Positions 1-64,000 of a stretch of 64,000 nucleotides of DNA are shown here, in pieces. The stretch comes from Psychrobacter sp. bablab_jr014. GTDB lineage: Bacteria > Pseudomonadota > Gammaproteobacteria > Pseudomonadales > Moraxellaceae. The notes beneath the pieces are model-generated. The model saw only the letters and a list, made by a program, of their open reading frames with translations, did no database searches and was not told the DNA's origin. The stretch is taken from NCBI RefSeq assembly GCF_016464015.1, contig NZ_JACDXT010000005.1:1-64000 (forward strand), in the 5' to 3' direction. The first letter of the stretch is position 1; the number at the start of each line of letters is the position of its first letter. Both the position numbers and the translations under genes were made by a program.

Positions 1-343
1 ATTGTTCCAGACAAGGCGCAAAGCGACGATAATGCAGATGCCTTAGCGAGATTTGTAACGCAGTATGGGGCAATTTTAGCATCAGCCCGCAGGGACAGGA
101 CTCTTTTTTGCCGCTTCATCGTTAAAAATAAACGCTTAGAGTGACTAAACTTATTATTTTTAACCTCGAATCGCCTAAAAAATAGTCGCTGTCAGTGCCA
201 TGGTCGAATGTTCAACACGCCCTAATCCTAATAAGCAACAAAAACACACCCTAGTATGCCGCATTGCCGCCATGTATTATTAGCCCTTACAATCCTTATT
301 TATACGCTTCGTTTACCTTTTTAACCATCATAAGTGAGTTGTT
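1..343. other. intergenic region, no gene seen
   Basis: I find no convincing coding frame before homoserine kinase. The stretch holds an AT-rich inverted repeat (GTTAAAAATA at 121-130, TATTTTTAAC at 155-164) with a 24-nt loop. It could be the end of an upstream transcript or part of a repeat. The ATG at 344 has only a weak ribosome-binding sequence (AAGTGAG). Confidence 0.4.
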
Positions 344-1507
344 ATGTCCGTTTATACCCAGTTGACTGATGATCAGTTTGCCGCTTTTTGCCAAAGCTTT
401 GGTGTGTCTTTTGCCCGTGCGATTCCGATTACCCAAGGCGTAAAAAATTCCAACTGGTTTATTCAGACGACCGATGATGCAGACGGCAGCTACTCATACG
501 TGTTTACCTTGTTCGAAGAGCGACCGCCAAGCGATATCGAAAAGATGGCAGTGATTTTAAATCAGCTGGCGGGCAAATTGCCTGTCGCCGCGCCGCTGCC
601 TGTGCTGAGCAGTAAGAGCGAGGACGTGCAGCGTTACGTGATGCGTTATGAAAACAAAGCCATCACCGTCGTGCCCTGCCTAGCAGGGACGCACCCGACG
701 CGTAACAGCGCTGCCATGTGCCGCGATATGGGCGCAGCGCTCGCGGTATTGCATAAAACCTTGCAAGACTTGACGCCCGCTGAAGACTATGGCGTGCCGC
801 TGTATCCGTGGGCGGACGTGCGTGACCGCGAGATGCAATATATGCCAAGCGATGAAGCAATGCTGATGAGCGACATTTGGCAAGCCTATAGTGACTTACC
901 GCTCGATACCTTACCGCAAGGGCTGTGCCATTTGGACATGTTTGCGGACAATACCTTGTGGGACCTACAAACAGGCGATGAGCGCTTGACAGGTTTGCTC
1001 GATTTTACCGAAGTCAGTGTCGAGCATTACGTGATGGACATTGCCATTACCATCAATGATTTTTGTACCACGTGGGGCAATGCCACCGAAGGCGAATCGG
1101 TCGATTTTGACCGCCACAAGATGCGCGCCTTTTTAGAAGGCTATGAATCAGAGCGTCCTCTGAGTGCTGCCGAGCGCCGTACCTTGCCGATTTTCTTAGC
1201 CAAAGCGGCCGTGATTTTTTGGTTATTGCGCCTCAACGTCATCCATTACAACCGCACCGAAGGGCGCACGGGCGACAACATTATGGTCAAAAACCCTGAC
1301 CTGATGAAACGCCTTGCTGCCTATCATTGGGCGAATGTGGAAAAAGCGCACAACAGCGTCTTTATTCTGCTCGCAAAAACGGATGCAGATGCGGCGGGCA
1401 ACATCATCGGCGTGTTTAGCAACAAAGCACAAGCTGAGGAAGCACAAGCCAAACTCGGCAGCCACAGCGTGATTGAAGAGCACACGCTCAATCAAGCCAT
1501 CGCATAA
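344..1507 (+). CDS. thrB: homoserine kinase (ThrB, APH-fold type) with C-terminal extension
   Basis: Phosphorylates L-homoserine to O-phosphohomoserine, the branch step to threonine, in the cytoplasm. The sequence shows the aminoglycoside-phosphotransferase-like fold used by pseudomonad-type ThrB: an N-terminal lobe with TQGVKNSNW near residue 30, the catalytic loop CHLDMFADN at about 195-203, and the metal-binding LLDF at about 218-221. At 387 residues it is longer than the roughly 315 usual for this family. The extra 55-60 residues at the C terminus (after about residue 330) have no kinase motif. It stands alone, followed by an intergenic repeat. Function is confident from motifs; the role of the tail is unknown. 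Confidence 0.9.
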   Translation: MSVYTQLTDDQFAAFCQSFGVSFARAIPITQGVKNSNWFIQTTDDADGSYSYVFTLFEERPPSDIEKMAVILNQLAGKLPVAAPLPVLSSKSEDVQRYVMRYENKAITVVPCLAGTHPTRNSAAMCRDMGAALAVLHKTLQDLTPAEDYGVPLYPWADVRDREMQYMPSDEAMLMSDIWQAYSDLPLDTLPQGLCHLDMFADNTLWDLQTGDERLTGLLDFTEVSVEHYVMDIAITINDFCTTWGNATEGESVDFDRHKMRAFLEGYESERPLSAAERRTLPIFLAKAAVIFWLLRLNVIHYNRTEGRTGDNIMVKNPDLMKRLAAYHWANVEKAHNSVFILLAKTDADAAGNIIGVFSNKAQAEEAQAKLGSHSVIEEHTLNQAIA

Positions 1508-1520
1508 TATTTATAACTCA

Positions 1521-1663
1521 TATAGTCAAAATGATTTGAGAAAAAATAGCGAAATGAAATGAATTTTTTGTAGCATCAAAAGACGAAGTCACAGCAAGCA
1601 AAAAAATTTATTTCATAGAGCGGTTTATAATTTTTTATCTTTTTCTTCAGGTTTGATTATATA
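1521..1663 (-). mobile_element. MITE-like palindromic repeat, copy 1
   Basis: About 143 bp bounded by TATAGTCAAA on the left and the complement of TATATAATCAAA on the right. Read on the minus strand, its centre carries the core TTGCTTGCTGTGACTTCGTC, which recurs in the copies near 21.1 and 35.9 kb. The arms beside the core (ATGAAATAAATT and AATTCATTTCAT) are complementary to each other but differ in sequence from the arms of the other copies. There is no coding capacity. Confidence 0.7.
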
Positions 1664-1703
1664 GTAGATATTAGAAAAGCATCATCATAAAAGGGGATAA
1701 GCG

Positions 1704-2024
1704 ATGAGTACACACATTGACGACTGGCAAAAGCTGGCACAATACGATACCAATCTGCAAGGCGAGCTGCACGCCACCTTGCTACAAAACAACGGTATCC
1801 GCGTCTCAACCCAAGCGCTCAGCGCCATCCCTGGTATGAATTCAGGCGCGGTGCTGTGGGTGCAGGACACTGACTTGGCGCGCGCGCAAGCCATTTTGGC
1901 AAACATCAATACCGATAGCGTTGTCGATTTGGATGATGTTGACAATGAAGATAATGACAGCGATGACATTGATTTTAATAGTGTCGGTTTTGAATCGCAT
2001 GACGATGTGCAAGGAAAAGGGTAA
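1704..2024 (+). CDS. DUF2007 (putative signal-transducing) domain protein
   Basis: A small cytoplasmic protein of 106 residues. Residues 8-70 match the DUF2007 pattern: a start like 'W.KLAQYDTNLQGEL', a central 'LLQNNGIRVSTQ', and a 'VLWVQDTDLARAQAIL' helix. This ferredoxin-like fold is often seen fused to zinc ribbons or alone, with no settled biochemical role. The last 30 residues are very acidic (repeated D/E). The start is supported by an AAGGGG sequence 8 nt upstream. It sits one codon from the next gene and is probably cotranscribed with that glutamine amidotransferase, with possible translational coupling. Confidence 0.75.
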   Translation: MSTHIDDWQKLAQYDTNLQGELHATLLQNNGIRVSTQALSAIPGMNSGAVLWVQDTDLARAQAILANINTDSVVDLDDVDNEDNDSDDIDFNSVGFESHDDVQGKG

Positions 2025-2030
2025 GTGGTT

Positions 2031-2927
2031 ATGTGTCAGCTGTTAGGAATGAACTGTAATACCCCAACCGATATTGGCTTTAGCTTTGCAGGCTTTCGTA
2101 AGCGCGGCGGCATGACCGACCGCCATGAAGACGGCTTTGGCATCGCCTTTTTTGAGCGCAGCGAGTGCGGCGATGATAATGCCTCGACAGGGCTGCGGAT
2201 GTTTCATGACAATCGCCCAAGCTATGAGTCGCCCGTTGCCGACCTTGTCAATCATTATCCGATTAAGGCAATGAACGTGATTGCCCATATCCGTAAAGCC
2301 ACGCAAGGGCAAAACTGCCTTGCCAACACGCACCCGTTCGTCCGCGAAGTGTGGGGCGAGCAGTGGGTGTTTGCGCACAATGGGCAGATGAACAAAGAGT
2401 TCATCAAGCGCTGTCAGCGTCTGCAAGACAATGGCAACGCCGCGCACTGTCAGCCCGTTGGCTCGACCGATTCAGAAATGGCGTTTTGTTATTTGATTAA
2501 CCGCCTCAAAAGCAGCTTTAAAACCCGCCCTGATGACAAGACCTTGTTTAACTTTTTGACCACTCAGTGCCGTTATTTGTCCGCCAATGGCTTGTTTAAT
2601 TGTCTGATATCCAATGGACGCTGGCAGCTGGCGTACGCGGGCAGCTTGCTGTTTTATCTCACGCGTAAAGCGCCTTTTGGCGAGGCAAAACTCTCTGATG
2701 ACGAGCTGGCGATTAACTTTAGCGATGTCACCACCGATACCGATAAGGTGACGATTTTGGTGACCGTGCCATTGACTGAAAATGAGAAATGGCAGCAGCT
2801 CGCCGTCAATGAATGCTTAATCTTTCGAGATGGTGACGTCATTTATAAAGACAGCCCAAGTCAGCGCAAGTTTTTGACCGTTGAGGAAGGGATTGCGATT
2901 GCAAGGGAAGTTGGGGCGAGTGTTTAG
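2031..2927 (+). CDS. class II glutamine amidotransferase (YafJ-like)
   Basis: Glutamine amidotransferase type 2 (Ntn hydrolase) domain. I choose ATG 2031 rather than GTG 2025 because it puts the nucleophilic Cys directly after the initiator Met (MCQLLGMN), as needed for an N-terminal catalytic Cys. An AGGAAAAGGG stretch sits about 10 nt upstream. Further motifs are RKRGG near residue 26, HIRKATQG near 87, the NTHPF substrate loop and 'FAHNGQM' near 120, then GSTDSE near 145. There is no synthase partner domain, so the acceptor of the ammonia is unknown; YafJ-type proteins are stand-alone. It lies in a two-gene operon with the DUF2007 protein. Confidence 0.88.
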   Translation: MCQLLGMNCNTPTDIGFSFAGFRKRGGMTDRHEDGFGIAFFERSECGDDNASTGLRMFHDNRPSYESPVADLVNHYPIKAMNVIAHIRKATQGQNCLANTHPFVREVWGEQWVFAHNGQMNKEFIKRCQRLQDNGNAAHCQPVGSTDSEMAFCYLINRLKSSFKTRPDDKTLFNFLTTQCRYLSANGLFNCLISNGRWQLAYAGSLLFYLTRKAPFGEAKLSDDELAINFSDVTTDTDKVTILVTVPLTENEKWQQLAVNECLIFRDGDVIYKDSPSQRKFLTVEEGIAIAREVGASV

Positions 2928-2954
2928 GAATGATATTTGGCAATAGGCGTCTTA

Positions 2955-3386
2955 ATGATTGATTTTTTTGTAAAAGAAGCCATTAGCGATGAAAGGGCTA
3001 GTTTGTTACTACAGAAAACTTTCGGCTTACCAGAAAATAAGGTTACGGTATTAAGCTTGCAAGAGATGGAAGCCTTAGAAAATCAACTTCCAAAATCTTG
3101 CGACTGTCTCGGAGTAAAAAGTCTTATAGAGGGTGATGCTTGTACACTATTACAAATTCATCGAATTGACATTCCACTTGATATTTTTTTGGAAAGACTC
3201 CAATCTTTTTGCAAGGCTGAGTCTATAACCTGCTACGTACCCTCTGAAAGCGTTTATGCCAATAGTTACTACAACTACTACGAAATTACACCAGATTGCG
3301 AAATGATTGAAGTATCTGAATGGCTTAAAGACGACAACGAAGATAATAAACAAATATATTTTCATAATAAGTTAACAAAAAACTAA
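2955..3386 (+). CDS. hypothetical protein, AT-rich
   Basis: I do not recognise this 143-residue protein. ATG 2955 is preferred over an upstream TTG at 2937 because it keeps a normal spacing from the previous gene. It has no signal peptide or membrane segment. Residues 90-125 are rich in Tyr/Asn and the C terminus is charged (KDDNEDNK). Its base composition is clearly more AT-rich than both neighbours, which suggests transfer. Its stop codon overlaps the stop of the convergent YchJ-like gene by 4 bp. Size and composition recall small immunity-type proteins, but no motif supports that. Confidence 0.55.
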   Translation: MIDFFVKEAISDERASLLLQKTFGLPENKVTVLSLQEMEALENQLPKSCDCLGVKSLIEGDACTLLQIHRIDIPLDIFLERLQSFCKAESITCYVPSESVYANSYYNYYEITPDCEMIEVSEWLKDDNEDNKQIYFHNKLTKN

Positions 3387-3892
3387 TCCAAATAACCCCC
3401 ACAACACCGTTTAAACTTCTCCCCTGAGCCACAAATACACGGCTGTTTTTGGCTCATATTCATACGCACCGTCGGGTCGATAAAGTACCAGCGTGCTTGC
3501 TTGTCTTTATCCATAATCTTCACAAAGGCTGACAGCTCGTGATGCGCCTGCACACCGCTATCGGTATGAAAATAGGCTTTAAACTCTACCTGCGCGTGGC
3601 GTTTGCCCAGTTTAGGTCGATGCTGCACAATCTCAAGTCCCGCCCAGTCCGTGTCTTTGCCCCATTGCGCTATCGCGTCCCTATCCAGCAGCGCTTGTTG
3701 CGTGGGCACGGTGGTCGCTACGATATATTCAGGCAGCTGCAACACAAAGGCGCTATAGCGGCTGCACATCAGGCGCTCGGCATCGGGCGCGGCAAGTGAT
3801 TCGTGATATGGCTGGCAGCAGTCTTCATAAGACGCGCTGCTATCTTGCGTACTAACAGACGGCGGCGTGATACGGCAGGGACACACGGGCAT
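3383..3892 (-). CDS. YchJ/UPF0225 family protein with SEC-C zinc motif
   Basis: A 169-residue protein of the YchJ family. The N terminus MPVCPCR plus a second cysteine pair (EDCCQPYH) and the C-terminal SEC-C motif (CICGSGEKFKRCCGG) are the typical zinc-binding elements, with an NTF2-like middle region between them (LMCSRYSAFVL, HARVEFKAYF-type strand). The start at 3892 is chosen because AAGGAG lies 5 nt upstream and MPVCPC begins the family's metal motif; a longer frame would add 16 unrelated residues. The molecular function of the family is unknown. It lies 26 bp downstream of the YdjM-like membrane gene on the same strand, probably one transcript. Confidence 0.85.
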   Translation of the reverse strand: MPVCPCRITPPSVSTQDSSASYEDCCQPYHESLAAPDAERLMCSRYSAFVLQLPEYIVATTVPTQQALLDRDAIAQWGKDTDWAGLEIVQHRPKLGKRHAQVEFKAYFHTDSGVQAHHELSAFVKIMDKDKQARWYFIDPTVRMNMSQKQPCICGSGEKFKRCCGGYLD

Positions 3893-3918
3893 AAGCGCTC
3901 CTTGATAGATGAATAAAA

Positions 3919-4644
3919 CTAGCCTTTGTGCGTCCACCACGTCTCAAGCAGTGTCGGCAGCAAGCCTTGGCGCAACTGTTGCCAGTGGGTGGGGTCACTG
4001 ACATCGTCCACAAACGGCGCAAAAGGCGGCGCGGCATAAATCAGTAATGCCAGTACGCCATAAATCAGCAGATACCACCATTTATCCTTGTGCTGATAAA
4101 ACTTCATCGCCGTGCCAGCTGAGCGTTTGAGGCGCATGCCTGTCAGATTGACGCTGTAGATTTCATCCAGTGCCAAATGCACCATCGCGCCACCGAACAC
4201 AAACAGACCATAAAACCAGCTGTCGCTCAAATCCGCCTCAAAGCCATAATAACAAAGCCCTGTCAGACCGAGACCCAATATTGCCATATACGGCACGGAA
4301 TGTATCACCCCGCGATGCACGGTCATCTTAGTAAATACATGAAACACGGTGTAGCGGATAAACACATAGCCCGCTATCCACAGTACGATAAGGGACACGA
4401 GGCTGAGCGTACTGCGCCAATGCATCACCAAACCAAAGGCAAACACCAGCGCCCCGATATCAAAGCCAAGTTTAATCGGTGTGGAATGGTCGGAGTCCAA
4501 ATCAGGCAACAAACCGCCCGCCGTGCCGAGCGCGACACAAATCAAAAACTCGCTATCATCAATCAAGCCTGCCTTGTATATCGTCAGCGCGACCGTACTG
4601 CTGATTAAAAATGCGCCGTTTAAATGGGTGTTAAAGTTTGCCAT
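3919..4644 (-). CDS. YdjM/DUF457-type inner-membrane metal-dependent hydrolase
   Basis: A multi-spanning membrane protein with the motif set of the YdjM-like (DUF457) group: MANFNTHLNGA at the N terminus, GGLLPDLDSDHS near residue 50, HRGVIHSVPY near 118 and HLALDEIYSV near 160. These conserved His/Asp residues lie at membrane edges. I set the start at 4644 (MANFNTHLN), the conserved N terminus; an in-frame ATG at 4677 would add 11 residues, and neither has a strong ribosome-binding site. Members are reported as LexA-regulated inner-membrane proteins or putative metal-dependent hydrolases. The substrate is unknown. It is transcribed toward the YchJ-like gene. Confidence 0.75.
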   Translation of the reverse strand: MANFNTHLNGAFLISSTVALTIYKAGLIDDSEFLICVALGTAGGLLPDLDSDHSTPIKLGFDIGALVFAFGLVMHWRSTLSLVSLIVLWIAGYVFIRYTVFHVFTKMTVHRGVIHSVPYMAILGLGLTGLCYYGFEADLSDSWFYGLFVFGGAMVHLALDEIYSVNLTGMRLKRSAGTAMKFYQHKDKWWYLLIYGVLALLIYAAPPFAPFVDDVSDPTHWQQLRQGLLPTLLETWWTHKG

Positions 4645-4812
4645 AGCAAGAGAGAACCTAGCGGTAAAAAAGCGCATTATGATACCATGCTGCCGCCCGT
4701 CGTACCTAAAGCTTTGCTTGTGCTTGACGGGGACTTTGCTGGCGTTGTGTTACTGCGCGCACAGTTCGCCACCGCTATTTTTATTTATTCACGCGCCATA
4801 GAGAAGTTGGTT

Positions 4813-5742
4813 ATGAATGATGTTGCCAAACCCGCAGTTGTTCCGTTAGACCCGATATTTACCCAGATTGACTGGTCAGCGCCATGGCTACAGCATTTAT
4901 GCGCCCGCGAGATATTGGCAAATGGTGTGCAAACGTATACCACAACCGAGGCAGCAGACGCGCCGCCCGCCATTATCGCCAGCATTTTAAATCAAGCGCG
5001 CACGCTGAGCGAAACTGCGCTTATCACTCAGCCAACTGCTGGCGAGTCAGCGCACAAGATTGAATTTGTGGCGCAAGATGCTTTACTTGAGGGCATGGCG
5101 TACGAGACCTTTATTGCTAAGACGGGCAACATTCCCACACGCGACAATCTGCATGATTTGTTTAACGGCAGTATTTGGCTCAGTTTTCCTAAGACCAAAG
5201 CGCTGCTGAATCATCATCACATGCGCCACATGGCGGCAAGCGTCGATATTGCAAAGACAGGTCGCGGGCGGGTGCGCGATACGATTACCGTCTTTGATGA
5301 AAACGGTGCGATTTTGGTAACTTGCCGCCCTAAGATTGGGCAAGCGCTTAAAGGCTTTGATTGGCAGGCGTGTTTGGTTGCGCCGCGTGCGCTGTGGGAT
5401 GATATTAGCGCTCCACGTGCTGACGCCAGTGCGGCGGTATATGTGTTCGGGCATGCGCTGCTTGAGCAGCTGATTGCCCCGCGTAAGCCCTTATGCGCGC
5501 ACAGCGTGATTATCAATGTCACGCCTGACTTTTTTGCCTTATCATTGGCGGCGCGGATGCAGGTACTCGATGACAAATTGGCAGCATATATGGACGAATT
5601 GCTGTCCGATGCGGATGTCAAACCGTGTGATTTATCACCGTTACCAATTTTGGGTGTGCCGCATTATGCTGCGGACAACCGCGACCCTGCCTTTTATGAG
5701 GATAGCTTTGTGTTTCGCAGTGGTCGGCGTAAAAAGCAATAG
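4813..5742 (+). CDS. DUF3025 family protein
   Basis: A cytoplasmic protein of 309 residues matching DUF3025 by the motif DNLHDLFNGSIWLSFPKTK near residue 110, followed by the conserved 'HRDD/TITVFDENGA' strand region and the C-terminal 'PILGVPHYAADN' motif. The ATG at 4813 (MNDVAKPAV) is preferred, with a GAGAAG stretch about 8 nt upstream; the frame stays open for 63 more codons upstream, but that part overlaps the divergent YdjM-like start and has no conserved motif. Function is unknown in the family. Confidence 0.75.
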   Translation: MNDVAKPAVVPLDPIFTQIDWSAPWLQHLCAREILANGVQTYTTTEAADAPPAIIASILNQARTLSETALITQPTAGESAHKIEFVAQDALLEGMAYETFIAKTGNIPTRDNLHDLFNGSIWLSFPKTKALLNHHHMRHMAASVDIAKTGRGRVRDTITVFDENGAILVTCRPKIGQALKGFDWQACLVAPRALWDDISAPRADASAAVYVFGHALLEQLIAPRKPLCAHSVIINVTPDFFALSLAARMQVLDDKLAAYMDELLSDADVKPCDLSPLPILGVPHYAADNRDPAFYEDSFVFRSGRRKKQ

Positions 5743-6139
5743 GCAGCGCTTCTTGCTGACATCGAATTTTATGATGCGTGTCGTCACTTTTATTTTCTTA
5801 TCATAAAGACCAGCGGTCAGATAACGCGCCTTATCGTGCTTCTTGCTGCCATTTTCCTGCCTTTTGTTACGTTTTTCCCACGATTTATAACGACTCACTA
5901 CCCAATCTAGCGCGCATATTTGTTACGGTAAAGACTACTTATACTTGATAGGTAATAAACATGTGCAGTCGTACTTACCGCCTGCCGTTTTGACAATTTT
6001 ATAATAACGAACTGAACCTATAGTTTTTAACATCAGCCACTTACTCACCGCATTTTTTGGTATTGGCTTGTCTGCCATGTTTTGATAATAAAAGCGATAA
6101 CCAAAACCCACCAATGATGCGCCAGACAAGGAAGCGATT
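5743..6139. other. intergenic region before acnA
   Basis: About 400 bp without a confident gene. It holds a weak reverse-strand frame (listed next) and the leader of acnA. The acnA ribosome-binding site AAGGAAG sits at its right edge. I see no clear promoter or riboswitch. Confidence 0.4.
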
Positions 6140-6150
6140 ATGAGCGACAT
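5935..6150 (-). CDS. possible small membrane/secreted protein overlapping the acnA start
   Basis: A reverse frame of about 71 codons from ATG 6150, overlapping the first codons of acnA head-to-head. The product would have a hydrophobic N terminus (MSLIIASLSGASLVGFGYRF) and a Lys/Tyr-rich remainder ending CTCLLPIKYK. It has no good ribosome-binding site and no family I recognise. It may be a chance frame. It is listed because it fills an otherwise empty gap and has a signal-like start. Confidence 0.2.
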   Translation of the reverse strand: MSLIIASLSGASLVGFGYRFYYQNMADKPIPKNAVSKWLMLKTIGSVRYYKIVKTAGGKYDCTCLLPIKYK

Positions 6151-8980
6151 TTTTAATATCAAAGACACCTTAGACGTCGATGGCAAAAGCCATAATTACT
6201 ATAGCCTACCCAAGCTCACCGAAAAGTACGAGCATATCAATACCCTCCCATACTGCATGAAAATCGTCCTAGAGAACCTGCTGCGTAATGAAGACGGCGG
6301 GCAATCGGTCGGTAAAGAGCATATTGAAGCGGTCGCTAATTGGGATGCAGGTGCTGCGCCAAGTAAAGAAATTGCCTTTATGCCCGCGCGTGTGGTTCTA
6401 CAGGATTTTACAGGCGTGCCATCGGTCGTTGACCTAGCGGCGATGCGTGATGCAGTTGTAAAATTAGGCGGAGAAGCGGAGCAGATTAATCCATTTATCC
6501 CAAGCGAACTGGTCGTTGACCACTCAGTGCAGGTGGATGTGTATGGTCGTGAAGACGCGCTTGATTTAAACAAAAAAATTGAATTTAAACGCAATAATGA
6601 GCGTTATGAATTTTTGCATTGGGGTAAGCAAGCCTTTGAAAACTTCGTCGTCGTGCCACCTGCGACAGGTATCGTGCATCAGGTCAACCTTGAGTATCTG
6701 GCACGCGTAGTAATGGCTGCAGAAGTCGATGGCGATAATGGTAAAGAGCTGACCGTATATCCAGACACAGTATTTGGTACAGACAGCCACACCACCATGA
6801 TTAATGGTATTGGCGTGCTCGGCTGGGGCGTGGGTGGTATCGAAGCTGAAGCGGCAATGCTCGGCCAGCCATCATCGATGCTGATTCCGCAAGTGGTCGG
6901 CTTTGAGTTGACAGGTGCGCTGTCTGAAGGCGTGACCGCAACTGACTTGGTACTGCGTGTAGTCGAGATGCTGCGCGCGCATGGCGTGGTAGGTAAATTT
7001 GTTGAGTTTTATGGGGACGGCCTGCACAACATGCCGCTTGCTGATCGTGCAACCATCGCTAACATGGCACCTGAGTACGGCGCGACCTGTGGTATCTTCC
7101 CAATTGACCAAGTGGCCATTGAATATCTGCGCCTCTCAGGTCGTGAAGAAGCGCAAATTGAATTGGTCGAAAAATATGCCAAAGCACAAGGCTTGTGGCA
7201 CGATAGCGACACGCCAAACGCTACCTATTCAAGCAATTTATACTTAGACCTTGGCACTGTTGAGCCATCGCTTGCAGGGCCAAAACTGCCCCATCAGCGT
7301 ATCGCTTTGTCAGACATGCATCAAAGCTTTGGCGACACACTTGCCAGCATGACCGAAGATCGTAAGGCGGAAGTAGAGGGCAAAGTACGCTTTGACCAAG
7401 AAGGCGGTGAGCAAGAGCAGGCGGAGCATCTAGCGGCTGAACCTACCGAGATGGAAACAGGCGATAAAGAAGATGCGCCAGTAAAAGACGTCTTTTCAAC
7501 CGTTAATATCAATGATAGCGAGCACGAATTGCGTGATGGCTCTGTCGTTATCGCAGCGATTACTTCTTGTACCAACACCTCAAACCCAGCAGTGATGATT
7601 GGTGCAGGTTTGGTTGCCAAAAATGCAGCAGAAAAAGGGCTTAAAGCCAAGCCGTGGGTAAAAACCTCACTGGCACCTGGCTCTAAAGTGGTCACCGACT
7701 ATCTTGAGCGTACTGCATTGATGGACGAGCTAGAAAAAGTTGGTTTCTTCCTTGTCGGTTACGGCTGTACCACCTGTATTGGTAACTCAGGGCCACTGCT
7801 TGAGAGCATCGAACAGGGTATCGAAGAGAATGATTTGGTAGTCGCTTCAGTGTTATCAGGTAACCGAAACTTTGAGGGACGTATTCACTCACATGTTAAG
7901 ACCAACTATTTGGCATCACCACCGCTGGTCGTCGCGTACGCACTGGCAGGTACAGTCAATATCGACCTAACCACCCAGCCTATTGGGCAAGACAACGATG
8001 GCAACGATGTGTATCTAAAAGACATCTGGCCAACCTCTGCTCAGATTGATGAGCTGATTGCCAAAAATATCGATGCCGATATGTTCCATAAAAACTATGG
8101 CGAAGTCTTTGACGGTAGTAACGAATGGAACGCCATCACCTCAGCGGACAGCCAGCTGTATCCGTGGGATGAATCGTCTACGTATATCAAAAACCCACCG
8201 TTCTTTGATGGCATGACTATGGAGCCAGAAGGCATTCCTGATATCAATGATGCTCGCATTTTGGGGCTATTCGGTGACTCTATTACCACAGACCACATCT
8301 CACCTGCGGGCAGTATCGACCCTGATTCGCCAGCAGGTCAATACTTGCAGTCGCGCGGCGTTATGGAAGCGGACTTCAACAGCTATGGCTCACGCCGTGG
8401 TAACGATGCGGTGATGACTCGCGGTACCTTTGCCAATATTCGCATCAAAAACTTGATGATGAATGGCAAAGAAGGCGGCTACACCTATTATTTTGATGGT
8501 GACAGCGCAAGTCTTGATGACGGACAAGAAATGCCTATTTATGATGCGGCGATGAAGTATAAAGAAGAGGGGCGTACACTGGTCGTCTTAGGTGGTGAGC
8601 AGTACGGTACAGGCTCTAGCCGTGACTGGGCAGCTAAGGGTACGATTTTACTTGGTGTAAAAGCAGTATTGGCAGGCTCATTCGAGCGTATCCACCGTTC
8701 AAATCTTGTTGGTATGGGTGTCTTGCCATTGACCTTTAAAGATGGTGAAAGTATCCAGTCGCACAACCTTGATGGCTCAGAAGTGCTCAGCATTACAGGT
8801 CTTGATAATGGAGAAAGCCGCACAGCAACCGTTACTGCAACGCGTGCCGATGGCTCAAGCGAAACCTTTGAGGTTAACGTTATGCTACAAACGCCAAAAG
8901 AGCGCGAGTACGTGCGTCATGGTGGCGTGTTGCATTATGTCTTGCGTCAATTGGCGAGTGATAGCAAAGATGCGGCGTGA
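6140..8980 (+). CDS. acnA: aconitate hydratase A
   Basis: Isomerises citrate to isocitrate in the TCA cycle using a [4Fe-4S] cluster. Cluster ligands are visible as Cys477 (SCTNTSNP) and Cys543/Cys546 (GYGCTTCIG). Other family motifs are GTDSHTTMINGIGVLGWGVG near residue 215, FGDSITTDHISPAG near 713 and YGTGSSRDWAAKG near 825 in the swivelling C-terminal domain. At 946 residues it is about 55 longer than E. coli AcnA. The excess includes an acidic, Glu/Asp-rich insertion at about residues 420-455. The start has AAGGAAG 7 nt upstream. A terminator follows at 9019-9052, so it appears monocistronic. Confidence 0.97.
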   Translation: MSDIFNIKDTLDVDGKSHNYYSLPKLTEKYEHINTLPYCMKIVLENLLRNEDGGQSVGKEHIEAVANWDAGAAPSKEIAFMPARVVLQDFTGVPSVVDLAAMRDAVVKLGGEAEQINPFIPSELVVDHSVQVDVYGREDALDLNKKIEFKRNNERYEFLHWGKQAFENFVVVPPATGIVHQVNLEYLARVVMAAEVDGDNGKELTVYPDTVFGTDSHTTMINGIGVLGWGVGGIEAEAAMLGQPSSMLIPQVVGFELTGALSEGVTATDLVLRVVEMLRAHGVVGKFVEFYGDGLHNMPLADRATIANMAPEYGATCGIFPIDQVAIEYLRLSGREEAQIELVEKYAKAQGLWHDSDTPNATYSSNLYLDLGTVEPSLAGPKLPHQRIALSDMHQSFGDTLASMTEDRKAEVEGKVRFDQEGGEQEQAEHLAAEPTEMETGDKEDAPVKDVFSTVNINDSEHELRDGSVVIAAITSCTNTSNPAVMIGAGLVAKNAAEKGLKAKPWVKTSLAPGSKVVTDYLERTALMDELEKVGFFLVGYGCTTCIGNSGPLLESIEQGIEENDLVVASVLSGNRNFEGRIHSHVKTNYLASPPLVVAYALAGTVNIDLTTQPIGQDNDGNDVYLKDIWPTSAQIDELIAKNIDADMFHKNYGEVFDGSNEWNAITSADSQLYPWDESSTYIKNPPFFDGMTMEPEGIPDINDARILGLFGDSITTDHISPAGSIDPDSPAGQYLQSRGVMEADFNSYGSRRGNDAVMTRGTFANIRIKNLMMNGKEGGYTYYFDGDSASLDDGQEMPIYDAAMKYKEEGRTLVVLGGEQYGTGSSRDWAAKGTILLGVKAVLAGSFERIHRSNLVGMGVLPLTFKDGESIQSHNLDGSEVLSITGLDNGESRTATVTATRADGSSETFEVNVMLQTPKEREYVRHGGVLHYVLRQLASDSKDAA

Positions 8981-9018
8981 TTGAGCACATGACCGCTTAA
9001 TATTTTAAAAACAATAAG

Positions 9019-9052
9019 AAACCGAGCCTTGTGTGATACAGGGCTCGGTTTT
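9019..9052. terminator. bidirectional intrinsic terminator after acnA
   Basis: The stem AAACCGAGCC / GGCTCGGTTT is a perfect 10-bp hairpin followed by TTTTC. It ends acnA on the plus strand and can also serve the convergent LysE-type gene. Confidence 0.85.
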
Positions 9053-9107
9053 CCTACATTCAATGGCTCAGTCATGCGTATAATTCTTATAAAACCTTAG
9101 TTGCACT

Positions 9108-9758
9108 TTACGCCTTCTCAGTAAGCAACTTGATCCCCAAGCCAAAAAACACCGCGCCGCTGATTCGGTTCATGATGGTTTCGATAGCAGGATTGGCACG
9201 CATGCGGGCACTAAAGCGTGAAGACAATAAAGACAAGCACACACACCATAAAAATCCCATCGTGGCAAAGGTTAAGCCAAGCAGTAAAAAAGACAGCGTG
9301 CTGTGCGCATAGCTTGGATTGATAAATTGTGGTAAAAAGGCAAGGAAAAACAGCGCTACCTTTGGGTTTAAGACATTGGTCAACACGCCTTGTCTATAAA
9401 TATGCCAGCCTGTATTGGTCACGGTGGTTGTGCCTGTATTTTCTGCCAAACCCATAGCTATCGCGCCAGATTTGGTACTAACAATCATCTTTAGACCCAA
9501 ATAGCACAAGTAGGCTGCCCCCAAATACTTAACAATCATGAACGCCAGTGGCGAGCTGGCGAGCAGTACTGACAGACCAAATGCCGCCAGCAGCGTGTGT
9601 ACTAAAATGCCCGAAGTAATACCGAAAACAGAATGTAACCCTGCGCTACGCCCTTGCGACACACTGCGAGTAATGATGTAAATACTGTCTGTACCAGGCG
9701 TGATATTAAGAATAAGCGCGGCGATGATAAAGCCAAAATAGTTTTCGATACCGAACAT
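9108..9758 (-). CDS. LysE/RhtB family amino-acid exporter
   Basis: Inner-membrane exporter of 216 residues with about six hydrophobic segments. The family signature is at the N terminus, NITPGTDSIYIITRSVSQGR (NxTPGxD followed by a conserved SxxQGR), then G-rich helix 'GLHSVFGITSGILVH'. The start at 9758 (MFGIENY) is chosen because AGGGA lies about 8 nt upstream; an ATG nine codons earlier lacks one. RhtB-type members export amino acids such as homoserine, threonine or lysine; the substrate here cannot be read from sequence. It is followed by the arginine/ornithine island only after a tRNA operon, so no operon context helps. Confidence 0.85.
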   Translation of the reverse strand: MFGIENYFGFIIAALILNITPGTDSIYIITRSVSQGRSAGLHSVFGITSGILVHTLLAAFGLSVLLASSPLAFMIVKYLGAAYLCYLGLKMIVSTKSGAIAMGLAENTGTTTVTNTGWHIYRQGVLTNVLNPKVALFFLAFLPQFINPSYAHSTLSFLLLGLTFATMGFLWCVCLSLLSSRFSARMRANPAIETIMNRISGAVFFGLGIKLLTEKA

Positions 9759-9942
9759 AACGCGTCCCTGTTTAATAGAGTCCATAAGATAGCAGCGCTA
9801 CTTACATATAGGCGTGAGAAGGATTTTAAAGCATCATGGTTGATAGTAAAACGGATAAATAATAGTGGCAATAGACGTTATGGTATAAATGTAGATTTTG
9901 GATAGGGCAGTCACGACAACTGTAGTCAAAGGAAACAAACAC

Positions 9943-9974
9943 AAAAAAGCCCAATCAAACGATTGGGCTTTTTT
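9943..9974. terminator. intrinsic terminator of the tRNA operon
   Basis: A perfect 14-bp stem (AAAAAAGCCCAATC / GATTGGGCTTTTTT) with a 4-nt loop. On the minus strand it lies just downstream of tRNA-Glu; the symmetric T/A tracts would let it work in both directions. Confidence 0.85.
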
Positions 9975-10032
9975 GTTAGCGTGTGGATAGTCTTATCTGT
10001 CTAAAACAGTGCTGACCATTGACGCCGAATAG

Positions 10033-10108
10033 TGGCGTCCCCACGGGGATTCGAACCCCGGTTACCGCCGTGAAAGGGCGATGTCCTAGGCCTCTAGACG
10101 ATGGGGAC
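10033..10108 (-). tRNA. tRNA-Glu (UUC)
   Basis: A 76-nt cloverleaf on the minus strand with acceptor GTCCCCA pairing TGGGGAC, anticodon TTC in the loop CTTTCAC, a canonical GGTTCGAATCC T-arm, discriminator G and an encoded CCA. It is cotranscribed with tRNA-Ala just upstream. Confidence 0.97.
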
Positions 10109-10243
10109 GCAATAGAGATTATAGAATATATCTATAATAACAATATCAGACTGCTATAAAAGCGTTGCCTAGGTGCTGATACTGTACTGTTAACTATAAT
10201 TTACATTATATTAGCAAGGCTAACCTTAAAAGTAAATAGTAGA

Positions 10244-10319
10244 TGGTGGAGCTAAACGGAGTCGAACCGTTGACCCCTTGCATGCCATGCAAGTGCTCTA
10301 CCAACTGAGCTATAGCCCC
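10244..10319 (-). tRNA. tRNA-Ala (GGC)
   Basis: A 76-nt cloverleaf on the minus strand. Acceptor GGGGCTA pairs with TAGCTCC and gives the G3:U70 wobble that marks alanine tRNAs. The anticodon loop ATGGCAT holds GGC, the T-arm is GGTTCGACTCC, and CCA is encoded. It is the first gene of the Ala-Glu operon. Confidence 0.97.
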
Positions 10320-10337
10320 TCGCTAACAGTGATGCGT

Positions 10338-10366
10338 ATTTTAGGGAAAGGCGTATAGATTGTCAA
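10338..10366 (-). promoter_or_regulatory. sigma-70 promoter of the tRNA-Ala/tRNA-Glu operon
   Basis: On the minus strand, TTGACA (10366-10361), a 17-nt spacer and TAAAAT (10343-10338) lie about 19 nt before tRNA-Ala. The -35 is perfect and the -10 differs by one base from consensus. Confidence 0.8.
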
Positions 10367-10402
10367 CACTTTATTTTAAAAAAATCACGATTTTTTGATT
10401 TT

Positions 10403-10834
10403 TTATAAACTGGACAGCAAAACGCTGGTTTCGCTGTTCAAAATACCATCCACTTCGCGCACTTGGCGCAGTACTTCATCGAACTCACTCAGGCTGGTGG
10501 TGTGTATTTCCGCTACCAAGTCCCACGCACCGTTTGTGGTATGTAGCTTAATCAGTTGCGGTATGCCGCGTAGCTTTCTAATGACTTGTGAAGTAGATTT
10601 TCCCGTTACCTCAATCATCATCATGGCTTTGATAGTTTCTTTATCCAGTGCCTCATGCACACGGATGGTAAAGCCCAAAATAGCGCCGCTATGTATCAAC
10701 CTATCTAAACGGTTTTGTATCGTGGCGCGAGAGACTTTGAGCTTTTTTGCTAAATAAGAGACAGTTGCTCGACCATCTTGGCGCAGCTCAGCGATAAGTT
10801 CGTTGTCTAGAGAGTCGTAAATGTAGTGTCCCAT
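10403..10834 (-). CDS. Lrp/AsnC family transcriptional regulator
   Basis: A 143-residue DNA-binding regulator. An N-terminal helix-turn-helix is visible at about residues 18-55 (ATVSYLAKKLKVSRATIQNR), followed by the RAM/AsnC ligand-binding domain (about 65-140, 'MMMIEVTGKSTSQVIRKL' and 'AEIHTTSLSEFDEVLRQV'). Such proteins form octamers that sense amino acids. It is transcribed divergently from the citrulline hydrolase gene with 189 bp between the starts. That spacer contains a 45-nt element repeated upstream of ornithine cyclodeaminase. Context suggests it is the local regulator of arginine/ornithine catabolism; the ligand is inferred, not shown. Confidence 0.9.
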   Translation of the reverse strand: MGHYIYDSLDNELIAELRQDGRATVSYLAKKLKVSRATIQNRLDRLIHSGAILGFTIRVHEALDKETIKAMMMIEVTGKSTSQVIRKLRGIPQLIKLHTTNGAWDLVAEIHTTSLSEFDEVLRQVREVDGILNSETSVLLSSL

Positions 10835-10910
10835 AGAAGTGTCCTCGTTGTTAACTTATAAGGTAATAATAACTGTATTTTTGCAAAGTGCTAATTACAT
10901 TCTTTCAATA

Positions 10911-10955
10911 TGTCAAAAAAACATATCTATTTGATGACTTATTGACATTTTAACT
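10911..10955 (+). promoter_or_regulatory. shared 45-nt promoter/operator element, copy A (ctlX)
   Basis: This segment aligns without gaps to 14166-14210 upstream of ocd, with 35 of 45 positions identical by my count and the last 14 (TTGACATTTTAACT preceded by T) identical. It includes a perfect -35 hexamer TTGACA at 10942-10947 and repeated TGTCA/TTGATGAC/TTGACA half-sites. It is a candidate operator for the adjacent Lrp-type regulator. Confidence 0.65.
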
Positions 10956-11023
10956 TTCAGACTAGCTTGATACGATATTTTTATCTTAATCGATTCAACC
11001 ATTAAAACGAGAAGGAGTGTGAA

Positions 11024-11944
11024 ATGATGTTGTTGGAAGATTCAGTACAAGCCCCTAATGCCGTTATTATGATACGACCTCATCATTTCGTTTCTAATCC
11101 AGAAACAATGATTGACAATTCATTCCAGAATCGTCGAGTCGATAACAGTATTACTTTGTCTGCAAAAGCATTCAATGAAGTCACACAGGCTGCTAAAAGA
11201 TTGAGTACTCAAGGTATAGAGGTTCATTTATTTGAAGACCAGCTAAAAGATACGCCCGATTCCGTATTTCCAAATAATTGGTTTAGCACGCATCATGACG
11301 GGTATTTAATCAAATATCCTATGTACGCTAAAAACCGTCGATTAGAATATCGTCAGGATGTTATTGATTTAATTAATAAAAAATATGGTGTGAGAGAAGA
11401 GGTTGACTTAAGAAGCTATTCTAATGAAGGTGTGTATTTAGAAGGCACAGGATCAATTGTATTTGATCATAATAATAAACTGGCTTATGCTTGCCGATCT
11501 AAACGCACCGATGAACATCTCCTAGATATGGTGTGTTACAAATTAGGTTATAGCGCAGTAGTTTTTGATGCTTTTGATAAAAATGGTATCCCTATCTATC
11601 ATACAAATGTACTTATGTGTATAGGTACAGATTTCGTGATGATCAGTTTAGACATGGTTGCTGATCATGATAAAACAAGATTGGTCAATATTTTTAATAC
11701 AAACAATCAAAAAATTATTGCACTGTCAGAAAGTCAGATTCAAAGATTTTGCGGCAATGCTATAGAATTACAAGGTAATAATGGGTTGGTATTAGCGCTG
11801 TCACAGACAGCCTATAATGCGTTGACGCCATCTCAAAAGCAAGACTTGGAAACTTTCGTAACTTTGGTTCCTCTTAACGTACCAACAATAGAGTCAGCAG
11901 GTGGGTCAGTACGCTGTATGATTGCAGGAATACATCACGCCTAA
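11024..11944 (+). CDS. ctlX: CtlX-like citrulline hydrolase (arginine deiminase superfamily)
   Basis: A guanidine-modifying-enzyme fold protein of 306 residues. Motifs: VIMIRPHHF at the N terminus, DSVFPNNWFSTHH near 80, LEGTGSIVFDH near 140, HTNVLMCIG near 197 and a C-terminal GGSVRCMIAGIH with the likely nucleophile Cys298. This arrangement matches the CtlX group, described in Francisella as hydrolysing citrulline to ornithine with release of ammonia and CO2, rather than classical arginine deiminase. An AGGAG sits 6 nt before the start. Ornithine cyclodeaminase and arginase nearby support an ornithine-producing role. Dimethylarginine hydrolase is the main alternative. The gene is AT-rich relative to the surroundings. 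Confidence 0.75.
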   Translation: MMLLEDSVQAPNAVIMIRPHHFVSNPETMIDNSFQNRRVDNSITLSAKAFNEVTQAAKRLSTQGIEVHLFEDQLKDTPDSVFPNNWFSTHHDGYLIKYPMYAKNRRLEYRQDVIDLINKKYGVREEVDLRSYSNEGVYLEGTGSIVFDHNNKLAYACRSKRTDEHLLDMVCYKLGYSAVVFDAFDKNGIPIYHTNVLMCIGTDFVMISLDMVADHDKTRLVNIFNTNNQKIIALSESQIQRFCGNAIELQGNNGLVLALSQTAYNALTPSQKQDLETFVTLVPLNVPTIESAGGSVRCMIAGIHHA

Positions 11945-11955
11945 AGACAATAGAG

Positions 11956-11991
11956 CACTATCTGTTTTGACAAACAGGTAGTGTTTTTTTT
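11956..11991 (+). terminator. intrinsic terminator between ctlX and usp
   Basis: The stem CACTATCTGTTT / AAACAGGTAGTG is followed by eight Ts. It sits in the 64-bp gap and its T tract abuts the ribosome-binding site (AAAAGGA) of the next gene, so usp and the symporter are expected to get reduced read-through or use another promoter. Confidence 0.75.
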
Positions 11992-12007
11992 AGAAAAGGA
12001 CTTCATT

Positions 12008-12448
12008 ATGAGAATGATTTACGTCGTAGGAGTAGACGGTAGCGAAGGAAGCCATAGAGCATTAGATTTTGCTAAAACACAAGCAAAACTAATGAGTAAG
12101 GATGTGGACTTGATTCTAGTATGCGTCGTCGAATGGTCACCTTATCAATTTCAAACACCTGAGGAAAATGAAAATAGGAAGAGAAGGAAAATAGAAGAAG
12201 TTGAGTTTGCTAATAAAAGAGTGATAGCGCCTTTAATGGAAATGCTTAGAAAAGAAGGCCTTCAAGCAGAAGCCTTTGTCGCTCATGGTAATTTCGTTGA
12301 TGTGTTGAATGAGATTGCGGAACAAAAGAACGCGAGTCAAATATTTATATCTAAATTTTCTGCAAAAAAACGTAGACAAAGAATGTTTGGTGATGCTACC
12401 GCACAAATCATTATTAATACCAATATACCCGTTACTATAGTGAACTAA
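12008..12448 (+). CDS. universal stress protein (UspA family)
   Basis: A 146-residue cytoplasmic Usp domain protein. The N-terminal strand IYVVGVDGSEGSHRALDFA and the C-terminal QIFISKFSAKKRRQRMFGDA-type region fit the family. The usual ATP-binding G-2X-G-9X-G(S/T) motif is altered: 'SKFSAKKRRQRMFGDATAQI' lacks the expected glycines, so nucleotide binding is doubtful. ATG 12008 follows AAAAGGA with good spacing; ten upstream codons of open frame are not needed. It is followed after 9 nt by the symporter gene, so the two are cotranscribed. Usp proteins are often paired with transporters. Confidence 0.82.
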   Translation: MRMIYVVGVDGSEGSHRALDFAKTQAKLMSKDVDLILVCVVEWSPYQFQTPEENENRKRRKIEEVEFANKRVIAPLMEMLRKEGLQAEAFVAHGNFVDVLNEIAEQKNASQIFISKFSAKKRRQRMFGDATAQIIINTNIPVTIVN

Positions 12449-12457
12449 GGATGCTAT

Positions 12458-13978
12458 ATGAAAAAGTATGTATTACAATTTCTATTTTTAATTGCCTTTT
12501 TTATTAATAATCCAGCCTTTGCAGAATCTGCTTTAGAAAAAAGTATCAATGAAAACTTTGCAACATATACAGGGTGGTTTGTTAGTCTGATCTTTGCACC
12601 TCTACCAGGAACAGAGTTTCCCTAGATTGTTTTGGTGCTTGTTACAGGAGCTGTATTGTTTTCCCTGTATTTTGGTTTCGTTCAGTTCCGATGGATGAGA
12701 CATTCAATAAGGCTGGTACGTGGAGATTTTTCGGATCCAAATGATGCAGGTGAAGTAAGTCACTTTCAGGCGCTAACAACGGCATTATCCAGTACTGTTG
12801 GTTTGGGCAATATTGCAGGTGTTGCGGTTGCTATCAGTATTGGTGGACCTGGCGCGACATTTTGGATGATACTGGCAGGACTTCTAGGGATGGCGTCGAA
12901 GTTTGTCGAATGTACACTAGCGGTCAAATACCGTATTGAAAGTGCTGAAGGGAAAGTCTCTGGTGGTCCTATGTACTATTTAGCCAAAGGCTTTAAAGAG
13001 CGAAATTTACCTTTTGGTGGTGTGCTATCCTTTTTATTCGCTATATTCTGCGTCCTTGCCTCTTTTGGTGGGGGAAACATGTTTCAATCGAATCAAGCCC
13101 ATCAACAACTGACTGCTGTATTAGGCAGTTATCCGAGTTGGATCACAGGTTTGGTTTTTGCCGTACTGGTGTTTGCAGTTATCGTTGGTGGTATTAAATC
13201 GATAGCTCGTGTTAGTGAAAAAATTGTTCCCTTTATGGCGGTGCTTTATGTGGGTACATGTTTGGTGATTCTAGTAGCGAATGCTGGTGCTATTGGGTGG
13301 GCATTTGGACAGATTTTTGAAGGTGCTTTTACAGGTTTGGGCGTTACAGGCGGTTTCGTTGGTGCACTGATTCAGGGTTTTAAGCGTGCTGCATTCTCCA
13401 ATGAGGCAGGGGTTGGGTCGTCTGCTATTGCGCATGCCGCTGTGAAAACCGATAAGCCTGTTACTGAAGGATTTGTCGCGCTTTTAGAACCTTTTATCGA
13501 TACTGTTGTTATTTGTACTATGACAGCTTTGGTAATTATTATTACAGGTCAACTTGTTATTGACCCTCAGACACATTTATATGTTTTAAACGAAGCAGGT
13601 CATATTCAAACAGTGGGTGGCTATAGTGGTGTTGCACTAACTTCTGCTGCGTTTTCTAGCGTGTTTGGTTGGTTTCCGTATGTATTAATGGTTGCTGTAG
13701 TACTTTTTGCTTTTTCTACAATGATCAGCTGGTCATATTATGGGCTAAAGGCTTGGACATATTTATTAGGGCATAGTACAAAAAGCGAATATGCTTATAA
13801 GATTATCTTTTGTTTGTTCTCCTTCATAGGTGCTATTGTCAGTCTTGGACCAGTCATTGATTTTTCAGACTCAGTGTTGTTTTCAATGGCTGTAGTTAAC
13901 ATCATTGGATTGATATTCCTTATGCCTATCGTTAAAAGGGAGCTTCATGAATATAAGATGCAAATAAAGAAAAAATGA
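12458..13978 (+). pseudogene. AGCS sodium:amino-acid symporter interrupted by an in-frame TAG
   Basis: Read through, this is a full alanine/glycine:cation symporter of about 506 codons. It starts at ATG 12458 (AAGGA 8 nt upstream) with a signal-like segment ending NNPAFAES, then FAPLPGTEFP, stop TAG at 12623-12625, then [17 protein letters not shown], the signature [20 protein letters not shown] and [10 protein letters not shown]. In the family the position of the stop (codon 56) is normally Trp (PGTxFPW), so one TGG-to-TAG change explains it. The downstream frame has no good start; TTG 12632 lacks a ribosome-binding site. It may be a recent pseudogene, an amber suppression case, or a sequencing error. 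Confidence 0.8.
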
Positions 13979-13991
13979 TATTTCTATATAA

Positions 13992-14030
13992 AGGGCAGTC
14001 GGTCTTCATAGATCTGACTGCCTTATTTTT
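13992..14030 (+). terminator. intrinsic terminator after the symporter gene
   Basis: GGCAGTC / GACTGCC, extended inward by GGTCT / AGATC pairing, followed by TTATTTTTT. Confidence 0.8.
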
Positions 14031-14165
14031 TGATAAGCCGAAATAAAGCTCAGTAATGTCATAAATTTGCTCAATCTCATACTAAGCTACCTGCAACTCA
14101 AGTATTTTCTTAAAAGTGGATAAAAGTTTATAAGTATACATATTGTAATACAATTGTTATCAAAA

Positions 14166-14210
14166 TGACAAAAAAAGATGCTTATTTTACTAATTGTTGA
14201 CATTTTAACT
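14166..14210 (+). promoter_or_regulatory. shared 45-nt promoter/operator element, copy B (ocd)
   Basis: Ungapped match to 10911-10955 upstream of ctlX (35 of 45 identical by my count), again ending in TTGACATTTTAACT with the -35-like hexamer at 14197-14202. In both copies a TAnnAT hexamer (TAGCAT here, TACGAT there) starts at the same offset of 23 nt after TTGACA. This marks coregulation of ctlX and ocd. Confidence 0.65.
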
Positions 14211-14306
14211 GGCATTTATAGTTGCTAGCATATTGTTTATGGATTCAATGAAAATTATTTATGAAACATCAGCTATTCATAGCTGCTATGAAAAGGAGTC
14301 AGACAT

Positions 14307-15386
14307 ATGTCTAAATTTATCGTTTCACAAAAAGAAGGTGTCCCATTCGTCAGTGTTGAAGCCATGGCTGCTTTGATTCGTGAGCATGGCATCGAGCAAA
14401 CCATCACCGAACTGGTCGATGCTTTAGAAAAAGATTTTGCTCGTTGGGAGGACTTTGAAAAATCCAGTCGCTTTGCGTCACATTCAAAAGATGGTGTCAT
14501 TGAACTGATGCCTGTCAGTGATGGTGAGATGTTCGCATGCAAATACGTTAATGGTCATCCCATCAATACCAAGCGCGATTTGCAAACCGTCGCAGCCTTT
14601 GGCGTCTTATCTGATGTCGATACAGGCTATCCGATTTTACTTACCGAAATGTGCATTTTGACCGCGCTGCGTACTGCGGCCACCTCGGCACTTGTTGCTA
14701 AACACTGCGCACAAAAAGACGCGCAAACACTGGCGCTCATCGGTAATGGCGCACAATGTGAGTTTCAGGCACTGGGTATGAAAGCCGTCATCGGTATCTC
14801 AAAAGTACGTCTATATGACGTGGATGCTGATGCTACCAAAAAAGTAGCAGACAACCTTGCTGATTCTGGCCTAGACATCACCATCTGCAACAGCGCAGAA
14901 GAAGCGGTTGAGGGTGCGGACATCATCACTACCTGTACGGCGGATAAGAAAAACGCCACCATTTTGCGCGATGACATGATCAAAAAAGGCGTGTATCTGA
15001 ATGCTATTGGTGGTGACTGCCCAGGCAAAACCGAGCTGGACGCCGATATTTTACGCCGTGCTGATCATGTGGTTGTAGAGTTTGAACCACAAACACGTAT
15101 CGAAGGTGACATTCAACAGCTCGACGCTGATTTCCCTGTGACCGAGTTTCACCATATCGTCAAAGGTGACAAAGCTATTCGCAGTACCGCTGATAACTTG
15201 GTCGTGTTCGATGGGGTGGGCTTTGCCTCAGAAGACTTTACCGCCCTAGTGTACTTGCGCGACCTGATTAAAGAAAAGCAGCGCTATGAATTGCTAGACC
15301 TCATCACGCAGCAACAAGACCCAAAAAACTTGTTTTCTGTGGTTAGTGGAACAACAAGCTCTCAAGAACTTCCTCTTTGTGGTTAG
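14307..15386 (+). CDS. ocd: ornithine cyclodeaminase
   Basis: Converts L-ornithine to L-proline and ammonia with an internal NAD+ cofactor cycle. The 359-residue protein has the OCD/mu-crystallin layout: a substrate loop with 'KYVNGHPINTKRDL' near 73-86, LLTEMCILTALRTAATSA near 112-128, and a Rossmann nucleotide motif ALIGNGAQCEFQA near 145-157. The start has AAAGGAG about 10 nt upstream. The 5' region shares a regulatory element with ctlX, and arginase is encoded 3 kb downstream. The pathway citrulline or arginine to ornithine to proline is therefore complete here. Confidence in family is high; alternative substrates (for example lysine) are possible. Confidence 0.92.
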   Translation: MSKFIVSQKEGVPFVSVEAMAALIREHGIEQTITELVDALEKDFARWEDFEKSSRFASHSKDGVIELMPVSDGEMFACKYVNGHPINTKRDLQTVAAFGVLSDVDTGYPILLTEMCILTALRTAATSALVAKHCAQKDAQTLALIGNGAQCEFQALGMKAVIGISKVRLYDVDADATKKVADNLADSGLDITICNSAEEAVEGADIITTCTADKKNATILRDDMIKKGVYLNAIGGDCPGKTELDADILRRADHVVVEFEPQTRIEGDIQQLDADFPVTEFHHIVKGDKAIRSTADNLVVFDGVGFASEDFTALVYLRDLIKEKQRYELLDLITQQQDPKNLFSVVSGTTSSQELPLCG

Positions 15387-15417
15387 AGAAGTAGAGTAAG
15401 TGCAGGGCAGTGTTTTT

Positions 15418-15431
15418 TGTGACATGTCACA
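15418..15431. promoter_or_regulatory. perfect palindrome TGTGACATGTCACA
   Basis: A 14-bp perfect inverted repeat made of CRP-like half-sites TGTGA/TCACA but with a 4-nt instead of a 6-nt spacer. It may bind a CRP/FNR-family regulator, or be part of the ocd 3' end. Confidence 0.4.
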
Positions 15432-15554
15432 CTTTATTGTTGTGACTCCCCGTTGTTTAGTGTCTCGCTTAAAGATGCGTTGAAATAGGAGTTTTTAACG
15501 TATCCCATGTAAATGAGGCACCGCTAAGTAAGCTTATTTTTTATTTTATTGAGT

Positions 15555-15583
15555 TAGGTGGGTGCAGTACTGATGCCCACCTA
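15555..15583 (+). terminator. probable terminator after ocd
   Basis: The stem TAGGTGGG / CCCACCTA has 8 bp and a 13-nt loop, followed by a short TATTT. The T tract is weak, so termination may be partial. Confidence 0.5.
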
Positions 15584-15723
15584 TATTTGAGCCGATGTTT
15601 CACTGTGTAGGGTTGGGCAAACACAGTAGCTTGTATAACGCATATATGTGGCTTATTTTGCATTTATTGATTACTTGTTCAGGATGAAGCGGCTCATAAG
15701 CCAAAATATAGGGATTTATAGTA

Positions 15724-17139
15724 ATGAATGTTGATAAAAACATACCTTTCTTTTGGGCAGTCTTGCCCATTATAGCGATGGTAGTTGCAATGTTGATCAC
15801 CATCGTTGTCTTTGAAGGCGCACCGCATGTGCCCCTAGCCTTTGGTACTATAGTCGCATCATTAGTAGCATGGCGACAAGGTTTTGAATGGCAAGAGATT
15901 GAATCAAGTATCTACAAAGGTATACGTCTAGCATTACCCGCTATCGTGATCATCATTTTAGTCGGTCTAGCCATTGGTGCGTGGATGGGCGGTGGTGTAG
16001 TAGCGACGATGGTCTATTACGGTCTAAGCTTACTACGTCCCGATTTATTTTTAATCTCCATAACCTTAATGTGTGCAGTGGTATCTATAGCAATTGGTAG
16101 CTCATGGTCAACGATGGGTACGATAGGTATTGCAGGTATGGGTATTGGTGCAGGCATGGGTATTCCAGCAGGAATGATTGCAGGTGCGGTCATTAGCGGG
16201 GCTTATTTCGGTGATAAGATGTCACCATTATCAGACACGACTAACCTTGCCTCAGGCTTGACAGACACCGATCTATTTGTACATATCAAAAACATGTTTT
16301 ATACCACTGTTCCAGGGCTGTTAATTGCTTTGGGCGTCTACTGGTATTTGGGTACAAGCTTTTCAGGAGCAGCAGAGCTGACCAATATTGCCAATACAAT
16401 GACCGCTCTAGAACAAAGTTTTGTCATTTCACCTTGGTTACTGCTTGTACCTCTTATCGTTATTGTCATGGTTGCTAATAAAATTCCTGCGCTGCCAGCA
16501 CTGACCTTTGGTATCTTTTTAGGTTTTTTATGCCAAATCTTTGTTCAAGGAGATACGACCGCCGTATCTATGAACACTTTACAAAACGGCTATGTCATTG
16601 AAACAGGCAACGACGTTATTGACACACTATTTAATCGCGGTGGTATTGACTCAATGATGTATACGGTGTCTATGACTATCGTAGCCATGACTTTTGGCGG
16701 TGTGCTCGAAAATACAGGCATGCTCAATTCCATTGTTAAAAAAATGGCAAGCCTGACCAAGTCTGCTAAAACACTCATTCCGACTACCATTGCTTCTTGC
16801 TTTATTACTAACGCTACGTGCTCTGAGCAGTACATATCTGTCGTTGTCCCTGCACGTATGTTCTCAAATGTCTATCGTGAGCGCGGGCTAGCCTCTAAAA
16901 ACCTTTCTAGAGCCTTGGAAGATGGCGGCACACTCACTTCGGTTTTCATTCCTTGGAACACCTGTGGGGTATTTATCTTAGCGACTTTAGGTGTCGGTGT
17001 CGTAGAGTACGCTCCTTATGCTGTTCTCAATTTCACTGTACCTATTATTTCTATCTTATATGCGATTACAGGTTTTTCAATTGCCAAAATTAAGCCAGAA
17101 GAGCAATCGCTTGTTTCAGCAAGTAGTAAGCAATCGTAA
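15724..17139 (+). CDS. NhaC family Na+/H+ antiporter-like transporter
   Basis: An integral membrane protein of 471 residues with about 11-12 hydrophobic segments. The NhaC signature is clear: SSWSTMGTIGIAGMGIGAG near 122-140 and GAYFGDKMSPLSDTTNLASG near 160-178, with a second half containing 'TCSEQYISVVVPARMF'. NhaC-type carriers exchange Na+ for H+, and members sited in amino-acid clusters may exchange the amino acids or amines instead. Placement between ornithine cyclodeaminase and an ornithine-type racemase suggests a role in uptake or exchange of a basic amino acid; that is inference. It is followed by the racemase after 56 nt. Confidence 0.85.
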   Translation: MNVDKNIPFFWAVLPIIAMVVAMLITIVVFEGAPHVPLAFGTIVASLVAWRQGFEWQEIESSIYKGIRLALPAIVIIILVGLAIGAWMGGGVVATMVYYGLSLLRPDLFLISITLMCAVVSIAIGSSWSTMGTIGIAGMGIGAGMGIPAGMIAGAVISGAYFGDKMSPLSDTTNLASGLTDTDLFVHIKNMFYTTVPGLLIALGVYWYLGTSFSGAAELTNIANTMTALEQSFVISPWLLLVPLIVIVMVANKIPALPALTFGIFLGFLCQIFVQGDTTAVSMNTLQNGYVIETGNDVIDTLFNRGGIDSMMYTVSMTIVAMTFGGVLENTGMLNSIVKKMASLTKSAKTLIPTTIASCFITNATCSEQYISVVVPARMFSNVYRERGLASKNLSRALEDGGTLTSVFIPWNTCGVFILATLGVGVVEYAPYAVLNFTVPIISILYAITGFSIAKIKPEEQSLVSASSKQS

Positions 17140-17195
17140 AGCAGCGAGACTTATAAACAATAGCTTATGTACGTTGAAAATATGAGGTGATTGCG

Positions 17196-18272
17196 GTGAA
17201 AAAGTATCCAAGATTGCTGTGGAATGAAAAAAAGCTCCGTGCCAATGTGCGTTTTTTGAATAATTTGTTCAACTCTTATGAGAATCCTATCAAATGGATA
17301 CCTGTGACCAAGGGTATCTGTGCTTACCCCGATATTATCCGCGTATTGATCGATGAAGGGGTATCAGAAATTGCTGATTCGAGAATAGAGAATATAAAAG
17401 TTATTAAAGAAGTGGCAGCATCGTGCAAGACACTGCTATTGCGCTTACCAAGTATTTATGAAGTACCTGAAGTGATTGAGCACGCAGATATTAGTTTGGT
17501 ATCAGAAACTGAGACTTTATTAAAATTACAAGAGAGTGCCAAAGCAGTAGGCGTTAAGCACAGTATTATTTTAATGATAGAGCTGGGTGATTTACGCGAA
17601 GGTATATTACCTGATGATGTATTAGCAATGGGGCGTTTTATTTTGCAACAGGACCATCTGCAGTGGTTAGGAATTGGAACAAATTTGGCTTGTTACAGTG
17701 GTGTTTTACCTACACGCGAAAAAATGGAGCGCTTAGTTGAGATGAAGAGAAACATTGCTAATGAGTTGGAGCACGACCTCATGGTAGTTTCGGGGGGTAA
17801 CTCCAGCACATTGTCACTGATGCTTGAACATGATTTGCCAAAAGGCATCAACCAGCTACGTTTAGGTGAGTCATTGTTGCTGGGTAACGACACAGCATCA
17901 GGACGTCCTATTTTAGGTATGCATAGCGATGTATTCAAGCTTGAAGCTGAAGTGATTGAGGTCAAGGTAAAGTCATCAATGCCGCAAGGTAAACAAGGTA
18001 AAAATGCGTTTGGTCATAGCGTTGTACTTGAAGACCTTGGTCAACATAGTCGCGCTATTGTTGCCATTGGCAGGCAAGACGTTGTTATAGAGGACATTGA
18101 GCCGATAGATGAGCGCATAAGAATTCTTGGAGGCAGTAGTGATCATATGATTTTGGATGTGCAAGAGGTTGATATCAAAGTGGGTGATATTGTGGCATTT
18201 AGTATTCGTTACTCATCCTTATTACAGGCAATGACCTCGCCTTATATCCGAAAAGAAAAGCTTATTACTTAG
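17196..18272 (+). CDS. alanine/ornithine racemase family PLP enzyme (Orr-like)
   Basis: A cytoplasmic fold-type III PLP enzyme of 358 residues. The PLP lysine is Lys39 in WIPVTKGICAYPDI. Downstream motifs 'LRLPSIYEVPEVIEHADISLVSE', 'IELGDLREGI', 'GIGTNLACYSG' and 'VSGGNSSTL' follow the pattern of the Orr/YhfX subgroup, which includes clostridial ornithine racemase, rather than biosynthetic Alr. GTG 17196 is chosen because GAGGTG lies 6 nt upstream; GTG 17187 overlaps that sequence. Next to ocd and arginase, it most likely interconverts D- and L-ornithine (or a related basic amino acid). The precise substrate is not shown. Confidence 0.8.
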   Translation: MKKYPRLLWNEKKLRANVRFLNNLFNSYENPIKWIPVTKGICAYPDIIRVLIDEGVSEIADSRIENIKVIKEVAASCKTLLLRLPSIYEVPEVIEHADISLVSETETLLKLQESAKAVGVKHSIILMIELGDLREGILPDDVLAMGRFILQQDHLQWLGIGTNLACYSGVLPTREKMERLVEMKRNIANELEHDLMVVSGGNSSTLSLMLEHDLPKGINQLRLGESLLLGNDTASGRPILGMHSDVFKLEAEVIEVKVKSSMPQGKQGKNAFGHSVVLEDLGQHSRAIVAIGRQDVVIEDIEPIDERIRILGGSSDHMILDVQEVDIKVGDIVAFSIRYSSLLQAMTSPYIRKEKLIT

Positions 18273-18391
18273 TAATGCTAGAAAATTACACAGTATAACT
18301 TTGAGTATTTACAGCTGTGTCTTTTTGAATACTAAGACATTTATTTTAACACGTTAAATGATACAAAAATCTATTCATTAAGGAGAAAGCC

Positions 18392-19354
18392 ATGAATGAT
18401 CTCGCTAAAAACGTACGCATCGTCGAAGTGTATTCAGACGTCGCAGGACATAAAAAAGGGGCGTCACTCGGTATCGATGCCTTGCGCGATTCATCAAAAG
18501 CCATCAACGCTGAGTACTATGAAACGCTGCAATTTGACCGTATCAAAAACGACTATATCGAAGAAGGCGGCGAGTCACGCTTTAAACACGCCAAATACGC
18601 TGACGTGATTGAGCCTGTCATCTCAAAGCTTGCACACAAAATCAAAGACATTCGAGACGAAAAAAAGTTTCCTATCGTCATTGCAGGTGACCATTCTAGC
18701 TGCGCAGGCACGATGCATGGTCTAAAAATGGCGCATCCTGATGCCGAAATCGGCGTGATCTATATCGACGCGCATGCTGATATCCATTCGCCCTATACCA
18801 GTGGTTCAGGCAATATGCACGGCATGCCGCTCGCGATGGCGTGCGCGATTGACAATCTAGAATCTCAGCGCAATGAGCTGTCTGATGAAGAAAAGGAATA
18901 TTGGGAGCGCTTAAAACATATGGTCTCTGATGAGCCGTCTATTAAGCCTGAAAATATTGTCTTCTGTGCGGTGCGCGATTATCAGCAAGAAGAAATGGAC
19001 TTAATCAAGCGCCATAAAATCCCGCTATACAGCGTGGCGGAAATTACTAAAAAAGGCATCAGCGCGACGGTCGAAGAAATCTTTAAAAAGCTCGAATACT
19101 GCGACCATATCTACGTGTCGTTCGATGTGGACAGCGTTGACCCCTTGTATGTGCCAGGCACAGGAACGCCTGCGCGTAACGGACTGTCATACGAGCAAGC
19201 CATGCAGCTCAACATTGAGCTGATTAAAAACGAGAAAGTGTGCTGCTGGGAGATGGCAGAAATCAACCCGCTGTACAACAACTCACAAGACGACTCAGAC
19301 CGCATTTTTAAGATTTTAGAAAGAGTCACGCAGTCTTTGTTAAACCACTATTAA
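18392..19354 (+). CDS. arginase family protein, probable arginase
   Basis: A ureohydrolase of 320 residues that needs two Mn2+ ions. Metal ligands are visible in IAGDHSSCAGT near 99, DAHADIHSP near 127 and SFDVDSVDPLYVPGTGTPA near 236-255. The loop GSGNMHGMPLA after DAHAD resembles arginase (SGNxHGxPxA) more than agmatinase. Reaction: arginine to ornithine plus urea, feeding ornithine cyclodeaminase. AAGGAG is 7 nt before ATG 18392. The leader contains AAGACATTTATTTTAAC, a weak gapped resemblance to the shared ctlX/ocd element. Agmatinase or another ureohydrolase remains possible. Confidence 0.87.
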   Translation: MNDLAKNVRIVEVYSDVAGHKKGASLGIDALRDSSKAINAEYYETLQFDRIKNDYIEEGGESRFKHAKYADVIEPVISKLAHKIKDIRDEKKFPIVIAGDHSSCAGTMHGLKMAHPDAEIGVIYIDAHADIHSPYTSGSGNMHGMPLAMACAIDNLESQRNELSDEEKEYWERLKHMVSDEPSIKPENIVFCAVRDYQQEEMDLIKRHKIPLYSVAEITKKGISATVEEIFKKLEYCDHIYVSFDVDSVDPLYVPGTGTPARNGLSYEQAMQLNIELIKNEKVCCWEMAEINPLYNNSQDDSDRIFKILERVTQSLLNHY

Positions 19355-19386
19355 CACACGTCTTAAATATAGGGATATAGGGTATT

Positions 19387-19471
19387 TATAGTCAGTACGA
19401 TACAAAGAGAGATGGCATTTAATGGTGTAAATGCGTTAAAGTGTGTCCTTTTTTATTTAGCCCTGACTATA
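19387..19471 (-). mobile_element. short derivative of the MITE-like repeat, copy 4
   Basis: An 85-bp element bounded by TATAGTCAG and CTGACTATA. Its left part (GATACAAAGAGA) matches the right arm of the copy at 35.9 kb, and its right part read in reverse (GGCTAAATAAAA) matches the left arm of the copy at 21.0 kb. It keeps both ends but lacks the TTGCTTGCTGTGAC core, so it looks like an internal deletion. Confidence 0.6.
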
Positions 19472-19486
19472 ACATGAGTTAAAACG

Positions 19487-19523
19487 CCAGCACGGCGCGT
19501 TTACCCACAACGCGCCTTACTGG
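19487..19523 (+). other. GC-rich hairpin in the leader of the YjiH-like gene
   Basis: GGCGCGTT (19494-19501) pairs perfectly with AACGCGCC (19509-19516), extended by CCAG/CTGG outside. There is no T tract, so it is not a standard terminator. It begins 30-65 nt before the start codon and may be a structured leader. Confidence 0.4.
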
Positions 19524-19552
19524 TTAAAGGCAGACAGGGAGTCGAAGGTAAC

Positions 19553-20953
19553 ATGGATATCAAAACTCATGCGTCAGATAAAACGCTTAGCAGTAATAGC
19601 ATTGGCAAGTTTTTAAGGTTCTTTATCCCCTCGATGTTGGGGCTTTTCATTTTTGTTTTTCCCATTCCGTATATCGATGGCAAGTTCGTTAGCTATGCTG
19701 ACGGCTTTACCATTCCCATCGCTGTGCTCAAAGACATTATCCAAGGCTATTTGCATGACTTTTTGCCGCTTTTGGTGGTCATCTCCATCATGACGACATT
19801 GGTCGGTAGCTTATATACCAAAATTTTCAAACCTGATTTTATTGTGAATAACCGTTTTTTAAACAATTTGCTCAATGTCAAAACCTCGTGGCTGATGCTG
19901 CGTATATTGGGTGCATTTTTTGCGGTAGCGACGTATTTTCAATACGGCTCTGAGATGATTTACTCGGACAGTATTGGTGGTTTGGTACTGTATGAGCTGA
20001 TGCCGATTTTGTTTATCGTGTTTTTCTTAGCGGGTTTGCTGCTGCCGTTGCTGCTTGATTTTGGCCTGTTAGAATTCGTCGGTGTGCTATTGAGTAAAGT
20101 CATGCGCCCTTTGTTTGGCTTGCCAGGACGCTCATCGGTGGATTGTCTCGCGTCATGGCTTGGTGATGGTACGATTGGCGTGCTGCTGACCGACAAGCAG
20201 TTACAAAGTGGCTTTTATACCAAGCGCGAAGCGGCGATTATTGCTACCAGCTTTTCGGCAGTGTCGGTGACGTTTTGTTTGGTGGTCATCTCGCAGGTCA
20301 AGTTAGAGAGCTACTTTCTCAATATGATTGGTGTGGTCGCGCTGTGCGGTATCGTTTGCGCGCTTGTCGTGCCCAAGCTGTTTCCGTTATCGAGAATTGC
20401 TGATACTTATATTGTCGATAATAACGATGCTAACAGCGAAGCGATTCCTGAAGGTAAAAAGCTGTTCAACCATAGCTTAGATATGGCGGTCGAAAAGGCT
20501 GAGAAAAGCCCAAGTGTCGGCACGTTTTTAAGCGATGGGCTAAAAAATATCTTAGATATGTGGATTGGCATTTTGCCTGTCGTGATGGCCATCGGTACGC
20601 TTGGTTTGATTGTTGCAGAAAAGACGCCTGTTTTTGATTATTTGGGCATGCCGTTTATCCCGTTTTTAGAATTGCTGAACATTCCATTTGCCCAAGAGAT
20701 GTCCAAGACCATTATGGTTGGCTTTGCTGATATGTTCTTGCCTGCGATTATTGGCTCATCGATTGAGTCGGAGCTGACGCGCTTTGTGATTGCTTGCTTG
20801 TCAGTATCGCAGCTGATTTATATGTCAGAGGTGGGTGGGCTGATTTTGGGTACAAAAATCCCTGTAAGCTTTTTTCAATTACTGATCATCTTTTTGTTAA
20901 GAACGCTGATTTCCTTACCGATTATTGCCTTGTGCGCGCATATGATTTTCTAA
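19553..20953 (+). CDS. YjiH-like membrane protein (nucleoside-recognition/gate domain family)
   Basis: An inner-membrane protein of 466 residues with about ten hydrophobic helices. It fits the YjiH family by the central 'GLPGRSSVDCLASWLGDGTIGVLLTD'-type gate region (around 190-215) and the C-terminal 'MVGFADMFLPAIIGSSI' and 'SVSQLIYMSEVGGLILGTKIP' segments. GAAGG lies 6 nt before ATG 19553. The transported compound is unknown; neighbours suggest an amino acid or dipeptide related to arginine/ornithine. It is separated from arginase by a short MITE copy and a leader hairpin. Confidence 0.75.
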   Translation: MDIKTHASDKTLSSNSIGKFLRFFIPSMLGLFIFVFPIPYIDGKFVSYADGFTIPIAVLKDIIQGYLHDFLPLLVVISIMTTLVGSLYTKIFKPDFIVNNRFLNNLLNVKTSWLMLRILGAFFAVATYFQYGSEMIYSDSIGGLVLYELMPILFIVFFLAGLLLPLLLDFGLLEFVGVLLSKVMRPLFGLPGRSSVDCLASWLGDGTIGVLLTDKQLQSGFYTKREAAIIATSFSAVSVTFCLVVISQVKLESYFLNMIGVVALCGIVCALVVPKLFPLSRIADTYIVDNNDANSEAIPEGKKLFNHSLDMAVEKAEKSPSVGTFLSDGLKNILDMWIGILPVVMAIGTLGLIVAEKTPVFDYLGMPFIPFLELLNIPFAQEMSKTIMVGFADMFLPAIIGSSIESELTRFVIACLSVSQLIYMSEVGGLILGTKIPVSFFQLLIIFLLRTLISLPIIALCAHMIF

Positions 20954-21282
20954 ATGGGATTTTCTAAAAAATGGATGCATTAGGTCTGAGCAAAAAACCA
21001 GCAGTAAAATCTAGCTATAGTTAAGTCTAAATAAAAGAGATACAGGACAGTACATTTGTTTGATTCAACGCTATTTTTCTTGCTTGCAGTGACTACGTCT
21101 TTTGATGCTGCGAAAAATAACGTTGAATCTCCTTATATCGATTTTGTAGTGAACTGACTATATCAATAAAAATACGTTACCTTTGAATTTATAACCACTG
21201 CGTTAAGCTAGATAAATGGTATGATAACTTTTGTTTTTATCAGTTAGCCAGTTAATTTATTAATCAGTAATCAAGGATGATG
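20954..21282. other. intergenic region carrying a MITE copy
   Basis: About 330 bp that is mostly the palindromic repeat (21016-21162). The remainder before the racemase start shows only the AAGG ribosome-binding site. Confidence 0.5.
21016..21162 (+). mobile_element. MITE-like palindromic repeat, copy 2
   Basis: 147 bp from TATAGTTAAGTC to GAACTGACTATA. The core TTGCTTGCAGTGACTACGTC is flanked by arms GATTCAACGCTATTTTTC and GAAAAATAACGTTGAATC that pair almost perfectly. It has the same length as copy 3. The ends carry TA, as expected for insertion at TA dinucleotides. Confidence 0.75.
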
Positions 21283-22593
21283 ATGACCACATTGAATATT
21301 AAACCCCGTTTTTTATCGCTTGCCATTGCCGCAGTTGCTTACGGGGTAAGTGTGCCTTTCACTTTTGCCCACGCCGCACCAGCGTTAACTTATACTGGCG
21401 ACTCTCCACAGACCAATACCCATCATATCTATAATTCCCACAATACTCGCGCGCTTAATATCAACAATGCCAATGCTTGGCTTGAGGTGGACGCTGACGC
21501 TTATGGCGACAACATTGAGGCCATGCGTCATCACTTAAATGGGCAGGCTGAGATTTGTGCCATATTAAAGGCAGATGCTTATGGGTTTGGTATTAACAAC
21601 TTAATGCCCACTGTCATACAGCACAATGTGCCGTGTATCGGCATTTCCAGTAATGAAGAGATTCGCATTGCTCGCAGCCATGGCTATAAAGGGCGCATCA
21701 TGCGTGTGCGCGCTGCTACCAATGCTGAAATTGAAGACGCTATGCAATATGGCGTTGAAGAGTTAATTGGCAGTCTAGAACAAGCAAAAATTGTCAATGA
21801 GCTTGCTAAAAAGGCCAGTAAAAACATTAAGTTTCATATGGCGTTAAACGCTGGCGGCATGGATCGTAACGGTATTGATCTTAGCATTAACCGTTTGCAG
21901 CAAGATGCTATCGCGATAACCAAGATGAGTAACCTTGACATTGTTGGCATTATGACTCACTTTCCCGAAGAAGATCGCGAAGATGTGCTAAAAGGGCTAA
22001 CAACTTTTAAACAGCAAACCGATTGGCTGATAAAAGCCGCTAATTTAGATAGAAATGATTTGACAATTCACGCCGCCAACTCGTTTGTGTCATTAAATGT
22101 GCCAGAGGGCTGGTTTGATATGGTGCGCCCAGGGGCGATATTATTTGGCGAGCCATATTTTGAGCGTAAAGATTTTAAATTTATCATGAGTTTTAAAAGC
22201 CGAGTTGCAAGCGTTAATTATTACCCCAAAGGCTCAACGGTTGGCTATGACCGCACTTATAAATTAACACGCGACAGCTATTTAGCAAACTTGCCATTTG
22301 GTTATTCTGATGGCTATCGCCGTACCTTTACCAATAAAGGGCACGTGCTCATCAATGGTCATAAAGTACCAGTGGTAGGCAAAATATCAATGAATACCAC
22401 GATGGTGGATGTAACCGATTACCCAGATATTAAATCGGGCGATGAAGTGGTCATATTTGGTAAACAAGGCAATGTGGAGGTGACTCAAAACGAGGTGGAA
22501 GACATTGTAGATACCTTATTTACCGAAATATATGCCAATTGGGGCAATGCCAATCCTAAATTTTTAAAAACACCCACAGCAACCATGCCTTAA
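21283..22593 (+). CDS. periplasmic broad-spectrum amino-acid racemase (Bsr/Alr family)
   Basis: A PLP-dependent racemase with a signal peptide ending near FAHAAPA (about residue 30), so it acts in the periplasm. The PLP lysine is Lys96 (AILKADAYGFG) and the catalytic tyrosine Tyr322 (VGYDRTYKL); 'HMALNAGGMDRNGID' and 'SMNTTMVDVTD' are further Alr motifs. Secreted members racemise Lys, Arg and other non-beta-branched residues, and release D-amino acids that remodel the cell wall. I start at ATG 21283, the third of three tandem ATGs, because AAGG is 6 nt upstream. It ends the amino-acid island and may feed D-amino acids to the DadA dehydrogenase encoded at 48.9 kb. Confidence 0.85.
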   Translation: MTTLNIKPRFLSLAIAAVAYGVSVPFTFAHAAPALTYTGDSPQTNTHHIYNSHNTRALNINNANAWLEVDADAYGDNIEAMRHHLNGQAEICAILKADAYGFGINNLMPTVIQHNVPCIGISSNEEIRIARSHGYKGRIMRVRAATNAEIEDAMQYGVEELIGSLEQAKIVNELAKKASKNIKFHMALNAGGMDRNGIDLSINRLQQDAIAITKMSNLDIVGIMTHFPEEDREDVLKGLTTFKQQTDWLIKAANLDRNDLTIHAANSFVSLNVPEGWFDMVRPGAILFGEPYFERKDFKFIMSFKSRVASVNYYPKGSTVGYDRTYKLTRDSYLANLPFGYSDGYRRTFTNKGHVLINGHKVPVVGKISMNTTMVDVTDYPDIKSGDEVVIFGKQGNVEVTQNEVEDIVDTLFTEIYANWGNANPKFLKTPTATMP

Positions 22594-22661
22594 GCTTTAA
22601 TTAGGGTAGGTCAGCTAATATAACCGTTTATGAAACATAAACGATACTGCCTTCATATATC

Positions 22662-22697
22662 AAAAAAGGGATTCTGCCACTGCAAAATCCCTTTTTT
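22662..22697. terminator. bidirectional terminator between racemase and gltX
   Basis: A perfect 12-bp stem AAAAAAGGGATT / AATCCCTTTTTT with a 12-nt loop between two convergent genes. Confidence 0.88.
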
Positions 22698-22729
22698 ATT
22701 ACACTTACTTAGATAATATGTCTTATCGA

Positions 22730-24259
22730 TTACTCAGCCGCCAAAAAATCAGGCAGCTCTGCCGCTTGTTTCTCTAGCTTTTTCAGTTTTTTCTTGCCGA
22801 GACCGCCAAGCACGTCAACCGCGTGACGCAAGCGGGTCAAGGTCATGTCCGCGCCGATGATGGCCATGGAGTTCATGACAGGCGTCGATGAGGTGCTGCC
22901 CGCGATGGCGATAAAGAACGGCGCCATAAAGTCGCGCATCTTGATATCGAGCGCGCCCGCCAAGCCTTTTAGCGTGGTGTAGATGTTGTGCTCTGACCAA
23001 ACAGGCAAGGTCTCCAGCTGCCAAAGTGCCAGCTGTAGCAGCTCGGTGATTTGCTCAGGGGTCAGTGATTTGTGCGCAAAGTCTTCGCTGGTAATCTCAG
23101 GCAGATTTTGGAAATAAAAACCGCCCCAGTTGACCGCGTCAGAGAGCAGCTCGATACGTGGCTGAATCGCCGCCGCGATGGCAGTCAGCTTGTCACTGTC
23201 GCTCGCCCAATCGAGGATTTTTTGCTTGAGCACTTCAGGAGGCAATTCGCGCAGCCATTCAGCGTTTAACCAGCTGAGCTTTTGCGTGTCAAAGATAGGT
23301 CCGCCGAGCGAGACGCGCTGCACGTCAAAGCTGTCAATCATTTCTTCTAAGGTGAACTTTTCGGCTTCATCGGGCAGTGAGTAGCCCATACGACCTAGGT
23401 AGTTGAGTAGCGCTTCTGGCAATACGCCTGCATCACGATAGTAGGTGATGGAGGTGGGGTTTTTGCGCTTAGACAGTTTTGATTTGTCAGGGTTGCGCAG
23501 TAGCGGCATGTGGCAGAGGGTCGGCATTTCCCAGCCAAAGTAGTCATATAGCAGCTGATGCTTGGGCGCCGAGTTGAGCCATTCTTCACCGCGCAATACG
23601 TGGGTAATTTCCATCAAATGGTCATCGACGACGTTGGCAAGGTGATAGGTGGGCAGGCCGTCGGTTTTTAAGAGAACCTGCATATCAACTTGCGCCCATG
23701 GAATCTCAACCGTGCCGCGCAGCATGTCGTGGACTTTACAGATGCCTTCAGACGGTACGCGCATACGGATGACGTAGGGTTTGCCCTCAGCGACGAGTTT
23801 GTCTGATTCTTCGCGTGACAAGTCAGCATAGCGTCCGTCATAGCGCGGGGTTTCGCCATTTGCCATTTGAGCGGCGCGCATCGCGTCCAATTCTTCAGGT
23901 GTGCAAAAACAGCGGAAGGCGTGACCTGCGTCCAATAGTTGCTCGGCGTACTGTTTATAAATGTCAGCGCGCTCGCTTTGCCGGTATGGCGCGTGTGGTC
24001 CGCCGATGTCTGGACCTTCGCTCCAATCCAAGCCAACCCAGCGTAGCGCGTCCAAAATCATCTGTTCTGATTGCGCGGTGGAGCGCGTTTGGTCGGTGTC
24101 CTCAATACGCAAAATAAACTCGCCGCCATGTGATTTGGCAAAGGCTAAGTTAAATAGGGCGATATACGCGGTGCCGACGTGCGGAAAGCCTGTGGGGGAG
24201 GGGGCAATACGGGTGCGAACAGGGCGCTGGGTGGTCGTTTCTGTGGTCTGTGTCATCAT
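22730..24259 (-). CDS. gltX: glutamyl-tRNA synthetase
   Basis: Class I aminoacyl-tRNA synthetase charging tRNA-Glu in the cytoplasm. The HIGH-type motif is [14 protein letters not shown] at about residues 19-32, and the KMSKS-type motif is KSKLSKRKN near 258. The zinc-site region has CFCTPEEL near 112. Length 509 is normal. It is transcribed away from rsmH and stands alone. The preferred start may be the second Met (one codon later). Confidence 0.97.
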
Positions 24260-24465
24260 GGTCTCACGTCATGTTTTTTTGGGTGAAAGAAAATCAAACT
24301 CAAGAATCTGCCTAGTATAGCAGGGATAGGCAATATTTTTGTCGAAAACACCAGTTGCCGCTTGACTACAGGCTTATCCTTGCGATAATAAGACGAGAAT
24401 AAATGATAACTTGTTTATTTCTCTCCGATTATTGACCGTTTCGGTCATCACTTACTGAGTAGCTT

Positions 24466-25530
24466 GTGTCCCCATTCAATGCCGACGCCCATTCTGCCCC
24501 TACCGCTGACAATACCGCTATGCCCGCAACTGATATGCCAACCTCAAAAGACACTGTAATGCCACCTGAATTCATACACGATACTGTCCTGCTGCATGAG
24601 ACGGTTGCCGCTGTTTTGGGCAAAAAATCCTTGCCAAAGACGCCCGATGCCGTACGCAGCAGCGGGGTGTTTATTGATGCGACCTTTGGTCGTGGCGGGC
24701 ACAGCCGCTTATTACTCGAGCACTTAGCAGATGATGCGACATTGATTGTGTTTGATAAAGACCCTGAGGCAATTGCCGTTGCCGAGGCGCTGGCGCGTAC
24801 CGATGCGCGTGTGCGTATCGTACATGACAGCTTTGCCAGCATGACGGACAGCCTAAAAGCATTGGGCATCGAAAAAGTTGATGGCATTATGGCGGATTTA
24901 GGCGTATCGTCGCCGCAGCTCGATGATGGCAGTCGCGGTTTTAGCTTTATGCGTGATGGCGCGGTGGACATGCGTATGGACACCAGTCGCGGTGAGCCTG
25001 TTTCCGCGTGGCTTGAGCGTGTCGATGCCGATACCTTAGCCGATGTGCTGTACGAATTTGGCGAAGAACGGCACAGTCGCCGTATTGCGCGTGCGATTAA
25101 GGCGATGGACAGTTATGATTCGACTTTGGCACTGGCAGCGGTGATTAAAGAGGCGCATCCGAATTGGCAAAAGGGCAAACACCCTGCGACGCAAAGCTTT
25201 CAAGCGCTGCGTATTTTTATTAATAATGAGCTTGGTGATGTCGATGACTTTTTGGCACAGAGTATCGGCGTGCTTGCCGAAGGCGGACAGTTGGCGGTGA
25301 TCAGCTTTCATTCATTAGAAGATCGCCGTATTAAGCAGTTTTTGCAGCGTCACAGTAAAGGACAATACCCTGAAGACCAAGCGCTGCCAATGCCGCCAAA
25401 ACGTCCGCGTTATTTTAATAAACCGTTTCGCGTTGCGCCGAGCAGCAGCGAAGTGAAAGGCAATCCGCGCGCCCGCAGTGCGTGGTTACGTGGGGCGATG
25501 CGTAGCGCCACCGAGTACGTGCCAGAGTAA
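24466..25530 (+). CDS. rsmH: 16S rRNA m4C1402 methyltransferase RsmH (MraW)
   Basis: S-adenosylmethionine-dependent methyltransferase modifying C1402 in the ribosomal P site; usually the first or second gene of the division/wall cluster. Motifs: FIHDTVLLHETV, then FIDATFGRGGHS (SAM-binding), DGIMADLGVSSPQLD and DMRMDTSRGEPVSAWL. The C terminus RPRYFNKPFRVAP and NPRARSAWLRGAMR are typical. From GTG 24466 the protein has 354 residues, about 40 longer than usual at the N terminus; an internal ATG at 24559 (MPPEFIHDTV) matches the family start better, but neither has a strong ribosome-binding site. No mraZ precedes it. Confidence 0.95.
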   Translation: MSPFNADAHSAPTADNTAMPATDMPTSKDTVMPPEFIHDTVLLHETVAAVLGKKSLPKTPDAVRSSGVFIDATFGRGGHSRLLLEHLADDATLIVFDKDPEAIAVAEALARTDARVRIVHDSFASMTDSLKALGIEKVDGIMADLGVSSPQLDDGSRGFSFMRDGAVDMRMDTSRGEPVSAWLERVDADTLADVLYEFGEERHSRRIARAIKAMDSYDSTLALAAVIKEAHPNWQKGKHPATQSFQALRIFINNELGDVDDFLAQSIGVLAEGGQLAVISFHSLEDRRIKQFLQRHSKGQYPEDQALPMPPKRPRYFNKPFRVAPSSSEVKGNPRARSAWLRGAMRSATEYVPE

Positions 25531-25615
25531 GGCTGGGTACAATGCACAGCGCAGGTGACGCAGCGTGGGTGATACAACACCAACGCGACTGTTAAAAAGC
25601 GGTAAGTATCGACTG

Positions 25616-25660
25616 GTAGGCTCGCCGATTGGTTGCCTACTGTCACCGATATTCGGTGAT
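25616..25660 (+). other. tandem hairpins between rsmH and ftsL
   Basis: Two adjacent perfect inverted repeats: GTAGGC / GCCTAC (25616-25640) and TCACCGA-TAT-TCGGTGA (25643-25659). There is no T tract. They lie in a 195-bp gap in a cluster whose genes usually abut, so they may be a structured leader or RNA-processing site. Confidence 0.45.
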
Positions 25661-25724
25661 AGTGGCGCAAGTATGGGCTGGGTTTGATTTATCTTTTGTA
25701 TTTGGGTTCATTTTTGAGATCGTC

Positions 25725-26198
25725 ATGGCAATATCTGGCAAACCGAACAACCGTCACCGCGCAACTGCACCATCGTCTACTGATGTCGGTGAGATTTTCG
25801 TTCAACGCTTTCATGTGGTGCGTATCTATGCCGTCATCATGTTGGTGCTTGCGGTCTTCATTATTTGGACAGGCATCAAGACGGCAGAGTCGGTGCAGCA
25901 GTATCATCAAGATTATAAAAGCTTGCAAGATATGAAAAAGCAAGAGCGCAAACTACAAATCGAGCGCCAGCGTCTGTTGATTGAGCAGCAAACCTTCAGC
26001 GCCACCCCGCAAATTGCAGGTCGCGCTGTGGCAGAGCTTGGCATGTACAGCCCCACTTTAAAAGACAAACTCATCATCCAACCTGGCGCGCCTGTGCGTC
26101 CTCTCGTGCCTGAGACTGCCATCGAATCTGATGATCCCGAAGCCGAAAAGCCTGAGACCATTGGCAATACTGATTTGACTGAAGCAGAGGGCGCATAA
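25725..26198 (+). CDS. ftsL: cell division protein FtsL
   Basis: A small bitopic division protein of 157 residues: a short cytoplasmic N terminus, a membrane helix at about 32-52 (IYAVIMLVLAVFIIWTGIK), then a coiled-coil heptad region (about 60-100, rich in Gln/Lys/Glu) and an acidic Pro-rich tail. 'LGMYSPTLKDKLIIQPG' resembles the FtsL end motif. ATG 25725 follows GAGAT; the frame is open further upstream but without family features. FtsL joins FtsB and FtsQ to activate FtsW-FtsI. Its stop overlaps the ftsI start by one base (TAATG), indicating coupling. Confidence 0.9.
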   Translation: MAISGKPNNRHRATAPSSTDVGEIFVQRFHVVRIYAVIMLVLAVFIIWTGIKTAESVQQYHQDYKSLQDMKKQERKLQIERQRLLIEQQTFSATPQIAGRAVAELGMYSPTLKDKLIIQPGAPVRPLVPETAIESDDPEAEKPETIGNTDLTEAEGA

Positions 26199-28282
26199 TG
26201 AGCGATAAGCAAGATAAAAAACCGAACAACAAAGGCACCAGTAAATCATCCAGCGCCCGCGTCACCAAACCACTACGTCGTCCAAGTCGCAAAAAGGCGG
26301 ATGATAAAAAACACGACACCCAAGGCAACAAGTCGCGCTCGGGTAAGCTGGGTCGTTTGGGCAAGAATAAAAACAAAGCAGATGGCGCGTATAGCAGTGT
26401 CAAAAATCCAAAAAAAGGCGTATTTAACAAACCCTCAGGGGCGTCCTCACGTGGCGGTGTCGAAACCGACAAGAACCGCTTTCGTACCGTTTGGGGCTTG
26501 GCACTCGTCGCGCTGGTTGCCTTGATTTGTCGCGCCTTTTATTTGCAGGTAGCCAATGCGCAGTTTTATCAAGACAAGGGCGATGAGCTGATCACCAGCG
26601 TGCGCATGCAAAAATCCTATCGCGGTATGATTACCGACCGCAATAACCAACCACTCGCGGTCAGTGCGCCGCTTGCGACCGTGTCCTTTAGTCCGCACGA
26701 TTATGCGCGCGAATATTATGAGCTAAATCGTATTATCGTAGCGAACCCTGACAGTCCAAAAATGCAGGCAAGAATGCAAAAGCGCTTGGATGAAATGGAC
26801 TTAAACCGTTTGGCGGCAGCGGCCAATGTGCCTGTGGCTGATTTGCAAAAGGCTGTCGCGTTACGCAGTGATATCGACTATACCGACGAAGACGCGGTAA
26901 AAGCGGCGCTGCCTTCAGGTGCAGGCTCGCATTATTTCCCGCTACTGACCAAAGTTACCCCCGAGATTGCCCAAAGCGTCAGCTCGCTGGACTTTGTGGG
27001 TGTATATGAAAAGAATTTCTTTCAGCGCTACTACCCGCAGCCGCAGCCAAACGCACAGCTGCTCGGCTTTATGGGGCAAAATGCCAGCGACCCTGAAGGC
27101 GGCTATGTCGGTCGTGCGGGCATTGAACGTCAGTATGAATCAACGCTGTCGGGCGAAGACGGCAAAGTCTTGGTATTAAAAGACGCCAAACAAAACAGCC
27201 TAAAAGAACTCAAACAAATCAAGCCTGAAGTGGCGGGTCAAGACATTGCCTTAACCATCGATTCACGCTTGCAATATATTTTATATAAAGAATTGGAGGA
27301 AGCGGGGCGCTTGCATGAAGCGCGCTGGGCGACGGGTATGGTCGTTGATGTGCAAACGGGTGAAGTGCTCGCGCTCTCAACGTGGCCGTCGTTTAACTCG
27401 AACAACTTAAACGAGATGACGGGCGAAAACCAGCGTAACCGTGCGCTGCTTGACGTGTTTGAGCCAGGCTCCGTTATGAAACCTTTTACGGTCGCTGCGG
27501 CGCTCGACTCAGGACTCTATAGCCCAACCTCTTTGATTGATACCAACCCAGGCTATATCCGCGTCAAGGGCTATACCATCCGCGACCACACTAACTATGG
27601 CATTATTAACTTTAGTACCTTACTACAAAAATCAAGTAACGTCGCCTCGACCAAAATTGCACTGTCATTGCCGCCTGATGGCATCAGTAAAATGCAAAAA
27701 GAATTTGGCTTTGGTAAAAAGACCGCGCTGAAATTCCCAGGCGAAGGCGTAGGTATTGTCGCGACCCCCAAAGAAAAAGAAACCTCGCGCCGTGCGACCA
27801 TCAGTTATGGTTATGGCCTACAGGTAACGCTCGCGCAAATCGCACAGGCGTACTCTACCCTTGCAGCAGGCGGTGTTGAGCATCCTTTAACCTTGGTCAA
27901 AGATGATGACAAGCTGCCAGAAAGTCGCCGCATCATGGCGCACGACAAAGCCATGTCACTGGTCAATATGCTAGAAACCGTCACCGAACCAGGGGGCACA
28001 GCGACCGCTGCTGCCATTGATGGCTACCGCGTAGCAGGTAAAACAGGGACGGCGCGCCGTATCAACCCTGAGGGCGGCTATTATACCAATCAATACCGCA
28101 ATACCTTTGCAGGTATAGTGCCTGCCTCCAATCCGCGTTTGGCGGGTGTCATATTGGTTGAAGACCCACGCGGCCTACATTATGCTGGCTTGACCGCAGC
28201 GCCTATCTTTCATAATGTCATGAAAGAGGCCTTGCGTCTGTACAACGTACCGCTCGATAAACCCTTAAAAACCAAAGATTAA
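26198..28282 (+). CDS. ftsI: peptidoglycan D,D-transpeptidase FtsI (PBP3)
   Basis: Septal transpeptidase, a single-pass inner-membrane protein with its catalytic domain in the periplasm. The sequence has a very basic Lys/Ser-rich cytoplasmic N terminus of about 90 residues, a membrane helix near 93-113 (TVWGLALVALVALICRAFYL), a dimerisation region, and the three penicillin-binding motifs: SVMK in FEPGSVMKPFT near 425, SSN in LLQKSSNVASTK near 478, and KTGT in VAGKTGTARR near 612. At 694 residues it is longer than E. coli FtsI (588), much of the excess being the basic tail. It is translationally coupled to ftsL and followed by a terminator. Confidence 0.96.
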   Translation: MSDKQDKKPNNKGTSKSSSARVTKPLRRPSRKKADDKKHDTQGNKSRSGKLGRLGKNKNKADGAYSSVKNPKKGVFNKPSGASSRGGVETDKNRFRTVWGLALVALVALICRAFYLQVANAQFYQDKGDELITSVRMQKSYRGMITDRNNQPLAVSAPLATVSFSPHDYAREYYELNRIIVANPDSPKMQARMQKRLDEMDLNRLAAAANVPVADLQKAVALRSDIDYTDEDAVKAALPSGAGSHYFPLLTKVTPEIAQSVSSLDFVGVYEKNFFQRYYPQPQPNAQLLGFMGQNASDPEGGYVGRAGIERQYESTLSGEDGKVLVLKDAKQNSLKELKQIKPEVAGQDIALTIDSRLQYILYKELEEAGRLHEARWATGMVVDVQTGEVLALSTWPSFNSNNLNEMTGENQRNRALLDVFEPGSVMKPFTVAAALDSGLYSPTSLIDTNPGYIRVKGYTIRDHTNYGIINFSTLLQKSSNVASTKIALSLPPDGISKMQKEFGFGKKTALKFPGEGVGIVATPKEKETSRRATISYGYGLQVTLAQIAQAYSTLAAGGVEHPLTLVKDDDKLPESRRIMAHDKAMSLVNMLETVTEPGGTATAAAIDGYRVAGKTGTARRINPEGGYYTNQYRNTFAGIVPASNPRLAGVILVEDPRGLHYAGLTAAPIFHNVMKEALRLYNVPLDKPLKTKD

Positions 28283-28290
28283 CATCGCGT

Positions 28291-28320
28291 CAGCCGTGTT
28301 TTATGACACGGCTGTTTTTA
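28291..28320 (+). terminator. intrinsic terminator inside the division/wall cluster
   Basis: CAGCCGTGT / ACACGGCTG is a perfect 9-bp GC-rich stem with a 6-nt loop followed by TTTTTA. It lies between ftsI and murE, splitting the cluster into two transcription units unless read through. Confidence 0.8.
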
Positions 28321-28341
28321 TGATTGCCATAGGATATGCCC

Positions 28342-29952
28342 ATGACCGCAGATGCCCCCGCCTCCCTTGTTTCTTTGCAGCAGCTTTACGATAGCAGCAG
28401 TGACCCGCGAGTATTATCTCTATTGGCAGCATTACAAGAGGCGGCAGGCAGTGATGGCTGGATGGCGCTAAAAGATATCGGTTTTTACGATTTTGGTTTA
28501 GACAGTCGCCAGATTGAGACAGGCACCGTGTTTGTCGCCCTAAAAAGCCAAACCCAGCAAGACGATAACAAAAGCTTTGGCTATTTGCAGCAAGCTGCGC
28601 AAACGGCCGCCTTTATCCTCACTGAAACCCTACCGACGGGAGCATTTGCCAATGAGGCCGATGCCTTGCAAGCGCTAGACACGCTGCCGTGTCCTGTATT
28701 GTATGTACCGAGCATTCGCACAGGATTGGGCAGTTTGATTCAGGCGCATTTACAAGCGAAACACGCGGTCACGCTGCCGCGCGTGGTCGCGGTGACAGGC
28801 ACCAATGGCAAAACGACAGTGAGCCAACTGATTGCCCAACTGATGGCATTGTCGGGCAGTAGTAGCACGGTGATGGGTACGGCGGGCAATGGACGCTTGG
28901 GCGCATTGACGCAGGCCAGTCACACCACAGGCGATGCGCGTGCGGTGCAGCAGTTCTTATACAACATGGGCGAGGAGGGCGCGGACATTTTGGCGCTGGA
29001 AGCCAGCTCGCATGGACTTGACCAATCGCGCTTGCAAGGCGTGCCTGTCCAAGTGGCGGTCTATACCAATCTGAGCCGCGACCATTTGGACTACCATAGC
29101 GATATGGATGACTACGCGCGCGCCAAAGCGAAGCTGTTTGACCGCAGTCACTTTCCGACATTGACCCATGCCATTATCAATAGTGATGATGACTACAGCT
29201 CTGTCATGCAGGCGCAAGCGCAGGCAGGCGACGTGACGGTATGGACATATAGTCTCACTGACAGTGGGGCTGATTTTTATATTGAGTCTATGACACCAAG
29301 CCTCGACGGCGTACAGTTGCGCATTTACAGCCCCTTTGGCGTCTTGCGTGTACACAGTCCGTTATTGGGCAAATTTAATGTGGCAAATTTGGTCGCCGCA
29401 TTGGCAGCGGCGGCGGCATTGGGCGCGGATATTGATGCGTTAAGTGACCAGCTTGAAAAGTTAAAAGGTGCGACAGGACGCATGCAGCGCGTCGCCTCAA
29501 AAGACGGCTGCTTTATCGTTGATTATGCGCACACGCCCGATGCCTTAACCCAAGTGCTTGCCAGCCTAAAAACGCATTGTGAGGGCAAACTGTGGGCGGT
29601 GTTTGGCTGCGGTGGCGACCGCGACACAGGCAAGCGTCCCTTAATGGCGCAAGCGGGACTCAGTGGCGCAGACTGTGTGATTTTGACCGCCGACAATCCG
29701 CGCAGCGAAGACCCGCAAGCAATTTTGGCAGACATGCAGGTCGGTATGAGTGAGGCGCAATATCAGCGCACCCATATCGAGCCTGACCGTGCGCACGCCA
29801 TTGAATACGCCATTCGCCATGCTGGCACGGACGATATCGTGGTCATCGCGGGCAAAGGTCACGAAACCTATCAAGAAATCTGCGGCGTGCGCCACGACTT
29901 TGACGACAGTCAGGTAGTGATGCAAGCGCTAAAACGCTTTGAGCGCGTTTAA
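28342..29952 (+). CDS. murE: UDP-MurNAc-tripeptide synthetase MurE (meso-DAP adding)
   Basis: Mur ligase adding meso-diaminopimelate to UDP-MurNAc-L-Ala-D-Glu in the cytoplasm. Motifs: ATP loop VAVTGTNGKTTVSQL near 150, HTTGDA, 'EASSHGLDQSRL', NLSRDHLDYH, and the DAP-specific DNPRSEDP near 453. 'IAGKGHETYQ' marks the C-terminal domain. ATG 28342 (MTADAPAS) is preferred because AGGA (28331-28334) is 7 nt upstream; the ATG at 28336 is too close. At 536 residues it is somewhat long for the family. A DAP-type wall is consistent with a Gram-negative host. Confidence 0.95.
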   Translation: MTADAPASLVSLQQLYDSSSDPRVLSLLAALQEAAGSDGWMALKDIGFYDFGLDSRQIETGTVFVALKSQTQQDDNKSFGYLQQAAQTAAFILTETLPTGAFANEADALQALDTLPCPVLYVPSIRTGLGSLIQAHLQAKHAVTLPRVVAVTGTNGKTTVSQLIAQLMALSGSSSTVMGTAGNGRLGALTQASHTTGDARAVQQFLYNMGEEGADILALEASSHGLDQSRLQGVPVQVAVYTNLSRDHLDYHSDMDDYARAKAKLFDRSHFPTLTHAIINSDDDYSSVMQAQAQAGDVTVWTYSLTDSGADFYIESMTPSLDGVQLRIYSPFGVLRVHSPLLGKFNVANLVAALAAAAALGADIDALSDQLEKLKGATGRMQRVASKDGCFIVDYAHTPDALTQVLASLKTHCEGKLWAVFGCGGDRDTGKRPLMAQAGLSGADCVILTADNPRSEDPQAILADMQVGMSEAQYQRTHIEPDRAHAIEYAIRHAGTDDIVVIAGKGHETYQEICGVRHDFDDSQVVMQALKRFERV

Positions 29953-30024
29953 TCACATATTATTCAAACACCGCCTACGGTAAATCACGATAATAGACAG
30001 ACTAAGAAACACAAGGTACCTTTT

Positions 30025-31452
30025 ATGAAAGCGGACAACAATCTACTACAGTCGCAAGGGCTGTACGTCTGGCAGGCCGATAACCTGCAAGACGCCACAG
30101 CATCCTTGGATAGCCATTGGCAAACGAGCGACAGCGCGCAGCTGACGCACTTGACCAGCAACCGTATCGCCACCGACACCCGTACCATCAATACGGGTGA
30201 TATCTTTTTGGCATTAAGCGGCGATAACTTTGACGGTCATGATTACATCAATGTCGCCGCGTCAAAAGGCGCGGTCGCCGCCATTGTCTCGCGTCCTGTG
30301 TCCAGTAGTATTCCGCAGCTGGTGGTGACCGATACTCGCCTTGCCCTTGGGCAACTGGGCGCGTATCGTCGCAGCCAGCATCCGAATTTAACCGTCATTG
30401 CCATTACAGGCTCGAGCGGCAAAACCACGTGTAAAGAAATGCTGGGCAGTATCTTTGGGCGCTTAGCACCGACGCTCATCACGCGTGGCAATCTGAACAA
30501 CGACTTGGGCGTGCCCATGATGCTGCTTGAGATATCTGACCATCATCGCTATGCGATCATGGAGCTGGGCGCCAACCATATCGGCGAGATTGCCTATACC
30601 ACAGAGATGGTACGTCCTGATGTGGCTTGTATTTTAAATATCGGCACCGCGCATTTGGGTGAGTTTGGCAGCCGTGAAGGCATCTGCCAAACCAAGGCAG
30701 AGATTTATCATACCTTAAGTGACACGCAAGTGGCTGTTGTCCCCGATAAGGACGACTTTACCAATCAGCTGCGCCGTATTGCTGAAAAATATACCGACCG
30801 CGTGATTGGCTTTGGTAGCACCGATGTCAGCGCCAGTCACTTAGATGTAGAGCCTGAGCGTAGTGAGTTTAAGCTACACATCGGCAGTCAGGTCAAAGAC
30901 ATTCAATTGCCACTGGCAGGCGAGCACAATGTCAATAATGCATTAGCGGCTGCGGCCTGTGCTTATGCGCTTAACATTGATGTTGACGACATTGTGACGG
31001 GACTTGAGAATGCGCGTCCTGCCAAAGGTCGTCTGAACACGCAAATGCTTGGCAACCACCGCTTGATTGATGATACCTATAATGCCAATCCGCATTCGGT
31101 ACGTGCGGCAGCAAAAGTGTTAGCAGCGCAGACAGGCACGCAAGTTATGGTCTTAGGCGATATTGCCGAACTTGGCGAAGCGGCGGTCAGTGAGCACCAA
31201 AGCCTTGGACGCACGATTGCAGCGCTTGGTATTGATGTGCTTTTATGCGTCGGTCAATATGCCAAATATAGCGTTATGGGCGCCAAAGAAGTCGGCAACA
31301 TTGATGCACACGCGTTTGCAGACAAAGACAGCTTGCTTAAGCATTTGCAGCAGCAGCTACAGGCGCAGCAAACCGAGCCTGCTACGGTACTGTTCAAAGG
31401 GTCGCGCTCAATGGCGATGGAAACCCTCATTGATGCGCTAATAAAGGAGTAA
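30025..31452 (+). CDS. murF: UDP-MurNAc-tripeptide:D-Ala-D-Ala ligase MurF
   Basis: Final cytoplasmic Mur ligase, adding the D-Ala-D-Ala dipeptide. Motifs: IATDTRTINTGDIFLAL near 50, the ATP loop ITGSSGKTTCKEML near 130, RGNLNNDLGVPMMLLE near 153, LGANHIGEIAY near 180, and DDTYNANPHSVRAA near 350. Length 475 is normal. A 72-bp gap follows murE; its stop lies 3 nt before the mraY start, with the mraY ribosome-binding site (AAGGAG) inside the end of murF. Confidence 0.96.
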   Translation: MKADNNLLQSQGLYVWQADNLQDATASLDSHWQTSDSAQLTHLTSNRIATDTRTINTGDIFLALSGDNFDGHDYINVAASKGAVAAIVSRPVSSSIPQLVVTDTRLALGQLGAYRRSQHPNLTVIAITGSSGKTTCKEMLGSIFGRLAPTLITRGNLNNDLGVPMMLLEISDHHRYAIMELGANHIGEIAYTTEMVRPDVACILNIGTAHLGEFGSREGICQTKAEIYHTLSDTQVAVVPDKDDFTNQLRRIAEKYTDRVIGFGSTDVSASHLDVEPERSEFKLHIGSQVKDIQLPLAGEHNVNNALAAAACAYALNIDVDDIVTGLENARPAKGRLNTQMLGNHRLIDDTYNANPHSVRAAAKVLAAQTGTQVMVLGDIAELGEAAVSEHQSLGRTIAALGIDVLLCVGQYAKYSVMGAKEVGNIDAHAFADKDSLLKHLQQQLQAQQTEPATVLFKGSRSMAMETLIDALIKE

Positions 31453-31455
31453 GCG

Positions 31456-32574
31456 GTGTTAGTTTGGTTGTTTGGCTGGCTTGGTCAGTATTATACGCCG
31501 TTTTCTGCGGTGTCATCTTTAACATTACGGGCGCTGCTTGCGGTCGTCACCGCGCTTGGCTTTAGTATGGTCTTTGGCCGCCCTGTGATTAATCATTTGC
31601 GCGAGCTGAAATATGGACAGGCCATCCGTAACGATGGGCCTCAGTCGCACTTGTCAAAGACAGGCACGCCGACGATGGGTGGGGTGCTTATCTTGAGTGC
31701 CATTGGTGTTTCCACCTTATTGTGGGCGCGTCTGAACAATCCTTATGTCTGGATTCTTCTTGTCGTGATGGTCATCTTTGGCGCGGTCGGCTGGGCGGAT
31801 GATTGGCTCAAGATTAAGTATAAAAACCCCACAGGTCTGGTTGCGCGCAAAAAGTACTTTTGGCTGTCGGTCGGCGCCCTGTTCGTCGGCGCCTCGCTGT
31901 ATTACATTGCCACCCAGCAAGCAGACATGGTGACCACTAAAGAGATGCAGGACTTGTTGTTTCCTGTGTTTAAAAACTGGATGATTCCATTTTCGGCGAT
32001 TCCGTTTGGCATTGGTTTTATTATCTTTACCTACTTTGTCATTAATGGCGCGTCCAACGCGGTCAACCTCACCGACGGCTTGGACGGCTTGGCGATTTTG
32101 CCAGTCGTATTGGTCGCCGCAGGTCTGGGCGTGATGTCGTATGTCTCAGGCGATGTGCGCTTTGCCGATTATTTGCATGTGCCGTATATCGCGTACAACT
32201 CCGAGGTGACCATTGTCTGCGGCGCGATGATTGGCGCAGGCTTGGGCTTTTTATGGTTTAACGCGCACCCCGCGCAGGTCTTTATGGGTGACGTGGGCGC
32301 ATTGGCATTGGGCGCGATGCTCGGTACGATTGCAGTCATGACCCGTCAAGAGATTGCCTTTGCCATCATGGGCGGCCTGTTCGTTGCTGAAGCCTTGTCA
32401 GTTATGCTGCAGGTCGGCTCGTACAAACTGCGTAAAAAACGCGTGTTTCGTATGGCGCCCTTGCACCACCATTTCGAAGAAATTGGCTGGAAAGAAACCC
32501 AAGTGGTGGCGCGTTTTTGGATTATCGCCATCTTACTTGTGGTTTTGGGTTTGATGACCTTAAAGCTGCGCTAA
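31456..32574 (+). CDS. mraY: phospho-MurNAc-pentapeptide transferase MraY
   Basis: An integral membrane enzyme with about ten helices that makes lipid I on undecaprenyl phosphate. Signature segments are [10 protein letters not shown] near 66, [17 protein letters not shown] near 112-128, [10 protein letters not shown] near 203, [11 protein letters not shown] near 277 and the [12 protein letters not shown] loop near 335. The GTG start at 31456 is preceded by AAGGAG with 6-nt spacing. It is the last gene of this cluster segment; a terminator follows at 32595, so murD, ftsW, murG and the rest must lie elsewhere. Confidence 0.97.
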
Positions 32575-32594
32575 GCCATCATCAATGTATTAAC

Positions 32595-32622
32595 AACCAT
32601 CCTTATCGAGGGTGGTTTTTTT
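32595..32622 (+). terminator. intrinsic terminator after mraY
   Basis: AACCATCC / GGGTGGTT (one G-T pair) with a short loop, followed by seven Ts. Confidence 0.8.
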
Positions 32623-32829
32623 ATGCATGTTGTTAAAGGTTTTGTTAGGATGCAGTCGCGTTTAAATAACATTGCTATGACATAATCAAGCCAGTCGATT
32701 AAAGGCTATATTGAATAAGTATAAGACAAGCAGCGCTGCCTAAAGTGGGCAGATTTTGCTAAGATGCGGGTGTCTGACGGTTGCTGTCTTTTCACCGTAT
32801 GTTTACCTTTTTTACTTTTGAGGCGAGTT

Positions 32830-33756
32830 ATGTTTGTCTGTCCCTTGTGCCCATCGCCCTTAACGACTGATGCCAAAACGTGGCGCTGCGATGGTAGCGG
32901 CAACGCCAAAGGCACGCGCCATCCGTTTGATGTGGCGCGTCAAGGCTACGTCAACCTGCTGCCTGTACAACAAAAAAAGTCCAAAGCCCCAGGCGATAGC
33001 GAAGCCTCGATTGCTGCGCGTCAGCGGTTCTTGGCAGCGGGACATTATGCGCCCTTGCAAACCCTGATTTGTAATGCGCTAAAAAATTTGCATGTGAAAG
33101 ATGGGAGTAATACAAGCATCAACGGCAGCTGGCTGGATATCGGCTGCGGGGAAGGGTACTACACCCAAGCGATTGCTCAGACGCTGGCGCAGACAGCTAT
33201 AGCAAGCAGCCTTATTGGGCTGGACATCAGCAAACCTGCGGTCAGCACCTTTGCTAAAGCCGCCAAACAAACCCAACACCTTTGGTATCAAGTGGGTACA
33301 ACCAACGCGCATTTGCCCATTTATCCGCTGGTGGCAAGCGCTGCGCATTTGCCTTTGCAGGCGGGCAGTGCGGTCGGCATCAGCAGTATTTTTAGCCCAA
33401 TTTTGCCTGAAGTGTTTACCAAGGTATTAGCGGACAATGGCTATTTATTGATTGCCAAGCCCGATCACGGTCATTTAAGTGAAATGCGCGCCGCCTTATT
33501 CGATGACGTGCGCGAGCATGATTCAGACAAGTTTTTACCCAGCCTCACACCTTTTTTTGAGCTGATCGACACCCAGCATATCAGCGCGCCGCTGTCGTTG
33601 TCGGCGGCAGATTTGGCGGATTTAATGACCATGACGCCGTACGCCTACCGCGCACATGGGGCAAAGCGTGCGGCATTGCTAGCGCGTACTGCGGATACGC
33701 CATTTGTCACCGAAGCGAAGTTTGTCTTATACCTTTTACAAAAAAAGGCCGCTTAA
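32830..33756 (+). CDS. rlmA: 23S rRNA (guanine-N1)-methyltransferase, RlmA-like
   Basis: A SAM-dependent methyltransferase of 308 residues with an N-terminal zinc finger (FVCPLCPSPL then WRCDGSG...H) and the RlmA pattern HPFDVARQGYVNLL near 36. It continues with 'SKAPGDSEASIAARQRFLAAGHY', the SAM motif LDIGCGEGYYTQ near 105 and GLDISKPAV. It methylates N1 of G745 (RlmAI type) in 23S rRNA. ATG 32830 is chosen because the zinc finger begins there and GAGGCGAG is upstream; an upstream ATG at 32764 adds an unrelated hydrophobic stretch. It is convergent with the YdcF-like gene. Confidence 0.9.
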   Translation: MFVCPLCPSPLTTDAKTWRCDGSGNAKGTRHPFDVARQGYVNLLPVQQKKSKAPGDSEASIAARQRFLAAGHYAPLQTLICNALKNLHVKDGSNTSINGSWLDIGCGEGYYTQAIAQTLAQTAIASSLIGLDISKPAVSTFAKAAKQTQHLWYQVGTTNAHLPIYPLVASAAHLPLQAGSAVGISSIFSPILPEVFTKVLADNGYLLIAKPDHGHLSEMRAALFDDVREHDSDKFLPSLTPFFELIDTQHISAPLSLSAADLADLMTMTPYAYRAHGAKRAALLARTADTPFVTEAKFVLYLLQKKAA

Positions 33757-33760
33757 CCGT

Positions 33761-34543
33761 TTAATATTCGTTTAGCAGCCAACCACTAATAAAGGCAAAA
33801 TACTCACGAAACCACGCGTTGTAACGGATAGATAACGGCGTCTCGCTCGCCACCGTCACCGTATTGCTAAAGCCCTGATGCCGTGCAATCGCAGCGGCGC
33901 GCACGGTATGAAAATCATTGGTCACAATGGCAATCGGCGCGTCTTTATCAATGCCATGCTCAGCAAGTAGCGGCGCACTGTAAGATAAATTGGTCTCGGT
34001 ACTGGTACTTTTGCCCTCAATCAAAAGTCGCTCATGCGCGATGTGATGCGTATCTACCAGATAGCGCGCCATGACCTCGCCTTCGCTTTGGCTGCGCCCA
34101 AAGCCCAGTCCGCCACTGGTCACTACCCAAGCCGCTGGCTGCTGCTTTGCTAAGCCTGCTGCGGCGTCCAAGCGCGCAATGAGTGCTGCGCTGGGTTTGC
34201 CATCGACCGTGCCTGTACCGAGTACAATCATTGCATCAATGGGCGGTTGCGTGCCGCGACTCGCGTCAATACGCTGCTGCAATATCACAGCAAACACTAT
34301 AAAGCTGATGAGCCATAGCCCAAATACGCCCCATGATGCCTGCCAGATGCGTCGAAGCGCTCGATTACGCGACAAAATCGTGCGAATCTTTGACCAGCCT
34401 AATCCATGAGCGACAAAAATGACGCCAATCAAAAACGGCAGCAGCGTCCCAAAATTAAACTTGTCTGCCGTCATCAGTGTCAAACACTGAAGCACAATCA
34501 CCGCTCCAATGACGGTGAATAAAATACGCAGTAACGTAACCAT
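33761..34543 (-). CDS. YdcF/ElyC-type DUF218 membrane protein
   Basis: 260 residues: two or three membrane helices in the first 90 residues, then a DUF218 domain with MIVLGTGTVDGKPSAALIARLDAA near 105-130, VVTSGGLGFGRSQSEGEVMARYL, EGKSTSTETNLSYS near 178, and 'IVTNDFHTVRAAAIARHQGF'. The domain is probably periplasmic. The relative ElyC/YcbC affects peptidoglycan or enterobacterial common antigen biogenesis; the biochemical role is not settled. It is convergent with the rRNA methyltransferase gene, with 4 bp between stops. Confidence 0.85.
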   Translation of the reverse strand: MVTLLRILFTVIGAVIVLQCLTLMTADKFNFGTLLPFLIGVIFVAHGLGWSKIRTILSRNRALRRIWQASWGVFGLWLISFIVFAVILQQRIDASRGTQPPIDAMIVLGTGTVDGKPSAALIARLDAAAGLAKQQPAAWVVTSGGLGFGRSQSEGEVMARYLVDTHHIAHERLLIEGKSTSTETNLSYSAPLLAEHGIDKDAPIAIVTNDFHTVRAAAIARHQGFSNTVTVASETPLSIRYNAWFREYFAFISGWLLNEY

Positions 34544-34816
34544 ACCCTCTCTTTTTTATTATCAAGTGCTTATTATCAAGAAACCGTTATTCATCGCTAT
34601 AAAGCTACGCCAGTGACCCAAACGTAACCAATGACACGCGCTGCTATATATGCAAGCAACAATCGCAACCTTTCTTTAGTTTTCATAAGCCTACTTAATA
34701 TTGCCATCCCATACTATAGGTGTTGTTGATAGGCATCAGCCGCAACCACCGCTAAACGTGATTGCAGCACAGGTCTATATCATTACTGTTTAATGTGGAT
34801 TTAATAGGAAATACTT

Positions 34817-35134
34817 ATGAAAAAAATAATTCTTGCCTCAATCTTAGCCGCGACTACTTGCTTTACCATGACTACCCAAGCCAATGCCGCGCCAAACAAC
34901 CCCCATCACGTAGAAGAGCAGCAGCACAACAAAAAGGTTGAGCCAAAGAAAAAACAAGTCCAGCATAAAGCTGAGGCTAAAAAAAAACCAGCTCAACCCA
35001 AAGCAGCACCAAAAAAAGCGCAACCTCACAAAGTAACGCCAAAAAAAGCAGCCCCAAAGCCCGTACCACAACAGAAAAAAGTAGAACCAAAGCATGACCA
35101 GCAGCCCTCTAAGCCATTCGATGAGCGTCGCTAG
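34817..35134 (+). CDS. secreted Lys/Pro/Ala-rich low-complexity protein
   Basis: A 105-residue protein with a clean signal peptide (MKKIILASILAATTCFTMTTQANA, cut before APNN). The mature part is almost entirely Lys, Pro, Ala, Gln and His, with loose repeats of the form KKxQPKAAPKKAQPH. It is very basic, disordered and has no enzymatic motif. It could bind nucleic acid, lipopolysaccharide or peptidoglycan in the periplasm, but this is not shown. It is alone on its strand between two gaps and ends at a strong terminator. Confidence 0.8.
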   Translation: MKKIILASILAATTCFTMTTQANAAPNNPHHVEEQQHNKKVEPKKKQVQHKAEAKKKPAQPKAAPKKAQPHKVTPKKAAPKPVPQQKKVEPKHDQQPSKPFDERR

Positions 35135-35161
35135 TCAGACGGTATACAGTTTCTAATCTCC

Positions 35162-35194
35162 CAAAAACGGCATCTGTTATAGATGCCGTTTTTG
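35162..35194. terminator. bidirectional intrinsic terminator
   Basis: A perfect 14-bp stem CAAAAACGGCATCT / AGATGCCGTTTTTG with a 5-nt loop between convergent genes. Confidence 0.9.
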
Positions 35195-35234
35195 TATAAG
35201 TAAAGAGTGTGTCAAAGAGTAGGCAGTCTTCAAA

Positions 35235-35666
35235 CTAACGGATACGGCTCTGCGTTGGTGCGTCATCCATCTCAATGATTTCGATGTCCACATGGTCGTC
35301 ATAGACATCAACGCTCAATAAAGGATTATTATCAATAATGGCTCGCTTGGCATAGGTAGGAATACTGCCCGCGCTCAAAAAGCGCTGCATCGTCGCGCGG
35401 GCATTTTTGTCTGCAAACGCGCAATCGCGCTCATCTTCGCTGTTAGTATAGGCAGAATAGACATAAAAGTTTGCACGGTCTTGGCGTAAAATATTGGCAA
35501 CTGCGGTATTGGTATAGCCATTACCCAGATACTTACCTTGAGAGTTGTATTTGTCTTCTTCAGAAATGCGTGCCGTGTAATTGCACAAGTAATTGCTGGC
35601 AAGAGCGCTCGTGGTGGTGGCAACAAGAGCAGCAGCGATTGTCAATGCGCGAAAATAAAAAATCAT
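35235..35666 (-). CDS. hypothetical secreted protein
   Basis: 143 residues with a signal peptide (MIFYFRALTIAAALVATTTSALA, cut before SNYL). The mature part has two cysteines (NYLCNYTAR and ERDCAFADK) that may form a disulfide, a Tyr/Asn-rich centre and an acidic end 'VDVYDDHVDIEIIEMDD'. I do not recognise the family. The two-cysteine pattern and periplasmic location suit a substrate of the nearby DsbC-like protein, but nothing links them directly. Confidence 0.7.
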   Translation of the reverse strand: MIFYFRALTIAAALVATTTSALASNYLCNYTARISEEDKYNSQGKYLGNGYTNTAVANILRQDRANFYVYSAYTNSEDERDCAFADKNARATMQRFLSAGSIPTYAKRAIIDNNPLLSVDVYDDHVDIEIIEMDDAPTQSRIR

Positions 35667-35824
35667 AGTGGGGGGTCTATATCATAAATTTGGCAAACAA
35701 TATTAAGGTATTCTTGATGAAAAACCAAACTAAAAGTTGTCAGATTCTTTTTATAAAAGTACTTTATGTTCTGAAAATAGATATTCCATTTACATTTTAG
35801 ATAGCGGTGCAGTGTTACCGCCAC

Positions 35825-35971
35825 TATAGTAAATCCCAAATAAAACTGATATAGCATCATAAACACACTCGATTAAATACTATTTTCCTTGCTTGCTGTG
35901 ACTTCGTCTCCAGAGGCTGCGAAAAATAGTCTTTAATCTCTTTGTATCATTTTTAAATTGACTTGACTATA
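35825..35971 (+). mobile_element. MITE-like palindromic repeat, copy 3
   Basis: 147 bp from TATAGTAAATCC to TTGACTTGACTATA. The core TTGCTTGCTGTGACTTCGTC is identical to copy 1 over 20 nt. Arms GATTAAATACTATTTTCC and GAAAAATAGTCTTTAATC pair with each other but differ from the arms of copies 1 and 2. It sits just downstream of the DsbC-like gene. Confidence 0.75.
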
Positions 35972-35981
35972 CCAAAATATC

Positions 35982-37046
35982 CTAATCCACACCCAAGAAC
36001 TCTAAAAATTCAGGACGCGCAAAGTTGGCTTGATACAGTACGCCATCGGCGCGGTAAATAGCGGGTGTCGCCATGATGGCCAAGCCAGCGGCGATAGTGC
36101 GATTGGGTGTAATGTTATCTGCATCACAACTGGCAGTCGCTGGTGGCATTGCGCCTAACAGCATGGCTTTATCAAACGCTTGGCGTCGACGTTTTGCATC
36201 GCCTTGGCACCAAATACTGCGCATCTGTTCTGGCGACTGCTCATAAATGGGGTAGCCTATCACATTGACCGTCACGCCTTTCGCGTTGAGCGTGGGTATC
36301 TGCTGATGAAACTGACGGCAATACGGACAGTTGACATCGTCAGCGACATAGATTACCGCCTTTTCGCGACTCGTTGCAGGATATTGAATCAGCTCCTTCG
36401 TATCGAGCGCCGCCAATACCGCTTGGTTTTTGCGCTGCTCAAACGTGGTATCAAGACCCATAAATCGACCGTTTTTAATGACCGATATCTCACTGTCGGT
36501 AATAAACTGCGCATCATCAGAGATTAAAAAGGGCACACCCTCTAACGTGGCGCCCCAAATCACACCGGGTACTGCCGTATAAAAAAACGGCGTTTGATCA
36601 CTGATATGCTTAAGGGCGCTGGTGTTGGCAACTAAGGCGGATTTGACCGCTGGGCTGACGGGTTGACCAAGCTGTGAGGATTGACTGCGTGACGCAGGTT
36701 TGCCTACGGCTTGTTGGCTGGGGTTTTTCTGTAGTGCGCCTTGAATCACATATTTACCGTCTTTGGTGATATGTAGTGGAGGCTGTCCTACCAAATTGAC
36801 TTGATACATATTGGGTAAGCCAGAGGGGACAATCGAGGTGATGTTGGCTTTGATACCCGCCTGCGTGAGCACTTGACGTAAGTGACTGTCCGTGACTTGG
36901 CTGACGGCGGCACTATTTTGCGTACTTTGCATTGTGTTTTGATGGGCAGTCGGCAAGTCGTTAGACTGCGCGCACGCCGTAGTCGCTACAGACGCCATAC
37001 CCATCAGGCAGGCAAATTTAAGGGTAGATACACGCACAACAATCAT
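35982..37046 (-). CDS. DsbC/DsbG-like periplasmic thiol:disulfide protein
   Basis: 354 residues with a signal peptide ending near TTACAQS, a 45-residue disordered linker, an N-terminal DsbC-type dimerisation region (HLRQVLTQAGIKANITSIVPSG), a second low-complexity segment with a repeated cystatin-like stretch, and a C-terminal thioredoxin fold with the CPYC active site (VADDVNCPYCRQFH near 245). The cis-Pro motif is MATPAIYRADG near 330. A further Cys pair (WCQGD, ASCDAD) is as in DsbC. It likely isomerises or reduces disulfides. It is longer than DsbC (about 236 residues). A GTG three codons after the ATG has better spacing from AGGA and may be the real start. Confidence 0.82.
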   Translation of the reverse strand: MIVVRVSTLKFACLMGMASVATTACAQSNDLPTAHQNTMQSTQNSAAVSQVTDSHLRQVLTQAGIKANITSIVPSGLPNMYQVNLVGQPPLHITKDGKYVIQGALQKNPSQQAVGKPASRSQSSQLGQPVSPAVKSALVANTSALKHISDQTPFFYTAVPGVIWGATLEGVPFLISDDAQFITDSEISVIKNGRFMGLDTTFEQRKNQAVLAALDTKELIQYPATSREKAVIYVADDVNCPYCRQFHQQIPTLNAKGVTVNVIGYPIYEQSPEQMRSIWCQGDAKRRRQAFDKAMLLGAMPPATASCDADNITPNRTIAAGLAIMATPAIYRADGVLYQANFARPEFLEFLGVD

Positions 37047-37363
37047 CCTATATAGACCAAAAAATAAACAGCAAAAGGTTTAATAGAATTAATAATATTA
37101 TATAAAATAATATATTAATTAAGATGATATAGAGTGTAGCATGAAGTAAAATTCTTATAGCGTGTAAGCGGCTACTTTTGCAAAGTGACTACGCTAAGAC
37201 TACGGTATTTTAAGATAAAGGCAACACGATCTGTTCAGTGATATGATCAAGGTTATGACTGATTAGACATTATCAGAGGACAATGGACAAAATCGATAAT
37301 ATGGTATGAGTAGAAACCTTCTAAATAAGAAGATTTAAAAAGTCGGACAGCTTTTTTTAAGTT

Positions 37364-37454
37364 TGGCGGTGAAGGAGGGATTCGAACCCTCGATACGCTA
37401 TTAACGTATACACACTTTCCAGGCGTGCGCTTTCGACCACTCAGCCACTTCACC
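37364..37454 (-). tRNA. tRNA-Ser (GGA)
   Basis: A 91-nt class II tRNA on the minus strand: acceptor GGTGAAG / CTTCACC, anticodon loop with GGA, a long variable arm (TACGTTAATAGCGTA) and encoded CCA. The variable arm, T-arm and acceptor closely match tRNA-Ser (GCU) at 60391. Confidence 0.96.
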
Positions 37455-37511
37455 CGCGCATATATCAGCGATAGAGATAGGCAGGACGCCTGCGCTGATT
37501 TAAGACGAACT

Positions 37512-37540
37512 AGTATAGCCGATGCGCGTGCTAAAGTCAC
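37512..37540 (-). promoter_or_regulatory. sigma-70 promoter of tRNA-Ser (GGA)
   Basis: On the minus strand GTGACT (37540-37535), a 17-nt spacer and TATACT (37517-37512) lie 58 nt before the tRNA. Confidence 0.6.
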
Positions 37541-37638
37541 CACCCGCGTGCCGCGTTTTTCATATCGCGTCAAGCTTTTCTTATCCCAGCGACACTGCTA
37601 CGATAGCGCTATGCCTTTTGATTGCGATGCTTGCACTT

Positions 37639-38529
37639 ATGATTCATGCCTTAACCGACCGCCCTTATCGCCTATTGCTCGCCAGTTTTAGCTTACTGTG
37701 CATAAGCATGCTGCCCGCTCATGCCGAGGGGTTTAGCGACTGTAGCGAGACTTTTTATAGCGGTATTTATCCTGAATTTACCAATACCAAGCTGGCGGCA
37801 GACACCCAGCCCTTATGCTTTGATGGTTTTGCGGTCATGTATTCGGCGCGCAGTCGCACGCCTTTGTGGTCAGCTGAACACTTGACCCGCGCGCGTATCG
37901 CGCAAGCCAAAACCATCGACCGCCAAGACAGCTTTCATGAAGAGAGCCGCCTGCCGCGCTCCGCCCGCGCAAGCTTGAGCGATTATTCAGGCTCAGGCTA
38001 CGACCGTGGGCATCTGGCGCCCAATGGCGACATGGCGACCCGCAGCCAGCAGTACGACAGCTTTAGCCTTGCCAATATCGCGCCGCAGTCGCCGCGCAAC
38101 AACCGCTATATTTGGCGCAATTTAGAGGAGGCGACCCGCGACCTTGCCGAGCAATACGGCGAGGTGTATACCGTTACAGGCGTGGCGTTTTTAAATGCGC
38201 AAGTGACCCAGCTTGATAAGCGCGTGCTCGTGCCCAGCCACTTTTACAAAGTGGTATACATTCCCACGCTAGACAGCGCAGGCGTGTATTACGCACCCAA
38301 TGATGAGTCCGAGCGCGTGGAGGTGATTAGCCTTGATGACTTAGAGTCGCGTATTGGCGTCGATGTGCTGCCAGTATTGGCAGGGGCGCGCCGTGATGAG
38401 GCATTAGATTTGCCATTAAAGGCGGGGGAGCCGATGGGCGCACCGACCACAGAGAGTAGCGAGACGCCAAGCTGGATGCTTTTTGTCGCCGCCTTGTTAA
38501 AATGGCTGATTCATCAGCTCAGTGCTTAA
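37639..38529 (+). CDS. secreted DNA/RNA non-specific endonuclease
   Basis: A beta-beta-alpha-metal nuclease of the NucA/Serratia type. The catalytic signature is YDRGHLAPNGDM (DRGH with the general-base His) and the metal site is in FSLANIAPQSPRNNRYIW. The start at 37639 gives a clean signal peptide, MIHALTDRPYRLLLASFSLL to AHA. An open frame extends 39 codons upstream but crosses the divergent tRNA-Ser promoter and spoils the signal. The C terminus has a hydrophobic helix (WMLFVAALLKWLIHQL) that could anchor it to the membrane. Possible roles are nutrient scavenging from DNA or defence. Confidence 0.88.
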   Translation: MIHALTDRPYRLLLASFSLLCISMLPAHAEGFSDCSETFYSGIYPEFTNTKLAADTQPLCFDGFAVMYSARSRTPLWSAEHLTRARIAQAKTIDRQDSFHEESRLPRSARASLSDYSGSGYDRGHLAPNGDMATRSQQYDSFSLANIAPQSPRNNRYIWRNLEEATRDLAEQYGEVYTVTGVAFLNAQVTQLDKRVLVPSHFYKVVYIPTLDSAGVYYAPNDESERVEVISLDDLESRIGVDVLPVLAGARRDEALDLPLKAGEPMGAPTTESSETPSWMLFVAALLKWLIHQLSA

Positions 38530-38571
38530 CGCCTTTTTGCCTTTTATTTCATTTTAGTCAAGGAGCTTCCC

Positions 38572-38823
38572 ATGATTGACCCTTTTGCCAACAATCACCA
38601 AAGCATGCAGGTCGGCAACTTGGTGATTGAAAACCAAACCGACAAAGTCACTATTTATGGCGATATCGACATCACGCGGGATGAGGCAGGACGCGAAGCG
38701 ATTGAAGCGCTGCATCAGCTCACGAGCGCTATTTTAAACGCGCTAGATACGCAAAATTTGGATGCGCCGTCAAACGATAATAATGACCGCAGCGATACGA
38801 CTATCGCCAATCCTTTCTTGTAA
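38572..38823 (+). CDS. hypothetical small protein
   Basis: 83 residues, start supported by AAGGAG 7 nt upstream. 'MQVGNLVIENQTDKVTIYGDIDITRDEAGREAIEAL' reads as a short beta region followed by a helix, and the end is Asn/Asp-rich (NDNNDRSDTT). I do not recognise the family. It follows the nuclease by 42 bp on the same strand and may be cotranscribed. A nuclease inhibitor is conceivable from position only; there is no evidence in sequence. Confidence 0.65.
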   Translation: MIDPFANNHQSMQVGNLVIENQTDKVTIYGDIDITRDEAGREAIEALHQLTSAILNALDTQNLDAPSNDNNDRSDTTIANPFL

Positions 38824-39041
38824 CTGTTTGATATAGTGGTGTTTCTACAGCAATAACGTTTTAAAAAAAATTACTGGGCAAAGGCAGTATTTTGTCTATA
38901 CTAGGATTGAGACAAGCGCTTTTGGCTGTTACTGCTCATTATTCATAGTCAGCAACAGGCATCATAAACGCAGTACCCACTCACAAATACGGCTTGGGTT
39001 ATTGCCAAAGGCGTTCACTATCGCAGACAAGGAGTCGTATT

Positions 39042-39425
39042 ATGAAGCTATTCACCAAAACCGCACTGGCCGCGACCACCATGGGCATCGCCAGTATGGC
39101 ATTCGCAGCAGACCCACTTGCCAACACCACATGGCAAACCTATGACGAAGGTCAACCAAAAGCCGTCATCAAAATCACCGAATCAGGCGGCGTACTGACA
39201 GGTAAAATCATCAGCACCGCGACCGAAAAAGGTAAAAAATACGTCGGCATGACTGTGATTACGGGGCTAAAAGCCGATGGCAATGGCAAATACAGCGGCG
39301 GTAAAATCACTGACCCTGAGAAAAACAAAGCCTACCGCATGACCGCAGAAGTGAAAGGCAACACCATGGACGTCAAAGGTCATTTAGGTCCATTCTCACG
39401 TACGCAAACGTGGAAGAAAAAATAA
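39042..39425 (+). CDS. DUF2147 family periplasmic protein
   Basis: 127 residues with signal peptide MKLFTKTALAATTMGIASMA (cut after FAA) and a compact beta domain of DUF2147 type: NTTWQTYDEGQPKAVIKI, GVLTGKIISTA, ADGNGKYSGGKITDPEKNKAY and KGHLGPFSRTQTWKK. The start at 39042 has AAGGAG; upstream open frame lacks support. The family is lipocalin-like and its function is unknown. It is convergent with the CPA1 antiporter gene across a shared terminator. Confidence 0.88.
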   Translation: MKLFTKTALAATTMGIASMAFAADPLANTTWQTYDEGQPKAVIKITESGGVLTGKIISTATEKGKKYVGMTVITGLKADGNGKYSGGKITDPEKNKAYRMTAEVKGNTMDVKGHLGPFSRTQTWKKK

Positions 39426-39455
39426 CTTGAGCAAGCTGCCCTAATAGATGAACCG

Positions 39456-39490
39456 AAAAAACCCAGCTTATATATAAGCTGGGTTTTTTT
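39456..39490. terminator. bidirectional intrinsic terminator
   Basis: A near-perfect 15-bp stem AAAAAACCCAGCTTA / TAAGCTGGGTTTTTT with a 4-nt loop, between convergent genes. Confidence 0.92.
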
Positions 39491-39530
39491 ATGAAAGCGA
39501 ATAAGGCGTGACGGTTTATTTTAGCAGCAC

Positions 39531-41561
39531 TTACTCTTTATCCTTAGTCGTGTTATCGGTTGTTTCCGTGTCAGGCAGACGACTTGGGTCAAGGTTGCCG
39601 TCTTTGGTTTTTGGTGCGCTCGCGTCTTTTTCGGCCGCTTTATCCGCCGTTTTTTCAGTAGGTTTATCGCTTGCCGTGTCGGGTGTTTTGATCTTCTCTG
39701 GCGCTTTACTGTCCGCTTCAAACTGCGCATCCGCGATAGCGCGCGCTTGTTCTTGCTTGGCCGTTACGTCCACAGGTTTTGGTTGCACGTCGTCATCGAC
39801 CACCAGCGCGACAAGCTTACGATCACGCGGCACATTGCCATCGAATTTATCGGTAATCACGCTCAGCTTACCTTCTTTATCGAGCGTGTATAGCGGCACG
39901 AATTGCTTGTTGTCCGCCTTATACTGTGCATAGCTATAACTGTCGGTGATGTTGGTAATTTTGATGCGTGCCTTTTTGGATATCATGCTGGCAAGCTTGG
40001 TATAAGTAGCATCCTTACCAAACAGCCACTGCGATTGAAAATTGGACTGCTTGTCTTCGCGCTCGCTTTTGGTCTTTTCGTCGCTAAATTTTAGGCGGTA
40101 AATTTTTTGTTCACCAAACTCATGACGGTAATGAATCTCAGATAAGGTGTTCAGCTCCTTATCCATACTCATGGCGAATAAGTGCCCAATACCAATCAAA
40201 TCAAGGTTATGATCGGCATGGTCAGACACAGGATTGCCAAAATAAGTACGCAAACCGCTCATACGCGCGCGCGCAATGTTGGTGTAGTTGTTGTGTGCGA
40301 CCACCACGTCAAAGCCTTGGTCTTTTAAGGAATTGGCGACCATCAGCGCCACAGGGTTGGAGCCAACGACCAAAATACCATTGGTGGCAGGCTCGCGTAC
40401 GCCCAAGAAATTGGCGACCATTTTTGCGCCCAAGCCCTGAATCATTACCGTGCCGATGATGACCATAAATACCAGCGGTACGAGCAGTTCAACGCCTTGC
40501 AAATCATACTCTTGCAAACGAATGGCAAATAAGGACGAAATCGCCGCGGCGACAATACCGCGCGGGCCAATCCAGCTGATCATCATCTTTTCGCTGGTCT
40601 TAAGATTGGAGCCGATAGACGACGCCCAAACGGCTAAGGGACGCGCCACAAACATCACAATGGCGAGCAGCACCAAGCCCGCAAAGCCGACACTTAATAG
40701 GCTCTCTAACTGTACGCGCGCGGCAAGAATAATAAACAGTACCGAGATGAGCAGTACGGTCAACGACTCATTAAATTCCAAAATGGTATCGCGCGGGAAC
40801 TTAGGCCAGTTGGCAAGTGCCACACCAAGGACGGTCACTGTCAATAGACCCGATTCGTGTTCGATATGGTTAGAGATTGAGAACAGCAGCAGCACATAGG
40901 CGAGAGTAAAGACGTTATTTAAGTACTCAGGCACCATGTGACGGCGCATCAAAAACGCCAGCACGTATGCGCCGACCATACCGAGTACGGTCGCCAGCAC
41001 CACAATCTTGGCAAACAGTAAGATACTGCTCGCCTCACCGCCTGAGATGATGTACTCGTACACCAAAACCACCGCAATCGCCCCGATAGGGTCAATGATG
41101 ATGCCTTCCCATTTAAGGATATTGGAGATGGTTTTGTTGGGGCGCACACTGCGCAGCAGCGGCACAATCACCGTTGGCCCCGTCACGCACACAAGCGAAC
41201 CAAAGAGCAGGGCAATGAGCGGATCAACGTCAAACAACAGATAGGTTGAGAGCGCAACCACCGCAATGGTGATGAGCACCCCGACCGAGACCAGCATTTG
41301 TACCACCGTACCGTGCTGCTTAATCTCATCAAACTCCAAAGTGAGCGAGCCTTCAAAAAGAATAATCGCAACGCCCAAGGAGATGATGGGGAACATCAGC
41401 TCGCCGAGTACCAAATCGGGATCAAAATACCCGAGGACAGGACCGACAATAATACCAATCAATAATAAAAACAAAATGGACGGTTGCTTTAAATACCAAG
41501 CCAACCATTGGGCGGCAATACCAATCCCAACCACGCCGGACAATAACAGGGCGGTATCCAT
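39531..41561 (-). CDS. CPA1 family Na+/H+ (or K+/H+) antiporter with Rossmann-like domain and disordered tail
   Basis: A large inner-membrane antiporter of 676 residues. Residues 1-385 hold about 12 helices with the CPA1 motifs 'LFEGSLTLEFDEI' near 68, TGPTVIVPLLRS near 125 and WEGIIIDPIGAI near 144 (the ion-binding Asp). Residues 395-465 form a Rossmann-like nucleotide-binding segment (GILVVGSNPVALMVANSL). Then comes a cytoplasmic region and about 85 residues of charged, Lys/Asp/Thr-rich disordered tail. A start at 41561 (MDTALLL) begins with the first helix. The NAD/K+-sensing type domain suggests regulated cation/proton exchange. It is convergent with the DUF2147 gene. Confidence 0.88.
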   Translation of the reverse strand: MDTALLLSGVVGIGIAAQWLAWYLKQPSILFLLLIGIIVGPVLGYFDPDLVLGELMFPIISLGVAIILFEGSLTLEFDEIKQHGTVVQMLVSVGVLITIAVVALSTYLLFDVDPLIALLFGSLVCVTGPTVIVPLLRSVRPNKTISNILKWEGIIIDPIGAIAVVLVYEYIISGGEASSILLFAKIVVLATVLGMVGAYVLAFLMRRHMVPEYLNNVFTLAYVLLLFSISNHIEHESGLLTVTVLGVALANWPKFPRDTILEFNESLTVLLISVLFIILAARVQLESLLSVGFAGLVLLAIVMFVARPLAVWASSIGSNLKTSEKMMISWIGPRGIVAAAISSLFAIRLQEYDLQGVELLVPLVFMVIIGTVMIQGLGAKMVANFLGVREPATNGILVVGSNPVALMVANSLKDQGFDVVVAHNNYTNIARARMSGLRTYFGNPVSDHADHNLDLIGIGHLFAMSMDKELNTLSEIHYRHEFGEQKIYRLKFSDEKTKSEREDKQSNFQSQWLFGKDATYTKLASMISKKARIKITNITDSYSYAQYKADNKQFVPLYTLDKEGKLSVITDKFDGNVPRDRKLVALVVDDDVQPKPVDVTAKQEQARAIADAQFEADSKAPEKIKTPDTASDKPTEKTADKAAEKDASAPKTKDGNLDPSRLPDTETTDNTTKDKE

Positions 41562-42014
41562 AGAGGAAATCCTTTTATACACTTGACATATTTAGACATA
41601 ACAGCACATCGCTGATATGTGTTGACGACGACAGTACAGTGCATCCATACCGCGGACATCGTACAGAAAACGCATACAACCTATCAGTAACAATCCGCAG
41701 GCACAGCGCCAGCACCGCACTTTTCGCGTGTGCTGATGGTAGGAATATCAATATGATAGCCGACCATCATATCACGAATTGATTTTCCTTGTATGACAGG
41801 CGCGCTGTAGGCGTATGGATAGGCTATGGCTATAACAAGTAGCGCTCACCAAGCAGACGATACGCACGAAAGGCAAATATTGCAATAAAGATACCAATCA
41901 AAACGTGAATGGGGGCATCTTCCCCTATAGCAACCGTTGTAGAATGCGGTATGATAGGAACCAATATCATTACCCGCTCTGTATAAATACAAACGCCACT
42001 TATAAGAGGACATT
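41562..42014. other. divergent intergenic region between antiporter and DegP-type protease
   Basis: About 450 bp without a credible gene. Near the protease start it holds a possible sigma-E type promoter (next entry) and the ribosome-binding site AAGAGGA. Confidence 0.5.
41957..41983 (+). promoter_or_regulatory. possible sigma-E (RpoE/AlgU)-type promoter of the protease gene
   Basis: GGAACC at 41957-41962, a 15-nt spacer and TCTGTA at 41978-41983 resemble the GGAACTT / TCTGA elements of envelope-stress promoters. This would suit a DegP homologue. The match is imperfect. Confidence 0.4.
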
Positions 42015-43445
42015 ATGGATACTGCACCGACTTTTACTCTGCCGCGCTGGTTTGTCAGTGGCGCATTGTCATTAGCGCTAGGTACCAGCGTATTTACTGG
42101 CGGTAGCTTGACTTTGCAAACCGCACACGCTGCTGTGCAGACCGCTGACTTTTCAGACTTGGTACAACAAGTGACCCCAGGGGTGGCACGCGTGAATGTG
42201 ACCAAAACGGTAAGCGCAGACGAGTTGGTACAAGCGCAAACGGCCGAGCTCTTGCGTCAGTTTTTTGGCGATAGGGTGCAGATTCCTGAGCAGCAAACCC
42301 CTGCGATTGAGCACGCCTATGGCACAGGATTTTTTGTGACGAGTGATGGCTACATGCTCACCAACCACCATGTGATTGAGGGCGCGGACAAAATCACAGT
42401 GACCCTAAACGACCGTACCGAGCTGGACGCCAAACTGATAGGCAGCGATGAGCGTTCGGATGTGGCGGTGCTAAAGATTGATGGCAGACTGTTCCCCGCG
42501 CTACCGATTGGCGACTCCAATCAGCTCAAAGTTGGCGAGCCTGTGCTGGCTATTGGCTCGCCGTTTGGCTTTGATTATTCTGCGTCATCGGGCATTGTCA
42601 GTGCCAAGTCGCGCAGTTTTTCGCGCGAGACCAGCGTGCCTTTTATCCAAACCGACGTGGCGCTCAACCCAGGCAACTCAGGTGGCCCTTTATTTAATCA
42701 AAGTGGCGAAGTGATTGGCATCAACTCACGTATCTTTAGTGGTACTGGCGGCTATATGGGTTTGTCGTTCTCGATTCCGATTGATGCGGCGATGGATATT
42801 TATGAGCAGTTAAAAGACAATGGTAAAGTGGCGCGCGCATATATGGGTGTTTATCCGCAAGATATCGACCGCAACTTGGCAGAAGCCTATAAACTTGAGC
42901 GACCACAAGGCGCACTATTGACCCGCGTGTCGCCCGACTCACCCGCGCAAAAGGCGGGACTAAAGGCAGGGGACATTATCCTAAGTTATAATGACCAAAC
43001 CATCATGCGCGCCTCGGACTTATTAAACTTACTCAATCGCGCACGACCGAATGACCGCTTTAGCGCCGTGGTTCAGCGCAATGGCAAGTCCATGACCGTA
43101 CGTGGCACGCTCAGCGATGCACCTAATGATGTACAGGCCAAAGGCAAGCAACAAGACAACGAAATCCGCTTGGGACTGCGTCTACGTAACTTGACGCGCG
43201 AAGAGCTGGCGGACATTGCTAAAGACGATCAAACAGGCGTACTGATTACCGCTGTAGATCCAACAGGACTGGCAGCGCGCTCAGGACTACAAGCAGGTGA
43301 TGTGATTACAGCGTTACATCAACAGCCGATTGAGAGCGTTGCGGATGTCTCGGACGCAATTTCGTCTCTGCCAAAGACAGGCGTAGTAACAATAGAAGTG
43401 ATTCGCCAAGGCATTCCTGCCATTATTGGTTTGCGCATTGAATAA
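42015..43445 (+). CDS. DegP/HtrA-family periplasmic serine endoprotease
   Basis: A trypsin-like protease/chaperone of 476 residues that degrades misfolded envelope proteins. The signal peptide ends near HAAVQ (about residue 40). The catalytic triad is His119 (LTNHHVIEG), Asp149 (RSDVAVLK) and Ser222 (NPGNSGGPLF). Two PDZ domains follow: about 270-360 (AYMGVYPQDI, SPAQKAGLKAGDIIL) and about 385-475 (LGLRLRNL, AARSGLQAGDVI). It lies alone upstream of dapA. A sigma-E-like promoter would fit envelope-stress control. It resembles MucD/DegP type proteins; I cannot separate these by sequence alone. Confidence 0.93.
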   Translation: MDTAPTFTLPRWFVSGALSLALGTSVFTGGSLTLQTAHAAVQTADFSDLVQQVTPGVARVNVTKTVSADELVQAQTAELLRQFFGDRVQIPEQQTPAIEHAYGTGFFVTSDGYMLTNHHVIEGADKITVTLNDRTELDAKLIGSDERSDVAVLKIDGRLFPALPIGDSNQLKVGEPVLAIGSPFGFDYSASSGIVSAKSRSFSRETSVPFIQTDVALNPGNSGGPLFNQSGEVIGINSRIFSGTGGYMGLSFSIPIDAAMDIYEQLKDNGKVARAYMGVYPQDIDRNLAEAYKLERPQGALLTRVSPDSPAQKAGLKAGDIILSYNDQTIMRASDLLNLLNRARPNDRFSAVVQRNGKSMTVRGTLSDAPNDVQAKGKQQDNEIRLGLRLRNLTREELADIAKDDQTGVLITAVDPTGLAARSGLQAGDVITALHQQPIESVADVSDAISSLPKTGVVTIEVIRQGIPAIIGLRIE

Positions 43446-43738
43446 TGGGTGATGGGCGCTACTGATAGACCGTAAAGAGCAAGTAACGAATCAATCTATA
43501 CGAGTGATAAATGGTGATAAAAAAGTCGCCAACAAAGCTGTCACATACAAGTTGTAATTGGCAATGGTGGGCATATTAAAATATGCTACACTAGCAGACA
43601 GTTTTTGGTCATGATTGCTGGGTACTGCGCCATTCATGCAGCGTGATTGACCGTTAATATACGACAACAATGAATCAAGGTTTTGTCCTTGTCCACGACC
43701 TATCTTTAATAGCTAGGATAATAGAGTAAGGCACGGTT

Positions 43739-44644
43739 ATGAGCACAGCATACGACGATATAAAAACCCGACTACAAGGCTCGATGGTAGCCTTGGTGAC
43801 GCCCATGCATCCTGATGGCGAGGTCGATTATAAACGTCTGGCTAAACTTATCGACTGGCAAATTGAAGAAGGCACGCACTGCCTTATCGCTGTGGGCACA
43901 ACGGGCGAGTCTGCCACGTTGTCTGTCCAAGAGCACAGTGATGTGATTCGCTTTTTTATCAAGCACGTTAATGGCCGCGTGCCTGTCATTGCAGGTACAG
44001 GCGCGAACAGCACGGCTGAAGCCATTGCCTTGACCAAAGAAGCAGCAGAAGCGGGCGCAGATTGTGCGCTACTTGTTGCCCCTTACTACAACAAGCCACC
44101 TCAAGAAGGTCTGTATCAGCATTTTAAAGCGATTGCCGAAGCGGTCGATATTCCGCAGATGCTCTATAACGTTCCAGGACGCAGTGTCGTTGACATCGCT
44201 CAAGAGACCGTCCTGCGCTTAGCCGATATTGACAACATCGTTGCCATCAAAGATGCAACGGGTTCTGTAGAGCGCGGCGCACAACTGATTAAAGCAGTTG
44301 GCGAGCGTATGGTGGTGTTGTCAGGTGATGATGGCACGGCGTTTGAGCTGATGCGTCATGGCGCAAAAGGCAATATCTCAGTGACCGCCAACATCGCCCC
44401 AAAAGCGATGAGCGAAACATTCTCAGCCGCGCTACGTGGCGATTTTGATGCTGCTGAAGCCGCGCACACACCGATTGCTCATCTGCATCGCGACCTATTC
44501 ATTGAATCTAGCCCCATTCCCGTCAAGTACGCCCTACATAAAATGGGTCGTATCGACACTGGCATTCGCCTGCCATTGGTATGGCTAAACAGCAAGTATC
44601 ATCAGACCATTGATGATGCGTTGACTCAGGCAAATTTGCTATAA
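43739..44644 (+). CDS. dapA: 4-hydroxy-tetrahydrodipicolinate synthase
   Basis: Condenses pyruvate and aspartate semialdehyde in lysine and DAP synthesis. The TIM-barrel protein of 301 residues has GTTGESATLS near 50, YYNKPPQEGLYQHF near 118, LYNVPGRS near 144 with the proton-relay Tyr, and the Schiff-base lysine Lys171 in VAIKDATGS. It is followed by a BamC-like lipoprotein and purC, the order seen in E. coli (dapA-bamC-purC). A 293-bp upstream gap holds its promoter region; I could not fix the -35/-10 pair. Confidence 0.96.
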   Translation: MSTAYDDIKTRLQGSMVALVTPMHPDGEVDYKRLAKLIDWQIEEGTHCLIAVGTTGESATLSVQEHSDVIRFFIKHVNGRVPVIAGTGANSTAEAIALTKEAAEAGADCALLVAPYYNKPPQEGLYQHFKAIAEAVDIPQMLYNVPGRSVVDIAQETVLRLADIDNIVAIKDATGSVERGAQLIKAVGERMVVLSGDDGTAFELMRHGAKGNISVTANIAPKAMSETFSAALRGDFDAAEAAHTPIAHLHRDLFIESSPIPVKYALHKMGRIDTGIRLPLVWLNSKYHQTIDDALTQANLL

Positions 44645-44735
44645 CGCCCTTCGGCAGCCCCTCGCAGCGCTTGTAAATAGCTATCTATAATGCATGCGCT
44701 GCTTGCCATCGAAAGTAGACTGTAGAGATACCACG

Positions 44736-45053
44736 ATGAACACATCATTTACCCAAAAACGTACTTTATCTGCGCTGACGTGTATTTTACTTGGCAGCAC
44801 CCTTGTATTAAGTGGCTGCCAAACAGCAAAAGGCTGGCTCGGTCAGCGCGATGATGGCAGCCTTGATTATCAAGACAGTCAAAAGCTTGCGCCAATTGAA
44901 TTGCCTGCTCAGCAGCCCGCTGCGCCATTTGTGCCGTTATATCAGACGCCAAATGTCGGCAACAATACGCTGCCGCTGACCAACGAATCAGGCAAACAAT
45001 ATCAGTTGCCACGCCCAGAGCGTACGGTGAGCGTCGCTCCTGCTGCCGAATAA
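44736..45053 (+). CDS. short BamC-like (NlpB) lipoprotein
   Basis: A lipoprotein of 105 residues: signal sequence with lipobox VLSGC (Cys at about 28), then 'LDYQDSQKLAPIELPAQQP', 'NNTLPLTN' and 'QYQLPRPERTVS'. This pattern resembles the N-terminal unstructured segment of BamC that wraps around BamD ('...Y....L..L..P.g...P' then '..RPP'). The position between dapA and purC is that of bamC in E. coli. The two helix-grip domains of full BamC (about 344 residues) are absent, so this would be a lasso-only form. ATG 44736 has the best context; the family call is inference from pattern and synteny. Confidence 0.65.
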   Translation: MNTSFTQKRTLSALTCILLGSTLVLSGCQTAKGWLGQRDDGSLDYQDSQKLAPIELPAQQPAAPFVPLYQTPNVGNNTLPLTNESGKQYQLPRPERTVSVAPAAE

Positions 45054-45166
45054 GTCATTCCTTATGGTCACACGCGCCCGAGAATTCATTGCAACGCTGC
45101 GATGTACGGACGCGGTGGCCGTTTCTGCGTTGTATCCTTTAAGCTTGAACGAACAGGACCTCTCTT

Positions 45167-45880
45167 ATGCAAAAACAACAACTGCTCTATAAAGGTAAGG
45201 CAAAATCTGTCTATGAGACCGATGAGCATGACTATTTGATTCTTCATTTCCGTGATGACACATCTGCCTTTAATGGCGAGCGTGTTGAACAGCTGGCGCG
45301 TAAAGGTCAGGTGAATAACCGCTTTAACGCCTTTATCATGCAAAAACTGGCAGATGCTGGCATTGAGACGCATTTTGAAAAGCAGTTGTCAGAAGATGAA
45401 GTATTGGTTAAGCGCTTGGACATGATTCCTGTAGAGTGCGTGGTACGCAACTTTGCCGCAGGCAGTATTGTGCGCCGTTTGGGTCTTGAAGAAGGCCAAA
45501 CCCTAAATCCACCAACGTACGAGCTGTTTTATAAAGACGACGCCCTTGGTGATCCACTGATTAACGAATCATTGTCATTGTCTCTAGGCTGGGCGACCGA
45601 AGCACAGCTTGAGCAAATGAAAGCGCTTACCTTTAAAGTCAACGAAGTATTGACCGAGCTGTTTGCTGCAGGCGATATGCTGCTTGTTGATTTTAAACTT
45701 GAATTTGGCGTGTTCCACGACCGCGTGGTCTTGGGTGATGAGTTCTCACCAGACGGCTGCCGTATTTGGGACAAAACCACCAAGAAAAAACTCGATAAAG
45801 ACCGTTTCCGCCAGTCACTCGGCGACGTTATCGAAGCCTACGAAGAAGTGGCGACCCGTATTGGTGTGCCATTAGACTAA
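45167..45880 (+). CDS. purC: SAICAR synthetase (phosphoribosylaminoimidazole-succinocarboxamide synthase)
   Basis: A 237-residue ATP-dependent ligase of purine synthesis. Motifs: [13 protein letters not shown] near 6-18, [11 protein letters not shown] near 28, [18 protein letters not shown] near 89-106, DFKLEFG near 173 and '[13 protein letters not shown]' near 190. Start at ATG 45167 with AGGACC upstream. It is followed by a strong terminator. Order dapA-bamC-like-purC is conserved. Confidence 0.97.
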
Positions 45881-45905
45881 GCTATTGATGCTTTGTGTCA
45901 AATAA

Positions 45906-45934
45906 AAAACTGAGCCTTGTGCTCAGTTTTTTTT
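45906..45934 (+). terminator. intrinsic terminator after purC
   Basis: AAAACTGAGC / GCTCAGTTTT perfect 10-bp stem, 5-nt loop, followed by further Ts. Confidence 0.9.
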
Positions 45935-46073
45935 GTTTAAAATTCACGTGCAGCTGTTTGAATAAACACAAACCTGCCATATCCTTACAGCGTCTTACGG
46001 TATTGAATCTTAAGCTGTGCTAGCGTGATAACCATCGCTTTGATAATAATTATAAGACAACTAAGGACACGCT

Positions 46074-46703
46074 ATGAGCGCAAACCCAAACATATTAGCC
46101 CCCAACTGGTTTATCCGCCCAACCTGCGTGGTCGCCGCCGACCTTATCGGCAAAATACTGTGCCGCCACATGACCGATACGGACGGTCAGGACAAAGTAC
46201 TGCGTATGCGTATCACCGAGACCGAGGGCTATATCGGACTACAAGACACCGCCTGCCACGCGCATGCAGGCACGCGTACCCCGCGCACCGAGATTATGTA
46301 CGCTGAGGGCGGCGTGTTTTATATTTATCTCACCTATGGCATCCACCATATGCTGAACTTAGTCACCAGCGAAGCCGAATCACCCGAGTCGGTGCTGATA
46401 CGGGCAGGGTTTTTGACTGAGGAGAGTAACCGCTTGCTTGATGAGATGGATAAGTCACCGCGCGAGCAACTGACACACCCTAGCCAATTTGCAGGGCCAG
46501 GGAAATTGACCAAGCGCCTAGCGGTCAGCCGCGACTTATCGGGTTTGCCGATTGCGCCTGAAACAGGATTATGGGTCGAAGATGATGGCTGTCGACCACC
46601 TGTCGCCTTGCGCCCACGTATTGGTATTGATTACGCAGGGGAGGCAAAAGATTGGCTACTACGTTATATATGGCCTGAACACCCCTCATTATCCAAGCCA
46701 TGA
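46074..46703 (+). CDS. 3-methyladenine DNA glycosylase (AAG/Mpg family)
   Basis: Base-excision repair glycosylase of 209 residues of the alkyladenine (human AAG-like) family. Motifs: WFIRPTCVVAADLIGKIL near 11-28, ITETEGYIGLQDTACHA near 45-61 with the catalytic Glu, GGVFYIYLTYGIHHMLN near 79-95 (the intercalating Tyr segment), and FAGPGKLTKRLAVSRDLSG near 141-159. Ribosome-binding AAGGA precedes the ATG. The NIF3-like gene follows 40 bp later on the same strand. Confidence 0.93.
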   Translation: MSANPNILAPNWFIRPTCVVAADLIGKILCRHMTDTDGQDKVLRMRITETEGYIGLQDTACHAHAGTRTPRTEIMYAEGGVFYIYLTYGIHHMLNLVTSEAESPESVLIRAGFLTEESNRLLDEMDKSPREQLTHPSQFAGPGKLTKRLAVSRDLSGLPIAPETGLWVEDDGCRPPVALRPRIGIDYAGEAKDWLLRYIWPEHPSLSKP

Positions 46704-46743
46704 TTTATATTCAAAATACCACTCAAACAAAAAAGGAAAAAAT

Positions 46744-47055
46744 ATGTATAAGCTGACCGTATTCATCCCTGATGACGCGCTAGAGACCGTCAAGTCCGCG
46801 CTGTTTGCCGCAGGGGCGGGCAAGATTGGGAATTATTCTGACTGCTGCTGGCAAGTCAAAGGCACGGGACAATTTAAACCACTAGCAGGCAGTCAGCCGC
46901 ATATTGGTGCGCAGGACAAGATTGAACAGGTGGAAGAATGGCGGGTCGAGATGGTGGTGTCTGATATCCATATTCATACAGTCATCAAGGCATTAAAAGA
47001 CGCGCATCCATACGAGACACCCGCCTATGACGTCATCAAAGTCATTGATATTTAA
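46744..47055 (+). CDS. NIF3-related / YqfO-type CutA-like domain protein
   Basis: A cytoplasmic protein of 103 residues corresponding to the stand-alone insert domain of NIF3/YqfO proteins: MYKLTVFIPDDALETVKSAL, GAGKIGNYSDCCWQVKGTG, FKPLAGSQPHIG and 'VKALKDAHPYETPAYDVI' (HPYETPAYD is the hallmark). AAAGGA lies 8 nt before ATG 46744; a longer open frame starting inside the glycosylase gene is not supported. These proteins bind metals or act in regulation; function is unresolved. It is probably cotranscribed with the glycosylase. Confidence 0.85.
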   Translation: MYKLTVFIPDDALETVKSALFAAGAGKIGNYSDCCWQVKGTGQFKPLAGSQPHIGAQDKIEQVEEWRVEMVVSDIHIHTVIKALKDAHPYETPAYDVIKVIDI

Positions 47056-47083
47056 CCCATCAATACAATAAAAACAACCCATA

Positions 47084-47121
47084 AAAAAAGGTCAAATAAG
47101 CTAAGGACAACTTATTTGACC
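47084..47121 (-). terminator. terminator of the His-rich lipoprotein gene
   Basis: A perfect 11-bp inverted repeat GGTCAAATAAG / CTTATTTGACC. Read on the minus strand it is followed by seven Ts. Confidence 0.85.
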
Positions 47122-47152
47122 AAGAAAAGCGTTAAGAGTGTGCTAACTAATA

Positions 47153-47578
47153 TTAGTGATGCTTGTTGCCGTGTTTGTGGCCTTTATCATGCTTATGACC
47201 GTTGTTGTGCTTGTTACCGTGTTTTTTACCGTTTGAGCGGTCATAAGCGCGGCCACTGACGAGACGTAGCGATGGATAGGTGTAAATCATTTCATAATCT
47301 TGGTTGTTTCTGCGTGCATGTGCCAAAATGCGGTCGTTATTGCCTTTGACCTTACGCACGTCCATCACTTTATAACCACTACGTTCTAAGCGAGCGCGTA
47401 GCTCTTGGCTGACGTGACCGAAATTCGCTTTATTACCATCTCGATAGACCCCGTTACCGTCATATTTATCATGACCATCATAGTAGGGCGTACTGACACA
47501 CCCTGCGGTAATACCCAGTAGGGCAGTCATGCATCCAGTGGCCACCATCTTGGGCAGTGAAATATTAAAAAAGGACAT
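47153..47578 (-). CDS. lipoprotein with His-rich C terminus
   Basis: 141 residues. The signal sequence ends in the lipobox ITAGC (Cys near 27), so the protein is lipid-anchored. A middle domain (about 50-110: HVSQELRARLERSGYKVMDV, YEMIYTYPSLRLVSGRAYD) looks folded. The last 25 residues are a His/Lys/Gly repeat (HGNKHNNGHKHDKGHKH) that should bind transition metals such as Ni or Zn. No family recognised. It is the divergent neighbour of the candidate small RNA locus; the gap between holds the GacA-like box. Confidence 0.78.
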   Translation of the reverse strand: MSFFNISLPKMVATGCMTALLGITAGCVSTPYYDGHDKYDGNGVYRDGNKANFGHVSQELRARLERSGYKVMDVRKVKGNNDRILAHARRNNQDYEMIYTYPSLRLVSGRAYDRSNGKKHGNKHNNGHKHDKGHKHGNKHH

Positions 47579-47798
47579 GGTACATACTCCTACAGTATAT
47601 TAACAATAATGTTCTCGGCAGCACGTTGCTGATTTTATACGTACGCTATGCTGTGTATCTTGTTATTATGTTAAGGGTAAATGCTTGAAAATACGTGTTA
47701 TTAGCGTTAAAGAGTTGTAACGGGTGGCGCTGATTTAGTGATTATGTGATGGTTTTCTATACTCCTTTGTTACCAGAAACGGTTCAAAAACTTATCTA

Positions 47799-47816
47799 TG
47801 TAAGCATATGCTTACA
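47799..47816. promoter_or_regulatory. GacA/UvrY-type binding palindrome
   Basis: TGTAAGCATATGCTTACA is a perfect 18-bp palindrome and equals the consensus TGTAAG-N6-CTTACA described for GacA upstream activating sites of rsmY/rsmZ in pseudomonads. It lies about 55-70 bp upstream of the likely start of the GGA-rich RNA. Confidence 0.8.
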
Positions 47817-47862
47817 AGCAATGACGAAAATGCGACTTAACATTCGTTACGCATTTTGACAT

Positions 47863-47868
47863 TATAGT
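47863..47868 (+). promoter_or_regulatory. possible -10 element of the GGA-rich RNA
   Basis: TATAGT without a good -35 at 16-18 bp spacing, which would suit an activator-dependent promoter. TTGACA at 47856-47861 is an alternative -35, but then no good -10 follows. The start site is therefore uncertain by about 15 nt. Confidence 0.4.
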
Positions 47869-47869
47869 C

Positions 47870-48155
47870 ACACGGCATAAGGGACTGTGACTCAAGGATT
47901 GAGTAGACCGTATTAAGGATAATGACTTATCTATCAGCGTCAGGAAGATACTGATACATAAGGTAAGGACACACCCTATACCCAATGACAAACGATTTGT
48001 TCACGGGTGCTGTAATGAAATGGGGCAGGAAGCCCGACTATCGCAAGCAGTAGAATGTCATGCAAGGATGTATGAAAATTCATCGTGATAGGTAATAAGG
48101 ATGGTTAACAATAAAACCGCATAACAATCTACTTGCTATGCGGTTTTATTGTCTT
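47870..48155 (+). ncRNA. candidate RsmZ/CsrB-type CsrA-sequestering small RNA
   Basis: About 280 nt with eight GGA motifs (47882, 47896, 47917, 47943, 47967, 48028, 48066, 48099). At least five lie in hairpin loops: ACTCA-AGGAT-TGAGT, ATTA-AGGA-TAAT, TATCAG...CTGATA with GGA inside, GGGC-AGGAA-GCCC and CATGC-AAGGAT-GTATG. This is the known architecture of CsrB/RsmY/RsmZ RNAs, which titrate the translational regulator CsrA/RsmA. It ends in a perfect 16-bp hairpin (48108-48152). A consensus GacA box lies upstream. Strand is fixed by the GGA orientation and by the box-to-terminator order. No similarity search was possible. Confidence 0.8.
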
Positions 48156-48156
48156 T
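48108..48156 (+). terminator. terminator hairpin of the GGA-rich RNA
   Basis: ACAATAAAACCGCATA (48108-48123) pairs perfectly with TATGCGGTTTTATTGT (48137-48152), 13-nt loop, followed by CTTTG. The T run lies mostly inside the stem, as in many bidirectional terminators. Confidence 0.75.
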
Positions 48157-48264
48157 GCTGTACGTATGGCTTTATTATTGTTTTTATATCAGCCAAGCGG
48201 CTTATCAAATAACTATAGTGTATAAGTGTCTTAGATTTCAGTTTAACAATATAATACATCTTTT

Positions 48265-48292
48265 AAAAAAGACTGCCTTAACAGCCTTTTTT
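48265..48292 (-). terminator. terminator of the csbD-like gene
   Basis: AAAAAAGACTG / CAGCCTTTTTT with one internal mismatch; it yields a T tract on the minus strand after the csbD-like stop, 70 nt downstream. Confidence 0.65.
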
Positions 48293-48358
48293 ATACTTAA
48301 TCAGTTATAAATAAATGATTGATAAAATATTGTATTGCTTGTCTTATTTTAATAACGA

Positions 48359-48562
48359 TTAGTAGTCGTTAGTGGCACGCCAGTCATCCACTTCGCGCTC
48401 TGCTTGGTCTTGGGCGTGACCATAACGTTCTTGCAAACGGCCAACCAGTTTATCACGGCTGCCTTCAATGTAATCTAAATCGTCATCGGTAAGCTCACCC
48501 CACTTTTGCTTGACTGAGCCTTTCATTTGGTTCCAGTTACCTTTCATTATGTTCTTGTTCAT
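48359..48562 (-). CDS. CsbD family stress protein (YjbJ-like)
   Basis: A 67-residue hydrophilic protein with the CsbD pattern MKGNWNQMKGSVKQKWGELTDDDLDYIEGSRDKL (first 40 residues) and a 'LQERYGHAQDQAEREVDDW' helix. CsbD-like proteins are highly expressed under general stress and stationary phase; the molecular role is unknown. AAGGA sits 9 nt before the start. A terminator follows at 48265-48292. It is adjacent to the candidate Csr-type RNA on the opposite strand. Confidence 0.92.
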   Translation of the reverse strand: MNKNIMKGNWNQMKGSVKQKWGELTDDDLDYIEGSRDKLVGRLQERYGHAQDQAEREVDDWRATNDY

Positions 48563-48914
48563 GATTATCGTCCTTATTTTAATTTTATAAAAACAGACAT
48601 TATCAATAGCGTATTTAAGATTATTGATAATTGGGCGTTAAACATTTTATGCCTAACTGCTTATTAAGTAATATAAAAAAAATCAGTAAGCCTGTCTGTA
48701 GGCGCAATGTTTGTAGTGTATCTTAATAACGGGTAAATGCGAACGAATGTTATTAATCGTCTTTGAATGTAGCAAAGGGCGCACCTTATGCTATAAATAA
48801 GTAAATGACGCATGAGTTGGCATGGTTTTTTAGTCTGTGACCGTTATCAACTCTCACAGTATAAGCGGCCACAAACCAAAAATATCAATAATAAAAGGCA
48901 CTTAGCTAAAAATC
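48563..48914. other. intergenic region, nothing recognised
   Basis: AT-rich gap of about 350 bp upstream of the csbD-like gene and downstream of dadA. It should hold the csbD-like promoter on the minus strand, but I could not assign elements. Confidence 0.4.
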
Positions 48915-50246
48915 CTACTGCGCTACAAAATCAAAGTCCACATCAGGGGTTTGCCCTTGTATCAAGAGGCTAATGGCTTTGGCTGAGCCGCAAGCGTGTG
49001 TCCAACCGAGTGTACCGTGTCCTGTGTTTAACCACAGATTGTCGAAGCGGGCAGGCTTTTGCTGCTGCTGTGCGTAGCTGCCGTGCCTGACCTGCCCTAT
49101 ATGCGCGCGCCCAATCAACGGCACATTTGAGGGGGTCATTGGGCGCAGTCCTGTCCAGTATTGCACTGAGGAGGCGATGATGCCTTTTGGGAACAGCTGC
49201 TGCACGCGCCTTGTAATCGCTTCGCAGCGGGTGGCATTCAGCTCTAAATTAAAGCCGTTAAATTCCGCCGTGCCTGCCACACGCAATTTGTCACCGAGGC
49301 GTGACATGACGAGCTTATATTCATCATCAATCATACTGACAAAGGGTGCAAGGTGCGGGGCGCGGGGATTGACCTGATAGGTGGCGGAGTAGCCTTTGGC
49401 GGGAAAGATGGGCAACTGAATGTCCAGCGGCGCGACCAGTTCAGGACTGTAGCTGCCCAAAGCCAGCACGTAGCTGTCCGCGCAAAAACTCTGCGCGTTT
49501 TCACCCTTTGGACGAATGGTCAGGCTATGAACGCGCGGCGTATTGCTGTCCGTATCTTTATTTATTGCCACAATCTCGGTGTCGTACAAAAACTGCACGC
49601 CTGCATCCGCGCAGTGCGCCGCTAGACGCTGGGTAAATAAGTGCGCGTTGCCCGATTCGTCATTACTGGTATAGGTTGCGCCGACCAGCTTGTGCGCGAT
49701 GGGATAAAGCGCAGGCTCAAGATTAACCGCATTATTAATGTCAATAATCTGTCGCTCACATCCAAGACTTTGCATGCGCATGGTGGGCGCGATAGCCGCA
49801 TCAAACTCGGCCTGACTGGTATAAAAGTGCATGATGCCGCGGGTTTGCTGCTCATAGTCAATACCGATATTGGCGCGCAGCGCTTGCAAGGCGGCACGCG
49901 AGTACAGACCCAAATGTACCATTTGCACAAGATTGGCATCGGCACGATCGGCGCGGCACTCTTGCAAAAACTGTATTGCCCATTTCATCTGCGCTTTGTC
50001 CGCTCGCAAACGAAAGAGTAGCGGTGCGTCTTCTTTTAACAGCCATTTTAGGGCTTTTTTTGGTGTGGCGGGGGTCGCCCATGGTGTGGCGTGCGAGACT
50101 GAAATCTGCCCGCCATTGGCAAACGAGGTCTGCATTGCGGCAGCAGATTCGCGCTCTATCACGGTCACATCATAGCCTGCCTGACGTAAATACCATGCGG
50201 TGGTCACACCCACCACGCCTGCACCCAATACCGCAATATGTGTCAT
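48915..50246 (-). CDS. dadA: D-amino-acid dehydrogenase (DadA-like)
   Basis: A FAD-dependent membrane-associated dehydrogenase of 443 residues that oxidises D-amino acids to 2-oxo acids and passes electrons to the respiratory chain. The N-terminal FAD motif is HIAVLGAGVVGVTTAWYL followed by VIERE near 33. Then come the DadA-typical TSFANGGQISVSHATPWATP near 44-63, 'KGYSATYQV' near 300, and a C-terminal GLRPMTPSNVPLIGRA plus NTGHGTLGWTHACGSA, which contacts the flavin. It is usually paired with alanine racemase; here the racemases lie 27 kb away. It is transcribed in the same direction as ygfZ upstream. Confidence 0.92.
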   Translation of the reverse strand: MTHIAVLGAGVVGVTTAWYLRQAGYDVTVIERESAAAMQTSFANGGQISVSHATPWATPATPKKALKWLLKEDAPLLFRLRADKAQMKWAIQFLQECRADRADANLVQMVHLGLYSRAALQALRANIGIDYEQQTRGIMHFYTSQAEFDAAIAPTMRMQSLGCERQIIDINNAVNLEPALYPIAHKLVGATYTSNDESGNAHLFTQRLAAHCADAGVQFLYDTEIVAINKDTDSNTPRVHSLTIRPKGENAQSFCADSYVLALGSYSPELVAPLDIQLPIFPAKGYSATYQVNPRAPHLAPFVSMIDDEYKLVMSRLGDKLRVAGTAEFNGFNLELNATRCEAITRRVQQLFPKGIIASSVQYWTGLRPMTPSNVPLIGRAHIGQVRHGSYAQQQQKPARFDNLWLNTGHGTLGWTHACGSAKAISLLIQGQTPDVDFDFVAQ

Positions 50247-50321
50247 AGTTGCTCACTCATGTAGACGATTGGTCTTAGTGGGCGCCATACAAGCGCCGTA
50301 TAAGACACCAACGATAAAAAA

Positions 50322-51068
50322 TTACTTACTGCGTGCCACGTCTGCTTGTAGCGCAGCAGGCAAGTCCAGCACTTGCAACTCACTGTCAGCCAGCTTATCA
50401 GGACGGGCGGTCACTAAAGCGACAAAACCATCATCAACAGCACGGACATTGACCACGTGGGCGTGTTCAAGTTTGTCGCCCGCGTTTGGTGCTGCGCCTG
50501 TGCCCTTAACATAATGCAAAAAGGCTTTGGGTGCGGCTTTAAAATAAATGCGCGCAATCACTTCTTGCCCCAAGTAGCAGCCCTTATCATAATCGACACC
50601 GCCGCGCTGATGCAGGCGCAGCTCTTGCGGCTGGAACATGTCTTGGGTCGCGGCAGTAATCCAATAATTGCCCGTCTCAAGGCTACGCGCCACCCATGCC
50701 GCTGTGTCCTCTGCGCGGTTGTGGTCTTCAAGATGGCTAAAGGTTGGCTCACCGCTCAACACACACGGGTAAATAGGCTCAGGCGCGCTGGTGGTAAATT
50801 TAGAAAACGCACCAAACTTACGCAAATGCTGCTGCAGGGCATCGCCACAGTCGGCGCTGATGACAATATCAAAGTGCTTTTCGGCTTGTTTTTTAATCCA
50901 AATGCCAAAGCTGATGCGGCCTTTTAGATTACTAATCGCGGTCGGCTGATAGCTCAAACCCAATTTGCTGACATCGCAGGTCAATTGCCCTTGCAAAAAC
51001 TTTTCAGCATCTTCGCCTTGGAGACTTAATTGTACAAACTGAGGTTGCTCGGCGGTTATATCATTCAT
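50322..51068 (-). CDS. ygfZ: tRNA-modifying / Fe-S assembly protein YgfZ
   Basis: A folate-binding GcvT-like protein of 248 residues. The N-terminal LSLQGEDAEKFLQGQLTCDV and the diagnostic DYDKGCYLGQEVIARIYFKA near 168-187 (KGCYxGQE) define YgfZ. It acts with tetrahydrofolate in repair or maturation of certain Fe-S enzymes such as MiaB. It precedes dadA by 75 bp on the same strand; cotranscription is possible. Confidence 0.92.
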   Translation of the reverse strand: MNDITAEQPQFVQLSLQGEDAEKFLQGQLTCDVSKLGLSYQPTAISNLKGRISFGIWIKKQAEKHFDIVISADCGDALQQHLRKFGAFSKFTTSAPEPIYPCVLSGEPTFSHLEDHNRAEDTAAWVARSLETGNYWITAATQDMFQPQELRLHQRGGVDYDKGCYLGQEVIARIYFKAAPKAFLHYVKGTGAAPNAGDKLEHAHVVNVRAVDDGFVALVTARPDKLADSELQVLDLPAALQADVARSK

Positions 51069-51358
51069 AAATCGTGTCCTTATTGTCTTATCATTCTTGT
51101 GCGTACGCTAGATGTACTATGATGGGTATCAATGACGCAAAATCCATATTAGCGGCGCAAAAAATCTGTGCGCTCTATCATAACAAAATATGATAACAAG
51201 ATATGGACGCTAAAATGCGCTGAATTGGTGAAAGCGCGCCACATAGGCTACAATAAGCGCATAACCATACCGCCATTGGGGCGGTCAGTTCTTGCTCTCA
51301 GCGTCCGCTGTCAGCCATTTTTAGCAGTCACTTTAATTGAAAAACTATCGAGGATACT

Positions 51359-51709
51359 ATGAGTCTACCAGCCTGTCCTGCCTGCGCGGCAACCTATACC
51401 TACGAAGACGGTACGCTACTGGTGTGCCCGATGTGCGCCCACGAGTGGACGGCAGCGGATACTGACAGCGCAAACGACGACGCTGAGGCGGTGATTCGTG
51501 ATGCGGTTGGTAATGTGTTACAAGATGGTGACGCAGTAACCGTGATTAAGGATTTAAAAGTCAAGGGATCGTCCACACCTATTAAGGTAGGCACAAAAGT
51601 CAAAAGCATTCGCCTGCTACACGACGCGCCCGATGACCACGATATTGATTGTAAAGTCGATGGCTTTGGCGCTATGAAGCTAAAGTCTTCGGTGGTAAAA
51701 AAGGCGTAA
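51359..51709 (+). CDS. yjdM: YjdM/PhnA-type zinc-ribbon protein
   Basis: 116 residues: an N-terminal zinc ribbon ([27 protein letters not shown], two CxxC pairs) followed by an SH3-like domain with [23 protein letters not shown] and [11 protein letters not shown]. It was named PhnA in older annotation but is not a phosphonate enzyme; its role is unclear. It is followed by hemL after 60 bp on the same strand. Confidence 0.93.
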
Positions 51710-51769
51710 ACCCTACTCATGCCTTAATCTGGCAGCACATCATTTAAGACAAACGATAAGAGACGCATT

Positions 51770-53074
51770 ATGAGCACCAAGAACGAACAACTCTTTGCCC
51801 AAGCCCGTAAGCACATTCCAGGCGGCGTGAATTCACCTGTCCGCGCCTTTGCCGGGGTTGGTGGTACGCCGATTTTTATTCACCGCGCTGAGGGCAGCAA
51901 AATTTACGACACCGAAGACAATGCCTATATTGACTATGTTGGCTCGTGGGGGCCTATGATTTTGGGTCACGCCCATCCAAAGGTGATTGATGCGGTGAAA
52001 AGCGCTGCTGATGATGGTTTGAGCTTTGGTACGCCAACGCCGTTTGAAACCACCGTCGCCGATAAAATTTGCGAAATCGTTCCCAGTGTCGAGATGGTAC
52101 GTATGACCAACTCAGGCACCGAGGCGACCATGAGCGCGATTCGTTTGGCGCGTGGCTACACAGGGCGCGACAAGATTGTCAAATTTGAAGGCTGCTATCA
52201 CGGGCACTCAGACAGCTTATTGGTCAAGGCAGGCTCAGGCATGCTCGATATCGGTGAGCCAACGTCAAAAGGCGTACCTGCGGATTTTGCCAAGCACACC
52301 ATCACCTTGCCATATAATGACCCGCAAGCCATCAAAGAATGCTTTGAAAAGTGGGGCGATGAGATTGCTGGCGTCATCGTGGAGCCTATCGCAGGCAACA
52401 TGAACATGATTATCCCTGAGCAAGACTTTCACGACACCTTGCGTGAGCAATGCACCACACACGGCGCGGTACTCATTTTTGATGAAGTCATGACGGGCTT
52501 TCGCGTGGGTCTGGGCGGCGCACAAGCGCACTTTGGTATTGAGCCTGACTTGACGTGCTTTGGCAAGATCATTGGCGCAGGCCTACCCGTTGGTGCGTTC
52601 GGCGGTAAAGAAGAAATCATGTCGTGCATCGCGCCCCTTGGCGGCGTGTATCAAGCGGGCACACTCTCAGGCAACCCACTTGCCATGCGTGCAGGCATCG
52701 CCATGTTTGAAGACTTAACTGTTGATGGTTTTTATGACACGTTAGCGGCGAAAGTCGAGCAGCTGGTATCGGGCATCCAAGCTGCCGCTGACCGTCATGG
52801 CATTGCCCTGCGCACTAATACATTGGGCGGCATGTTTGGCATGTTCTTCGTGCAAGACGAAAACAGCGCCACGCCGAGCAACTTTCATGAAGTCACGCAG
52901 TGCGACATGACCATTTTTAATACCTTTTTCCATGGTATGTTAGAGCAGGGTATCTATCTTGCGCCATCGGCGTACGAGGCGGGCTTTATCTCAAGCAAGC
53001 ACACTGATGCCGATATCGAAGCGACCATCAACGCGGCGGATGCGGTGTTTGCGCGTATGGCGAGCGCAGCGTAA
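51770..53074 (+). CDS. hemL: glutamate-1-semialdehyde 2,1-aminomutase
   Basis: PLP enzyme making 5-aminolevulinate, the tetrapyrrole precursor, in the C5 route that begins from glutamyl-tRNA. 434 residues. Motifs: [13 protein letters not shown] near 15-27, [13 protein letters not shown] near 62, [18 protein letters not shown] near 112, [11 protein letters not shown] near 240 and the PLP lysine Lys266 in [13 protein letters not shown]. Ends at a terminator. With gltX in the same window it fits a normal C5 pathway. Confidence 0.97.
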
Positions 53075-53100
53075 TTATCCTTTAATCTTGAGCAATGAGT

Positions 53101-53131
53101 AAAAGCAGCACTTATTAAGTGCTGTTTTTTT
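53101..53131 (+). terminator. intrinsic terminator after hemL
   Basis: CAGCACTTA / TAAGTGCTG with a tight loop followed by seven Ts. Confidence 0.88.
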
Positions 53132-53319
53132 GTGTGCGCATGTAGCCGCTTGATTACCCGTGCCATTGCCTGCTTGCCTGTATTTGGTAGAAATGCTTTA
53201 ATGACCAAACTTACCGCGCTTCGGTAGGCTGGGCGGCGTTAACATTAAAGCGCTTCCTGTCATTGTGGTCTTGATTCCCAACCTGCGCAAAGTTTTGCTA
53301 TTGTTGCGCCCTTGATTAG

Positions 53320-54867
53320 GTGACCCCTTTAGTTATGCATACTCTTGACTCTGCTACGACGCCGCTTGATGATGACGAGCTGATGGCCGCCATTGATATT
53401 GGTTCTAACAGTTTTCACTTAGCGATTGCACGCCTTGACCATGATGAGGTCAGAAAAGTCGTGTCTATGTCCGAAAAGGTACAGCTGGCAGCAGGTTTGG
53501 ATGCCAACAACTATTTGACTGACGAAGCCATCACCCGCGGTATTGATTGCTTAAAACGCTTTAGCGCCCAGCTGGAGTCTATTGCCCCAACCCGCATTCG
53601 TATTGTCGCGACCAATGCCCTGCGCCGTGCCAAAAACGCCGCCGAATTTATCAAACAAGCCAATGCCATTTTGCCAAAGCCCATTGAGGTGATTGCTGGG
53701 CGTGAAGAGGCGCGTTTGATTTATTTGGGTGTCTCGCACACCAATGCCAGTAGTGATAAGCGTCTTGTGTTTGATATTGGTGGCGGCTCGACCGAATTTA
53801 TTATTGGTCAAGGTTTTGAGCCGATTTTGACCGAAAGCCTGCAAATGGGCTGTGTGGCTTTTACCAAGCAGTTTTTTGCGGACGGCAACATTACTGAATC
53901 TGCCTTTGCCCACGCTTTTGCCGCGGCGCGCCGTGAAGTGTTGGTGATTCATGGGCAATACCAAAAGGCAGGCTGGAGCAGCGTTGTTGGCTCAAGTGGC
54001 ACCATCAAAGCCGTGCGCAACGTGCTCGTGGATAAAGGCTGGGCAGATGACCAAGAGTGCGTCACCTATAGCGGCGTTAAAAAACTTGAAAAGCTGCTGC
54101 TAAAGATTGGTCACACCGATAAGATTGATTTGGTCGGCGTTAAAGAACACCGTAAAGCGGTCTTTCCCGCGGGTGTGGCGGTACTGCGTGCGACCATGGA
54201 AGTCTTGGGTATCGAAGCGCTCAGCTATTCAGATGGCGCGCTGCGTGAAGGCGTGATGTACGACATGCTTGGGCGTTTTGCCAGTGAAGATGTGCGCGAC
54301 CGCAGTGTCGAGGCGCTGATGACCCGCTATTCGGTGGATAAAAAACAAGCCAAACAAGTGGTACGAACCAGCCTGCGCCTGTTTGAACAGGTCGAAGACA
54401 CGCTGAATCTCAGCCAAGATGATAAAGATTTACTGCGCCGTGCCGCGTTTTTGTATGAGATTGGTCTTGCCATCAGTCACAGCAACTATCATCGTCATGG
54501 CGCGTATTTGTTAGAGCACGCGGACATTCCAGGGTTTTCGCAAGTCGACCAAAAGCGCATGGCACAGCTTGTCTTGACCCATCGCCGCAAGTTAAAAGCC
54601 GATATTTTAGAGCAAACCCAAGCTGCAGGCGGCAAGTCGCTGGTTTATTTGTGTTTGCTGCTCCGCCTTGCTGCACTGACGCATCATAGCCGCACCCGTT
54701 ATAAGCCGCCCATTATGACCCTTACTGTCACCGACGAGGGCGTATGGCAGGTGCGTGTCAATACTGACTATGAGCATCATCGCTTCTTGTTGTCTGATTT
54801 AACGGCAGATATTGAGCAGTTTGCCAAATGGGGCGTGACGTTGTGCGTCGCCAACGCGGACAGCTAA
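53320..54867 (+). CDS. ppx: exopolyphosphatase / guanosine pentaphosphatase (Ppx/GppA)
   Basis: A sugar-kinase/actin-fold phosphatase of about 510 residues that hydrolyses polyphosphate or pppGpp. Motifs: AAIDIGSNSFHLAIARL near 24, VATNALRRAKNAAEFI near 105, FDIGGGSTEFIIG near 148 and VGSSGTIKAVRN near 228, followed by a helical HD-like C-terminal domain. Start is uncertain: GTG 53320 or ATG 53335 (MHTLDS); neither has a strong ribosome-binding site. Whether it prefers polyphosphate or pppGpp cannot be read here. Confidence 0.93.
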   Translation: MTPLVMHTLDSATTPLDDDELMAAIDIGSNSFHLAIARLDHDEVRKVVSMSEKVQLAAGLDANNYLTDEAITRGIDCLKRFSAQLESIAPTRIRIVATNALRRAKNAAEFIKQANAILPKPIEVIAGREEARLIYLGVSHTNASSDKRLVFDIGGGSTEFIIGQGFEPILTESLQMGCVAFTKQFFADGNITESAFAHAFAAARREVLVIHGQYQKAGWSSVVGSSGTIKAVRNVLVDKGWADDQECVTYSGVKKLEKLLLKIGHTDKIDLVGVKEHRKAVFPAGVAVLRATMEVLGIEALSYSDGALREGVMYDMLGRFASEDVRDRSVEALMTRYSVDKKQAKQVVRTSLRLFEQVEDTLNLSQDDKDLLRRAAFLYEIGLAISHSNYHRHGAYLLEHADIPGFSQVDQKRMAQLVLTHRRKLKADILEQTQAAGGKSLVYLCLLLRLAALTHHSRTRYKPPIMTLTVTDEGVWQVRVNTDYEHHRFLLSDLTADIEQFAKWGVTLCVANADS

Positions 54868-55057
54868 GCGCTTTTTGTATATCAGCCAGCGACTGTGCGG
54901 CTGATTGGCAACAAAAGCCAGCAGCCGAGTAATGCCTCGGCAAATGAGATATGCTACTATAGGCCATATTGAGTTTACAGTTGTACTTTTTTAATCGCAC
55001 ATCATCTTGTTACCAGCGCCTTATTTGCCGCGCTGCTACAATAAAAAGGAATCGTCT

Positions 55058-55864
55058 ATGAGTACCGTCTGGGATAGCGTTCAGCTGGCACGTCATGCCA
55101 AGCGTCCATTGTTTATGGACTACGTTAATAAGCTGTTTACAGAGTTTGACATGTTACACGGTGACCGTGCGTATGCCGATGACAAAGCCATCTTAGGTGG
55201 CCTTGCGCGTATTGATGGCAAACCTGTCATGGTGGTCGGTCAACATCGTGGTCGCAGCACCCGCGAACGTATTGAGCACAACTTTGGTATGGCGAACCCT
55301 GAAGGCTATCGCAAAATTATTCGTCTCGTCAAAATGGCAGAGCGCTTTAACATTCCTGTGATGACCTTTGTTGATACCCAAGGCGCGTATCCTGGTGTGG
55401 GCGCAGAAGAGCGCGGTCAAGCGCAAGCGATTGCTGAGAGCATTGCGGTATTCTCAAGTCTAAAAGTACCTGTGATTGTCACCGTGATTGGTGAAGGCGG
55501 CTCAGGTGGCGCGCTGGCTATCGGTATGGGCGACAAAATCAACATGCTACAAAACAGCATCTATTCGGTCATCTCACCAGAAGGCTGCGCCTCTATTCTT
55601 TGGAAAACTGCAGAAAAAGCCCCAGACGCTAGCGAAGCGCTCAAGCTAAACGCCGTCAACCTGCACGACTTGGGTTTGATTGATGAAGTCATCAACGAAG
55701 GCGAAGGCGCGCATGTGCATCCTCAGCCTGTGATGGATGACCTAAAAGCGTTACTGCTAAAACAGCTGGATGAATTGATGGATATGGATGCCGATGCCCG
55801 CTGTGAACAGCGCTATCAGAAGTTTAAAGCCTTTAATTCTGACGTGATGTTGACGAGCGCATAA
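55058..55864 (+). CDS. accA: acetyl-CoA carboxylase carboxyltransferase alpha subunit (short form)
   Basis: With AccD it transfers the carboxyl group from biotin to acetyl-CoA, the first step of fatty-acid synthesis. Motifs: [13 protein letters not shown] near 5, [21 protein letters not shown] near 28-48, [17 protein letters not shown] near 108 and [15 protein letters not shown] near 147. ATG 55058 follows AAAAGGA. At 268 residues it lacks about 50 residues that form N-terminal helices in E. coli AccA (319), while the catalytic core is intact. tilS follows after 40 bp. Confidence 0.95.
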
Positions 55865-55904
55865 GGCGTTCGCGCAGTCAATACAGCAGTGATAGGTAGG
55901 GTGA

Positions 55905-57383
55905 ATGATGAACAGCATGAGCAGCATCCTGCCATATCCTATTAAAACGCACGCCAATACGATGGATGTACAGCATCCTCTAGCGCGTGCGTTGTTGCGT
56001 AGTTTTGCTGAGAACCATGACATGCTGCGCGGTCGGCGTGTCTGGCTTGCATGTAGCGGTGGGCGCGATTCTATGGCGCTTGCGGCGGTGTGTGTGGCAT
56101 TGTACCGTCAAGGGGCTTTGCCGTTTTTGCCGCAGATGCTCCATGTCGACCACGGTATGCAAACTGTCAGCAAAACGTGGGCGATGCACGTGCAAGCATG
56201 GGCGGAGGCACAAGGGCTGCCGTGTCGCGTTCTCTGCACGCACGTCTTAGGTCATGATGAACAAGCGGCGCGCCATGCCCGCTATCATGCGATGCAGGCG
56301 CACATGGCGAAAGACGATGTGCTGATGCTTGCGCACCACAGCGATGACCAAGCCGAAACCCTGCTCATGCGTTTGATACAAGGCGCAGGCGTGCAAGGGC
56401 TGGCGGGTATGCAGCCATGGCGTGTACAAATGACGGACGCAGGCCGCTATCAGCTGTGGCGACCGTGGCTTAACGTACGTCGTGATGATATCAGCGACTA
56501 TGCCAAGCTGCAGCAGCTTCCCTATATCAATGATCCCACCAACGACACAGGCGATAATCAGCGCAGCCAGTTGCGCCGTCATATTATGCCTGCATTGACC
56601 GCGCTCAATCCCCAAGCCATTGACAATATAACCCGCAGTGCTGCGCTGTTACGTGATGCAGCGGATACCGTACAGGCGCAAGCCGATACAGACATCGAGC
56701 AGGCGGCGCTTCACTTTATTGAGCATCCGCCTGTGCAGCGCGCTTTATCTGTGCCTGCTTTGCAGCTTTTGCCAATGTCGCGTTTGCGTCAATGTTTGCA
56801 TACATGGCTATCGTTTGATGAGCCGCTACCACCGTCAAAACAGCGCGTGGATGATGTGATTGCTTTAATACAGCGAGAGAGCAGCAATCATCAGACCGAT
56901 ATCTATTGGCAAGGTGCCAAGCACAGTTATCATATCCGCCGTTATCAAGATACCCTTTATCGTTTAGACCATACATGGCTGGCATGGCTGGATATGCCTA
57001 TCAAGCCGCAGCAATTTGACCTAGATGATGCTTTTGACCACAATCAATCTGCTTTGATTTTACGGGCAGATGATAAATACCGCTGGCAAATCAGCGTGCA
57101 ACCTGCCAAGGCCATCACAGACAGCCGCGTACATGTTCAAGCGCTAACGCGACAAACCAAAGTACAAACCATCTGCATGACCCATCCCCAACGCGGCAAA
57201 AAGCTGTATCAATATTTGGGCATTCCTGCCTGGCTGCGTGATAGCGTTGCCATCATCAGCGTAACGAACGCTCACGGTCAGCACCTACCGATTGCCCTTG
57301 TCAGTCCTTACCAAACGTGGCCTTTAATGAACAAAGCGGCTGCGCCTATTGCTTACAACAATGACCTTTTAATAGCGCCTTAA
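55905..57383 (+). CDS. tilS: tRNA(Ile)-lysidine synthase
   Basis: Converts C34 of tRNA-Ile (CAU) to lysidine with ATP and lysine, an essential decoding step. The N-terminal PP-loop ATPase motif is VWLACSGGRDSMALA near 47-61, followed by MLHVDHGMQ near 80, HHSDDQAETLLMRLIQGAG near 146 and 'RPWLNVRRDDI' near 186. The C-terminal TilS domain has HPQRGKKLYQYLGIPAWLRD near 428. 492 residues. ATG 55905 has AGGGTGA directly upstream. It is likely cotranscribed with accA. Confidence 0.95.
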   Translation: MMNSMSSILPYPIKTHANTMDVQHPLARALLRSFAENHDMLRGRRVWLACSGGRDSMALAAVCVALYRQGALPFLPQMLHVDHGMQTVSKTWAMHVQAWAEAQGLPCRVLCTHVLGHDEQAARHARYHAMQAHMAKDDVLMLAHHSDDQAETLLMRLIQGAGVQGLAGMQPWRVQMTDAGRYQLWRPWLNVRRDDISDYAKLQQLPYINDPTNDTGDNQRSQLRRHIMPALTALNPQAIDNITRSAALLRDAADTVQAQADTDIEQAALHFIEHPPVQRALSVPALQLLPMSRLRQCLHTWLSFDEPLPPSKQRVDDVIALIQRESSNHQTDIYWQGAKHSYHIRRYQDTLYRLDHTWLAWLDMPIKPQQFDLDDAFDHNQSALILRADDKYRWQISVQPAKAITDSRVHVQALTRQTKVQTICMTHPQRGKKLYQYLGIPAWLRDSVAIISVTNAHGQHLPIALVSPYQTWPLMNKAAAPIAYNNDLLIAP

Positions 57384-57609
57384 TGGCTTACTTCCTTGTT
57401 TGCCTTTGATTTATCTCATTTTTACCACCATCATTTAAAGTGAAGACACGCCCTAGTCTTATACACATGAAGCGCTAATGAATAGCGTGATTCTGTGTCT
57501 GACAAGCTGCCAAAACATCGATAAGCGTCATATCGATATGCTACACTAAGTGTCATTTTATAACGCGCTGTGGCGTGCACTTTTTTATATTTGCCAATAG
57601 GGGACAGCT

Positions 57610-58440
57610 ATGTCAGTACTAGATGACAAAAAAATCAGCTTTATCGGTGCAGGTAATATGGCACAAGCACTTATCAGTGGTCTTGTGGCGTGTGGTGTGA
57701 AGCCAAGTAATATTACTGCTGCCGATCCGAGTGCCGACGTGCGCGAGCAGCTAGCTGCCAAAGGGCTACAAACCGTTGACCCAACCGCCGACGCGACCAA
57801 AGCTGTGGTTGATGCCGATGTTGTGGTGCTGGCAGTGAAGCCCCAAGTCATGAAAGCAGTTGTCAGCGGCTTTAAAGACGTGCTGGACAAGCAACTGATC
57901 GTATCGGTTGCCGCAGGTCTGTCTACTGAGATTATCTCGGACATGCTTGGCGGATATCAGACCATCGTCCGCGCCATGCCTAACACGCCATCAATGATTC
58001 AGATGGGCGCGACAGGCTTGTATGCGACAGATGATATCACTAGCGAACAAAAAGACCTTGCTGAAGCGGTCATGGCGGCGTCAGGTTTGGTCATGTGGGT
58101 AGAAGACGAAGAGCACATGCACGCGGTAACGGCAGTGTCTGGTTCAGCGCCTGCGTATATGTTTTACTTTATCGAATCCATGGTCGATGGCGCGGTTGCG
58201 CTTGGCTTAAACAAAGAACAAGCCTCAGCCCTAGCGATGCAAACCATGCTGGGTGCGGCGACCATGAGCCTACAAAGCGAAGACAGCCCAGCAGAACTGC
58301 GCCGTAAAGTGACCTCACCAAACGGCACGACCCAAGCGGCCATCGAATCCATGCAAGCGAACGAAATCGGCCGTCAGATTGCTGAAGCCATGACTGCTTG
58401 CTATAAGCGCAGCCAAGCGCTGAGCGAAGAGATGAAGTAA
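57610..58440 (+). CDS. proC: pyrroline-5-carboxylate reductase
   Basis: Last step of proline synthesis, NAD(P)H-dependent. 276 residues: Rossmann motif ISFIGAGNMAQALISGL near 9-25, VVLAVKPQVMKAV near 74, and the ProC signature at the C terminus 'LRRKVTSPNGTTQAAIESM'. GGGGACAG precedes the start. The order proC then yggT is common in gammaproteobacteria. It complements the ornithine cyclodeaminase route to proline elsewhere in this window. Confidence 0.97.
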   Translation: MSVLDDKKISFIGAGNMAQALISGLVACGVKPSNITAADPSADVREQLAAKGLQTVDPTADATKAVVDADVVVLAVKPQVMKAVVSGFKDVLDKQLIVSVAAGLSTEIISDMLGGYQTIVRAMPNTPSMIQMGATGLYATDDITSEQKDLAEAVMAASGLVMWVEDEEHMHAVTAVSGSAPAYMFYFIESMVDGAVALGLNKEQASALAMQTMLGAATMSLQSEDSPAELRRKVTSPNGTTQAAIESMQANEIGRQIAEAMTACYKRSQALSEEMK

Positions 58441-58557
58441 ACTATCTATGGCGTATGGTGAGGTAGCGATAGGCGCTAGGCTCACTGTTTAAAAGTCTTA
58501 CTGTGATGCGCTCGCAAAGCTAAGCGCAGCGCATCATAGTGCATTGAGTAGCTATTC

Positions 58558-59127
58558 ATGAATGACGTGTTATTAACGACTTTTGATTTGGTAACCACCT
58601 TAGCGATGATGCTGGTGTTTATCCGTTTTATGCTGCAATTTGCAGGTCTGGACGCGCGTGACCCTGTCGCGCACGCGGCCTATCGTGCGACGCATATTGT
58701 CGATGTGTTCGGACGGATTTTTCCGACGGTCGGTCATGGGCGCATCAATACCGCAGCGATTGTATTGATGTTTTTGATTCGCTTGATTGATATTTCAGGC
58801 AAAGCGGCACTGACCCATCACGGTATCGGGCCAATCTCGCTATTCTTTACAGGCACGCTTAGTCTGATACTCGACTTTTTGCAGATGTGCCGCTATTTGG
58901 TTATTGGCTCCATTATCGTCAGTTGGATTGTGGTATTGACCAACAACATGCACCCGATTTTGGGACTGATTATCCGTGTGGCAGAGCCAATTTTGGCGCC
59001 GTTTCGCCGCATCACGCCCAATCTCGGTATGATTGACTTATCGCCAATGGTCGCATTTTTTGTATTTTATTTGCTTGAGATGATTATTGGTAGCATTGCA
59101 GGCAACATGATGCCAATGCTCGGTTAA
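58558..59127 (+). CDS. YggT family membrane protein
   Basis: 189 residues, four or five membrane helices. Two YggT repeats each have the pattern 'FIRFMLQFAGLDARDPVAHAAYRAT' and 'VVLTNNMHPILGLIIRVAEPILAPFRRITPNLG', the second with the PxLxPxRR motif. The family is linked to osmotic tolerance and division-site or protein-folding functions in plastids, with no settled bacterial role. It follows proC by 117 bp and ends at a terminator. Confidence 0.9.
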   Translation: MNDVLLTTFDLVTTLAMMLVFIRFMLQFAGLDARDPVAHAAYRATHIVDVFGRIFPTVGHGRINTAAIVLMFLIRLIDISGKAALTHHGIGPISLFFTGTLSLILDFLQMCRYLVIGSIIVSWIVVLTNNMHPILGLIIRVAEPILAPFRRITPNLGMIDLSPMVAFFVFYLLEMIIGSIAGNMMPMLG

Positions 59128-59164
59128 GTATTAAATTTCTTAGAATCAGATAAATATTAAAAGC

Positions 59165-59197
59165 AAAAAACGCGCTCAGTGATTGGGCGCGTTTTTT
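59165..59197. terminator. bidirectional intrinsic terminator
   Basis: AAAAAACGCGC / GCGCGTTTTTT stem with weaker pairing inside the loop, between convergent yggT and thiD. Confidence 0.85.
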
Positions 59198-59285
59198 ATT
59201 TATCCAATTATATGTAGCAGCAACTGCCATGCAAAAGAACACCGAGCGCCACAAAAATAGACGTAGCAGCTTCCTAAAAACGGCC

Positions 59286-60086
<801 letters not shown>

Positions 60087-60101
60087 TTAAAGAAAGTTAT
60101 T

Positions 60102-60153
60102 AAAAAAGGGCTATTAAAAAATTGGTGTTAAAAAGAGAACAAAACAATAGCCC
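60102..60153 (-). terminator. terminator-like hairpin in the thiD leader
   Basis: On the minus strand GGGCTATT (60153-60146) pairs with AATAGCCC (60115-60108) across a 30-nt loop and is followed by six Ts. It could attenuate thiD or end an upstream minus-strand transcript. The long loop lowers confidence. Confidence 0.4.
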
Positions 60154-60301
60154 CAGTCTAGCACACGCCATCTGTCTACGACATCTGTTGGTACATCGTT
60201 TATTTGCTATAAAAGATGACGACGACCGCAGGTAAAGACACCGTCTATAAGGGTTTTGCTGTTAACTTTAAAATAAGGGCAAAAGAAAATACCGACAGCG
60301 C

Positions 60302-60329
60302 TTGCATTTTATTTTTGCTTTGATATAAT
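60302..60329 (+). promoter_or_regulatory. sigma-70 promoter of tRNA-Ser (GCU)
   Basis: TTGCAT, 16-nt spacer, TATAAT. The -10 is perfect. Confidence 0.75.
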
Positions 60330-60390
60330 CATTGCCCACAACGTAGGACGTATCTTTAGCAAAGATGCACAAAAAGTCTTATCTTGTTTC

Positions 60391-60480
60391 GGTGAAGTGG
60401 GTGAGTGGCTGAAACCAGTTCCCTGCTAAGGAACCATACGTTAACGCGTATCGAGGGTTCGAATCCCTCCTTCACCGCCA
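60391..60480 (+). tRNA. tRNA-Ser (GCU)
   Basis: 90-nt class II tRNA: GGTGAAG acceptor, anticodon GCT in the loop CCTGCTAAG, long variable arm (TACGTTAACGCGTA), GGTTCGAATCC T-arm and CCA. It shares its 3' half with tRNA-Ser (GGA) at 37364, as expected for serine isoacceptors. Confidence 0.96.
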
Positions 60481-60567
60481 TCATTTAGCTGTTATGGCAC
60501 TGAATAAATGATTGGAAACACCATTTTTATTAAAATCAAAAAAATCTGACTTTAATAAAAAAAGTGA

Positions 60568-60595
60568 TTGACAATAAAAATATTCACTATATAAT
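60568..60595 (+). promoter_or_regulatory. sigma-70 promoter of tRNA-Arg
   Basis: TTGACA, 16-nt spacer, TATAAT: both hexamers match consensus. It lies between the two tRNA genes, so tRNA-Arg has its own promoter. Confidence 0.85.
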
Positions 60596-60650
60596 AGCCA
60601 ACGAAATTTACAAGAAGTGGTTAACACAGACGGTAAATACGATGCAAAAA

Positions 60651-60727
60651 GCGCCTGTAGCTCAGTTGGATAGAGCACTTGGCTACGAACTAAGGGGTCG
60701 GGAGTTCGAATCTCTCCAGGCGCACCA
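60651..60727 (+). tRNA. tRNA-Arg (ACG)
   Basis: 77-nt cloverleaf: acceptor GCGCCTG / CAGGCGC, D-arm GCTCAGTTGGATAGAGC, anticodon ACG (read as ICG) in GGCTACGAA, T-arm GAGTTCGAATCTC and encoded CCA. Confidence 0.96.
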
Positions 60728-61127
60728 TTGCATTGACAGCGTTTTTAACGCACTAAATGAATCGCCATGTCAAATGACATTAAGGCGATTTTTTTACGTC
60801 TGTCGTTTTTGTTTTTATTCCCCATCATTTTTTGCCTGCTTTTTTCTTTTATTGCCAACTCATTTTAAAATGAATACAGTTATGCTGGCATAACTTTTAC
60901 GAGGCCTCTGGAACGGCTAGCGTACAGCAAGCGAGTAAAATTTGTGCCAGCAGCCCGCCATAATGTTGTACTACATATTATCGTCCCGTTTGTTTTACAG
61001 CAGCTCACCGTTTTTTATTTATCCCCCATTTGCGTCAGTGGCACTTACCCGCGCTATAGTTACCGATAGCGGCGCAAAATACGCTACAATATCCGCCATT
61101 ATTTATTGCTGGTAATGAGCTTGTATC
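60728..61127. other. intergenic region with tRNA terminator
   Basis: 400 bp. Apart from the terminator at 60761-60796 I see no feature. The RDD gene start at 61128 has no strong ribosome-binding site. Confidence 0.5.
60761..60796 (+). terminator. intrinsic terminator after tRNA-Arg
   Basis: ATCGCC...ATGTC-AAAT-GACAT...GGCGAT: two stacked stem segments followed by seven Ts. Confidence 0.8.
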
Positions 61128-61766
61128 ATGTCAAAACGTAAATCTGCCGCCAAAGCCAAAGCGCCGCGTGCTACCAAAGCCCCTATCGAAGAACCTGTCA
61201 TCGCCAAACCGACGACGCGGGTGGTGGCGATTGTTTATGACGGGATGCTGATTTTGGCATTGCTGTTTTTGGTGGGCACAGTGCTGACGGTCATCGGTAC
61301 GCTATTGACCATGCAAACGGGAGTCAGCTCAGATGAGGCGCGCACCTTGCCCACATGGTATCAAAATGTGGTGATGACGCCTGCGTTTGTCTTAACCTTG
61401 GTGGGTTTTTATGGGCTGTTTTGGCGACGCGGCGGACAGACGCTCGGCATGCAGACGTGGCAGCTTAAGACAGTTAATGAAGAAGGCAAGCTACTATCGT
61501 GGGGCGCGGCGTTTAAGCGTATCTTGGCGGCGTGTTTGATGCCTGCGATTTTTGCGTTTATTGGCGGTTTGGTTGATGGTTCGCGCGCGGCGATACTCAC
61601 CAGTGCGTTTTTGGGCTTTATGTTTAACTATGTGTTTTGCCGATTTAATCGCCGAGGTCTTGCGGTACAAGACATGCTGTCCAACACGGTAACCCTGAAA
61701 ATGCCCAAGCAGGCGCATGAGGGTTTGTGGAAAACCATCCGCAACCGTAAAGAAACCAAAGAATAA
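61128..61766 (+). CDS. RDD family membrane protein
   Basis: 212 residues. A basic Ala/Lys-rich N terminus of about 30 residues is followed by an RDD domain: 'TTRVVAIVYDGMLILALLFLV' (the R..A..yD helix), a second helix near 88-103, then FWRRGGQTLGMQTWQLKTV and ILAACLMPAIFAFI. The C terminus RRGLAVQDMLSNTVTL is typical. The function is unknown, though some RDD proteins act in Na+/H+ exchange. It ends at a terminator shared with the convergent exchanger gene. Confidence 0.88.
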   Translation: MSKRKSAAKAKAPRATKAPIEEPVIAKPTTRVVAIVYDGMLILALLFLVGTVLTVIGTLLTMQTGVSSDEARTLPTWYQNVVMTPAFVLTLVGFYGLFWRRGGQTLGMQTWQLKTVNEEGKLLSWGAAFKRILAACLMPAIFAFIGGLVDGSRAAILTSAFLGFMFNYVFCRFNRRGLAVQDMLSNTVTLKMPKQAHEGLWKTIRNRKETKE

Positions 61767-61786
61767 GCGCATCAGCAACAGCGCAT

Positions 61787-61823
61787 AAAAAAAGCCGTCC
61801 TCATAATATAGGATGGCTTTTTT
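61787..61823. terminator. bidirectional intrinsic terminator
   Basis: AAAAAAAGCCGTCCT / AGGATGGCTTTTTT (one G-T pair), 8-nt loop. Confidence 0.88.
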
Positions 61824-61851
61824 GTTTGGGCGTCTTTATGATGGCTTATGC

Positions 61852-62835
61852 TTATAAGCTTACGCTTTGTATCAGCCATGTGGTGTAGCCCAAAAAGCAC
61901 AGTAGCAGCGTAGAGCCTGAGAGGCGACCAAAGCGGCGCTTGGTCATCACAGCAACCGCACATAGGCCGAGCAGTAGCAGCGTCAATCCTGCCATCACCA
62001 GTACATCACGCGAGAACATGGCGCTGCTGACTGAAATGGGGGCAATCACTGCTGCCAAACCCACCACGCCTAAAGTGTTAAAAACATTCGAGCCGACGAT
62101 GTTGCCCAATGCCATGCCATGCTCGCCACGGCGGGCAGCGGTGATGCTGGCGACCAGTTCGGGCAATGACGTCCCAACAGCAACAATGGTCAGACCAATA
62201 ATCAATTCACTCAGACCCCACAAGGTCGCAAGCTCAATCGCACCCCAAACCACCGCGCGCGAGCTGATAACCAATAACAGCAAGCCAATCACGAGCGAAA
62301 CGGTACTGCTTTTTACTTGCGCTTCAGACAGCTCATTTGCAGGCTCGGCAGTCGCTGTGGTATCTGCAAGTTGTGCGGCTACTTGTTCACGCTTGCCCAA
62401 GACAATCTGCATGCCAAGCACACCTATCAGCATCAGCACCAGTAGCACACCATCTACCAAAGTCACGACACCATCATATAGCTGCCATGCGGCCACGCCT
62501 GTCACGATTAACAATAAAGGCAAATCGCGTTTTACCACACCGCGCTCAACCAGCACGGGACTAATCAGCACGGTCAAACCAAGTATGAGCGCAATATTCA
62601 TAATATTGGAGCCATAAGCATTACCCAGCGCCAGCTCAGGGCTGCCATCCAAGGCGGCTAAGGCTGAAACCACCATCTCAGGCGCAGAGGTACCCAGCCC
62701 AAGAATCAAAACCCCAATCAAAAAACTGGGGACATTAAACTTTTGGGCAATCACGGTTGCCCCATCAATGAATTTATCCGCACTCCAGACCAGTACTGCC
62801 AAGCCTGCCACGATGGCAAAGACCGCAAGCCCCAT
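61852..62835 (-). CDS. Ca2+/Na+ exchanger (CaCA family, YrbG-like)
   Basis: Inner-membrane antiporter of 327 residues with ten predicted helices and two inverted alpha repeats: GLGTSAPEMVVSALAALDGSPELALGNAYGSNI type near 46-78 (GTSxPE and GNxxGSN) and VAVGTSLPELVASIT near 216 with LGNIVGSNVFN near 240. The conserved Glu in each repeat binds the cation. A Gln/Ala-rich loop of about 35 residues joins the halves. It stands alone, convergent with the RDD gene. Confidence 0.92.
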   Translation of the reverse strand: MGLAVFAIVAGLAVLVWSADKFIDGATVIAQKFNVPSFLIGVLILGLGTSAPEMVVSALAALDGSPELALGNAYGSNIMNIALILGLTVLISPVLVERGVVKRDLPLLLIVTGVAAWQLYDGVVTLVDGVLLVLMLIGVLGMQIVLGKREQVAAQLADTTATAEPANELSEAQVKSSTVSLVIGLLLLVISSRAVVWGAIELATLWGLSELIIGLTIVAVGTSLPELVASITAARRGEHGMALGNIVGSNVFNTLGVVGLAAVIAPISVSSAMFSRDVLVMAGLTLLLLGLCAVAVMTKRRFGRLSGSTLLLCFLGYTTWLIQSVSL

Positions 62836-63062
62836 GAGATTTTTACTCCTTATTACGCTGCTTTAAATACAGTCAGTGTCAAGGCGACACCAAACTATGA
62901 AAAATGGTTAAAAACAACAACCTATGTGTTTGAAAACCGATAATAGCACGACTATTTGTATCGCCTTTTACATAAGCGTAAGTTTTTTGCTAACGATGAC
63001 CTCTTTACTTATTTATCACGATTTTACTTTTTATCTCTTAAATATTTCTTTTTTAAAAATTT

Positions 63063-63100
63063 TGATATAGTATAACATTGCTTTTATGTTATGTTATAAC
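63063..63100. promoter_or_regulatory. two Zur-like operator boxes
   Basis: GATATA-G-TATAAC (63064-63076) and GTTATG-T-TATAAC (63088-63100) each differ by one base from the 6-1-6 palindrome GTTATA-N-TATAAC used by gammaproteobacterial Zur. Centres are 24 bp apart. They cover the promoter region of the next gene, whose start is at 63111. Confidence 0.5.
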
Positions 63101-63110
63101 GGAACTAAGT

Positions 63111-64000
63111 ATGAAAAAAACGGTCATTGTGTCTGCTTTACTGATACTGGCAGGGCTAGCGTGGTATGTGCTGAGTATGAACAGTACCGCAAAAACAGAG
63201 GCGGACAATACAAATACCGCTACAACAAAAACAAAGACAGGTAGCGAACAAGACTTGATTGTGGTCACGCCATGGGAGTTGACCTCACTCGAACCCAGTA
63301 CCACAGGCTTTATTTTTCAGCGGATGCAGCTGGCAGAAACCTTAGTCGATGCCAATCAAGATGCCCAGTTGCAACCGATGCTGGCAAAAAGCTGGTCGAG
63401 CAATGAGGCAGGAGATGTGTGGACGTTCGTACTGCGTGATGGCGTGCAGTTTCATAATGGCACGCCGCTGACAGCAGATGATGTGGTCAAAAGCTTGACC
63501 GTCGCGCTACAAAAACCGACCGCGCTCAAGGCAGCACAAATTGCCGATATTCGCGCTGTTGATGATAAGAGGGTCGAGCTGACATTGGGCAAGCCACTGA
63601 TGTCGTTGCCCGCCTATTTGGCTCACGCGACCAGCATTATTTTGGCAAACGAATCGTTTGCAGATAACGGCGAAGTCACAGAACTGATTGGTACAGGCCC
63701 GTATCAATTGATGGCCTTTGAGCCACCACAAAAGCTTGAGCAGCAAGCATTCGCCAACTATTGGGGCACACCTGCCAAGATTGGAAATATCAGCTATTTG
63801 GCCAACAGCCGCAGTGAGACGCGTACCCTGCTGGCACAAAGTAAGCCCAACTATTTGGTATTTACCCTAGATCCTGCGAGCCTCAACCGCCTGCAACAAG
63901 ACCCCAATGTACAAGTGCTGTCCAAGTCATTGGCACGCACCATTCAGTACAAAGTCAATGCCGATAATCCGCTGTTTAATGATGTCAACGTGCGCCAAGC
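63111..64000 (+). CDS. ABC transporter substrate-binding protein, family 5 (peptide/nickel type), 3' end outside window
   Basis: The frame is open from ATG 63111 to the window edge (296 codons). It starts with a hydrophobic signal-anchor (VIVSALLILAGLAWYVL), a Thr/Lys-rich linker, then the SBP family 5 pattern: LEPSTTGFIFQRMQLAETLVD, LAKSWSSNEAGDVWTFVLRD, GVQFHNGTPLTADDVVKSL and GTGPYQLMAFEPP. This family includes NikA, CntA, OppA and DppA. Resemblance to the NikA/CntA side plus upstream Zur-like boxes suggests metal or metallophore import; that part is inference. Permease and ATPase genes are expected just beyond 64000. Confidence 0.85.
   Translation, partial: MKKTVIVSALLILAGLAWYVLSMNSTAKTEADNTNTATTKTKTGSEQDLIVVTPWELTSLEPSTTGFIFQRMQLAETLVDANQDAQLQPMLAKSWSSNEAGDVWTFVLRDGVQFHNGTPLTADDVVKSLTVALQKPTALKAAQIADIRAVDDKRVELTLGKPLMSLPAYLAHATSIILANESFADNGEVTELIGTGPYQLMAFEPPQKLEQQAFANYWGTPAKIGNISYLANSRSETRTLLAQSKPNYLVFTLDPASLNRLQQDPNVQVLSKSLARTIQYKVNADNPLFNDVNVRQ

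Follow-up and report, generated by a model that had tools for sequence, protein, structure and literature searches.

The candidate locus occupies positions 47799–48152 on the plus strand of the window (the 64,000-nucleotide stretch of DNA from Psychrobacter, family Moraxellaceae, that was analysed). The two genes that flank it both lie on the strand opposite to that of the predicted RNA, which is referred to here as RNA 1. The upstream neighbour (47153–47578, minus strand) encodes a 141-residue protein for which neither Pfam nor NCBIfam gave a match at the thresholds applied. The convergent neighbour, which lies outside RNA 1, is a csbD-like gene (48359–48562, minus strand; Pfam CsbD 78.8 bits against a cut-off of 40). 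No plus-strand open reading frame of at least 60 residues covers the stretch and stop codons occur in all three plus-strand frames, in agreement with the original prediction that it has no protein-coding explanation.

The locus begins with a perfect TGTAAG-N6-CTTACA palindrome (TGTAAGCATATGCTTACA, 47799–47816), the consensus given in PMC4950607 for the GacA box, an upstream activating sequence. A pattern search of the whole 2.88 Mb genome returned this perfect box only. The box is followed by a promoter-like stretch (47837–47868, plus strand) that comprises TTAACA (47837–47842) and TATAGT (47863–47868), the latter overlapped by CATTAT (47860–47865). A consensus promoter scan of the region includes TTAACA-17-CATTAT among its sites; such sites are not enriched in the region (three found versus 3.7 expected from shuffles). 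We infer that 47837–47868 is the promoter of RNA 1, and the position of the TATA element places the predicted start near 47874. A conserved CGACTTAACA element (CGACTTAC in the divergent group of genomes described below) is also present between the box and the TATA element (window 47833–47842 and relatives), and may serve as a −35 element or provide a second half-site for GacA.

The predicted Rsm-type small RNA would extend from 47874 to 48152 (plus strand, ∼279 nt), as suggested by conservation across the genus, conservation of its GGA motifs, covariation and the lack of an open coding frame. It ends in a terminator-like stem of 16 bp (48108–48152; arms 48108–48123 with 48137–48152) with a U-rich 3′ arm, which is present in the fold and is 99.5% paired in an alignment of 42 sequences. 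This stem is not listed by a simple terminator scan, which requires a T run 3′ of the stem, and being nearly symmetric it could double as a terminator for csbD on the opposite strand.

The comparative material came from 105 genomes of the genus. A DNA match to RNA 1 was found in 103 of them, including all 97 of good quality, some of the matches being short, partial or weak. Four genomes gave weak matches only (G032, G044, G056 and G074), and the two without a match (G063 and G095) are 83% and 89% complete, respectively. The alignment work took in 99 of the 105 genomes, with 89 main-clade loci (86 distinct sequences) and 11 loci from ten divergent genomes. A relative of the csbD-like gene is present at 80 of the 89 main-clade loci and nine of the 11 divergent-group loci as fetched, some loci being cut by contig ends. 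The exact 18-mer box is found in 78 of the 86 distinct main-clade sequences and differs by one base in the remaining eight, and in 77 of the 86 the distance from the box start to the TATA element is 64 bases.

These features bear on whether the locus might belong to a neighbouring mRNA, as a leader or tail with CsrA sites, as opposed to being a free RNA, since CsrA sites are known in mRNA leaders too (PMC7652899). We regard this as highly improbable: both flanking genes are on the opposite strand, and RNA 1 has its own box and TATA element at fixed spacing as well as its own conserved terminator-like stem.

Eight GGA motifs are present on the plus strand of RNA 1, at 47882, 47896, 47917, 47943, 47967, 48028, 48066 and 48099. 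In the 86 main-clade sequences, to which all GGA conservation figures refer (the divergent group was assessed by eye and from counts), they are kept, from 5′ to 3′, in 78, 84, 84, 86, 82, 85, 86 and 86 sequences. Their mean conservation is 97.5%, compared with 36.3% for the 220 other triplets, and none of 20,000 random draws of triplets matched it. The average number of GGA per RNA in these sequences is 8.5, compared with 0.16 for TCC.

Five of the motifs are displayed in the loops of hairpins. Pairing was assessed in an alignment of 42 of the 86 distinct sequences, chosen at less than 93% identity (alignment A1; a second alignment, A2, holds 32 of these 42), in which every one of the five loop hairpins is at least 92% paired. 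Hairpin 1 (ACTCA-AGGAT-TGAGT, 47890–47904, plus strand) has 99.0% of cells paired, with its GGA in 84 of the 86 sequences. Hairpin 2 (TATTA-AGGA-TAATG, 47911–47924, plus strand; GGA in 84 of 86) is 96.2% paired and three of its five pairs have changes on both sides. Hairpin 3 (47926–47962, plus strand; GGA in 86 of 86) consists of a long outer stem, 92.6% paired with nine of ten pairs changed on both sides, and an inner 3 bp stem around AGGAA that is 98.4% paired. Hairpin 4 (GGGC-AGGAA-GCCC, 48023–48035, plus strand; GGA in 85 of 86) is 99.4% paired, one pair having changed from G–C to A–U in six of the 42 sequences. Hairpin 5 (TCATGCA-AGGA-TGTATGA, 48058–48075, plus strand; GGA in 86 of 86) is 92.5% paired with five of seven pairs changed on both sides, and is enclosed by conserved outer helices that are 98.8% and 95.1% paired. 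The several GGA in loops that are expected of the CsrA-sponge class are therefore present, as eight conserved motifs of which five lie in the loops of covarying hairpins.

RNAalifold analysis of the 42 diverse sequences gave 69 pairs, 37 of them with changes on both sides. A 62-pair structure, evaluated on the same sequences, has 96.9% of cells paired; the figure is 89.8% for shuffles and does not exceed 46.3% for slid versions of the structure. Because the structure was partly derived from the alignment on which it was evaluated, it has an advantage over its slid versions, and kinship among the sequences can inflate the contrast with the shuffles. The number of cells changed on both sides is 186, compared with 52 in shuffles. 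The measure least affected by circularity and kinship is the number of pairs changed on both sides, which is 37 compared with 17.3 in shuffles.

An array of GGA motifs and hairpins could also arise by chance in a purine-rich stretch, and the composition of the single sequence provides mixed evidence on this point. The plain GGA count in 47872–48104 lies within the range of shuffles (eight compared with 5.4 in base shuffles, P = 0.13, and 6.3 in dinucleotide shuffles, P = 0.25), as a chance array would have it, and was dropped as support. AGGA is in excess in the same interval, with seven found and ∼1.9 expected (P = 0.0016 for base shuffles and 0.001 for dinucleotide shuffles), and for AGGA followed by A or T there are six where ∼1.1 are expected, a number reached in none of 1000 dinucleotide shuffles. 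The single-sequence fold of RNA 1 (−79.7 kcal/mol) has a z-score of −3.76, with no equally stable structure among 200 shuffles. The ATTA-AGGA-TAAT hairpin is missing from this fold, yet is supported by the comparative evidence. We take the comparative evidence, namely the conservation of the GGA triplets and the covariation of the stems, to be decisive: with motifs conserved across the genus and stems changed on both sides, a chance array is scarcely credible. The box, the eight GGA motifs, the five hairpins and the 16 bp stem named in the original prediction are all present, and the motifs and loop pairing, which it proposed to compare in related genomes, are kept there.

The same prediction fared less well in Rfam, where it had proposed a comparison with the CsrB, RsmY and RsmZ models. 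A search of the window against 4227 Rfam families, those of the CsrB, CsrC and RsmZ kinds included, returned five tRNAs only at the gathering score. The RsmY model (RF00195) scores RNA 1 at 24.6 bits, compared with a gathering score of 57. This sub-threshold match carries little weight and was rejected as support, as the model also gives sub-threshold matches in five of 14 control genomes; a search of this whole genome with RsmY gave no match at an E-value of 0.01, and in none of the family's 348 genomes did the model reach its cut-off. Nor was there an Rfam match at the gathering score for nine loci that hold other copies. RNA 1 is thus outside every Rfam family at the curated threshold. A covariance model of our own (R1), which represents the 3′ half of RNA 1 only, has a match in 102 of the 105 genomes of the genus; outside the genus it has weak matches in 16 of 243 genomes, with a best E-value of 1.9 × 10⁻⁶. 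A further R1 match at G000:C36:4975-5088, where there is neither AGGA nor a box, was taken to be a chance terminator-like hairpin.

The protein partners of such an RNA are encoded in the same genome. The csrA gene, the presence of which the original prediction had asked about, is found once (G000:C2:9220-9375) and encodes a protein of 81 residues (NCBIfam CsrA 118.9 bits against a cut-off of 73). Residues 1–57 are close to solved carbon storage regulators and include Leu4 and Arg44, both of which are highlighted in a figure legend of PMC7652899. Beyond the core in common with a solved carbon storage regulator of 61 residues, this CsrA (L116:2131-2376, minus strand) has ∼20 further residues. 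A single GerE/LuxR-type protein was found in the genome, and the model that fits it best is UvrY/SirA/GacA (242 bits, 81 bits above the next model, with a curated cut-off of 280); for a 1149-residue hybrid kinase that carries an Hpt domain the best model is BarA (516 bits, with a curated cut-off of 890). GacA-like and GacS/BarA-like proteins are therefore encoded in the same genome as CsrA, as the Gac–Rsm cascade implied by the original prediction would have it, with the best NCBIfam models of both below their curated cut-offs. A gene for a 588-residue sensor kinase lies directly 3′ of the gacA-like gene (L115:572-2338, minus strand). The arrangement is the same as that of DJ41_1407 and gacA in Acinetobacter baumannii, where DJ41_1407 comes after gacA and is reported to phosphorylate GacA (PMC12609611).

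We consider it very probable that RNA 1 is a Gac-controlled, CsrA-sequestering small RNA of Psychrobacter, belonging to the RsmZ/CsrB functional class; the sponge reading of the original prediction was favoured by each of the tests that could be run on it apart from the Rfam search. Judging from the sequence, RNA 1 would be transcribed under the control of GacA, bind CsrA and affect CsrA targets as follows. GacS would phosphorylate GacA, which would bind the box at 47799–47816 and turn on the promoter, giving an RNA of ∼279 nt that terminates at the 48108–48152 stem. Up to about four CsrA dimers could then be bound by the eight GGA sites, of which five lie in hairpin loops, and the bound CsrA would thereby be withdrawn from its mRNA targets. 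Sequestration of CsrA in this way has been described for CsrB (PMC7652899) and for Rsm RNAs (PMC4950607), and PMC7652899 quotes the CsrB repeat and a SELEX consensus to which the GGA sites of RNA 1 are similar.

Two further RNAs with a box-plus-GGA design were identified in the genus. RNA 2 (G000:C35:96483-96753, also L004:1260-1530; minus strand) adjoins a surA-like gene (178 bits with the SurA model, whose cut-off is higher) and has on its other flank a gene without an NCBIfam match. Its box contains one mismatch (G000:C35:96724-96741) and is followed on the minus strand by four AGGA and a terminator-like stem, and its fold has a z-score of −4.95 relative to shuffles. RNA 2 has a match in 102 of the 105 genomes, 91 of them at an E-value of 10⁻¹² or better, and many matches cover part of the query. 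An alignment of 30 loci (29 distinct sequences) from the 102 matching genomes has the four GGA conserved in 29, 29, 28 and 29 of the 29. Another one-mismatch box, at G000:C12:136075, was dropped, having one AGGA on the better strand.

RNA 3 was discovered with model R1 between a gene that we interpret as prc-like and one for a peptidyl-prolyl isomerase (PRK10737, which we take to be SlyD, so that the gene is referred to as slyD-like). It is represented by loci L226–L234 and L260–L271 (for example L228:650-975). In nine loci the box or a one-base variant lies 161–170 bases before the R1 match. RNA 3 contains between five and seven GGA and almost no AGGA. For the RNA 3 of L228, six of seven GGA are kept in 15–18 of 18 distinct sequences and the seventh in two of 18, with a mean conservation of 83% for GGA and 68% for other triplets; this contrast is weaker because the 21 aligned loci (18 distinct sequences) are mostly close relatives. 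In 79 of the 105 genomes RNA 3 has a match that spans most of the query at an E-value no higher than 10⁻¹⁸. In this genome the prc–slyD gap has hairpins, without a box or a GGA array, and RNA 3 is not present.

The divergent group has 25 perfect boxes at its 11 loci in ten genomes (L094–L104), with two or three per locus in nine of the 11, and the 320 bases after each box contain three or more AGGA on the better strand. Some of these box-plus-GGA units appear to be longer than 350 nt. Across the genus, perfect boxes are found in 102 of the 105 genomes, with a total of 205 compared with four for a reversed control pattern. On balance we favour a Psychrobacter Gac–Rsm cascade that uses up to three sponge RNAs of distinct sequence (at the csbD, surA-like and prc–slyD loci), none of them in Rfam, with a copy number that varies by lineage: two in this species, three in most, and two or three units per locus in the divergent group.

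A covarying structure by itself names no partner, and RNA 1 might instead be a structured small RNA whose main role is a different one, such as base pairing with mRNA, its AGGA loops binding a partner other than CsrA. This seems most unlikely to us. Conservation in RNA 1 is concentrated in the GGA triplets and much of the remainder drifts, unlike a base-pairing seed; the box, csrA and the gacA-like gene indicate the Gac–Rsm path; and the genus has two more RNAs of the same design.

The sequestering RNA that we propose can be compared with known systems. Unlike CsrB and CsrC of Escherichia coli, RNA 1 is without an Rfam match. CsrB also has more CsrA sites than the eight of RNA 1. The likeness to the E. 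coli RNAs lies in the repeated GGA loops that sequester CsrA there (PMC7652899) and in a host CsrA with residues 1–57 close to solved carbon storage regulators. With RsmZ, RsmY and RsmX of Pseudomonas RNA 1 has in common the upstream TGTAAG-N6-CTTACA box, GGA in hairpin loops and the presence of several paralogues per genome, tandem copies included (PMC4950607, PMC4353343 and PMC7911923). The box starts 75 bases before the predicted start of RNA 1, and PMC4950607 places the Pseudomonas site at −75 (rsmY) and −196 (rsmZ). RNA 1 differs from the Pseudomonas RNAs in having no gathering-score match to the Rfam models, in its neighbouring genes and in its length, the rsmX copies being 110–111 nt (PMC7911923) compared with ∼279 nt. 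By its predicted way of working RNA 1 is one of the Csr/Rsm class, whose sequence-testable defining features it displays.

The original prediction knew of no well-described RNA of this type in the group, a statement that has to be tempered for the family. Table 2 of PMC5568370 contains predicted Rsm RNAs for Acinetobacter strain ADP1, PMC7366521 gives such RNAs in brackets for A. baumannii, and PMC4993456 lists candidates of the Rfam RsmY and RsmZ types for A. johnsonii. The Acinetobacter RNAs differ in sequence, which has diverged to the point that R1 gives no more than its few weak matches outside Psychrobacter. Among the literature matches listed, which do not include the 2006 paper behind the Acinetobacter predictions, no description of a Psychrobacter RNA of this type was found. 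Within the text available for these matches, the A. johnsonii paper (PMC4993456) is the only one to name both RsmZ and Psychrobacter, and the paper that pairs 'CsrA-regulating' with Psychrobacter has the genus name in its reference list only.

The RNAs described here expose a gap in the Rfam coverage of this family of the Gammaproteobacteria. For Psychrobacter, a genus of cold, salty habitats, the named RNAs and boxes open the Gac–Rsm circuit to direct tests. Of the 348 genomes of the family, 288 have one or more perfect boxes, a box being expected by chance in some of them, and in the largest other genus of the family (presumably Acinetobacter) seven of the 30 box loci retrieved have at least four AGGA after the box and 23 do not. 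For Acinetobacter, a 15 bp GacA box has been proposed from the promoters of GacA-dependent genes (PMC12609611); in the available text of that paper RsmZ and RsmY are named for Pseudomonas aeruginosa only, and sRNA, small RNA, CsrA and RsmX do not occur as word starts. The presence of the classical box before GGA arrays in the family suggests that an indirect GacA route is worth testing in Acinetobacter. If the same design works there, much of the GacA regulon of Acinetobacter would be indirect, acting through RNAs of this kind.
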